IMG/VR virus record: IMGVR_UViG_3300005530_000061
Location: 1 to 30,731 of that record
From: a virus
Reading direction: 5' to 3' (one strand)
DNA length: 30,731 bases
A program made the translations under genes and the position numbers. Positions 1 to 30,731 of the stretch are shown here, in pieces. The notes beneath the pieces are model-generated. The model had not been told where the DNA came from. It did no database searches and saw nothing but the letters and a program-made list of their open reading frames with translations. The first letter of the stretch is position 1. Each line of letters opens with the position of its first letter.

Positions 1-225
1 AGCCGGTCTGACGCTGGCGGACGCTCGGTAGACGATCTGCTGTCGCCGGGCGAGGTCGCGCGGATCCTGAACGTCAACCCGCGGACTGTCACACGGTGGG
101 CGCACGAGAACCGGCTCCCTAGCTGCCGGACCCCTGGGGGCCATCACCGGTACCGGTATGGGGACGTGCTTGCGATCCTACGGCCGGCGCATCCGGGGGA
201 GAAATCCCCGGACGATCCCACTTGA
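1..225 (+). CDS. MerR/BldC-type helix-turn-helix protein (5' end missing)
   Basis: The reading frame is open from the first base of the window to TGA at 223-225, giving the last 74 residues of a protein whose start lies outside. It carries a compact helix-turn-helix of the HTH_17/MerR/BldC/excisionase kind: LLSPGEVARILNV, then PRTVTRWAHENRLP, then the wing GGHHRYRYGDVLAIL. In this family the wing motif G-H-x-R-(Y/F) contacts DNA. The protein is therefore probably a small phage transcription regulator or, less likely, a recombination directionality factor. It ends just before promoter P1, so it could regulate P1, but this is inference. A short acidic and charged tail follows the wing. Confidence 0.8.
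   Translation, partial: SRSDAGGRSVDDLLSPGEVARILNVNPRTVTRWAHENRLPSCRTPGGHHRYRYGDVLAILRPAHPGEKSPDDPT
192..212 (+). terminator. Possible intrinsic terminator ahead of P1
   Basis: A perfect 7-bp inverted repeat, tccgggg (192-198) and ccccgga (206-212), with a 7-nt A-rich loop, lies in the last codons of the HTH gene and just upstream of promoter P1. There is only a weak T-rich stretch after it. Its position between a gene end and a new promoter suggests termination of the upstream transcript. It could also be chance in GC-rich coding DNA. Confidence 0.35.
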
Positions 226-251
226 TTTCCCCTCGGAAGTCACCTTATACT
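222..251 (+). promoter_or_regulatory. Promoter P1 (sigma70-type)
   Basis: The -35 TTGATT (222-227) and -10 TATACT (246-251) are separated by 18 bp. The same hexamers with the same spacing recur at 9866-9895 and 15739-15768, each time in a gap ahead of a gene. P1 and P2 also share flanks: CACTTGATT around the -35 and CACCTTATACTA around the -10. It should drive the first operon, with transcription starting near 258. The match to the host housekeeping consensus suggests early transcription by host RNA polymerase (inference). Confidence 0.85.
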
Positions 252-286
252 ACTAGCATGCACACACGCGAACGCACCCCCTGGGC

Positions 287-353
287 GATGGGTACCCGGC
301 CGAGGAACCTCCGGTGTGCCCGAACACCTTGCCCCCTCGTCCGGGTACCCGTC
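287..353 (+). promoter_or_regulatory. Long structured 5' leader hairpin of the P1 transcript
   Basis: Bases 287-299 pair with 341-353 (13 bp, one G-U). After a single mismatch (300/340), 301-305 pair with 335-339. An inner hairpin, ggtgt (313-317) with acacc (324-328), caps the structure. The helix lies between promoter P1 and the ribosome site GGAGG (360-364) of the first gene, and ends only a few bases before it. This is far more structure than a plain leader needs. It may be a cis-regulatory RNA, a protein-binding site, an mRNA-stability element or a small RNA. No known riboswitch class was recognised. Confidence 0.6.
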
Positions 354-369
354 ACTCTGGAGGAACGTC

Positions 370-660
370 GTGGACACTGAAGACCTGCAAGCCCAGATCG
401 CTGCGGCGGAAGCAGACACCGCGGAGGCACTGAAGGAGCTCCGACGTGCCGGGGCGCAGGTGGACAACATGTACCTGCTGTCCGAGAAGCTCGACGCGTT
501 CATCGACTTCGCACTCGGTGAGGACAACGAGGTAGGGCGCCTGCACTTCCAGCTTGCGTTCCAGCAACGGCTAGCGGGCAACCTGCGAGAGCTCAAGGCT
601 CAAGTTGCACGTGCACGTCTCACACAGGGGCTCAACGGCGGCGGGATGAAGCACCAGTGA
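370..660 (+). CDS. Small alpha-helical (coiled-coil) protein, unknown function
   Basis: A 96-residue protein that I do not recognise. The start is GTG at 370 because GGAGG sits six bases upstream; the frame is open further upstream but that part lies in the structured leader. The sequence is rich in Ala, Glu and Leu, with heptad-like stretches in residues 1-35 and a second helical part near the end (LRELKAQVARARL), so it is probably a helical bundle or coiled-coil dimer. It is the first gene behind P1, the usual place for early phage proteins that act on the host. It overlaps the next gene by GTGA. Confidence 0.7.
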   Translation: MDTEDLQAQIAAAEADTAEALKELRRAGAQVDNMYLLSEKLDAFIDFALGEDNEVGRLHFQLAFQQRLAGNLRELKAQVARARLTQGLNGGGMKHQ

Positions 661-992
661 ACCTCAACCAGATCCGCCGGAAGGCTGCACGCAACGGAGG
701 CGGCGACGACTTCCCAGACCCCGTGCCGTACGTCCCCGATCCGAAGACGCATCCGCTACACGGCCAGCGGAGTCCGGGTGTGCCATTTCTGCAGCGCATG
801 AACCGATCCTCCCGTAAATCGATGGCTAGCCGGAAGAAGTCACCGGCGAGCTTCCACACGCACACTGACCTGGTGATCCCAGACGCGCCTCCAGGTCAGC
901 GGTTCCACAAGCGCGTCGATCGGGAGGCGGTCGCGCAGGCGATCGAGCGGACCAACCAGGAGGTCGGGGGCAGTGGGAACCATGGGCAGTAG
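657..992 (+). CDS. Basic hypothetical protein
   Basis: A 111-residue basic protein, rich in Arg, Lys, Pro and His, with no family recognised. The GTG start at 657 overlaps the previous stop (GTGA), suggesting translational coupling; no strong ribosome site is visible. The N-terminal 20 residues are strongly basic (NQIRRKAARNGGG). A proline-rich linker (DPVPYVPDPK) follows, and then a second basic stretch (NRSSRKSMASRKK). The composition would fit nucleic-acid binding, but no motif proves it. It overlaps the next gene by 20 bases. Confidence 0.6.
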   Translation: MNLNQIRRKAARNGGGDDFPDPVPYVPDPKTHPLHGQRSPGVPFLQRMNRSSRKSMASRKKSPASFHTHTDLVIPDAPPGQRFHKRVDREAVAQAIERTNQEVGGSGNHGQ

Positions 993-1308
993 GCGGGAGC
1001 GACTCTTGCGCGAGATCGCAGACCGGGAGCGGGCTCTGGCGGCACTCGATGAGTGGGGTGACAACTCCGACTTCGAGGACTGCACTGTCCTCCAGTTCAA
1101 CCGCACCTTCTGCAACCACCGTACGCGTGCCGAGGCGTGCTTCTGCAAGGTGTACAACTACCTCGCCGTCAAGGCTGGGGGCCTGTGGTACACCACGGGC
1201 AAGGAGCGCGCACCGTACGGGTGGGAGCGTCTCGTGGAGGTGCACCTGTCCAAGGCCATCGAAGAAGGCCACGAGGTGTGGATCGCAACGGAGTGGGAGA
1301 GCCTGTGA
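973..1308 (+). CDS. Hypothetical protein with cysteine cluster
   Basis: A 111-residue protein with no recognised family. GTG at 973 is chosen because AGGAGG (958-963) lies nine bases upstream; ATG at 982 is a possible alternative. The N-terminal third is a charged helix (RRERLLREIADRERALAAL). The middle holds Cys and His residues (FCNHRTRAEACFC) that could bind metal, and the C-terminal part looks globular with aromatic residues. It overlaps the next small gene by GTGA, so it belongs to the same translationally coupled string that leads into the recombination genes. Confidence 0.65.
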   Translation: MGTMGSRRERLLREIADRERALAALDEWGDNSDFEDCTVLQFNRTFCNHRTRAEACFCKVYNYLAVKAGGLWYTTGKERAPYGWERLVEVHLSKAIEEGHEVWIATEWESL

Positions 1309-1442
1309 ACCGAAAGCGCGGACGCAGACTCCGCATTCGCCAAACGCGGCAACGGTCTCGCCAACGTCTCGAGATGGTGGTACCCCACGCAGTCTACTGG
1401 CACAACTACTGGGCACGCAAGTACCGGGAGGCTGGCCGATGA
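1305..1442 (+). CDS. 45-residue Arg-rich small protein
   Basis: A short ORF between the previous gene (GTGA overlap at 1305-1308) and the exonuclease gene (ATGA overlap at 1439-1442). These exact junctions on both sides are the main evidence that it is translated. The product is extremely basic at the N-terminus (NRKRGRRLRIRQTRQRSRQR), followed by an aromatic part (YWHNYWARKYREAGR). It could bind nucleic acid or simply keep ribosomes moving into the exonuclease gene. No homolog is recognised. Confidence 0.55.
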   Translation: MNRKRGRRLRIRQTRQRSRQRLEMVVPHAVYWHNYWARKYREAGR

Positions 1443-2647
1443 CGCAGTTCCTCGAGATCGGGGACATCCTCCAGCGGAACCGCGACGCGGAGGACCTGTA
1501 CTTCTCGGCCACGGAGATGCAGGACTTCATGCGCTGCCGCCGCATGTGGAAGTACGTGTCCCCGGTCATGCACTCTCTCGTCAGACGCGGCGCTCCGAAG
1601 ACGGAACTCTGGACTGGCACGGCGGTACACGAGGCACTCGCGGCACAGGCCTTGGGGCTGGACCCGCGCGAGGAACTCGACCGGTGGGTCGCGGAGGAGG
1701 AGCGCCGGATCGCACACGACTACCTTCAGATGGTCGGTGCGCCAATGGGCCCGGAAGAGCTCGCAACACTCCGGGATACCGGCACGTTCGCGAAGCAACT
1801 CGTGAAGCAGTACTTCGAGCGGTACTCGTGGGACAACCCGATCCGACCGTTCGAGTACATCGCTCCGGAGATCAGCTTCCGGATCCCGCTACCGACACCG
1901 CCCAGCTGGAAGGGTCCACGCCTGTGGCTAGTCGGAACGTTCGACGGGCTGGCGCTCGAGCCTGACGTGCAGGCGGTGTGGCTCATCGAGCACAAGACGT
2001 ACTCACAGAAGCCAGACATCGGTACGCTGCAGACAGACCACCAGCTCCGGACGTACGCAGTGGCAGCACAGGTGCTGTTCGGCATCCCCATCGCTGGAGC
2101 ACTGTACGACGGCATCAACAAGAAGCTGCCGAAGGTGCCCCGGTTGCTGCAGAACGGGAAAGCGCTGTCCAAGGCCCTGAGCGAGTTCAGCACAACGGTA
2201 TCGGTGTACACCCAGGCGATCCTGGACCACGGGTTCGACCCTGCGGACTACGTCGACGTACTCGAGAAGATCGCCATGATCGAGCAGGCGGAGCAGTCAC
2301 CGTTCCATACGCGGCACAAGTTGCACTTCAGTCAGGCAGACCTCGGCCGGTGGCTTGACGACCTGACAGACATCGCCATGGACATGGCAGAGGCGGCGAT
2401 AGGGCAGGGACGCATCTACCCGCACTTCGCGTGGATGGGGTGCTGGGACTGCAGCGTCAACGACCTGTGCAGAGCGGAGCAGTTCGACGAGGACCTGTCC
2501 TACGTCATGAACGCCAGCTACCGCATCGGGAGCTACGGTACCCGTCTCGCCCAGCGCGACCTGACCCCGGAGGATGTCGCAGACATCACCGACCTACGGG
2601 AACTCATCGAACGCCGCCGCAAGGAACGGCTGGAGGGAGCAGCATAG
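1439..2647 (+). CDS. Cas4/RecB-like PD-(D/E)XK exonuclease
   Basis: A 402-residue nuclease of the PD-(D/E)XK superfamily, probably the phage recombination exonuclease. Seen: Asp169 in GTFDGL, Glu184-x-Lys186 in IEHKT and Gln202 in DHQLRTYA form the metal-binding and catalytic core. Cys33 near the N-terminus plus Cys335, Cys338 and Cys344 near the C-terminus (GCWDCSVNDLC) give the four-cysteine pattern of Cas4 and AddB, which in those families holds an iron-sulfur cluster. ATG at 1439 overlaps the previous stop (ATGA); the much longer open frame upstream is shadow. It is followed directly by a Sak4-like ATPase and a DUF669 protein, a typical phage recombination set. It probably resects double-stranded ends to give single-stranded DNA for annealing. 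Confidence 0.85.
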   Translation: MTQFLEIGDILQRNRDAEDLYFSATEMQDFMRCRRMWKYVSPVMHSLVRRGAPKTELWTGTAVHEALAAQALGLDPREELDRWVAEEERRIAHDYLQMVGAPMGPEELATLRDTGTFAKQLVKQYFERYSWDNPIRPFEYIAPEISFRIPLPTPPSWKGPRLWLVGTFDGLALEPDVQAVWLIEHKTYSQKPDIGTLQTDHQLRTYAVAAQVLFGIPIAGALYDGINKKLPKVPRLLQNGKALSKALSEFSTTVSVYTQAILDHGFDPADYVDVLEKIAMIEQAEQSPFHTRHKLHFSQADLGRWLDDLTDIAMDMAEAAIGQGRIYPHFAWMGCWDCSVNDLCRAEQFDEDLSYVMNASYRIGSYGTRLAQRDLTPEDVADITDLRELIERRRKERLEGAA

Positions 2648-2648
2648 C

Positions 2649-3500
2649 GTGTCTGCAACCGCGCTCGTCAAACCGGGACCAGGTGTCCCACCGTTCAAGC
2701 GCGTCAGCGAAGTCGTTGATGCACAGGGCGTCAACCTGGTGGTGTTCGGTTACCCAGGGGTCGGCAAGACCACCCTTGGTGCTGACGCTGCCGACTACGG
2801 ACCGGCGAAGGAGGTGCTCATCTTCGACCTGGACGGCGGCCTCAGGTCCATCGTGGACCGGGAGGACGTGACGGTCCTGCAGCCAAGGGACTGGGACGAG
2901 TTCATCGCGTACGTCGAGTGGCTCAAGTCTCACCCGCACCCGTTCAAGACGTTCATCCTCGACAGCCTGACGGCTGCGCAGCGCATGACCCTCGAGAAGG
3001 TCATGAAGACGAGCCCGACACCGGACACGCCTAGCCAGCCGGAGTGGGGCAAGTCGAACGAGCTGGTGCTTGCCGTGGTCCGGGACCTGAAGGCCCAGTC
3101 CAAGCAGCGTGGGTGGAACACCGTGTTCACCGCGCACGCGGTCGAAGTCAAGGACGAGGCGTCAGGCGTCCTCATGATCCGGATGGACATCACCCCTGGG
3201 ATCGTCAAGGGTGTGTACCAGATCGTCGACGCGGTCGGCTACCTGGCCATGGATCCGAAGTCCGGCAAGCGACGTCTACTCCTCAAGGAGACTGCGCGCG
3301 TGCTAGCCAAGTACCGCCAGCCGCGTACCGGACCGCAGCTACCGACGGAGATCGACGACCCGACGATGGAGTCGATCATCAAGCACGCACGTGCCCTGGG
3401 CAAGGAGTTCGGGGGCGTTGTCGCAGACCCAGCTGGTGAGCCTGCACCTGCAGACGGACCAGCGAAGCCAGTCAGCGTTACGGTCGGACCGAACGCGTAG
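2649..3500 (+). CDS. Sak4-like RecA-fold ATPase (AAA_24)
   Basis: A 283-residue P-loop ATPase. Walker A is GYPGVGKTT (residues 34-42) and the Walker B strand is TFILDSLT with Asp105. The size, the N-terminal Walker A and the C-terminal Pro/Ala-rich tail fit AAA_24 phage proteins, which include Sak4 single-strand annealing recombinases of RecA fold. The start is GTG at 2649, behind a GGAGGGAG purine stretch at the end of the exonuclease gene. Known for the family: Sak4 anneals single strands and works with a single-strand binding protein. Here the next gene encodes a candidate for that partner and the previous one an exonuclease. It could alternatively be annotated only as a phage nucleotide-binding protein. 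Confidence 0.8.
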   Translation: MSATALVKPGPGVPPFKRVSEVVDAQGVNLVVFGYPGVGKTTLGADAADYGPAKEVLIFDLDGGLRSIVDREDVTVLQPRDWDEFIAYVEWLKSHPHPFKTFILDSLTAAQRMTLEKVMKTSPTPDTPSQPEWGKSNELVLAVVRDLKAQSKQRGWNTVFTAHAVEVKDEASGVLMIRMDITPGIVKGVYQIVDAVGYLAMDPKSGKRRLLLKETARVLAKYRQPRTGPQLPTEIDDPTMESIIKHARALGKEFGGVVADPAGEPAPADGPAKPVSVTVGPNA

Positions 3501-3518
3501 CAGGAGGAAGGGAAGACA

Positions 3519-3938
3519 GTGCCAATCAACATCGACTGGAGCCAGGCGGAGGAAGGCGGCGATTTCGAGCCGCTGGAGCCGGGCGAGTACAAGGGCACCA
3601 TCACCAAGTTCAAGCTGTCCGACAAGCCAGGCCCGAGCGGATTCCACTACATCGAGTGCGAGTGGACGCTCGAAGGCAGCAAGCGTAAGGCGTGGCGCAA
3701 CTACAGCCTCTCGCCGAAGGCACTGTGGGGTCTCAAGCAGGACCTCACCAAGCTGGGGCACGACGTGCCCGAGGGCGAGATGGAACTCGACGAGGCCGAG
3801 ATGATCGGCACGACCGCGGTTCTCACGATCGGACTTGTCCCGCACTGGGACGGCAAGAAGGACCCGGCGACGGGGCAGACGGTCATGGTCAACGAGATCG
3901 CCGACCTGAAGCCCGCGGACGCCTTCAGCTGGTCGTGA
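3519..3938 (+). CDS. DUF669-family protein, probable ssDNA-binding partner
   Basis: A 139-residue acidic protein that starts MPINIDWSQAEEGGDFEPLEPGEY. The D/W-rich start followed by P-G-x-Y-x-x-x-I, and the later WTLEG, WRNYSLSPKALW and IADLKPAD segments, match DUF669 proteins of phages. These commonly sit beside Sak4/RecA-like ATPases and are thought to act as single-strand DNA-binding-like factors. GTG at 3519 is preceded by a GAAGGGAAGA purine run. Its position directly after the exonuclease and ATPase supports a role in recombination or replication. The DNA-binding activity is inferred from family and context, not from a visible catalytic motif. Confidence 0.7.
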   Translation: MPINIDWSQAEEGGDFEPLEPGEYKGTITKFKLSDKPGPSGFHYIECEWTLEGSKRKAWRNYSLSPKALWGLKQDLTKLGHDVPEGEMELDEAEMIGTTAVLTIGLVPHWDGKKDPATGQTVMVNEIADLKPADAFSWS

Positions 3939-4597
3939 GTCGCATCTGGCGCCGGCGACGCGGTGAGCCGCCAGAGCGTCACACAGACATCGAGGAGCGA
4001 GTGGCGCTTCTCGAGGAACGACAGGAGGTACTCATGGCACTGACAGACGACCTGAACCAGGCCGTCGACGCTCTGGTCGCCGAAGACGGAGAGGTCAGCC
4101 AGGCGCTCGTTGCCCTCAAGGGCAAGGCGCAGCAGGGCTCCGTCTCCGACGCGGATGTCCAGAACGTCATCGACAAGCTCAACGCGCAGACCAACAACCT
4201 CAAGCAGGCTGTTGCAAACGCGTCGGGCGGCACGGACTCGACTGCCACGTCTGCAGATGCCACCGGCACCACGCCGGCAGCGCAGACGGAGACCAGCTCG
4301 ACGTCCGGAACCACCGCTGCACCCACGGATGGGTCCACAACGGACGCAACCGCTGGGGCGACCACGGACACCAGCACCACTGGGACTCCGGACCAGTCGC
4401 AGCAGCTGTCTCAGACGGGCACGCCGACACCGGCAGAGGGGCAGACGACTGCAGACGCTACCGCGGCTGCAGCGGACAGCACCGACACCGCGGGTTCGAC
4501 GGTCGACCCGGGCGCCGCCGCTGCATCTCCGACAGGAGACACCAGCACGACGGACACCACCACGACGCCGACGGACCCCGGAACGCCGACGGCCTAG
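3935..4597 (+). CDS. Coiled-coil protein with Ser/Thr/Ala-rich tail; two possible starts
   Basis: A 220-residue protein if started at GTG 3935 (GTGA overlap with the previous stop). It begins with a strongly basic segment (IWRRRRGEPPERH), then an amphipathic helix (ERVALLEERQEVL), a second helical region (to about residue 95), and a long low-complexity tail dominated by Thr, Ser, Ala, Gly, Asp and Pro. A second start, ATG 4034, carries a near-ideal AGGAGG ribosome site at 4023-4028 and would give a 187-residue form lacking the basic N-terminus. Both may be used. The second half looks like the helical head-plus-disordered-tail proteins common in phages; no enzyme motif is visible and no function is assigned. 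Confidence 0.65.
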   Translation: MSRIWRRRRGEPPERHTDIEERVALLEERQEVLMALTDDLNQAVDALVAEDGEVSQALVALKGKAQQGSVSDADVQNVIDKLNAQTNNLKQAVANASGGTDSTATSADATGTTPAAQTETSSTSGTTAAPTDGSTTDATAGATTDTSTTGTPDQSQQLSQTGTPTPAEGQTTADATAAAADSTDTAGSTVDPGAAAASPTGDTSTTDTTTTPTDPGTPTA

Positions 4598-4604
4598 TGG
4601 TGCA

Positions 4605-5009
4605 GTGAAGGTAGTAGGGGTGGACCCGGGAAGGACGACAGGCCTGGCCTTCGTCACCCTGACCCCGACTTCTCGGGTCCTCCACTACGCGGACGGAGAA
4701 CGCGATGTCGAACACGTGGGAAGGCTGTTGCTGAAGTGGAGCAGCGACAACCCAGACATCGTAGTCGTGGTCGAGGACTTCCTCGGAGCTGGACCGCGCA
4801 GCGCGGACAGCAACCACACTCTGAAGGTAGTGGGGTTCACGTACTACCTGTGCCAGATGGAGGGCATTCCAAGTGCCCTGGTGCCACCACAAGCACGGTT
4901 GAGCAGTATGGACGACGCGCGCGCCCTTGCACAGGGCAGAGGCGTGCACGCAACGGACGCAACCGCACACGCACTTGCGTGGGCACGACGAAGGTGGGAG
5001 ACACCGTGA
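4605..5009 (+). CDS. RuvC-like Holliday-junction resolvase (RNase H fold)
   Basis: A 134-residue protein with the RuvC/RNase H pattern. Asp7 lies in the first strand (VVGVDPGRTTGLA), Glu57 in VVVVEDF, and the C-terminal helix HATDATAHALAWA carries Asp118 and His122. These are the positions of the catalytic acidic residues in RuvC and YqgF. The start is GTG at 4605, the only start that keeps the N-terminal strand intact; the long open frame upstream is a shadow of the previous gene. It probably resolves branched DNA during phage replication or packaging, in keeping with the recombination genes just before it. It overlaps the next gene by GTGA. Confidence 0.8.
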   Translation: MKVVGVDPGRTTGLAFVTLTPTSRVLHYADGERDVEHVGRLLLKWSSDNPDIVVVVEDFLGAGPRSADSNHTLKVVGFTYYLCQMEGIPSALVPPQARLSSMDDARALAQGRGVHATDATAHALAWARRRWETP

Positions 5010-5218
5010 CGCAGGAACCAACGGAGGCGACCCAGGAGCCGGAAGGCTCCATGACCCTCACGATCCCCATTCCCCGCAAGTACGACGGAGCCATCAAACG
5101 TGCAGCGCAAGGGGAGGTCAGGTCGCAGGCGGGGTACATCCGCTTGCTGATCCTCAGAGACCTCCAGGAGCGCGGTCTCGTCGACGACAACATGGAGCCC
5201 GTCCCTCAAAACGCGTGA
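5006..5218 (+). CDS. Small ribbon-helix-helix-like protein
   Basis: A 70-residue protein starting at GTG 5006, coupled to the resolvase stop and preceded by GGGAG. After an acidic, disordered first 14 residues comes MTLTIPIPRKYDGAIKRAA, then QAGYIRLLILRDLQERGL. A short strand followed by two helices is the plan of ribbon-helix-helix (Arc/MetJ-type) repressors. It is the last gene before the deazaguanine module, from which it is separated by a hairpin, so it may control that module. This regulatory role is inferred from fold and position only. Confidence 0.6.
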   Translation: MTQEPTEATQEPEGSMTLTIPIPRKYDGAIKRAAQGEVRSQAGYIRLLILRDLQERGLVDDNMEPVPQNA

Positions 5219-5243
5219 TCTCCCACGAAAATACGGGAGGATC
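5217..5243 (+). terminator. Hairpin between the RHH gene and queD (attenuator or weak terminator)
   Basis: gatctccc (5217-5224) can pair with gggaggatc (5235-5243), with one bulged G and a 10-nt A-rich loop. It lies in the 59-base gap before queD, one of the larger gaps in this operon. No T-run follows, so full termination is uncertain. It could set module expression, be bound by the upstream RHH-like protein, or be incidental. Confidence 0.35.
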
Positions 5244-5277
5244 CGAACGGGGGCAACACTAAGAGAACAGGTGCCGA

Positions 5278-5763
5278 GTGGAGCTCTTCGTAGCAAGCAA
5301 GGAGATCGAGTTCGACGCTGGGCACAGAGTGCCCAACCACAGGTCGAAGTGTCACAACCCGCATGGGCATCGTTATCGCGTCCGCGCAAACGCGTCAGGC
5401 CCCCTGTGCCAAGAGGCTGGGGACTCGAGCGAAGGGATGGTCGTCGACTTCGGCGACCTCAAGGAACTGCTGACGACTCGCGTCCACGACGTCTTGGACC
5501 ATGGGTTCATGGTGTACGCGGACGACCGCATGATGCTCAACGCCCTCCACCCAGCGTCCACCCTCGGGTCAGGCCCGGACTGGAAGGTCATCGTCTTGCC
5601 GTTCGTGCCGACCGCGGAGAACCTCGCCAAGTGGGTGTTCGACCAGGTCCAGCCGGAGCTACAGGACCGCTGGGGAGAGCTGTTGTGCCTGACCTCCATT
5701 GACTTGTGGGAGACACCCACAAGCCTTGCGAGGTACAGCCGTGCCGATCCGCATTCCGGCTAG
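5278..5763 (+). CDS. queD: 6-carboxy-tetrahydropterin synthase QueD
   Basis: A 161-residue protein of the 6-pyruvoyl-tetrahydropterin synthase family. QueD converts 7,8-dihydroneopterin triphosphate to 6-carboxy-5,6,7,8-tetrahydropterin, the second step from GTP to preQ0. Seen: zinc ligands His16 (DAGHRV), His29 and His31 (CHNPHGHRY), catalytic Cys25 in the same motif, and the DFGDLK segment typical of the family. GTG at 5278 is preceded by AGGTG and keeps the N-terminal beta strand complete. It is the first enzyme of the module. Its end overlaps the zinc-finger gene, and folE, which supplies its substrate, lies two genes downstream. Confidence 0.93.
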   Translation: MELFVASKEIEFDAGHRVPNHRSKCHNPHGHRYRVRANASGPLCQEAGDSSEGMVVDFGDLKELLTTRVHDVLDHGFMVYADDRMMLNALHPASTLGSGPDWKVIVLPFVPTAENLAKWVFDQVQPELQDRWGELLCLTSIDLWETPTSLARYSRADPHSG

Positions 5764-5932
5764 TCCGACCTGTCACATCTGCCTGAGGGAGGTACGAGGC
5801 TTTGACCCGCATTGTGGGCGTTGCGGACGACAGTTCCACATCAAGTCCTGCGGTGGAGTTGAGCGGTTCGACGTCGGACGAGAACGTCACCTCGAATACT
5901 GCTGCGAGGCCTGTGCGTCTTCTGATCAGTGA
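5741..5932 (+). CDS. PHD/RING-like C4HC3 zinc-finger microprotein
   Basis: A 63-residue protein nested between queD (overlap 23 bases) and queE (overlap 20 bases). GTG at 5741 follows GAGG. Its metal-ligand order is Cys11-x2-Cys14, Cys25-x2-Cys28, His33-x3-Cys37, Cys55-x2-Cys58, the C4HC3 order of PHD fingers and close to RING. The core HCGRCGRQFHIKSC resembles the centre of such domains. Those folds bind peptides or partner proteins in eukaryotes; in phages they are mostly uncharacterised. Its place inside the modification operon suggests a partner or regulator of the modification enzymes, but nothing in the sequence proves this. A plain zinc ribbon is the alternative. Confidence 0.65.
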   Translation: MPIRIPASPTCHICLREVRGFDPHCGRCGRQFHIKSCGGVERFDVGRERHLEYCCEACASSDQ

Positions 5933-6644
5933 GGTGTTCGGCAATACGTTCCAAGGCGAGGGTCCTAGCACAGGGCGGCACTGCGTGTTCGTTCGGACCG
6001 CCAGGTGCAACCTGCACTGTGCGTGGTGCGATACCCCGTACACCTGGGCCTGGACACCACAGCTAGCACAGCGGCACCACTCACGTGTGGTGTACCAGAA
6101 GACCGAGGAGACGCAACTCCTAGACGTCGACGAGGTGGTAGCGCGTGTGACGGAGATCTGTGCTGCACCCACCACAGTCGTCGTCAGTGGTGGGGAGCCG
6201 CTGCTGCAGAAGGACGGTCTCCTCGCGTTGCGAAAGCCCTTGCACCTACTGGGACACCGCATTGAGGTCGAGACGGCTGGGACACGTACTCCTGGGCAGC
6301 TGGCACACCTGATCGACCAGTGGAACGTGTCCCCGAAGCTCCGCCACAGCGGCAACGAAGACTCGTTGCGCATCCAGCCGAACAACCTCCGGGAGTTCGC
6401 GGAGCTGGACCATGCCCACTTCAAGTTCGTGTGCCGGAACGTGGACGACCTGTGGGAGGTCGCGCGGGACTTCGTCTCACCCTACAAGATCCCACGCGCA
6501 CGAGTGTGGATCATGCCCGAGGGTACGACCCCAGACGTGATCCTGGAACGCATGCGGGAACTCGCTGACCCCGTGCTCGAGTACGGATGGAACCTGACCA
6601 CACGACTCCACACGCTGTTGTGGGGAGAGGAGCGAGGACGGTAG
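5913..6644 (+). CDS. queE: 7-carboxy-7-deazaguanine synthase QueE (radical SAM)
   Basis: A 243-residue radical S-adenosylmethionine enzyme. QueE turns 6-carboxytetrahydropterin into 7-carboxy-7-deazaguanine by ring contraction. Seen: the N-terminal SEVFGNTFQGEGPSTG motif, the iron-sulfur motif Cys32-x3-Cys36-x2-Cys39 (CNLHCAWC), and SGGEPLLQ for SAM binding. GTG at 5913 is chosen because the family normally begins a few residues before the E-x-F-x-x-x-Q-G-E-G motif. The frame is open back to 5802, but that stretch is low-complexity shadow of the zinc-finger gene. It ends in TAG directly followed by the folE ATG. Confidence 0.93.
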   Translation: MRLLISEVFGNTFQGEGPSTGRHCVFVRTARCNLHCAWCDTPYTWAWTPQLAQRHHSRVVYQKTEETQLLDVDEVVARVTEICAAPTTVVVSGGEPLLQKDGLLALRKPLHLLGHRIEVETAGTRTPGQLAHLIDQWNVSPKLRHSGNEDSLRIQPNNLREFAELDHAHFKFVCRNVDDLWEVARDFVSPYKIPRARVWIMPEGTTPDVILERMRELADPVLEYGWNLTTRLHTLLWGEERGR

Positions 6645-7253
6645 ATGACCACGCAGCAGGAGGACAAGGCCGGCCTACGGGCGGCGGTCGTCGAGATGGG
6701 TCAACAAGAGATGCTCGAGTTCGCGGTGCAACTCCAGCTCATGGCCCTCGGGTACGACGACACTGATCAGCACTTCGTACGGACGCCGCAACGTGTCGCA
6801 AAGGTGCTTCAGGAGTTCGCCCTGGGCAAGGACGAGACCCCGAAGGACATCCTCGAGGCGGTGTTCGACGACGAGCACGACTCCATGGTCGTGGTCGGCC
6901 CGACGCAGATCGTGTCGTTCTGCGCTCACCACATGCTCCCGGTACGAGGGCAGGCATGGGTCGGGTACATCCCCGACGGTCGTGTGGTGGGTATCTCGAA
7001 GCTGGCACGGATCGTGCACTTCTTCGGGAAGCGGTTCACCGTCCAGGAGCGCGTGACCCAACAGGTGGTGGAGGCGCTGATGCTGTACCTCGCACCGCTC
7101 GGGGCCATGTGTGTCATCCAGGCGGAGCACGGGTGCATGTCCATCCGGGGTGTCCGCGAGCCAACAGCAGTCACCTCGACCAGTGCGGTCCGGGGTGTGT
7201 TCAAGGACGACCCAGCTGCGCGGGAAGAGTTCCTGCGCCTCACAGGAAGGTAG
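6645..7253 (+). CDS. folE: GTP cyclohydrolase I FolE
   Basis: A 202-residue type I GTP cyclohydrolase. It opens GTP to 7,8-dihydroneopterin triphosphate, the first step of 7-deazaguanine synthesis. Seen: the zinc site Cys93 and His96 in SFCAHHMLP, plus Cys164 in AEHGCMSIRGV with His162 before it; the GISKLARIVHFFGKRFTVQERVT block is strongly family-like. ATG at 6645 abuts the queE stop with no gap. A phage-borne copy lets the virus raise flux from GTP beyond the host's folate needs. Here it clearly serves the deazaguanine module, because queD, queE and queC surround it. Confidence 0.95.
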   Translation: MTTQQEDKAGLRAAVVEMGQQEMLEFAVQLQLMALGYDDTDQHFVRTPQRVAKVLQEFALGKDETPKDILEAVFDDEHDSMVVVGPTQIVSFCAHHMLPVRGQAWVGYIPDGRVVGISKLARIVHFFGKRFTVQERVTQQVVEALMLYLAPLGAMCVIQAEHGCMSIRGVREPTAVTSTSAVRGVFKDDPAAREEFLRLTGR

Positions 7254-7257
7254 GCCG

Positions 7258-8061
7258 ATGCGCCTGTGCAACATCGTCCCGGTCTCGTTCCTCGACGACG
7301 TGCTCGACAGTGACGAGAGGACTCACCTCGTCATCGCTGACCGGATCGTCGAGGACGAGACCTACCTCGATTTCTACCAGGACCGGAAGGACCGCGGGGA
7401 CTTCATCATCCTCGACTCCTCCGCGTTCGAGACCGGAGCCGCGAACACCGACATGCTCATGGAGGCGTGGCACTACCTGCAGCCCAACGAGGTAGTGCTG
7501 CCGGACCTGTTCAACGCTCCGAACAAGTCCACCGAGTGGACGAAGGCACAACTACTCCGGATGCGTGAGCTGGGTCTACCGCCGAACGCGCGACTGATGG
7601 CAGTCCCGCACGGCAACACGCTCGAGGCGTACATGGAGTCAGCACGCACCCTGGCGAGCCTGACCGGCGTCAAGACGATCGGCATCCAGGAGGAGGTCCA
7701 GGAGCTGTTCGGCCAGCCACGCAGCCGGATCGTCAAGCTGTGCCAGCGGCTGCCTGTGACCATCCACCTGCTGGGATTCCAGGAGGACCTCGAGGACCTG
7801 AAGGACGAGTGGAACCAGCGGAACGTCCGCTCGGCGGACTCCGCGAAGCTCGTCGTGTGGGGCCTGAACGGCATGGCGGTACCGGTCGACGGCCGCATTC
7901 CGGAGTACCCGGGCCGGAAGAGTGTCGGTGGCGGTCTCGAGTACCTCAGCTACGACATCCCGGAGAAGGTCGAGGGCGTGGACCCGCCGAAGGTGAGCCG
8001 TGACGACGCGGTGAGCCGGATCCTCAGCAACATCAAGACGTGGCGGAAGGTGGTCCAGTAG
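7258..8061 (+). CDS. dpdA: DpdA-like DNA guanine transglycosylase
   Basis: A 267-residue protein related to tRNA-guanine transglycosylase and phage DpdA, which swap guanine in DNA for a 7-deazaguanine base. Seen: FIILDSSAFETG with Asp53 at the place of the TGT D-S-G-G motif, MAVPHGNTLEAYMESAR, TIGIQEE and HLLGFQ blocks in the order of a TGT barrel, and a late SADSAKLVVWG with Asp194 as a candidate second catalytic acid. ATG at 7258 follows the folE stop by four bases; the longer open frame is shadow. Unlike classical TGT, no C-x-C-x2-C zinc cluster is present and the protein is short. This fits phage DpdA forms. It is placed between folE and gat-queC. Confidence 0.85.
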   Translation: MRLCNIVPVSFLDDVLDSDERTHLVIADRIVEDETYLDFYQDRKDRGDFIILDSSAFETGAANTDMLMEAWHYLQPNEVVLPDLFNAPNKSTEWTKAQLLRMRELGLPPNARLMAVPHGNTLEAYMESARTLASLTGVKTIGIQEEVQELFGQPRSRIVKLCQRLPVTIHLLGFQEDLEDLKDEWNQRNVRSADSAKLVVWGLNGMAVPVDGRIPEYPGRKSVGGGLEYLSYDIPEKVEGVDPPKVSRDDAVSRILSNIKTWRKVVQ

Positions 8062-8062
8062 C

Positions 8063-9550
8063 GTGTGCGGGATCATGGGGGTCGTCTCGCTGGGCGTGCT
8101 CGACCACGGCTTCGAGTACGACCAGACGGTCAAGGACCTGCAGGAGACCTGGCACCGTGTAGCCGACCGCGGCCGGGACAGCTGGGGCTTCGCGTACGTC
8201 GGTGAGACCCACACCGTTCGGTTCACCAGCGCGTCCGACCCAGACTATGAGCGCGGGTGGGTCCGGCACACGCCGTACGTTGGTGTGGGAAACCGTCGGG
8301 GTGAGCCGACCACGGAGTGGGTCCAGACCAAGACGGACCACGACGTACAACCGTTCACCAGTCCGTCAGGCCGCTGGGTGTTCACCCACAACGGGACCAT
8401 CGCGAACGACAAGGAGATCTACGCCGACTCCACCGTCCCGGCACGTGAGTGGGACGTTCGCCCACCGACTCTGATCGACAGCTACGCCATCGGCGTGATG
8501 CTGGACCGTGAGGGGTGGGACGCAGGGATCCGCAAGCTGGTAGGGTCGTTCGCGATCCTCGCCATAGACACCAAGAACCCAGACCGGCTGTACGTCGCGT
8601 GCAACTACAAGCCGCTGTTCCTGCGCAGCCGGAGGACGCACCGCGGGCGCGTCGTACAGGTCGCGTCGCAGATGCGACACCTAGCCCACCACTACGACCC
8701 GTTCCTGGATCCCGGCATCCACGAGATCCCACCGTACAGCATCGGCTGGGTCACCGACCGGGAGATGGAGTTCGGGTCACTGTACGGGCCGAGCCCGAAC
8801 CTCGAGCGGGAGAAGGTTCTCGTGATCTGCTCCGGTGGGCTCGACAGCGGAACGGTCGCATGGCTGTACCACACGCGTGGCCTGGAGGTCGAGCTAGTCC
8901 ACTTCGAGTACGGTGCACGAGCACAGGGGCCCGAAGTCACTGCGGTTGAGGCGTTAGCCAACGCGATGCAGTGTCAGGCGACGTTCCTCACCGTGGACTT
9001 CTTCGCTCACCATGCGAAGTCAGTCCTCACCAACAAGGACCACGGCGAGATCACGAAGCAGCGTGACGGCGAAGCAGGCGCAGAGTTCGCCCACGAGTGG
9101 GTACCTGCACGCAACACAGTGTTCATGGCCCTGGCGATGGCGTACGCAGAGAAGCACGGGCACGACGTCATCGCGTTCGGTGCGAACATGGAAGAGGCAG
9201 GCGCCTACCCGGACAACGAACCTGAGATCATCAACCGGTTCAACGCCCTCGTGCCGTACGCGGTCAAGCCGTACAAGCGCCTGCGGATCGAGTCCCCGAC
9301 GGCGAACCTCGTCAAGCACGAGATCGTCCGTGAGGGCCTAGAGCATGGGATGCCGTTCGAGCTGACGTTCAGCTGCTACGAAGCCCAAGCGGGTCGCCAC
9401 TGCGGAACGTGCGGCCCCTGTGCCATGCGGAAGCGAGCTTTCGCCATGAACGGGACGGTCGACCCGGTCTTCTCGGATGCGTGCCAACGGTTCCACCCCA
9501 GCGAGAAGTGCGAACCCGGTCGCAACCATCCTGCAGCAGCGCTGTCGTGA
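8063..9550 (+). CDS. queC: Glutamine amidotransferase-QueC fusion (Gat-QueC)
   Basis: A 495-residue two-domain protein. The first half (about 1-235) is a class II glutamine amidotransferase: nucleophile Cys2 in MCGIMGVV, the ADRGRDSWGFA loop, and His109-Asn110-Gly111. The second half is QueC: PP-loop SGGLDSG (257-263) for ATP, and a zinc site of Cys438, Cys447, Cys450 and Cys453 (RHCGTCGPC). QueC makes preQ0 from 7-carboxy-7-deazaguanine. Gat-QueC fusions are known from crenarchaea that make archaeosine and from phages such as the 9g group with dG+ in DNA. GTG at 8063 exposes Cys2 at the exact family position. The amidotransferase half would supply ammonia from glutamine to form the amidine (G+). 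Confidence 0.92.
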   Translation: MCGIMGVVSLGVLDHGFEYDQTVKDLQETWHRVADRGRDSWGFAYVGETHTVRFTSASDPDYERGWVRHTPYVGVGNRRGEPTTEWVQTKTDHDVQPFTSPSGRWVFTHNGTIANDKEIYADSTVPAREWDVRPPTLIDSYAIGVMLDREGWDAGIRKLVGSFAILAIDTKNPDRLYVACNYKPLFLRSRRTHRGRVVQVASQMRHLAHHYDPFLDPGIHEIPPYSIGWVTDREMEFGSLYGPSPNLEREKVLVICSGGLDSGTVAWLYHTRGLEVELVHFEYGARAQGPEVTAVEALANAMQCQATFLTVDFFAHHAKSVLTNKDHGEITKQRDGEAGAEFAHEWVPARNTVFMALAMAYAEKHGHDVIAFGANMEEAGAYPDNEPEIINRFNALVPYAVKPYKRLRIESPTANLVKHEIVREGLEHGMPFELTFSCYEAQAGRHCGTCGPCAMRKRAFAMNGTVDPVFSDACQRFHPSEKCEPGRNHPAAALS

Positions 9551-9852
9551 GCGGGAACGCGTACGAGCGGCGGCCATGGCTCGAACAGTCAAACCCGCCG
9601 CCGATCGGCCTTGCGGAGCTGGATCACAAGCTCGCACGCGCGTACGAAAAGGTGCGCCGCGAGTACGGGCGCATGTCCGAGAAGCACCTGGAGTTGTGGA
9701 TGCACCCGGTCGACCTGCGTGAGATCGCCCGGTCGATGTTGTACGAGTTCGATGGGGACATCCACGCGTACCGAGGCTTGAAGGTGATTGACTCGACGGA
9801 AGTTGAACCCGGACACCCTGTGCTCCGATCGACGTGGAGTTGGACGTTGTGA
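9547..9852 (+). CDS. Hypothetical protein downstream of gat-queC
   Basis: A 101-residue protein with no recognised family, starting at GTG 9547 with a GTGA overlap to gat-queC. The N-terminal half is helical and charged (AELDHKLARAYEKVRREYGRMSEKHLELW), and the C-terminal half looks like beta strands (VIDSTEVEPGHPVLRSTWSW). It is the last gene before P2 and so closes the P1 operon. Its coupling to gat-queC suggests it is made together with the modification enzymes; any role in modification is unproven. Confidence 0.6.
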   Translation: MSGNAYERRPWLEQSNPPPIGLAELDHKLARAYEKVRREYGRMSEKHLELWMHPVDLREIARSMLYEFDGDIHAYRGLKVIDSTEVEPGHPVLRSTWSWTL

Positions 9853-9865
9853 CCGAAATCCCCAC

Positions 9866-9895
9866 TTGATTGTACAGTGGGTTCCACCTTATACT
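9866..9895 (+). promoter_or_regulatory. Promoter P2 (sigma70-type)
   Basis: TTGATT (9866-9871), an 18-bp spacer and TATACT (9890-9895), the same as P1, with shared flanks CACTTGATT and CACCTTATACTA. It lies in the short gap between the deazaguanine operon and the repair-polymerase operon. A 6-bp inverted repeat, cccact (9861-9866) and agtggg (9876-9881), overlaps the -35 and could be an operator. The leader to the first start (9919) is only about 15 bases. Confidence 0.85.
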
Positions 9896-9918
9896 AGACG
9901 TGTGCAGGAGGGTGAGAC

Positions 9919-10230
9919 GTGCAGCAGGAGGAACGGGGTCCTATCGTGAGGTTCGCAGTCGATGTGGAGCTCCCACCGGGGGTCCTCACACCGGCGTACC
10001 TGCAAGACGTGCTCATCCAGTTGGTCGGTGCGTCGTTCCGGCTGGAGTGGGACACGTGGGTGTCGCTCCTCAGCGTACACGTCGAACCGGATCAGCAAGT
10101 CCACTGGCGGCTCGACGAGCTGCTACCTACCGGAGAGGGGCAAGGGTATGACCACGACGGTCACGTTCAAGCGCAACAAGGAGACCAAGAACACGTGGCG
10201 CTACGAAGCGCCGGAGGGTGGGGCGGTTAG
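9919..10230 (+). CDS. Hypothetical protein, first gene behind P2
   Basis: A 103-residue ORF starting at GTG 9919, with GGAGGG about seven bases upstream. Residues 1-70 (VRFAVDVELPPGVLTPAYLQDVLIQLVGASFRLEW and onward) look like a real alpha-beta protein. The last 25 residues lie over the start of the next gene and are composition-poor (Gln, Gly, Asp, His), so the natural end is uncertain. An unusually long 83-base overlap with the next gene results. No family is recognised. Confidence 0.55.
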   Translation: MQQEERGPIVRFAVDVELPPGVLTPAYLQDVLIQLVGASFRLEWDTWVSLLSVHVEPDQQVHWRLDELLPTGEGQGYDHDGHVQAQQGDQEHVALRSAGGWGG

Positions 10231-10321
10231 CGGTTCGCTCTACGTGCTCAAGACCGCAGCAGGACCCAACCCACCGGAGGAGCTGACCGTCCAGGTCACC
10301 ACGCCACTCGAGAAGGTCTGA
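10148..10321 (+). CDS. 57-residue conserved-looking small phage protein
   Basis: A small protein starting at ATG 10148 behind a purine-rich GGAGAGGGGCAAGGG stretch. It reads MTTTVTFKRNKETKNTWRYEA, a Gly-rich turn, then SGSLYVLKTAAG and a short LTVQVTTPLEKV strand, so it is likely a small beta-rich protein. The T-F-K-R-x-K-E-T-K-N-T start resembles short hypothetical proteins of other actinobacterial phages (from memory, not searched). Its stop overlaps the next start (TGATG). The long overlap with the upstream ORF is odd. Confidence 0.65.
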   Translation: MTTTVTFKRNKETKNTWRYEAPEGGAVSGSLYVLKTAAGPNPPEELTVQVTTPLEKV

Positions 10322-10560
10322 TGCTGTCGTACGAAGTCGAGACCGCCGTCGCTGACCTCCGGCGCGAGATCGACACCGTTCGAAGCGAGATCGCGAGCGC
10401 CCGGCACGAACTCGACATGTTCAAGTCGCAGGACTTCTCAGCCGAGCGCAGGCACCTGCAACAGCAGATCGACGACTTGCGACGGGAGGTCGTCGAACTG
10501 CGCGAGACCCACAACGGACACAACCACCACGGTGCGGTGATCGCGGAGGCCGACTTCTGA
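10321..10560 (+). CDS. Coiled-coil protein
   Basis: A 79-residue protein that is almost entirely one long coiled coil: heptads of Leu, Ile and Val run through ETAVADLRREIDTVRSEIA and then RRHLQQQIDDLRREVVELRE. A short His-rich tail follows (HNGHNHHG). ATG at 10321 overlaps the previous stop as TGATG, and its own stop overlaps the next start in the same way, so translation is coupled. It probably dimerises or trimerises; the partner is unknown. The His-rich tail could bind metal. Confidence 0.65.
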   Translation: MLSYEVETAVADLRREIDTVRSEIASARHELDMFKSQDFSAERRHLQQQIDDLRREVVELRETHNGHNHHGAVIAEADF

Positions 10561-10955
10561 TGCCAACGTGGTCCAAGGACTTCGAAGCGCTGTCCGAAGA
10601 GGAGCGCGCGGAGATCAAGGCGTACCTTCACGACACGACCAAGACGCCACTCTCTGACCTCGAGCTACGGGCCGTGTACTGGCTCCGCGAGTGTGGGTTC
10701 GTCGAAGGTGCGGACTTCAACTGGCAGTACCGGATCGGCCAGTATGTCGTCGATCTGCTCCATCCAGGAGACCGCATCATCGAGTTGTACGGCTGTGGGT
10801 ACCACCAGCACGGGTGTCTCGGTCGACCATGGTGGCCGGATGTCATCGCAGCTGACGAACGACGCCAGAAGCGACTCGAAGCTGCCGGGTTCCAGTTCGA
10901 CGTGATCTGGAACTGCGAGGACGTCGAGTTCCGACTGATGGACCTGATGCAATGA
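10560..10955 (+). CDS. Vsr-like (EDxHD-type) endonuclease
   Basis: A 131-residue nuclease-like protein. The core strand YVVDLL (Asp65), then RIIELYGCGYHQHGC with Glu75, His82 and His84, then AADERRQKRLEAAGF (Asp99, Arg101, Arg102) and VIWNCED resemble very-short-patch repair endonuclease Vsr. In Vsr the matching segments are a G-C-F-W-H-x-H motif followed by a D-R-R-x-x-R-L-x-x-x-G-W helix and a V-x-W-x-C strand. The family includes T:G mismatch nicking enzymes and some homing endonucleases. It is coupled to its neighbours on both sides, so it behaves as an operon member, not an obvious insert. Its target is unknown; a DUF559-type nuclease is the alternative. Confidence 0.72.
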   Translation: MPTWSKDFEALSEEERAEIKAYLHDTTKTPLSDLELRAVYWLRECGFVEGADFNWQYRIGQYVVDLLHPGDRIIELYGCGYHQHGCLGRPWWPDVIAADERRQKRLEAAGFQFDVIWNCEDVEFRLMDLMQ

Positions 10956-11509
10956 GGGTGTGGCGCATCCCGTTCGGGGAACTCGACGACCAACGCGCCC
11001 TGGCGCAGCACCACGAGGTGCACATGCTGTACAACCTGCTGCAGCTGGGTCGGAACTGGAACGGGCTCTCGTTCCCAGACAACCTCGCGTACGTCATCGC
11101 GGTACACGACTCTGCGGTCGAGGAGATGCAGCTACGTGGGTTCAACGGCCACCAGACGCCACTACCCGAGCCACCAGGCGACCCAGGCGTGTGGCCGTGG
11201 CCAACCGAAGAGGATCTCCGCACCGACCGCTGGCACCTCGTACTTCGGTGGGACGGTGCGTACCAGGGGCGGATGCTCCCAGGACCGGAAGTCCAGGCAG
11301 AGTACGCTCGACTGATCGAGCGGTACGAAGCACAGGGTGGGTGCCTGCACGATGGCCCCGTTGAGAAGGGCGAGGGCAAACGGAAGGGGCTCGCCCTGTG
11401 CCTGTTGTGCAAGCGCGCTACCAGAGCGCAGGTGTGGCTGCCAAAGCAGCAACGCTACGAGACCGGGCCGTGGGAGCTCGGGGGATGGAGTAGGAACGAT
11501 GCGAACTGA
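10952..11509 (+). CDS. T4 endonuclease V (DenV)-like pyrimidine-dimer glycosylase with C-terminal Cys domain
   Basis: A 185-residue protein. Its N-terminal part matches the Pyr_excise family: GELDDQRALAQHHEVHMLY aligns in order with the S-E-L-A-D-Q-H-x-M-A-E-Y-R-E-L segment of T4 DenV. Glu22 sits at the catalytic glutamate, and LRGFNGHQTPL corresponds to the later R-G-F-N block. T4 DenV has Thr2 as nucleophile; here residue 2 is Arg, as far as the ATG 10952 start allows. The last 55 residues add a Cys-containing extension (GCLHDG, then LCLLCK) that may bind zinc. The role would be removal of UV photoproducts from phage DNA. The start overlaps the Vsr-like stop by ATGA. Confidence 0.65.
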   Translation: MRVWRIPFGELDDQRALAQHHEVHMLYNLLQLGRNWNGLSFPDNLAYVIAVHDSAVEEMQLRGFNGHQTPLPEPPGDPGVWPWPTEEDLRTDRWHLVLRWDGAYQGRMLPGPEVQAEYARLIERYEAQGGCLHDGPVEKGEGKRKGLALCLLCKRATRAQVWLPKQQRYETGPWELGGWSRNDAN

Positions 11510-12002
11510 CACGCTCGTCCGTGGCTCTGCTGATGTCGTGACGGTCGTCAGGCTGCGGAAGCACGACGTGTACAAGCGCCTCGATAAGGAGGGGTACGGT
11601 GACACGTACGTCCTTCGGTTCGGGATCGTGACGGACGTGCTGTACAACGGCGAGGACACCGCCATCACTGCGATCGAGTTCCGGCAGGCGTATGCAGGGC
11701 AACCTGTCGTCACGGAGCTCAAGGTCTTCGGGACGAACAGCGACCTCAAGCTGTTCTACGCGGAGCCGGAGGAGATCACGACCCACCTCGGGAGCATCCA
11801 CGATGACGCGATCAAGACGCTGGAGAAGGCTCAGCAGGAGCTGGCGCGTGCTCAGGTCCTGGTCGCGACCGTCGAGCAGGTGCGCCGAGAGACCGGTACG
11901 CTGCAGCTCATGGCTCCGATCACTTCCCCGACCGTCGAGGTCGAAGGTTCTCGCGTCGAACCACAGCCCGAGGAGGGGACGGATGAGCAGCCAGCTTTCT
12001 GA
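11499..12002 (+). CDS. Hypothetical protein with C-terminal coiled coil
   Basis: A 167-residue protein starting at ATG 11499, with GGAG and AGGAACG purines upstream. Residues 1-90 look like a small beta-rich domain (VVTVVRLRKHDVYKRLD, YVLRFGIVTDVLYNGEDTAI). Residues 95-130 form a helix (AIKTLEKAQQELARAQVLVA), followed by an acidic, Pro/Glu-rich tail. No family is recognised. It overlaps the DenV-like gene by 11 bases and the next gene by 20 bases. Confidence 0.6.
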   Translation: MRTDTLVRGSADVVTVVRLRKHDVYKRLDKEGYGDTYVLRFGIVTDVLYNGEDTAITAIEFRQAYAGQPVVTELKVFGTNSDLKLFYAEPEEITTHLGSIHDDAIKTLEKAQQELARAQVLVATVEQVRRETGTLQLMAPITSPTVEVEGSRVEPQPEEGTDEQPAF

Positions 12003-12696
12003 CGACGCGCGGTCCTACTTCGCGAAGTATCGCACGTGCTGCGGTACGCCCTTCGAAGCGTACCACCTCGAGGACTGCCCCCATGCGAACGTCGCCGAGG
12101 CTAAGGCATTCTCGCCGTATCCCCGTAACCAGCGCTCGGTCTTGCTGGACCTGGATGACCCGTGGCACAGGGCGATCGCCATGCTGCTTGACACCCACGA
12201 GACCAAGGGTGCTGACTACGCCCGGGACCACGACCAGTTCGACAACTTCCACACTACGTCGGAGCAGTTCAACCTCCAGCACTACGAGGCTGGAGAGTTC
12301 AACTGCGTGCAGAAGCTGGCCCGCCTGCGTAGCCTTCGTGCCAACGGTCGGGCACCGCAGAACGAGTCCGTTGAGGACACGTACAAGGATCTCGCGGTGT
12401 ATGGCGTCCTCACGTACGCCATGTACCTGCAAGCGGTACACGCGAGCAAACCACAGGTAGCCCAGGGCATCTCGAAGGCTCCCGAGGGATCTGTACCGGG
12501 TGAGTCTAATGTTGCCCAGACACAGATCCCTACGGAAACCCCAGGAGTGGAACGCGGGATTCCTGAGCAGTGTCGTGCCGACTTCGAGCGTGCGGGCGTG
12601 CACCACACGTGCGTCTTCCCACGGTACCACCGCCAGGGGGCTCAGGACGTTCAGCCGGATCGGCACTACCACCCGGCCGTGGGATACTGGGAGTGA
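11983..12696 (+). CDS. DUF1599 / nucleotide modification associated (Nmad1)-type protein
   Basis: A 237-residue protein starting at ATG 11983 behind AGGAGG. Residues 60-155 carry the pattern of DUF1599, named nucleotide modification associated domain 1: HETKGADYARDHDQFDNF, then FNCVQKLARLRSL, then NESVEDTYKDLAVYGVLTYA. The conserved K-x-x-D-Y, N-F, R-L and E-S-x-x-D-x-x-x-D-L-x-x-Y features are all present. The N-terminus has CCGTPFEAYHLEDCPH (possible metal site). Known for the family: comparative genomics links it to phages with modified DNA bases; its reaction is not established. Its presence beside the deazaguanine operon supports a nucleotide-related role. It overlaps the polymerase start by GTGA. 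Confidence 0.7.
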   Translation: MSSQLSDDARSYFAKYRTCCGTPFEAYHLEDCPHANVAEAKAFSPYPRNQRSVLLDLDDPWHRAIAMLLDTHETKGADYARDHDQFDNFHTTSEQFNLQHYEAGEFNCVQKLARLRSLRANGRAPQNESVEDTYKDLAVYGVLTYAMYLQAVHASKPQVAQGISKAPEGSVPGESNVAQTQIPTETPGVERGIPEQCRADFERAGVHHTCVFPRYHRQGAQDVQPDRHYHPAVGYWE

Positions 12697-15323
12697 ACCG
12701 GGAGCAACTCCTCGCCCTGTGTGAGTGCGACGCGTGTCCACTGAAGGAGAACCGTGACAGAGGACTCGGACCAGTTCTGGGCAGCGGTACGGAACGACCC
12801 ACAATGGTCCTCGTTGGAGAGGCGCCAGGCCGCAGCGAGGTCTCGGACGGTCGCCCGTTCTCGGGGCCGTCGGGCAAGCTACTCGATGCGACCCTCGCGG
12901 AAGTTGGTTCAAGCCGCGAAGCGGTCTACATCACCAACACTGTCCTCTGCCGACCTACAGATGCTCAGGGAAATGACGCTCCACCCGCTCCGGCTGCTGT
13001 CAGGGCCTGTAGCCAGAGACTTGCTGCTGAGGTACGCAGTGTCGGGAGCTCAGTTGTTGTCGCTGTGGGAGGAACAGCAGCAACAGCTCTCACGGGAGCT
13101 GCGAAGGTCAGCGACGTTGTGGGAGCACTACATTTCAGCGAACCTCTAGGCCGGTACGTACTCCCGACGTACCACCCAGCAGCAGTACTCCACGGTGGCA
13201 CGGGCTTCTTCGACGACATCTACAACACCCTCTGGCGTGCGCACAGGCTGAGCACAGGGGTGGTGCCCTTGCCGAAGCCTGGCGGGCCGGAACTCGACTG
13301 GCACCTCATCCTCGACCCGGACGCTGCGATCAGTTGGCTGGACACCCTTCGGACGCGACCGTTCATCGTGATCGACACAGAGTCCACGGGCACCAAGTGG
13401 ATGACGGACCGGTTCATCATGCTCCAGCTGTACTGGGGCACGGGTACGGCCATCGCCATCCACGCCGACGCGTTCACCGGTCCGGTCCGAGCGTTGATGC
13501 AACAACTGCTCCGCGACCGACGCATACGGTGGGGCATGTGGAACAAGGCGTACGACCTGCAAGTGGTCCGTGCGGTGTTCGACGTGGACCTGAACGAGCG
13601 CCCGGACGACCATGTGCTCGATGGGATGTGTCTCGCTGCGGGGTTGACGGAGCGGATGGAGCAGCAGTCCCTCAAGTACCAGGCCCGGCAGTGGCTCAAC
13701 GCGTCGTACTACGAGAAGGAGCTCGCCGACAGCGGGTTCAAGTGGGGCATGTGGCCCGACGAGAAACAGACCCTCGCGATGGCCAAGTACGGCTGCCTTG
13801 ACGTGTACTACACGTGGGAGCTGCTACGACTGCTGCCTGACCTGGTCCGCGAGGAAGGTACCATGGACCTCGCACGAGACTTGCTCAACCCGGCGCAGGC
13901 CAGCTTCGCAGACATCGAGTTCGAGGGGTGCAAGGTCGACCTGGAGTACGCAGCCGGACTGGAGGAACAGTGGCTACCGCTGATCGAAGAGGCGCGGGAC
14001 AAGATCCAGGTCTACGCTCAGGCGCAGGGCTTCCCGAAGAACGAGAAGCTGATCCAAGCGCAGCAGATTGGCGTGCCGTGCCCGGACTGTACCGCTGGCT
14101 CGAGTCACGCATCCGTACTCGGCGGCGATCGCAAGTTCTGGCGATCGGAACTCCAGGCGACCCCATTCGGCGATCCCTCCTGCACGCGTTGCATGAAGCG
14201 TCGCTTCATTCTCGTGCCAGACCGACGCTTGAACGTGAACTCCTACCCCCAGATGCAACACCTCGCGTTCGACATCCTGAGGATGCGGATGGCGGACGGG
14301 AGACGCAGCTGTGACGAGTCGTGGATGGCCGTCAACGGGACGCACCCGCTGGTCGAGATGCTCAAGGAGTACCGCGAGCGGAACCACCTGCTGACGAACT
14401 ACATCCGCAACATCGCTCAGCACACGTGGCCAGACGGTAGGGTCCACCCTGACTTCCTCATCGGGGGCACTGTCACAGGGCGGCTCGCCATCCACAACCC
14501 GCCACTACAAACTCTCCCCAAGTGGGGTGTGAACCCGGAGATGTCGAAGCTCATCCGTCGCATCTTCGTCCCGTGGGCAGACGACGAGGTGATCGTCGAC
14601 ATCGACTACAAGAACCTCGAGCTGTTCATCGCGTGGCACTACAGCGGTGACGAGAACCTCGGGCACGCCCTAACTGGTCTCCGACCCGACGGCACGCCCA
14701 TGGACTTCCACACCAACACCGCCAGTGCGATCTTCGCCAAGGCGTACGAGGACGTGACCGGGTTCGACCGCTTCAACTCGAAGTTCGTCACCTTCGGGAT
14801 CGCGTACGGCAGGCAAGCGTACTCACTCGCACAGGGTGAGCTCAAGGAGATCACCGGTGGCGACGAACGCAAGGCGCAGGAGTACATCGACCGGCTGTGG
14901 GACATGTACCCGAAGTGGGCGGACCAGTACTTCCGGTGGCAGGACGACGCGCTCACGAAGGGTGAGCTCGTCACGACGCTAGGTCGGAAGCGCCGCTGGC
15001 GACTCATCACGCCGCAGACAGTCAACGCCATCAAGAACCAGGCCGTCAACTTCCCGATGCAGAGCCTCGCGAGTGATACGTGCCTCAGTGCGCTGATCCG
15101 CACCAACCGCGGGCTCAAGGAGCGGAAGTGGGGGCGAGTCCTGTTCACCGTCCACGACTCGCTGGTGTACTCCATCAAGCGGGCTCACCTGGATGAGGCA
15201 CTCGACTACATCACCCGCGAGATGGTGACCCCGCCGTACAAGACGCACATCAAGCTCGCAGTCGAAGTCGAAGTCGGACCCTCACTGGGAGAGGTCCAGG
15301 AGTACATCAAGGAGGCAGCATGA
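12693..15323 (+). CDS. Uracil-DNA glycosylase (family 4) fused to family A DNA polymerase
   Basis: An 876-residue fusion. Residues 1-180 form an iron-sulfur uracil-DNA glycosylase: Cys12 and Cys15 (CDACPL), Cys86, Cys106, the GEAPG motif at 42-46 and HPAAV at 161. A 3'-5' exonuclease follows with Asp228-x-Glu230 (IDTES). The polymerase has motif A Asp638 (DIDYKNLEL), motif B ending FGIAYG (Tyr705) and motif C His821-Asp822 (VHDSL). GTG at 12693 overlaps the previous stop by GTGA. Residues 463-500 insert a CPDC and CTRC pair, likely a zinc ribbon. It would replicate the phage genome and may remove or sense uracil ahead of synthesis. A UDG-like part is also known on the phage SPO1 polymerase. 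Confidence 0.93.
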   Translation: MNREQLLALCECDACPLKENRDRGLGPVLGSGTERPTMVLVGEAPGRSEVSDGRPFSGPSGKLLDATLAEVGSSREAVYITNTVLCRPTDAQGNDAPPAPAAVRACSQRLAAEVRSVGSSVVVAVGGTAATALTGAAKVSDVVGALHFSEPLGRYVLPTYHPAAVLHGGTGFFDDIYNTLWRAHRLSTGVVPLPKPGGPELDWHLILDPDAAISWLDTLRTRPFIVIDTESTGTKWMTDRFIMLQLYWGTGTAIAIHADAFTGPVRALMQQLLRDRRIRWGMWNKAYDLQVVRAVFDVDLNERPDDHVLDGMCLAAGLTERMEQQSLKYQARQWLNASYYEKELADSGFKWGMWPDEKQTLAMAKYGCLDVYYTWELLRLLPDLVREEGTMDLARDLLNPAQASFADIEFEGCKVDLEYAAGLEEQWLPLIEEARDKIQVYAQAQGFPKNEKLIQAQQIGVPCPDCTAGSSHASVLGGDRKFWRSELQATPFGDPSCTRCMKRRFILVPDRRLNVNSYPQMQHLAFDILRMRMADGRRSCDESWMAVNGTHPLVEMLKEYRERNHLLTNYIRNIAQHTWPDGRVHPDFLIGGTVTGRLAIHNPPLQTLPKWGVNPEMSKLIRRIFVPWADDEVIVDIDYKNLELFIAWHYSGDENLGHALTGLRPDGTPMDFHTNTASAIFAKAYEDVTGFDRFNSKFVTFGIAYGRQAYSLAQGELKEITGGDERKAQEYIDRLWDMYPKWADQYFRWQDDALTKGELVTTLGRKRRWRLITPQTVNAIKNQAVNFPMQSLASDTCLSALIRTNRGLKERKWGRVLFTVHDSLVYSIKRAHLDEALDYITREMVTPPYKTHIKLAVEVEVGPSLGEVQEYIKEAA

Positions 15324-15733
15324 CGGCAACCAGCGACAAGTCCCACCCACCGATGTCGGCAGTGCGTCGCGAGGTCACGTTCGGCAAGGTGTTCCGAGGC
15401 GAGATCATCACCCTCTGTGGCAGCACGCGCTTCAAGAACGCGTTCCTCGAGGAACAGCGAGCCCTAACGCTCGAAGGCCACATCGTGATCAGCGTCGGGC
15501 TGTTTGGTCACCTTGACGGGACGGACATCGGTACCGCAGAGGACCCAACGGACGTGAAGGTCATGCTCGACGAGCTCCACAAGCGGAAGATCGACCTCGC
15601 AGAGCGGGTGCACGTGATCAACGTCGACGGGTACATCGGATCCTCAACCCGCAGCGAGATCGACTACGCGCGCCTGCGTGGGAAGACCATCACGTACCTG
15701 GAGCAACCCGAGCCGGCAGAAATCCCCGGCTGA
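15320..15733 (+). CDS. Nucleoside 2-deoxyribosyltransferase-like protein
   Basis: A 137-residue protein of the nucleoside deoxyribosyltransferase-like fold. Strand one is IITLCGSTRFKNAFLEE, then HIVISVGLFG, then LDELHKRKIDLAERVHVIN and GYIGSSTRSEIDYARLRGK. This last I-G-x-S-T-x-x-E-I-x-Y-A motif is a hallmark of the family, and the Glu is the candidate catalytic residue. True members move a deoxyribose between bases; many relatives are uncharacterised. ATG at 15320 overlaps the polymerase stop by ATGA. A link to deoxynucleotide pools or modified nucleosides is suggested by its place after the polymerase, but this is inference. Confidence 0.7.
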   Translation: MTATSDKSHPPMSAVRREVTFGKVFRGEIITLCGSTRFKNAFLEEQRALTLEGHIVISVGLFGHLDGTDIGTAEDPTDVKVMLDELHKRKIDLAERVHVINVDGYIGSSTRSEIDYARLRGKTITYLEQPEPAEIPG

Positions 15734-15738
15734 TCCTC

Positions 15739-15768
15739 TTGATTGACGGGCGCGGTGCATCCTATACT
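15739..15768 (+). promoter_or_regulatory. Promoter P3 (sigma70-type)
   Basis: TTGATT (15739-15744), an 18-bp spacer and TATACT (15763-15768), the same hexamers and spacing as P1 and P2. AATCAA (15771-15776) forms an inverted repeat with the -35, flanking the core promoter, and may mark an operator. Transcription would begin near 15775, right at the edge of the leader hairpin. Confidence 0.85.
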
Positions 15769-15779
15769 TGAATCAACGG

Positions 15780-15825
15780 GTTAGCAGCAACCCTACCGGT
15801 CGGCCCCTGCCCGGCTACTGCTAAC
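15780..15825 (+). promoter_or_regulatory. 5' leader hairpin of the P3 transcript
   Basis: gttagcag (15780-15787) and ctgctaac (15818-15825) form a perfect 8-bp stem enclosing a 30-nt GC-rich loop that can fold further. It starts within a few bases of the expected transcript start and ends shortly before the AGGGAGGG ribosome site. A short structured leader like this may regulate translation, protect the 5' end, or belong to a small RNA. It shares no obvious sequence with the P1 leader. Confidence 0.55.
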
Positions 15826-15841
15826 TCGAAGGGAGGGCTCC

Positions 15842-16030
15842 ATGCGGGTCCGCCAGTTTACAGACCTACCCACGCAACACGAGGTTGTGGAGCTCCGCCC
15901 CCACCCGTCGCGTCAGTGCTTCTTCCACCCAGGCGTATTCGCCACCCTTAGCATCCCCTCGTCGAGGACTGGCCACCCGATCTACCTGTGTCAACAGTGT
16001 GCCACCAGCTTCGACGACGTTCCGGGGTGA
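15842..16030 (+). CDS. 62-residue small protein with Cys/His pairs
   Basis: A small protein with its own promoter (P3) and a strong ribosome site (AAGGGAGGG) before ATG 15842. It has CFFHP near residue 27 and LCQQC near residue 50, so Cys27, His30 and the Cys pair could form a zinc knuckle. Its dedicated promoter and structured leader set it apart from the coupled operons and suggest independent control or high expression. No family was recognised. It is the last + strand gene before the convergent terminator. Confidence 0.7.
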   Translation: MRVRQFTDLPTQHEVVELRPHPSRQCFFHPGVFATLSIPSSRTGHPIYLCQQCATSFDDVPG

Positions 16031-16034
16031 TGGT

Positions 16035-16072
16035 GGAGAGGGCTACGCTTCGGCACCAGCGTAGCCCTCTCC
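16035..16072. terminator. Bidirectional terminator between convergent arms
   Basis: A perfect 15-bp stem, 16035-16049 with 16058-16072 (ggagagggctacgct and its complement), with an 8-nt loop TCGGCACC. It lies in the 48-base gap between the last + strand stop (16030) and the first - strand stop (16079). Because the stem is symmetrical it can end transcription from both arms. It lacks a clear T-run, as is common in GC-rich actinobacterial genomes. This is the clearest hairpin in the window. Confidence 0.9.
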
Positions 16073-16078
16073 GGTCGG

Positions 16079-16309
16079 TCAGACGGGCGACCCGCCGGCG
16101 TTGTGGTTCACGCCATGCATCACCAGTCCGACGAAGACGGTGATGATGGCGTTCCGGAAGTCGCTCCCGTTGTTCATCGCAGCCAGGACGCTCGCGCAGA
16201 CGTAGGCGACCGTCTCGAGTACGGACACGGCCGCGCGCCAGTTGATCGTGATGTGCTGACCGGCGGGTGCGGGCTGCGCAGCCGGTTGCTGTGCAGGTGG
16301 TGTGGTCAT
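16079..16309 (-). CDS. Small membrane protein, holin candidate
   Basis: A 76-residue protein. After a Pro/Ala/Gln-rich N-terminus it has two hydrophobic segments, AVSVLETVAYVCASVLAAM and AIITVFVGLVMHGV, separated by a short polar loop (NNGSDFRN). This is a class II holin-like plan. The ATG at 16309 is chosen over the longer open frame because GAGAGGAGCACC precedes it. It is transcribed directly after the endolysin gene, and is the last gene of the late operon. Holins make pores in the cytoplasmic membrane to release endolysin. The small membrane proteins upstream are competing holin candidates. Confidence 0.65.
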   Translation of the reverse strand: MTTPPAQQPAAQPAPAGQHITINWRAAVSVLETVAYVCASVLAAMNNGSDFRNAIITVFVGLVMHGVNHNAGGSPV

Positions 16310-16319
16310 GGTGCTCCTC

Positions 16320-17123
16320 TCAGCGGATACCCAGCGCGGAGTAGGTCTCCGGGCCGACGATGCCGTCCCGGTGCAGCTTCCGAGCTCGCTGGAACCACTG
16401 TACGCCAGCTTCCGTCTTCTCACCGAAGATGCCATCGGTGATCAGTGCGGGGCGGTACCCAGCGTGGTTCAGCGCGTTCTGCACCTGACGGATGATGTCC
16501 CACCCCTTGGGAGTTCCCATAAGCGGTGACTTGAGCATCAGCAGCTGCAACGAGTTCACAGGGCGTGGTGCTGGTTTCGGTGTCGGCCTGGGGTCCGTCG
16601 GTAGGTGAACGATCTTGGACAGGTCCATCGCACAGACGATCGCGTTGTTGCCGACACCCGCTGGGTCGTGCCACGCGTGGCGGTGACACCCACCCTGCCC
16701 CGTGAAGTGGTCCACGTTGGACGGACCGGAGTCCCAGCCGAAGCTGTACAACGTGTCGCCGTCACGCCCCGTCACCATCTCGACGTGACCGGGCTGCGGG
16801 CCACTGCCCGTGAAGATGAAGATCGCGTCACCGGGCTCTGCTTCCCACGACGGGATGGTTGCCTTGTGCGCCTTGGCGTAAGCCAGCCCGGACGGGCACC
16901 ACGCGAACCCGGTCGCTAGTCCTGTCTGCATCGACGGGAGCACGTACCCCGAGTGCTTGCACGCGAAGGTGTACCCGTCAGCGCACGAGTACTCGCACGG
17001 CCGGCCGAGGTACGTGCAGGCTGGGTTTGGGCACAGGCCGGGGTAGCCGTGTCCGTCACCCCACCCGTTGAAGGTGAGGTTGAAGTTGACGATGGTCATG
17101 CGGGCCTGGAGCTCCGATGTCAT
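16320..17123 (-). CDS. Endolysin: CHAP-type peptidase with peptidoglycan-binding domain
   Basis: A 267-residue lysin. Residues 60-175 form a CHAP-like cysteine peptidase or amidase: Cys76 in FAWCPSGLAYAKA, PGDAIFIF (98-104) and His113 in GHVEMV. The C-terminus (about 190-267) is a PG_binding_1 domain with DGIFGEKTEAGVQWFQ and DGIVGPETYSALGI. A Pro-rich linker (PTPKPAPRP) joins them. The start ATG 17123 follows AGGAGGAG and overlaps the previous stop by ATGA. The N-terminus is unusual in having five cysteines (31, 36, 43, 47, 55). It cuts the host cell wall at the end of infection. Exact bond specificity cannot be told. Confidence 0.88.
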   Translation of the reverse strand: MTSELQARMTIVNFNLTFNGWGDGHGYPGLCPNPACTYLGRPCEYSCADGYTFACKHSGYVLPSMQTGLATGFAWCPSGLAYAKAHKATIPSWEAEPGDAIFIFTGSGPQPGHVEMVTGRDGDTLYSFGWDSGPSNVDHFTGQGGCHRHAWHDPAGVGNNAIVCAMDLSKIVHLPTDPRPTPKPAPRPVNSLQLLMLKSPLMGTPKGWDIIRQVQNALNHAGYRPALITDGIFGEKTEAGVQWFQRARKLHRDGIVGPETYSALGIR

Positions 17124-17695
17124 GCTCTCCTCCTGTCGTGTTGTTGCTTGCACACGTGTGGAACGACCTGACAGACGGTTGCTGTCGGGTTCGGTGTTGG
17201 TGAGGACGTCCGTGACGGTGACGGTTTCGGAGTCGGAGATGAGGACGGCTTCGGAGCGGGAGTCGGAGACGGTTGCGGGCTCGTGCCGGACGCCGCAGGT
17301 GACGGTTCGATGATGCGTACGGCTGTCGCTGGTGGGGTGATGCCATGTGCCTTCAGAATCCGGAGGAGCTTCGAGATCTCGACCTTAAGCGCGTTCACTT
17401 GGTTCTCCAACGACTGACGTTCTGAAGTCGCAGTCCGTAGGTCGCCCTCGAGCTTCGAAACCTGTGTCGTCAGTGTGAGGAGTGCCTTCGACTCCCGACC
17501 GGCAGTTTCGTCAGCGGACTGTGCATGGTGGAACACGATCGCTAGCATGAGGATGATGATGACGATGGCGAACGCGATGAACAAGCGCTGCACGAGCGGC
17601 GTCCGGCGCAGGTCGCGCACGATCTCTGCGGGGACAGGTTCGTCAGCACGGAGGACGATTGCTAGCGTAGGCTCCAGGTCCTCGAACTCAACCAT
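17120..17695 (-). CDS. Single-pass membrane protein with coiled coil and Pro/Ser-rich tail
   Basis: A 191-residue protein. An acidic N-terminus is followed by one strong membrane segment (LFIAFAIVIIILMLAIVF, about residues 39-56). A coiled coil comes next (LTTQVSKLEGDLRTATSERQ onward to about residue 115), and then a Pro/Ser/Thr/Lys-rich tail that could cross the cell wall. ATG at 17695 is joined by ATGA to a tiny upstream gene. Its position just before the endolysin suggests a lysis role, perhaps spanin- or holin-regulator-like, or a cell-wall anchor. No known family was recognised. Confidence 0.68.
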   Translation of the reverse strand: MVEFEDLEPTLAIVLRADEPVPAEIVRDLRRTPLVQRLFIAFAIVIIILMLAIVFHHAQSADETAGRESKALLTLTTQVSKLEGDLRTATSERQSLENQVNALKVEISKLLRILKAHGITPPATAVRIIEPSPAASGTSPQPSPTPAPKPSSSPTPKPSPSRTSSPTPNPTATVCQVVPHVCKQQHDRRRA

Positions 17696-17787
17696 CACCG
17701 CACCGTCACATGTAAGACCAGTACCGCAACGAAGGTCACGCACACGTAGGCGCACGTCCACCGGTATCTCTGCACGAGCCGGATCAC
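17695..17787 (-). CDS. 30-residue single-span membrane microprotein
   Basis: A tiny ORF, GTG at 17787 to TGA at 17695. Its start overlaps the stop of the gene upstream (GTGA) and its stop overlaps the start of the gene downstream (ATGA). AAGGA lies about ten bases before the start. The product has a short basic N-terminus (IRLVQRYRW) and one hydrophobic segment (CAYVCVTFVAVLVLHV). The perfect junctions on both sides are the evidence for translation. It may be a pinholin-like or antiholin-like peptide, or only a coupling peptide. Confidence 0.55.
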   Translation of the reverse strand: MIRLVQRYRWTCAYVCVTFVAVLVLHVTVR

Positions 17788-17978
17788 CCCCGCTCGTCCT
17801 TGCTCAGCACGTACGGTGCCGCAGCTGCAGACAAGCACGCAACCAGCACCGACACGTTCGGGTTTCTCCCCGCGAAGAAGATCTCGTACACCGACCCAGC
17901 AGCGCCGATGACAAAGAGGAGCAGGTCTCGTAGATTCCGGAAGCCACTCCGCTTGCCGAAGAAGTCGAACTTCGCCAC
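17784..17978 (-). CDS. Small two-span membrane protein, holin candidate
   Basis: A 64-residue protein with two hydrophobic segments, DLLLFVIGAAGSVYEIFFAG and VSVLVACLSAAAAPYVL, a basic N-terminus (FFGKRSGFRNLR) and a charged tail (SKDERG). This is typical of small phage holins. GTG at 17978 is used; no good ribosome site is visible, so the start is uncertain. It is the first gene of the membrane and lysis cassette after the tail genes. The family appears similar to small membrane proteins in other actinophages, where the true holin is often hard to name. Confidence 0.65.
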   Translation of the reverse strand: MAKFDFFGKRSGFRNLRDLLLFVIGAAGSVYEIFFAGRNPNVSVLVACLSAAAAPYVLSKDERG

Positions 17979-17981
17979 CGG

Positions 17982-18263
17982 TCATGCCAACTTGAACGCC
18001 ACGACGAGGTCCGTGCCCTGCTTGAATGCCCACACGATGTCGTTCACCGCTGGCGTGTACCCTGAGGCGTACCTGACACCAAGCACATTGGTGGTGCTCC
18101 CTCCGATCTGGATGTCAACGGTGTTCGGAGCGGCGTGTGTGGCGATGACCTTGCACTGGAGCATCTTGAGGGCCCCAGGCGGGACAGCATCCGCGACCTC
18201 ATTGATGTGCCCGGCGAGCTTGCGCAGGATCGCGTGTAGGGGGTCCAGTTGGGGCTCAGTCAT
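17982..18263 (-). CDS. Small tail-tip protein, OB-like
   Basis: A 93-residue protein. Its first 30 residues are helical, and the rest (KVIATHAAPNTVDIQIGG, LGVRYASGYTPAVNDIVWAF, DLVVAFKL) is a set of beta strands with the spacing of a small OB-fold or spike-like module found in tail hub proteins. ATG at 18263 overlaps the previous stop by ATGA. It sits between the DUF5047-like tail protein and the lysis cassette. Its role at the tail tip is inferred from fold and context; no direct homolog is recognised. Confidence 0.6.
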   Translation of the reverse strand: MTEPQLDPLHAILRKLAGHINEVADAVPPGALKMLQCKVIATHAAPNTVDIQIGGSTTNVLGVRYASGYTPAVNDIVWAFKQGTDLVVAFKLA

Positions 18264-19375
18264 GACGTGGACACCTGCTTCCGAGTCACGGCGCTCATGG
18301 AGGTCGCGGCGTCCATGGGTACGGAGAACGACTCGAGGACATAGTACGTGTTGACCCCGAGAGCGCTCCGCGTCACCTGGATGACGTCGCTGGCGTCCAG
18401 TGCAGGGTTCACCAGTCCCGCGATCGACACGGTCTGGAGAACGCCGACACTACTCTGGAGGATGCCCTGTGCCATGGTATCCGCCTGGGCTTGCGTAGTT
18501 GCAAGCTGGGTATTCACGTGTTGCGGTACCCGGCCGTACGGCCCCAGATAGTAGGTCGGGCTATTAGAGTTGACGTCCCATTGAACCGACCGTATTGCAC
18601 CTGTCGTAACCCCGGATACCTGACTGGTCAAGATGACGCCGTTGTACCCCTTGTCGTCGTCGAACTCGTTCTGGATCTCAAGCAGCTTGCCACCCTCAGC
18701 GAACGTGTCGACGCTCGACTGCTTGGTCGGAATCGGCTGCGGGCGCATGGTCACGATCCCGTTGACGTCGAAGAACAGTTCACACCCGATGGACGCAGCC
18801 AGGTCCTGCGCACGCGCCCACGGGTCGTCATCCTCCGTGTACGTGATCGCCGGCGTCGTCACCGTCGTCGTAACCATGTTGAACGTGAGCCCAGACACGA
18901 CGGAACTGAGGAGCGTCTGGATCGCCGTCGCGACGTTCGTTCCTGCAGCGATGGCGTACACGTCCTGGAACCCAGCCCGCGATACCGTCCGTGAGCGGTC
19001 GTACCCCTGAATCGTGATCACAGGGCCGGTGCCGTCGTCCGCAACCGTCGACTTCGCGATCCGGAATACCCCGAGCGGCGGCAACTCCGTAGACCCGTTC
19101 CCGTACGTCACGCCGCGGTACAAGATCAGCTCGTTGCCGTACGGTGCCAGCTGGTCACCCGCAGCCTGCGGGACCAACCTGCCGGTCGGGTCGATGAGCG
19201 ATACCGAGCACTGCCGGCGCACCTGTGCAGTCCGGTCGATGGATACCGACCCGCTGATCACGTTCAACGCGACAGGGAACTTCGTGCCGCCGATACCGGA
19301 CCACAACTCCGCACGCGTAGCGATGCGATGGCTAGTCGCAATCGCGGTGAGGAAGGCTTGGGTGACGCTGTACAC
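18260..19375 (-). CDS. DUF5047-like tail tip (hub) protein
   Basis: A 371-residue protein resembling DUF5047 tail proteins of actinophages. It begins YSVTQAFLTAIATSHRIATRAEL, followed by a strand-rich domain with VISGSVSIDRTAQVRRQCSV and LGVFRIAKSTVADDG, and ends SMSAVTRKQV. The strand order recalls tail-hub proteins that bind the end of the tail tube. GTG at 19375 directly abuts the previous TAG, with a GAGG purine run ten bases upstream. It probably forms part of the baseplate that holds the receptor-binding protein encoded just before it. Confidence 0.72.
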   Translation of the reverse strand: MYSVTQAFLTAIATSHRIATRAELWSGIGGTKFPVALNVISGSVSIDRTAQVRRQCSVSLIDPTGRLVPQAAGDQLAPYGNELILYRGVTYGNGSTELPPLGVFRIAKSTVADDGTGPVITIQGYDRSRTVSRAGFQDVYAIAAGTNVATAIQTLLSSVVSGLTFNMVTTTVTTPAITYTEDDDPWARAQDLAASIGCELFFDVNGIVTMRPQPIPTKQSSVDTFAEGGKLLEIQNEFDDDKGYNGVILTSQVSGVTTGAIRSVQWDVNSNSPTYYLGPYGRVPQHVNTQLATTQAQADTMAQGILQSSVGVLQTVSIAGLVNPALDASDVIQVTRSALGVNTYYVLESFSVPMDAATSMSAVTRKQVSTS

Positions 19376-22300
19376 CTATGGCCTCGCGACTTCGTGTGCG
19401 CGGATGTTGATCCGACGCACGGGCACGTTGACACGGTTGGCAGTCGGGACGATCGTCGCGGCGAGCTTGCCGGACGTACGATCGGGCTGCCCGTCGAAGT
19501 GGATGTACCACTGCTCACCCATGTCGCTCTGTACGAGGAGCGTCGCACCCTTCTTGCGGTTCTTCTGGAAGTTGAGCCACGACGGGTTGTCTGTGAAGAG
19601 GAGGTCGAAGTCAAGGATCTCCGCCTTGTCTGCACCGTCGGTAATGACCACCGGGTACTTGCCACCGAGGACCGCAAAGATGCCAGCGATCTCCGGTAGG
19701 ATCCGCTGCGGCGGAGCATCTGCGGCGATCGGGATCGTCATGTTGTCCGCAGGGGTCAGCGGATCCTTGAGCCACCACGACGTGATGGTCGTAGCGACGC
19801 TCTGAGTCACGGATGGCACACTCGTGACGAACGATGCCCCTGTGCCAAAGGTCGCGCGAGCTCTGTAGTAGACGGTCTGCGCACCCGCCTGCTCGTAGTC
19901 GAACAGTGTCACCTGCTGATCCGCCGGTGAGTCGAAGACCGTCGGGCTCGAACGTACGCCGGTCCAGTTTGCCTGGTCGAGCGACGACTCGATGACGACA
20001 GACTCCGCGCCAGTGAATCCACCGACAGACCACGTCGTCGACGACCCGGGTGCGATCGACACCTCGTCCACGTAGTGCACCTCGTTCGCTGCACCAGTAG
20101 CAACGACGTACGCCTTTGCGGCCGCGAACGCAGCCGTTGCTGGTGCTGCGGCGGTAATCACAGCCTGCACCCAGCCACCCGTGCCATCCGTGACGGTCGC
20201 GGACTGCGACGACGAGATGAGTGCACCCGCAGCGGTGTACCACTGGATGATGACCATGCACGCTCGAGCGCTCACAGCTGAGCGGAATGAGGCCAGAGCG
20301 GTGTAGGTCTTGTTCGCGAGGACGGGATACGCGGACGTACCCGGCACCGTCTGCGCACTCATGTCGCCTGCTGAGACAGACGTCATAGACATCGATGCGA
20401 TGCCATCGCGTGCTTGGCTCGTCGTTCGCGCGACCGCGGCGTTGACAGTGTTACCCCACGTGCCAAGCGTACTCTCGAACGACGACTCGTCGAGCGTCAA
20501 CAAGTTGTCGCGCCCTTGGTACGCTAGCGTGGTGCGCGCATTCGCCGCATCCCACGTTGCGGTGAGCACAGGCTGTGCTGGCGCGTCGTAAGAGATGGTC
20601 GCATCGCTGTGGGCCCAGGCAGATGTCTGAGGCCCGGTTGCAGTGACCTGCACGAAGAACCGGTACGTGGTACCGTTCGAAAGCGTGGTCCCGACCGCTG
20701 CCGACGTTGCGGAACTTGAGACGACACCGCTGTCCCAAGCAGTGATCCCGGAGCCGGGCGTAGTACCGAACGTGCCACTTTCCACGACGATGCGGTACGC
20801 GGTCTGTACCGCACCAGACTGCAGCGTATCTGTCCAGTTGACCAACGGCGTCGCAGTCGAGGAGGTACCGGAGGGTGCCGTGATCGTAACCGACGGTGGT
20901 GCGGATGCCGTGACGGTGTTGTCAGTTGCGAACGGGCCTGTACCACCCTGGTCGACGTTTGCGACGGACCAGTTGTAGACGTTCCCGTCGGTCCACAGCG
21001 ACGGCGCGAACGTTAGCGACGACGAGCTCGACGCGTTGAAGACCTGCGTACTCTGGAACGCGCTCGTTCCGGCGTTCCAGTACTCGTACGAGGGTGCACC
21101 GCTGATCTTGCGGCGAAGGCAGTACTGGGTCTGGGTATTGCCACCCACGGCGGGGTTGTACGTCCACGTGAACGTGAACCCGGACTGCAGGTCTTGGAAG
21201 CTCGCATTCGGCGGTGACGTGAGTGACGGTGCGAACGGTGGCGCCTGCGCGACAGCGAGTGCGACAATTGCCGATGCAGCGTTCGCGGAGCTGCTAACGG
21301 ACATCGTGTACGCCGGCGTCGCACCTGGGGTGGTGTAGGGAAGGACGTCGCCCAGCAACCACGTGAAGTCGGTGAAGAAGTTCTGCTCGCGACGGGCGAT
21401 TCGTGCGTCAGAGGTCCACGTCTCGGAGTTACCCAACGTTGAGTTGTTGAAGGTGAACGTGACAAGTCCGTTGGGTGCGACGGCAGTGTCCACTGGCACC
21501 GGGTAACTCGCAGCGGCAGTGTAGCTAACGGAGTTGCTAGAGTCGATCGGCGACGTCCCAGCGATGAAGTTTCCGGCGCCACTGTAGTAGACCGAGCGGA
21601 TGATGCCCGTCGTGTTTCCAGTCGTCGTGACTTGGATGTTGCCTTGCACGACGCCAACGAACGTGTTGAGGTTCGCGGGGATGCGGAAGTACCAGATGCT
21701 CAGGTAGAAGCTGCTGTTGCCGAGTTGCTGGAACCCGCCGCGCTGCGTGAAGTTCGGTGCGGTGGAGGTGCCGTTCCACTTGACGGTGACACCGGTGTTG
21801 GTGTTCGTCACGACGGCAGCCATGACGAGGATCCCGGGCTTCGAGTACTGCTCGCCGAGGTTGGTACCGGTTGTACTCGACCACTCAGACGACCCGAAGC
21901 TAGCGAGGAAGCACGCGCCATTGCCTGACGGTGTCAACGACAACGTGACGTACGACATGTTGGCGACACCGCTCGACAGCGTAACCGAAGACCCGGCAGT
22001 GTTCGCGGCCTTAGCCGACAACCCAACGTAGATGCTCGTCGTGTTAATGTCCTGGCGGCTGCTACCCCCAGACGCAGAGAAGGTTCCGCCACTGCCCAAC
22101 ATGAACCCGAAGACGAGGTCCTGGGTAGCCCCAAGCCCTTGACAGGCTTGAGAGGCTTGCGTCGTGATGTTGGTGTTGATGACGTTTGAAGTGACTGCAA
22201 CCGCATCTGGGTTGCCGGTATCGACACCAGACAACGGAACGATCAACGCAGCGATTGGGAGGCTACCCGTTCCGGTGTAGGTCCAAGTGTACGACGACGG

Positions 22301-22540
22301 TTCACTCGCCGTCGCGATCTTCACCCAGAGCGAAGCCATCCCACTCGAGTCTTGACCCAGTGGGATCCAACCCGCAGGCGGCGTGTAGATCGAGCTCGAA
22401 ACGGAACCCTGCATCGGACCGTTATGCACGATGGTCGCGTACATGACCTGTCCGGCTGACACCACGGGGGTGTTACAGGAGATGGACGCATTCGCAACGC
22501 CGAGCAAGTTCCGTGTCGGCGTACCAGCTGTGATCGCCAC
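19376..22540 (-). CDS. Large minor tail protein with beta-sandwich, fibronectin III and carbohydrate-binding domains
   Basis: A 1054-residue tail protein. The first 440 residues hold two related beta-sandwich units, rich in Ser, Thr, Gly and Asn. Fibronectin III-like repeats follow, for example PSVTITAPSGTSSTATPLVNW with TYRFFVQVTATGPQTSAWA. Residues of about 680-830 look like a CBM4/9 carbohydrate-binding module (LDESSFESTLGTWGNTV at its start). The C-terminal 130 residues (WWLKDPLTPADNMTIPI, WLNFQKNRKKGATLLVQSD) form a domain common at the end of actinophage tail proteins. GTG at 22540 has AGGAGG upstream. It probably binds surface sugars during adsorption. Confidence 0.8.
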   Translation of the reverse strand: MAITAGTPTRNLLGVANASISCNTPVVSAGQVMYATIVHNGPMQGSVSSSIYTPPAGWIPLGQDSSGMASLWVKIATASEPSSYTWTYTGTGSLPIAALIVPLSGVDTGNPDAVAVTSNVINTNITTQASQACQGLGATQDLVFGFMLGSGGTFSASGGSSRQDINTTSIYVGLSAKAANTAGSSVTLSSGVANMSYVTLSLTPSGNGACFLASFGSSEWSSTTGTNLGEQYSKPGILVMAAVVTNTNTGVTVKWNGTSTAPNFTQRGGFQQLGNSSFYLSIWYFRIPANLNTFVGVVQGNIQVTTTGNTTGIIRSVYYSGAGNFIAGTSPIDSSNSVSYTAAASYPVPVDTAVAPNGLVTFTFNNSTLGNSETWTSDARIARREQNFFTDFTWLLGDVLPYTTPGATPAYTMSVSSSANAASAIVALAVAQAPPFAPSLTSPPNASFQDLQSGFTFTWTYNPAVGGNTQTQYCLRRKISGAPSYEYWNAGTSAFQSTQVFNASSSSSLTFAPSLWTDGNVYNWSVANVDQGGTGPFATDNTVTASAPPSVTITAPSGTSSTATPLVNWTDTLQSGAVQTAYRIVVESGTFGTTPGSGITAWDSGVVSSSATSAAVGTTLSNGTTYRFFVQVTATGPQTSAWAHSDATISYDAPAQPVLTATWDAANARTTLAYQGRDNLLTLDESSFESTLGTWGNTVNAAVARTTSQARDGIASMSMTSVSAGDMSAQTVPGTSAYPVLANKTYTALASFRSAVSARACMVIIQWYTAAGALISSSQSATVTDGTGGWVQAVITAAAPATAAFAAAKAYVVATGAANEVHYVDEVSIAPGSSTTWSVGGFTGAESVVIESSLDQANWTGVRSSPTVFDSPADQQVTLFDYEQAGAQTVYYRARATFGTGASFVTSVPSVTQSVATTITSWWLKDPLTPADNMTIPIAADAPPQRILPEIAGIFAVLGGKYPVVITDGADKAEILDFDLLFTDNPSWLNFQKNRKKGATLLVQSDMGEQWYIHFDGQPDRTSGKLAATIVPTANRVNVPVRRINIRAHEVARP

Positions 22541-22773
22541 TAACCCCTACCTCCTGCAGCTACCGCAGCGTGCTGCTGGCCACGCTCCGACTCACACATC
22601 GCCATGATCACAGCAGTATTCGCACCGAACGACCGCGTCTCCGGTTCCCAGTGAGACCCGTTGTCGACCTCAGCCTTCCACCAACCCCTAGCACAGGGGG
22701 TGCAGAGCCAGGGTGGCGTATCAGCGTTGAGGTTGACGTGCTCCAACAGCCTGCCGCAATTCGGGCACCTCAT
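22540..22773 (-). CDS. Small zinc-ribbon protein
   Basis: A 77-residue protein with Cys3-x2-Cys6 (MRCPNCGRLLEH) and Cys24-x2-Cys27 (WLCTPCARGWW), a classic zinc ribbon. It lies between the tape measure gene (ATGA overlap) and the large tail protein (TAGTG overlap), so it is co-translated with tail genes. The C-terminal half is helical. Its role is unknown; it may assist tail assembly or be a regulatory microprotein carried in the late operon. The ligand spacing is unambiguous, the function is not. Confidence 0.75.
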   Translation of the reverse strand: MRCPNCGRLLEHVNLNADTPPWLCTPCARGWWKAEVDNGSHWEPETRSFGANTAVIMAMCESERGQQHAAVAAGGRG

Positions 22774-25700
22774 GTTCCCACCTTGATCCCAGTGTACAGC
22801 TTCGAGAGAGCGTCAGCGGTCGCGGTAGCGGTCTTCTGTGCGATGGTCTGGGCGTCCCCTGCAGTCGCTCCCGGCGCACTGACGTTCACGGTTGCGTTCA
22901 GTGTTGGTACGCGCGCCGGCGCTACGACGGGGCCACCTGGGAGAGCTGTCGTCGGTGGCTTCGCAGCTGCACCTGCACCTGCGAGCGTAGCCGCGATAGG
23001 TCCAGCTAGCCCTGCGGCACCGAACAGCTGGTTGATCTCAGTGATGAGCGGGTTCAGTGCTGACTGCAGCTCCGGGAACTCGGATTCGAGGCCCGTGATG
23101 AACTGCGACAGTGCCGACGCCCCTGGACCGAAGAAGGACTGAGCGAGCTTGTTCGCGGCGCCGGTAGCGTAGTCACTGATAGCCTGCATGGACTTGCTCA
23201 GCGACGCGATCGCGGTCGGACCGGCAGCTAGGAGCTGCTGTGCAAGTGCGTCGCCAGCCTGGGCACCCATAGCTGCAATCTGCTGCACGAGGTCCTGCGA
23301 CGCGCCTGCGGCAGCGAGGTTCTGTAGGTCCCCGGCGAAGTTCTGCGTCGACGTCAGGATCTGGTTGAGGTTGTCCTGCAGACCCTGGACGGACTGGTTC
23401 CCGCCCTGTCCGAGCTGGTCCCACAGCTGCCCGATGGTCGGGAGAGCGCTGGTCAGAGACTGCTGGATGCTGTTCGTGAAGCTCGACACCGTAGACGCGA
23501 AGGCGTTGACGTCTGACTGGACGGAGCTGACCAGTGTCTTGGCAGCGTCCTGCGCAGCCTGCTCCGCCTGCTGGAGAGCCTGCGTCGATCCAGTCGCCGC
23601 CTGCTTCGCAGCGGACAGCGCCTTCTGTGCGTTCGACAGCTGGTTCTGTAGCGACGCTGTCATCGTAGCGTCGTGCTGCCGGAGGGCTGTCAGCGCCTCT
23701 TGCGCGCTGTGTGCTTCGTCTCCAAGGGCGCGTGCGTGGTCTTCTGCAGCTGCCTTTGCGTCCCGTTCCGCCTTGGTGTGAGACGGCATCGCAGCTGCGG
23801 ACTCACGCGCTGCTCGGGCTTGGTCCTCTAGCGCCTGGACGTGCTTCTGCGCTGCAGCAAGGCTCGACTTGTCTGCTGCCTCCTTGTTCGCGAGGGCCTT
23901 GGACAGCTTGTCGTACTCCGCAGTTAGTGCCGCGACCTTCGCGTTCGCAGCATCTACCGCAGGTGCCTGAGCCAGCGCCGCGGACCGCGCGTTCGCGTAG
24001 TCGATGGTCGCAGAGACAGTGTTGGACTGCTTCGTCGGTGCAACCGCAGCTGCGATGTCGCCCAGGACACCCTTCGCGGCCGCGCCAGAAGTGATCGTCG
24101 ACGTGACCTTCGCGAGTGAGGCTTCCAGCAGCGGCATCTGGGACATCATGCCGCCAACCAAGCCCTGGATGATCGCCTGGCCCTCGTTCCACAGGAGCAC
24201 CTGGTCTTTGTCCATCGGGCCCTTGTGGGCCTTGATCCAGCCACCAAGCCCGCTGATCCAGCCCGTAGCGTCGTGCCAAGTGGACTTCATGCCGTTCCAG
24301 AGCCCTTGGATGATCGCCTTGCCGGCGTTCACCAACAGGTTCCCGACATCGCCGAGTGCGTGAACGATGTTGCTCGGGAACCCCTTGAGCCACGCAATGA
24401 TCGCGTTGACGTCCGTAACGACGGTGTTCTTGACGTCGGTCCACACCGTGTGCATGAAGCCGACGACCTGGTGCCAGTGCGTGAAGAGGTACAGCGGGAT
24501 CCCGATGAACGGCACCAACAACGCAAGCGCAACAGGCCCCCACATCTTGAGGAAGCCGGAGATGTCGTGCCACACTCCCTGGATCTGTCCCCACAGCCAC
24601 GTGAACGCATGCGCCACGGGATGGAACACGTTGTTGTCGAGGAAGTGGTATGCATCTAGGGCTGCGTTCTTGATGTCGCCCCACACTTGCTTCCAGTGCA
24701 TGGCAGCGTAAACGATCGCGGCAACCAGAACGGCGATGCCCGCAACGATCCCTAGCGTGGCTGCGTTCTCTGCGATGAACGCTGCCGTTGCGGAAGCTGC
24801 CGCGACAGCGTTCGACGCGACCATCGCAGCGTTCGTAGCGAGCCAGACGGCCCCTGCGGCGACCTTCGAAGCGATGAGGGTAGCGAACTGCGCGATCTGC
24901 GTTGCGATGCTCGCTGCCTGTTCCGCAGCATACATGGTCCACAGGGCGGCCGTCTCTGCGAAGCTTGCCGCATTCGCAGCAACCCAGGCCACACCCTGCG
25001 CAATGAGCTTGGCGAAGCCTGCAACACCCTGTGCGACTGCGATGACCATGCGGGCCGAGAAGACGATCACCGAGGCGGTCAGTACTCCGCCGATGATCCC
25101 GGCGAGTGCGATCGCAGCAGAGGTGTGTCTGGAGAACCACCCGACAACGGATGTCACGACGGGAATGAGGTGAGAGCCGATCGTGATGGCGAGGAAGTCC
25201 AACTTCTGCTTCGCCTTGTCGACCTCCACGTTGAACAGCTTCGAGGTCGAGGACCACCCCTCGACAGACGTAGCGCTGTCGTGCAGTGACTTGTTCGTCG
25301 CCTGCACGCGTGTCGCGAAGCCCGCGGCGCTGTCTCCGGACAACTGGAGCACAGTACTAAGCCCGACCGAACCTCCGGTCATCTGTGCCAGTGCGGCCGA
25401 GAACGTCTGCGCGTTGGGACCACCCTGACGGATGATGTCGTTGAACCCGTGCGACCGGTTCGCTAGGCTCGCCATCTGGCGCTCGAGGTTCGCGGCGGGT
25501 TGCGGCAACGCTCGAAGGTCCTTAGCCCACTGCGTCTGCGTCAAGTGCCCGGCGAGGAACTGGTTCGCGAGGTTCTGGAGGTTCGGCGGCATCGCCTTGA
25601 GCATCGTGTTCAGGTCCTGCCCGGCGATCTGCGACTGCTTGAACGCCGACTGGATGACCAGCCCGGACTTGCCCATGTGCTGCGTGATCGCCGTCACCAG

Positions 25701-26507
25701 CTCGTTGATCGTGCCCGTGAGCCCGACCTTGCCCAGATGCGACGCAACGGTCGTAGCGTTGAGGCCCATCTGCCCCATCTCCGCGATCGCCTGGTGCGTC
25801 GGGTTCTGGAGCGACTGGATGGTGTTCGCCAGCATCTGCGTTGCGCGGTCTGCGGTCAACCCGTGGGAGGTCATCTCCCCGATGGCACCAGCGACCTGTG
25901 GGAAGCTGATGCCGGCCTTCGCAGCGATCGGCAACACAGAACCGAGCGACCCTGCGAACTCTTCCATGGTCGTCTTGGCAGACCCAGCGCCGGTCTTGAG
26001 AGCGTTCGTGACCTGGACCGCCTGGCTCGCCGGGATGTGGTAGCTAGCCATGATCGAGGTGACGGCGCTCGTGACCGTTGCGAGGCTTGCGTTCTCCTCG
26101 CGTGCGCCTTGCGCGGAAGCACGCAGGATCTTGAGGCTGTCCGCACCACGGTACCCAGCCTTCTCGATCATGTACTCGCCCGCAGCAAGGTTCTGCCACG
26201 AAGTCCCGGTCGAGGTGGCGATATCCTGGATCCCCTTGCGGATACCACCCAAAGCCTTCTGTGACTCTCCCGCGGCAGTCACGAGCACGTTAGTAGACTG
26301 TTGGAACTCGCCCGCCATGTGGATAGACGCCACACCAATCGCGCCTATACCGAGGACAGTCGCGCCACCAACCTTGGACATCGTCCCGCCGAGGGACGAC
26401 CAGGTCACCTCGTGCTTCTTGACCTCAGCGTCGACCAGCCCCAGACCGCCGAGGGCACCGGAGACCTCAGACCCGACCTTGACGAACAGCTCCGCAGCGG
26501 TCGTCAC
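22770..26507 (-). CDS. Tail tape measure protein
   Basis: A 1245-residue tape measure protein. The N-terminal 400 residues match TP901-type tape measures (GEFQQSTNVLVTAAGESQKAL, then GASYHIPASQAVQ-like repeats of helices). The middle has several hydrophobic segments, for example AIALAGIIGGVLTASVIVF and GPVALALLVPFIGIPLYLF, which help DNA pass through the membrane. The C-terminal third is Ala/Gln-rich coiled coil. GTG at 26507 overlaps the chaperone stop by GTGA. With about 1.5 angstroms per residue, the length predicts a tail of roughly 190 nm. No lysin domain is seen. Confidence 0.95.
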   Translation of the reverse strand: MTTAAELFVKVGSEVSGALGGLGLVDAEVKKHEVTWSSLGGTMSKVGGATVLGIGAIGVASIHMAGEFQQSTNVLVTAAGESQKALGGIRKGIQDIATSTGTSWQNLAAGEYMIEKAGYRGADSLKILRASAQGAREENASLATVTSAVTSIMASYHIPASQAVQVTNALKTGAGSAKTTMEEFAGSLGSVLPIAAKAGISFPQVAGAIGEMTSHGLTADRATQMLANTIQSLQNPTHQAIAEMGQMGLNATTVASHLGKVGLTGTINELVTAITQHMGKSGLVIQSAFKQSQIAGQDLNTMLKAMPPNLQNLANQFLAGHLTQTQWAKDLRALPQPAANLERQMASLANRSHGFNDIIRQGGPNAQTFSAALAQMTGGSVGLSTVLQLSGDSAAGFATRVQATNKSLHDSATSVEGWSSTSKLFNVEVDKAKQKLDFLAITIGSHLIPVVTSVVGWFSRHTSAAIALAGIIGGVLTASVIVFSARMVIAVAQGVAGFAKLIAQGVAWVAANAASFAETAALWTMYAAEQAASIATQIAQFATLIASKVAAGAVWLATNAAMVASNAVAAASATAAFIAENAATLGIVAGIAVLVAAIVYAAMHWKQVWGDIKNAALDAYHFLDNNVFHPVAHAFTWLWGQIQGVWHDISGFLKMWGPVALALLVPFIGIPLYLFTHWHQVVGFMHTVWTDVKNTVVTDVNAIIAWLKGFPSNIVHALGDVGNLLVNAGKAIIQGLWNGMKSTWHDATGWISGLGGWIKAHKGPMDKDQVLLWNEGQAIIQGLVGGMMSQMPLLEASLAKVTSTITSGAAAKGVLGDIAAAVAPTKQSNTVSATIDYANARSAALAQAPAVDAANAKVAALTAEYDKLSKALANKEAADKSSLAAAQKHVQALEDQARAARESAAAMPSHTKAERDAKAAAEDHARALGDEAHSAQEALTALRQHDATMTASLQNQLSNAQKALSAAKQAATGSTQALQQAEQAAQDAAKTLVSSVQSDVNAFASTVSSFTNSIQQSLTSALPTIGQLWDQLGQGGNQSVQGLQDNLNQILTSTQNFAGDLQNLAAAGASQDLVQQIAAMGAQAGDALAQQLLAAGPTAIASLSKSMQAISDYATGAANKLAQSFFGPGASALSQFITGLESEFPELQSALNPLITEINQLFGAAGLAGPIAATLAGAGAAAKPPTTALPGGPVVAPARVPTLNATVNVSAPGATAGDAQTIAQKTATATADALSKLYTGIKVGT

Positions 26508-26698
26508 GACTCCGGCCTCTCCTCTTCCTCAACCGCGGCTAGTGCCACCCACTGCATGAACTCGAACGTCGACAGCGGGCGGCGCTGGCCTGTCAGCAGT
26601 TCGTCGACGGTCTTGCCGAGGCTCCGCGCGAGCACGAACACCCCGCGCAGGTCGTAGTCAGTTCTGAAACGTCCTCCGCATCTCTGCGAGGTCCTCAT
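26504..26698 (-). CDS. Tail assembly chaperone, frameshift extension (T part)
   Basis: The frame that follows the G-type chaperone. Its useful part (DLRGVFVLARSLGKTVDELL, then LSTFEFMQWVALAAVEEEE) resembles the C-terminal part of gpG-T type tail chaperones, just before the tape measure. The frame has an ATG at 26698 but no clear ribosome site, and the 40-base overlap with the end of the G gene is typical of programmed frameshifting. The frame is reached by a +1 (or -2) shift, not the common -1. A fusion through the candidate slip would be about 197 residues. Its stop overlaps the tape measure start by GTGA. Confidence 0.75.
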   Translation of the reverse strand: MRTSQRCGGRFRTDYDLRGVFVLARSLGKTVDELLTGQRRPLSTFEFMQWVALAAVEEEERPES

Positions 26699-27098
26699 TC
26701 CGGAGACCGGACAACTCGAGGATCTTGCGGTTCAAGCGGTCGACGACGAACACGGACTTCTGCGCTAGCTGTCCGAAGTGGTGACGCTCGAACTTGGGCT
26801 GGACACACGCCTCGATCAGCATGAGGATCTCGAGCTTGTCGGTGTCGATCTGGCCGCCGACCGTCGCCTCGCGCTTGAGGTCGATGTGTTCTGCCTTCGA
26901 TAGGCCGCGCAGCGTGACGTTCGACCGCCACTCCGGGACCCAGATCGTCTCCGTCCGGACATCCGGCGCCGCGAGGATCTCGTCGATCGACGCGAACGTG
27001 TGGCCATCCAGCGGAGCAGACGGTTGCACAGGGGTGTGCCCGTTCTCCGTCTGCTCCGCCGGGGTGACAGGGGCGGTCTCTGGTGTTGCTTCAGACAT
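26658..27098 (-). CDS. Tail assembly chaperone (G part)
   Basis: A 146-residue protein immediately upstream of the tape measure genes. A Pro/Thr/Glu-rich start is followed by a compact domain (TFASIDEILAAPDVRTETIWV, WRSNVTLRGLSKAEHIDLKR, LMLIEACVQPKFER and a final helix DRLNRKILELSGLRNEDLAEM). This matches tail assembly chaperones of siphophages, which coat the tape measure during tail polymerisation. ATG at 27098 follows GGGAG. In this family a small share of ribosomes shifts frame near the end to add a second domain, and the next frame here fits that. Confidence 0.82.
   Translation of the reverse strand: MSEATPETAPVTPAEQTENGHTPVQPSAPLDGHTFASIDEILAAPDVRTETIWVPEWRSNVTLRGLSKAEHIDLKREATVGGQIDTDKLEILMLIEACVQPKFERHHFGQLAQKSVFVVDRLNRKILELSGLRNEDLAEMRRTFQN
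26664..26672 (-). other. Candidate +1 programmed frameshift site (ACG UUU C)
   Basis: Near the end of the G chaperone the codons are ACG UUU CAG AAC UGA. Moving +1 at UUU C lets the same phenylalanine tRNA re-pair on UUC, then reads AGA ACU GAC UAC into the T frame. No slippery heptamer for a -1 shift is seen, and the -1 frame gives an unconvincing, quickly ending product. A -2 shift reaches the same frame but no site for it stands out. The exact slip site is not proven. Confidence 0.5.
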
Positions 27099-27133
27099 CG
27101 TTGCTCCCTAGTGCCGTAGGGTGGTGGACTGAC

Positions 27134-27535
27134 CTAGAAGACGCCGCGCGTGACGGCGCCGGAGGCCTTGAAGGTGCCGGTGATCGAGCCAGCACCGTCG
27201 GTGCCGGACTTGACCTCGTACTTCGTGAAGTACCCGTTGCCGGAGTACTTGACGTTGCCCGTCGTCGTGCCCTGCGGGCCGTAGATGAACGCGACAAGCG
27301 CGCCACCCGCGATGACGGTGTTGATGGCTGCGTCTACTGCCGGGTCGAACAGACCCTCCAGGGGGATCTCGTCGTCGATGAGACCCGGGATGGACGACTT
27401 GTGTGACCCTGCGGGCTGCAGAGTCGTCGTGTCGGCCTCGTCGATGGACCGGGAGAGGCCCGTCGACTTGAGGTACGTCGAGATGTCCGTGGCGTTGACG
27501 CTGAGCGACGCCTTGGACCCATGTGCGAATGCCAC
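27134..27535 (-). CDS. Tail tube protein, short paralog
   Basis: A 133-residue tail tube-like protein starting MAFAHGSKASLSVNATDIST. It contains DEADTTTLQPAGSHKSSIPG, nearly the same as the segment in the next gene upstream, and ends with strands YFTKYEVKSGTDGAGSITGTF. GTG at 27535 has AGGAGAGGAG upstream. It is a complete, single-domain tail tube protein without the C-terminal extension of its paralog. It is placed directly before the tail chaperones, as expected for a tube subunit. Either this or the long copy may be the bulk tube protein. Confidence 0.85.
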   Translation of the reverse strand: MAFAHGSKASLSVNATDISTYLKSTGLSRSIDEADTTTLQPAGSHKSSIPGLIDDEIPLEGLFDPAVDAAINTVIAGGALVAFIYGPQGTTTGNVKYSGNGYFTKYEVKSGTDGAGSITGTFKASGAVTRGVF

Positions 27536-27551
27536 CTGCGGTGCTCCTCTC

Positions 27552-28295
27552 CTACTTCCGTCCGAAGACGAGGCTGAACGTGACCGAAGGCGTGGTACCA
27601 GCGATGGTCCACAGTGCCCTCGTGTAGCGGTTTACGGTCCCAGCGACCGCAACCCGCTGTCCACCGATCGCAGTCGCGGCGGTGAACGTGATGAGGTCGG
27701 CCCACGACACGTTGTCGGCCGAGTGTTGGATCTTGGCGGTCAACGACGGCGTGGTACCGGTAATCGTGGTGACCTCCAGGTACCCGACACCTCCGTTCTG
27801 GGTTGCACCAGGAACGGCACCGTTGTCGATGGAGCTCGACTGTCCGCTGACGGTTTCCGCCTGCAGGACGTGCTCGACGACTCCGGGTTCCGTCGCGACG
27901 TCGGACACGAACGCGAACGATGCCTCGCCCGCGGCGTCGGTACCGGTCTTGACCTCGTACTTGGTCAGCGACCCGCTCTTCATGCGCGCGACGTTTCCGA
28001 ACCCGTCTCCCTGCGGCAGGTACACGAGCGTAAGCCCGTCCAAGCCAACGCGGGAGTTGAGTGCGTAGTCCGTACCGGTCGTAGCAATGCCACCGGTGGT
28101 CCCGTCGAAGAACCCGTCAGCGGATGCCTCACCGGAGAGCAGCCCTGGGATGGACGACTTGTGGGCACCCGCAGGGTTGAACGTGGTCGTGTCGGCCTCG
28201 TCGACAGAGAGGGAGTCCGTCATCGACTTGAAGATGGTCGTGATGTCCAGCCCGTCGAGGTACAGTCGCGACTTGCTACCGTGAGCGAACGCCAC
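27552..28295 (-). CDS. Tail tube protein, long paralog with C-terminal domain
   Basis: A 247-residue protein starting MAFAHGSKSRLYLDGLDITT. GTG 28295 is chosen over 28304 because AGGAGG lies nine bases before it, and because the start then matches the paralog exactly (MAFAHGSK). Residues 1-140 are the tube domain (VDEADTTTFNPAGAHKSSIP, LTKYEVKTGTDAAGEASFAF). Residues 150-247 form an extra beta-rich domain (AETVSGQSSSIDNGAVPG, VNRYTRALWTIAGTTPSVTF) that could sit on the outside of the tail. It is 16 bases upstream of the short copy. Confidence 0.85.
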   Translation of the reverse strand: MAFAHGSKSRLYLDGLDITTIFKSMTDSLSVDEADTTTFNPAGAHKSSIPGLLSGEASADGFFDGTTGGIATTGTDYALNSRVGLDGLTLVYLPQGDGFGNVARMKSGSLTKYEVKTGTDAAGEASFAFVSDVATEPGVVEHVLQAETVSGQSSSIDNGAVPGATQNGGVGYLEVTTITGTTPSLTAKIQHSADNVSWADLITFTAATAIGGQRVAVAGTVNRYTRALWTIAGTTPSVTFSLVFGRK

Positions 28296-28296
28296 G

Positions 28297-28740
28297 CTAC
28301 TCACCCTCCTTCACGACGTAGCCCTGATCGACCAGCCACTGAGGTAGCGGGTCGGTCACGACGGCGTCCTTCTCCGCACGTCTCTCCTCCGACCCGACCA
28401 TGTAGTTGATCCCGTCGCAGACCACACGGTAGGAGCCCTGCACGGGTGCGTCACTCGTCGACACGCTCGCGGACGGTGGAACGTACTCGGGAGCGAGCTC
28501 GACCTCTACCTCCTCCGGTGGCTCGACCGTCGGTGCCAACTCGACTTCCGGCTCCGGCGGTGCTTCCTGCGGAGCAGCAAGCTCGACCTGCGGTTCGGGT
28601 GTGGGCTCGACGACCGGAGCGGGCTCAGCCGCTGGCTGCTCCGCAGGTGCGGCCGCTGGTTGTGCTTCCTGCACCGCAGGGGCGGGAGCTGGTTCGACAG
28701 CCTCCGCTAGAGCTGCGGGTGCCGAAGGCTGTTCAGTCAC
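28297..28740 (-). CDS. Pro/Ala/Glu-rich protein with small C-terminal domain
   Basis: A 147-residue protein. Residues 1-95 are dominated by Ala, Pro, Glu and Val with a repeated VELA-(A/P)-P motif (VELAAPQEA, VELAPTVEP, VELAPEYVP), so they are likely extended or disordered. The last 45 residues are globular (YRVVCDGINYMVGSEERRAE, WLVDQGYVV). GTG at 28740 overlaps the previous stop as TAGTG. It lies between the tail terminator and the tail tube genes, so it is probably a minor virion or assembly protein. No family is recognised. Confidence 0.65.
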   Translation of the reverse strand: MTEQPSAPAALAEAVEPAPAPAVQEAQPAAAPAEQPAAEPAPVVEPTPEPQVELAAPQEAPPEPEVELAPTVEPPEEVEVELAPEYVPPSASVSTSDAPVQGSYRVVCDGINYMVGSEERRAEKDAVVTDPLPQWLVDQGYVVKEGE

Positions 28741-29159
28741 TACTGCACCTCGATCCTGTAGACGCCGCCGTTGTGGTGGTACACCTCGTTGTCTTCCGTC
28801 ATGGGGAAGTCAACGCCCGTCTCGCGCCGCAGGAGGAGCATCGTGCCCTCGGACAGCGTGAACGTCTGGAGGTTGATCAACGCGAAGATCCGCTCGCCGA
28901 TGTCCTGAGCTTTCGAAGCGCTGTCATACCCCTGTGCGACGCCCTTGATGGTGTACATGTGGTCCGCGTACCCGTACCCGTTGCCGAGTACGTACGTGTC
29001 GGTGAGTGCAGGAGACGAGAACACGACGTACGGGAACGGCGCTTCCTCATCCACCTGGCCGTCCTTCCACACAGACGTTGCAGTCGCGAGCATGTCCGTG
29101 AGGGCGGAGTCACCGGTCAGGGCGCTGTACAACATCGCGTCCAACGCGTTCGAGCTCAC
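28740..29159 (-). CDS. Tail terminator / completion protein (DUF3168-like)
   Basis: A 139-residue protein with the look of DUF3168 tail completion proteins: DAMLYSALTGDSALTDML at the start, PFPYVVFSSPALTDTY, and MYTIKGVAQGYDSASKAQDI with a final strand region. The family caps the end of the tail tube that joins the head. The GTG at 29159 overlaps the previous stop by GTGA. Gene order (connector, closure, gp10-like, terminator, tube) agrees with this job. Confidence 0.8.
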   Translation of the reverse strand: MSSNALDAMLYSALTGDSALTDMLATATSVWKDGQVDEEAPFPYVVFSSPALTDTYVLGNGYGYADHMYTIKGVAQGYDSASKAQDIGERIFALINLQTFTLSEGTMLLLRRETGVDFPMTEDNEVYHHNGGVYRIEVQ

Positions 29160-29485
29160 AGCGACAACACCGCCTCCATCGCCGCGATGAACCGAGGACG
29201 GACTTCCTCCGCCGCAGGGATCGCAAACGGGTGCGCGGGGTTACGTGCTGTCCCGAACTCCTGGTACGCGGCGTAGAACACGTTGGTCCCGACGAGCTTG
29301 GTCAGCCGCGCGGAGTCGACGACGTGGATCGAGCTCTTGAGGTTGCCGGTGTCCACAGGTGCGCGGTCCTTCATGCCCTGCTCGATCTCGAGGGCAGCCT
29401 GTGTCACGACGGCCTCCGCCTTCGCCTCCAGACCTCCGATCAGCTCCGGGAAGCGGTTGAACACGACCTTGACGGCAACGGTCAT
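29156..29485 (-). CDS. HK97 gp10-like head-tail/tail component
   Basis: A 109-residue protein with the gp10-like pattern: a helix EAKAEAVVTQAALEIEQGM, then KDRAPVDTGNLKSSIHVV, and YAAYQEFGTARNPAHPFAIP, where A-P-V-D-T-G-x-L and Y-x-x-x-x-E-F-G-T are family marks. ATG at 29485 is preferred to the longer open frame because it overlaps the previous stop by ATGA. This family acts at the neck or in tail tube completion. Confidence 0.87.
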   Translation of the reverse strand: MTVAVKVVFNRFPELIGGLEAKAEAVVTQAALEIEQGMKDRAPVDTGNLKSSIHVVDSARLTKLVGTNVFYAAYQEFGTARNPAHPFAIPAAEEVRPRFIAAMEAVLSL

Positions 29486-29850
29486 GCGATCCGCTCCGCC
29501 TTGAGGGTGATGCCAACGTCGTAGCTGACCGGGTCCGCGACACCGGTGATGTCGAGCAGCATCTGCGGGGTGCCGTACTTGATCCGGTCGTGCTCCGTGA
29601 CGGCAGTCCCCTTCGGGATGAGGAACGTCCACTCACGCTTCGCGCGAATGGAGCTCGTCGACTGCTGGATCGTCGGCAGCGCCTGCGGAGGCCACACGAT
29701 GCAGTTCACAGGTGGCTGGTCCGTTTCCGTCTCTGTCGATCCACCGCGGCCGTTGGGGGTACGTTCCACGTTGACGATGATGCACTGCTGGTCCATGATC
29801 GACTCGACGTCTGTAGTCATGGCTGCCAGGTCATCTGCTGAGACGCTCAT
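29482..29850 (-). CDS. Head closure / stopper-like protein
   Basis: A 122-residue protein, rich in beta strands in its middle (CIIVNVERTPNGRGGSTETE, REWTFLIPKGTAVTEHDRIK, MLLDITGVADPVSYDVGIT). The plan, an 80-residue barrel with P-x-G-T-x-V-x-x-x-D-R-I, is that of siphophage head closure or stopper proteins. ATG at 29850 overlaps the connector stop by ATGA. It is expected to close the portal channel after DNA packaging. Confidence 0.72.
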   Translation of the reverse strand: MSVSADDLAAMTTDVESIMDQQCIIVNVERTPNGRGGSTETETDQPPVNCIVWPPQALPTIQQSTSSIRAKREWTFLIPKGTAVTEHDRIKYGTPQMLLDITGVADPVSYDVGITLKAERIA

Positions 29851-30437
29851 CGGCCACTCCCGAGCGACGGCATCTGGTCACCACGGCGCGTGCGGATGAC
29901 GCGTAGGGGCTGCCGCTTGCGGTACTCGCCCTTCAGGTCTCGGATCGCCTTCAGGCGCTGGGAGCGAGACAGAGTCGCGCCGCCCGCGGTAAAGTCCCAA
30001 CTCTGCTTGCGGAGCTCCGCTTCCCACATGGTCAGCAGGTCCACAGCGGTGGCGTACACGTCGTAGTGCTTGCCGGTGATGTACAGCGGGAACGTCTGGC
30101 TGGTCGCAAACACCCAGCGCCCGATCAACCAGTCGGACTCCGACGGAGTCAGGGTATCCCATCCGGGCCCCTGGATCTGTGCGTCCGACTCCCAGAACGG
30201 GATCTGCGCGAAGAACTCGAACCAGTAGATGACGCCCTTCTCGGTGCCGTTGGTGCCGTCCCCAAGCGTGTCGGCTTGCATCAACCGCCGCTGGCGAACG
30301 TCCAGGCGGTGGACGTCGAGCTTGTCCTGCACCTGCTGATCGGTGAACTGAGGCGTGACACCCTGCGGTGTAGGATCGTTGATCAGGTCACGGACGTACG
30401 GAATGAGGTCCGTTAGCATCGAGTCGCGAACCGGCAC
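29847..30437 (-). CDS. Head-tail connector (adaptor) protein
   Basis: A 196-residue, largely helical protein. Its first half (LIPYVRDLINDPTPQGVTPQ, FTDQQVQDKLDVHRLDVRQR) and the later helix YDVYATAVDLLTMWEAELR fit phage adaptor proteins that bind the portal ring, as in gp6-type connectors. It ends with a basic tail (RKRQPLRVIRTRRGDQ). GTG at 30437 has GGGAGG upstream. It is the first of the neck genes and follows a gap with a GC-rich hairpin. Confidence 0.75.
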   Translation of the reverse strand: MPVRDSMLTDLIPYVRDLINDPTPQGVTPQFTDQQVQDKLDVHRLDVRQRRLMQADTLGDGTNGTEKGVIYWFEFFAQIPFWESDAQIQGPGWDTLTPSESDWLIGRWVFATSQTFPLYITGKHYDVYATAVDLLTMWEAELRKQSWDFTAGGATLSRSQRLKAIRDLKGEYRKRQPLRVIRTRRGDQMPSLGSGR

Positions 30438-30456
30438 AGTTCACCTCCCTTCGGGT

Positions 30457-30491
30457 TGGGGCCGGGCCAGCAGGAGGAGGACCCGGCCCCA
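30457..30491 (-). terminator. GC-rich hairpin between head gene and connector
   Basis: tggggccggg (30457-30466) pairs with cccggcccca (30482-30491), a perfect 10-bp stem with a 15-nt loop, in the gap between the upstream head gene and the connector gene. No T-run follows on the - strand. It is likely a partial terminator or mRNA processing or stability element that lets the head gene be expressed more than the neck genes. Confidence 0.55.
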
Positions 30492-30506
30492 GCTCGTTCC
30501 GATCCG

Positions 30507-30731
30507 TCAGCCCTTGGCGAGCTTGACGACGTAAAGCGTCCCCGTGAAGCCGGCCGCGAGGTCGACGTTCACGGTTCCGTCTGCCTGGGCGAACCGAGCG
30601 GACGAGAGCGGACCGATCAATGCGCGGCCTCCTGCCGCGACGCTGGTGACCAGGTCACCGAGCAGTGCTTGCGACGCGGGCGGGTAGTTGCCCGCGCGGA
30701 CCGTCACGTTCTCGGCGCTAGCAGCAGTGTT
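30507..30731 (-). CDS. C-terminal end of a head-region protein (5' end outside window)
   Basis: The frame is open to the window edge, giving 74 residues up to the stop at 30507. It ends VTVRAGNYPPASQALLGDLV, then GRALIGPLSSARFAQADGTV and a strand pair GFTGTLYVVKLAKG. Such beta-rich ends occur on small capsid-associated or decoration-like proteins of actinophages, often just before neck genes. A GTG at 30707 exists, but the frame continues upstream without a stop, so the real start is probably outside. Confidence 0.6.
   Translation of the reverse strand, partial: NTAASAENVTVRAGNYPPASQALLGDLVTSVAAGGRALIGPLSSARFAQADGTVNVDLAAGFTGTLYVVKLAKG

Follow-up and report, generated by a model that had tools for sequence, protein, structure and literature searches.

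Does this locus encode a complete phage pathway that makes a 7-deazaguanine from GTP and places it in DNA, and which base would the DNA then contain? The genes in question lie in a virus genome fragment of 30,731 bases (IMG/VR virus record IMGVR_UViG_3300005530_000061), the whole of which was analysed and is called the window here. The reading that we favour, and consider probable, is a phage 7-deazaguanine DNA-modification module that would yield mainly archaeosine (dG+) in DNA as a shield against restriction.

Layout and setting of the cassette

Five open reading frames lie head to tail on the + strand between positions 5278 and 9550, in the order queD, queE, folE, dpdA-like and gat-queC (Table 1), with intergenic gaps of 38, 0, 4 and 1 bases respectively. 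Four of them have strong matches in both Pfam and PHROGs; the dpdA-like frame is the sole cassette gene that Pfam does not match. The CxxxHGH motif of QueD (as CHNPHGH), the cluster motif CNLHCAWC of QueE and the FolE motifs CAHHMLP and HGCMSIRG are intact. In the fusion protein, the Gat half contains Cys2, RxEPTTE, HNG and IDS, and the QueC half the signature SGGLDS together with C(x)8CxxCxxC. The queE frame begins with TTG, has GGAGGT 5′ of it and is uncertain in its exact start; a GGAAGG ribosome site stands 5′ of the dpdA-like start.

Table 1. Genes of the cassette and its neighbourhood, with positions in the window
Feature	Position	Strand	Evidence
QueD (6-carboxy-tetrahydropterin synthase)	5278..5763	+	GTG start; Pfam PTPS E 1.6e-31; phrog_2389 QueD-like E 8.6e-33
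QueE (7-carboxy-7-deazaguanine synthase, radical SAM)	5802..6644	+	phrog_2076 QueE-like E 1.8e-54; Pfam Radical_SAM E 4.5e-12
FolE (GTP cyclohydrolase I)	6645..7253	+	Pfam E 6e-59
Predicted DpdA-type DNA-guanine transglycosylase, 267 aa, CP220/immuto/phiST family, not 9g type	7258..8061	+	AF2 model, Foldseek/VIA-align, profile vs PDB, invariant residues
Gat-QueC (class II glutamine amidotransferase and preQ0 synthase fusion)	8063..9550	+	Pfam QueC E 5e-55, GATase_6/7 E 5e-10; phrog_10428 E 1.4e-105
'Nucleotide modification associated domain 1'-like (DUF1599) protein	11692..12696	+	PF07659 E 0.002, below cut-off
DNA polymerase A with N-terminal uracil-DNA-glycosylase-like (UDG) domain	12570..15323	+	PF00476 E 9e-63, PF03167 E 2.5e-29

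The same gene order recurs in three related loci (L002, L030 and L032; protein identity to L002 is 39–44%), and is thus under selection and not due to chance. An earlier note on this DNA had listed the five genes and described their key catalytic residues as visible; the frame coordinates with the Pfam and PHROG matches confirm the first statement and the intact motifs the second. Its further claim, that the set covers synthesis from GTP and insertion into DNA, is supported by gene content and families, and judged by sequence the module is a real and complete 7-deazaguanine synthesis-plus-insertion set.

The cassette is preceded by genes for a PD-(D/E)XK exonuclease, a Sak4-like ATPase and a RuvC-like protein and followed by the UDG-DNA polymerase A fusion, which places it in a replication region; tail genes on the opposite strand lie beyond. 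Since the nearest relatives of the tail protein and the tape measure come from Rhodococcus and Arthrobacter/Mycobacterium phages, the source, an uncultured siphophage, probably has an actinobacterial host. A scan of genome contigs returned a single weak, truncated match in a MAG contig, and so provides no link to a host.

The transglycosylase and its family

A Pfam search with the 7258–8061 protein gave no match, so the DpdA assignment in the earlier note had rested on motifs and context, and the sole PHROG match (phrog_20335) is labelled 'unknown function'. The AlphaFold2 model, calculated from 23 window and locus sequences, has a mean pLDDT of 91.8 and a pTM of 0.90. Every one of the 27 Foldseek matches in the PDB at E ≤0.001 is a tRNA-guanine transglycosylase (TGT), and TGTs also form the best rows in VIA-align (Z 16.6 over 233 residues, r.m.s.d. 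3.7–4.3 Å; archaeal TGT Z 16.5). A profile built from 23 members has one significant match among PDB sequences, 7UI4, a 'DNA-guanine transglycosylase' (E 6.6e-5); a two-sequence profile of the dpdA-like frame returned nothing useful from the same sequences. All 29 family members carry the same six residues D53, D83, R155, H170, G173 and D194. The model thus identifies a TGT-fold protein with high confidence, and together with the profile and the gene context assigns it as a DpdA-type transglycosylase, in agreement with the earlier call, which the fold, the 7UI4 match and the conserved aspartates bear out. By TGT chemistry, D194 would be the likely nucleophile and D53 the acid/base, with D83 and H118 reading the base; from motif order and the motifs typical of TGTs, we take the catalytic residues to correspond to D102, D156, Q203 and D280 of the Zymomonas mobilis (Z. 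mobilis) TGT.

Profile-guided scans with the window transglycosylase brought in about 20 further loci, and its relatives include proteins of phages Youna2, BSTP5/BSP7, StAshley, phiST, immuto (annotated DpdA) and CP220. The profile of the whole family matches that of the 9g-type DpdA with 94% probability (E 1.2e-7; reversed and unrelated control profiles <1%), and the two line up at the motifs LDSGAF, LD, H, HGFG and DSS. The window clade alone reaches 8–30% profile probability against DpdA1 and 99.0% against CP220/immuto (99.9% with a larger window-like set), and pairwise profile links across the CP220/immuto/window family are 97–99.9%, the phiST-StAshley pair excepted. Two other parent families were rejected: DpdA1 (9g type), as the window protein matches only phrog_20335 and those of 9g and StAugustine match phrog_887/phrog_7068; and DpdA2, represented by Vibrio phage nt-1, which has the same pathway context as the window and no significant profile match (hhalign probability 2.3%). 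In the tree, the window, L002, L030 and L032 sequences form one clade; CP220 and immuto form a separate, well-supported clade, and the window is not placed inside that clade proper. On these sequence comparisons the window transglycosylase is a member of the very divergent CP220/immuto family and not a 9g-type DpdA. The cassette itself is of a known kind, and its DpdA represents a barely annotated branch related to the CP220 enzyme. This family may correspond to the DpdA3 subfamily; DpdA3 and DpdA4 were reportedly defined by Cui et al. in 2023, with DpdA3 said to be tied to complete dG replacement.

Close parallels to the window occur in named phages. In Youna2 (Weizmannia), BSTP5/BSP7 (Bacillus), StAshley (Brevundimonas) and phiST (Cellulophaga), QueD, QueE and FolE are encoded near a relative of the window transglycosylase, FolE of StAshley being further off than QueD and QueE. 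The clusters of Youna2, BSTP5/BSP7 and StAshley adjoin DNA polymerase A and contain a plain QueC, whereas the window has Gat-QueC; phiST has no QueC nearby. The transglycosylases of these phages are annotated 'hypothetical protein' or 'putative integrase/recombinase'. The latter label is that of BSTP5 (L104:7001-7789), and sister phages call the protein NadR-like or a kinase; all of these are misannotations. The TGT-family transglycosylase of Campylobacter phage CP220 (L106:7001-7777), a phage reported to have fully replaced dG, is annotated only as 'hypothetical protein'. A role can thus be proposed for transglycosylases that occur in phages of several bacterial groups and stand in databases as a family of unknown function (phrog_20335).

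Predicted target and product of the pathway

The two types of DpdA replace each other beside the same partner. Among 74 loci fetched by Gat-QueC alone, 7 encode a window-type DpdA, 59 a 9g-type, none both and 8 neither (several of these 8 are truncated loci). Conversely, queD, queE, folE and/or queC are found nearby in 18 of the 20 loci fetched by the window-type DpdA profile; the two exceptions, L012 and the 4.5-kb contig L010, lack deazaguanine synthesis genes nearby. Gat-QueC accompanies two clades of the family, that of the window with L002, L030 and L032 and that of L009, L034, L037 and L056; the remaining clades have plain QueC or none nearby. As the two types are interchangeable and never co-occur, they fill the same slot beside Gat-QueC, which argues for insertion into DNA over modification of tRNA.

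A transglycosylase that acts on tRNA, within a phage queuosine or archaeosine pathway, would account for a fold shared with tRNA-guanine transglycosylases; it sits poorly with the interchange just described, and with a PDB profile match whose single hit is a DNA-guanine transglycosylase. The cassette, moreover, lies in the replication region of a fragment in which no tRNA gene was found (30.7 kb searched), and all 29 members of the family lack CxCxxC, the zinc/metal motif of TGTs. We consider a tRNA target very improbable. The missing motif also counts against the DNA-modification reading, as does the low identity between the window DpdA and its relatives (about 20–40%; a close one, from L002, is 42% identical and has the same gene order).

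It is still harder to credit that the cassette supplies a free deazapurine metabolite or serves to modify a protein, and leaves DNA untouched. QueC-family proteins have been repurposed in this manner elsewhere, as in Cap9/QatC-like use (PMC13329287), and the window QueC matches Cap9 weakly, but it carries the canonical SGGxDS and C(x)8CxxCxxC signature, and linkage to a DpdA-type enzyme is seen in nearly all relatives.

In the DNA-modification reading, FolE, QueD and QueE would convert GTP to 7-carboxy-7-deazaguanine, from which the QueC half of Gat-QueC would make preQ0. The GAT half would supply ammonia so that the nitrile, either while still free or after insertion into DNA, becomes the archaeosine (G+) formamidine. 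Guanine in phage DNA would be exchanged for the deazaguanine base by the DpdA-type enzyme, and the resulting dG+ would protect the DNA from host restriction enzymes.

Our best guess for the product in DNA is dG+, because Gat-QueC has an intact GAT site, the window lacks QueF, and phages 9g and Vid5 set a precedent. Both carry Gat-QueC and contain dG+ by LC-MS (9g, PMC6884629; Vid5, at 7.55% of G, PMC8306585). The 9g module (folE, queD, queE, gat-queC and dpdA) has the same five functions as the window in a different gene order, and its DpdA (317 aa, phrog_887) belongs to another family; G+ formation by the 9g gat-queC was seen in combination with the DpdA of 9g, not with a window-type enzyme. 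FolE and QueF share a related T-fold. An apparent QueF in the window was rejected, as this single match lies inside FolE and below the cut-off, and four related contigs gave nothing but similar sub-threshold matches; the absence of queF from the window, as first noted, is confirmed. Extra tailoring genes could lie outside the 30.7-kb fragment.

The same module may instead leave dPreQ0 or dADG as the final base, if GAT were inactive or slow or if DpdA preferred preQ0. Such an outcome has precedents in phages with plain QueC, which make dPreQ0, and in the insertion of preQ0 in E. coli by the 9g DpdA alone (PMC6884629), as well as in CP220, whose DpdA is of the window family and which carries dADG at 100% of dG according to earlier work cited in PMC8306585. 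Yet the GAT residues Cys2, RxEPTTE, HNG and Asp are kept in the window, in 9g and in relatives, and the window clade and a second clade pair with Gat-QueC, not with plain QueC. We regard dPreQ0 or dADG as unlikely but worth keeping in mind, and retain dG+.

The earlier note had argued from the 9g group to dG+ and proposed a comparison of Gat-QueC and DpdA with those of phages of known modification. The Gat-QueC part of that argument holds, chemistry included (36% identity to the 9g protein over 94% of its length); the DpdA falls in the CP220/immuto family, and the precedent extends neither to the transglycosylase family nor to the density of modification. Since the window DpdA shares its family with CP220, where dADG is reported to replace all dG, we tentatively propose that this phage may swap most or all guanines for dG+, unlike the partial replacement in 9g-type phages and Vid5, although we find this doubtful. 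The CP220/CPt10 and immuto enzymes have D53, D83, R155, H170, G173 and D194 in common with the window's, but, as CP220 and immuto group apart from the window clade, they do not predict how densely the window phage is modified. Further differences concern gene context: the CP220 gene adjoins a thymidylate kinase gene and has no que genes within 7 kb, and where members of the CP220/immuto clade do have que genes no Gat-QueC was seen beside them, whereas the window has one. If replacement were complete, A, C, T and the positively charged base G+ would make up the genome, through the pairing of a Gat-QueC with a non-9g DpdA. The exchange of two very different DpdA families beside the same Gat-QueC offers a direct test of whether the transglycosylase or the base-making enzyme determines density.

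Neighbouring genes and likely promoters

Genes resembling the UDG-DNA polymerase A lie 3′ of window-type dpdA in many loci, and the polymerase probably replicates the modified DNA. The DUF1599-like gene is also present between Gat-QueC and UDG-DNA polymerase A in L002 and L032; its product may possibly be an accessory to modification. A DenV-like protein, which resembles pyrimidine dimer DNA glycosylases (PF03013, E 3e-7), is encoded at positions 10952–11509.

The box GAAATCCCC occurs three times in the window (201–252, 9855–9895 and 15719–15768), each time followed by TTGATT and, 17–18 bases on, TATACT. Chance would give 0.1 exact boxes, and 1 of 100 shuffles reached three; the three sites are likely to be phage promoters with a common upstream element.
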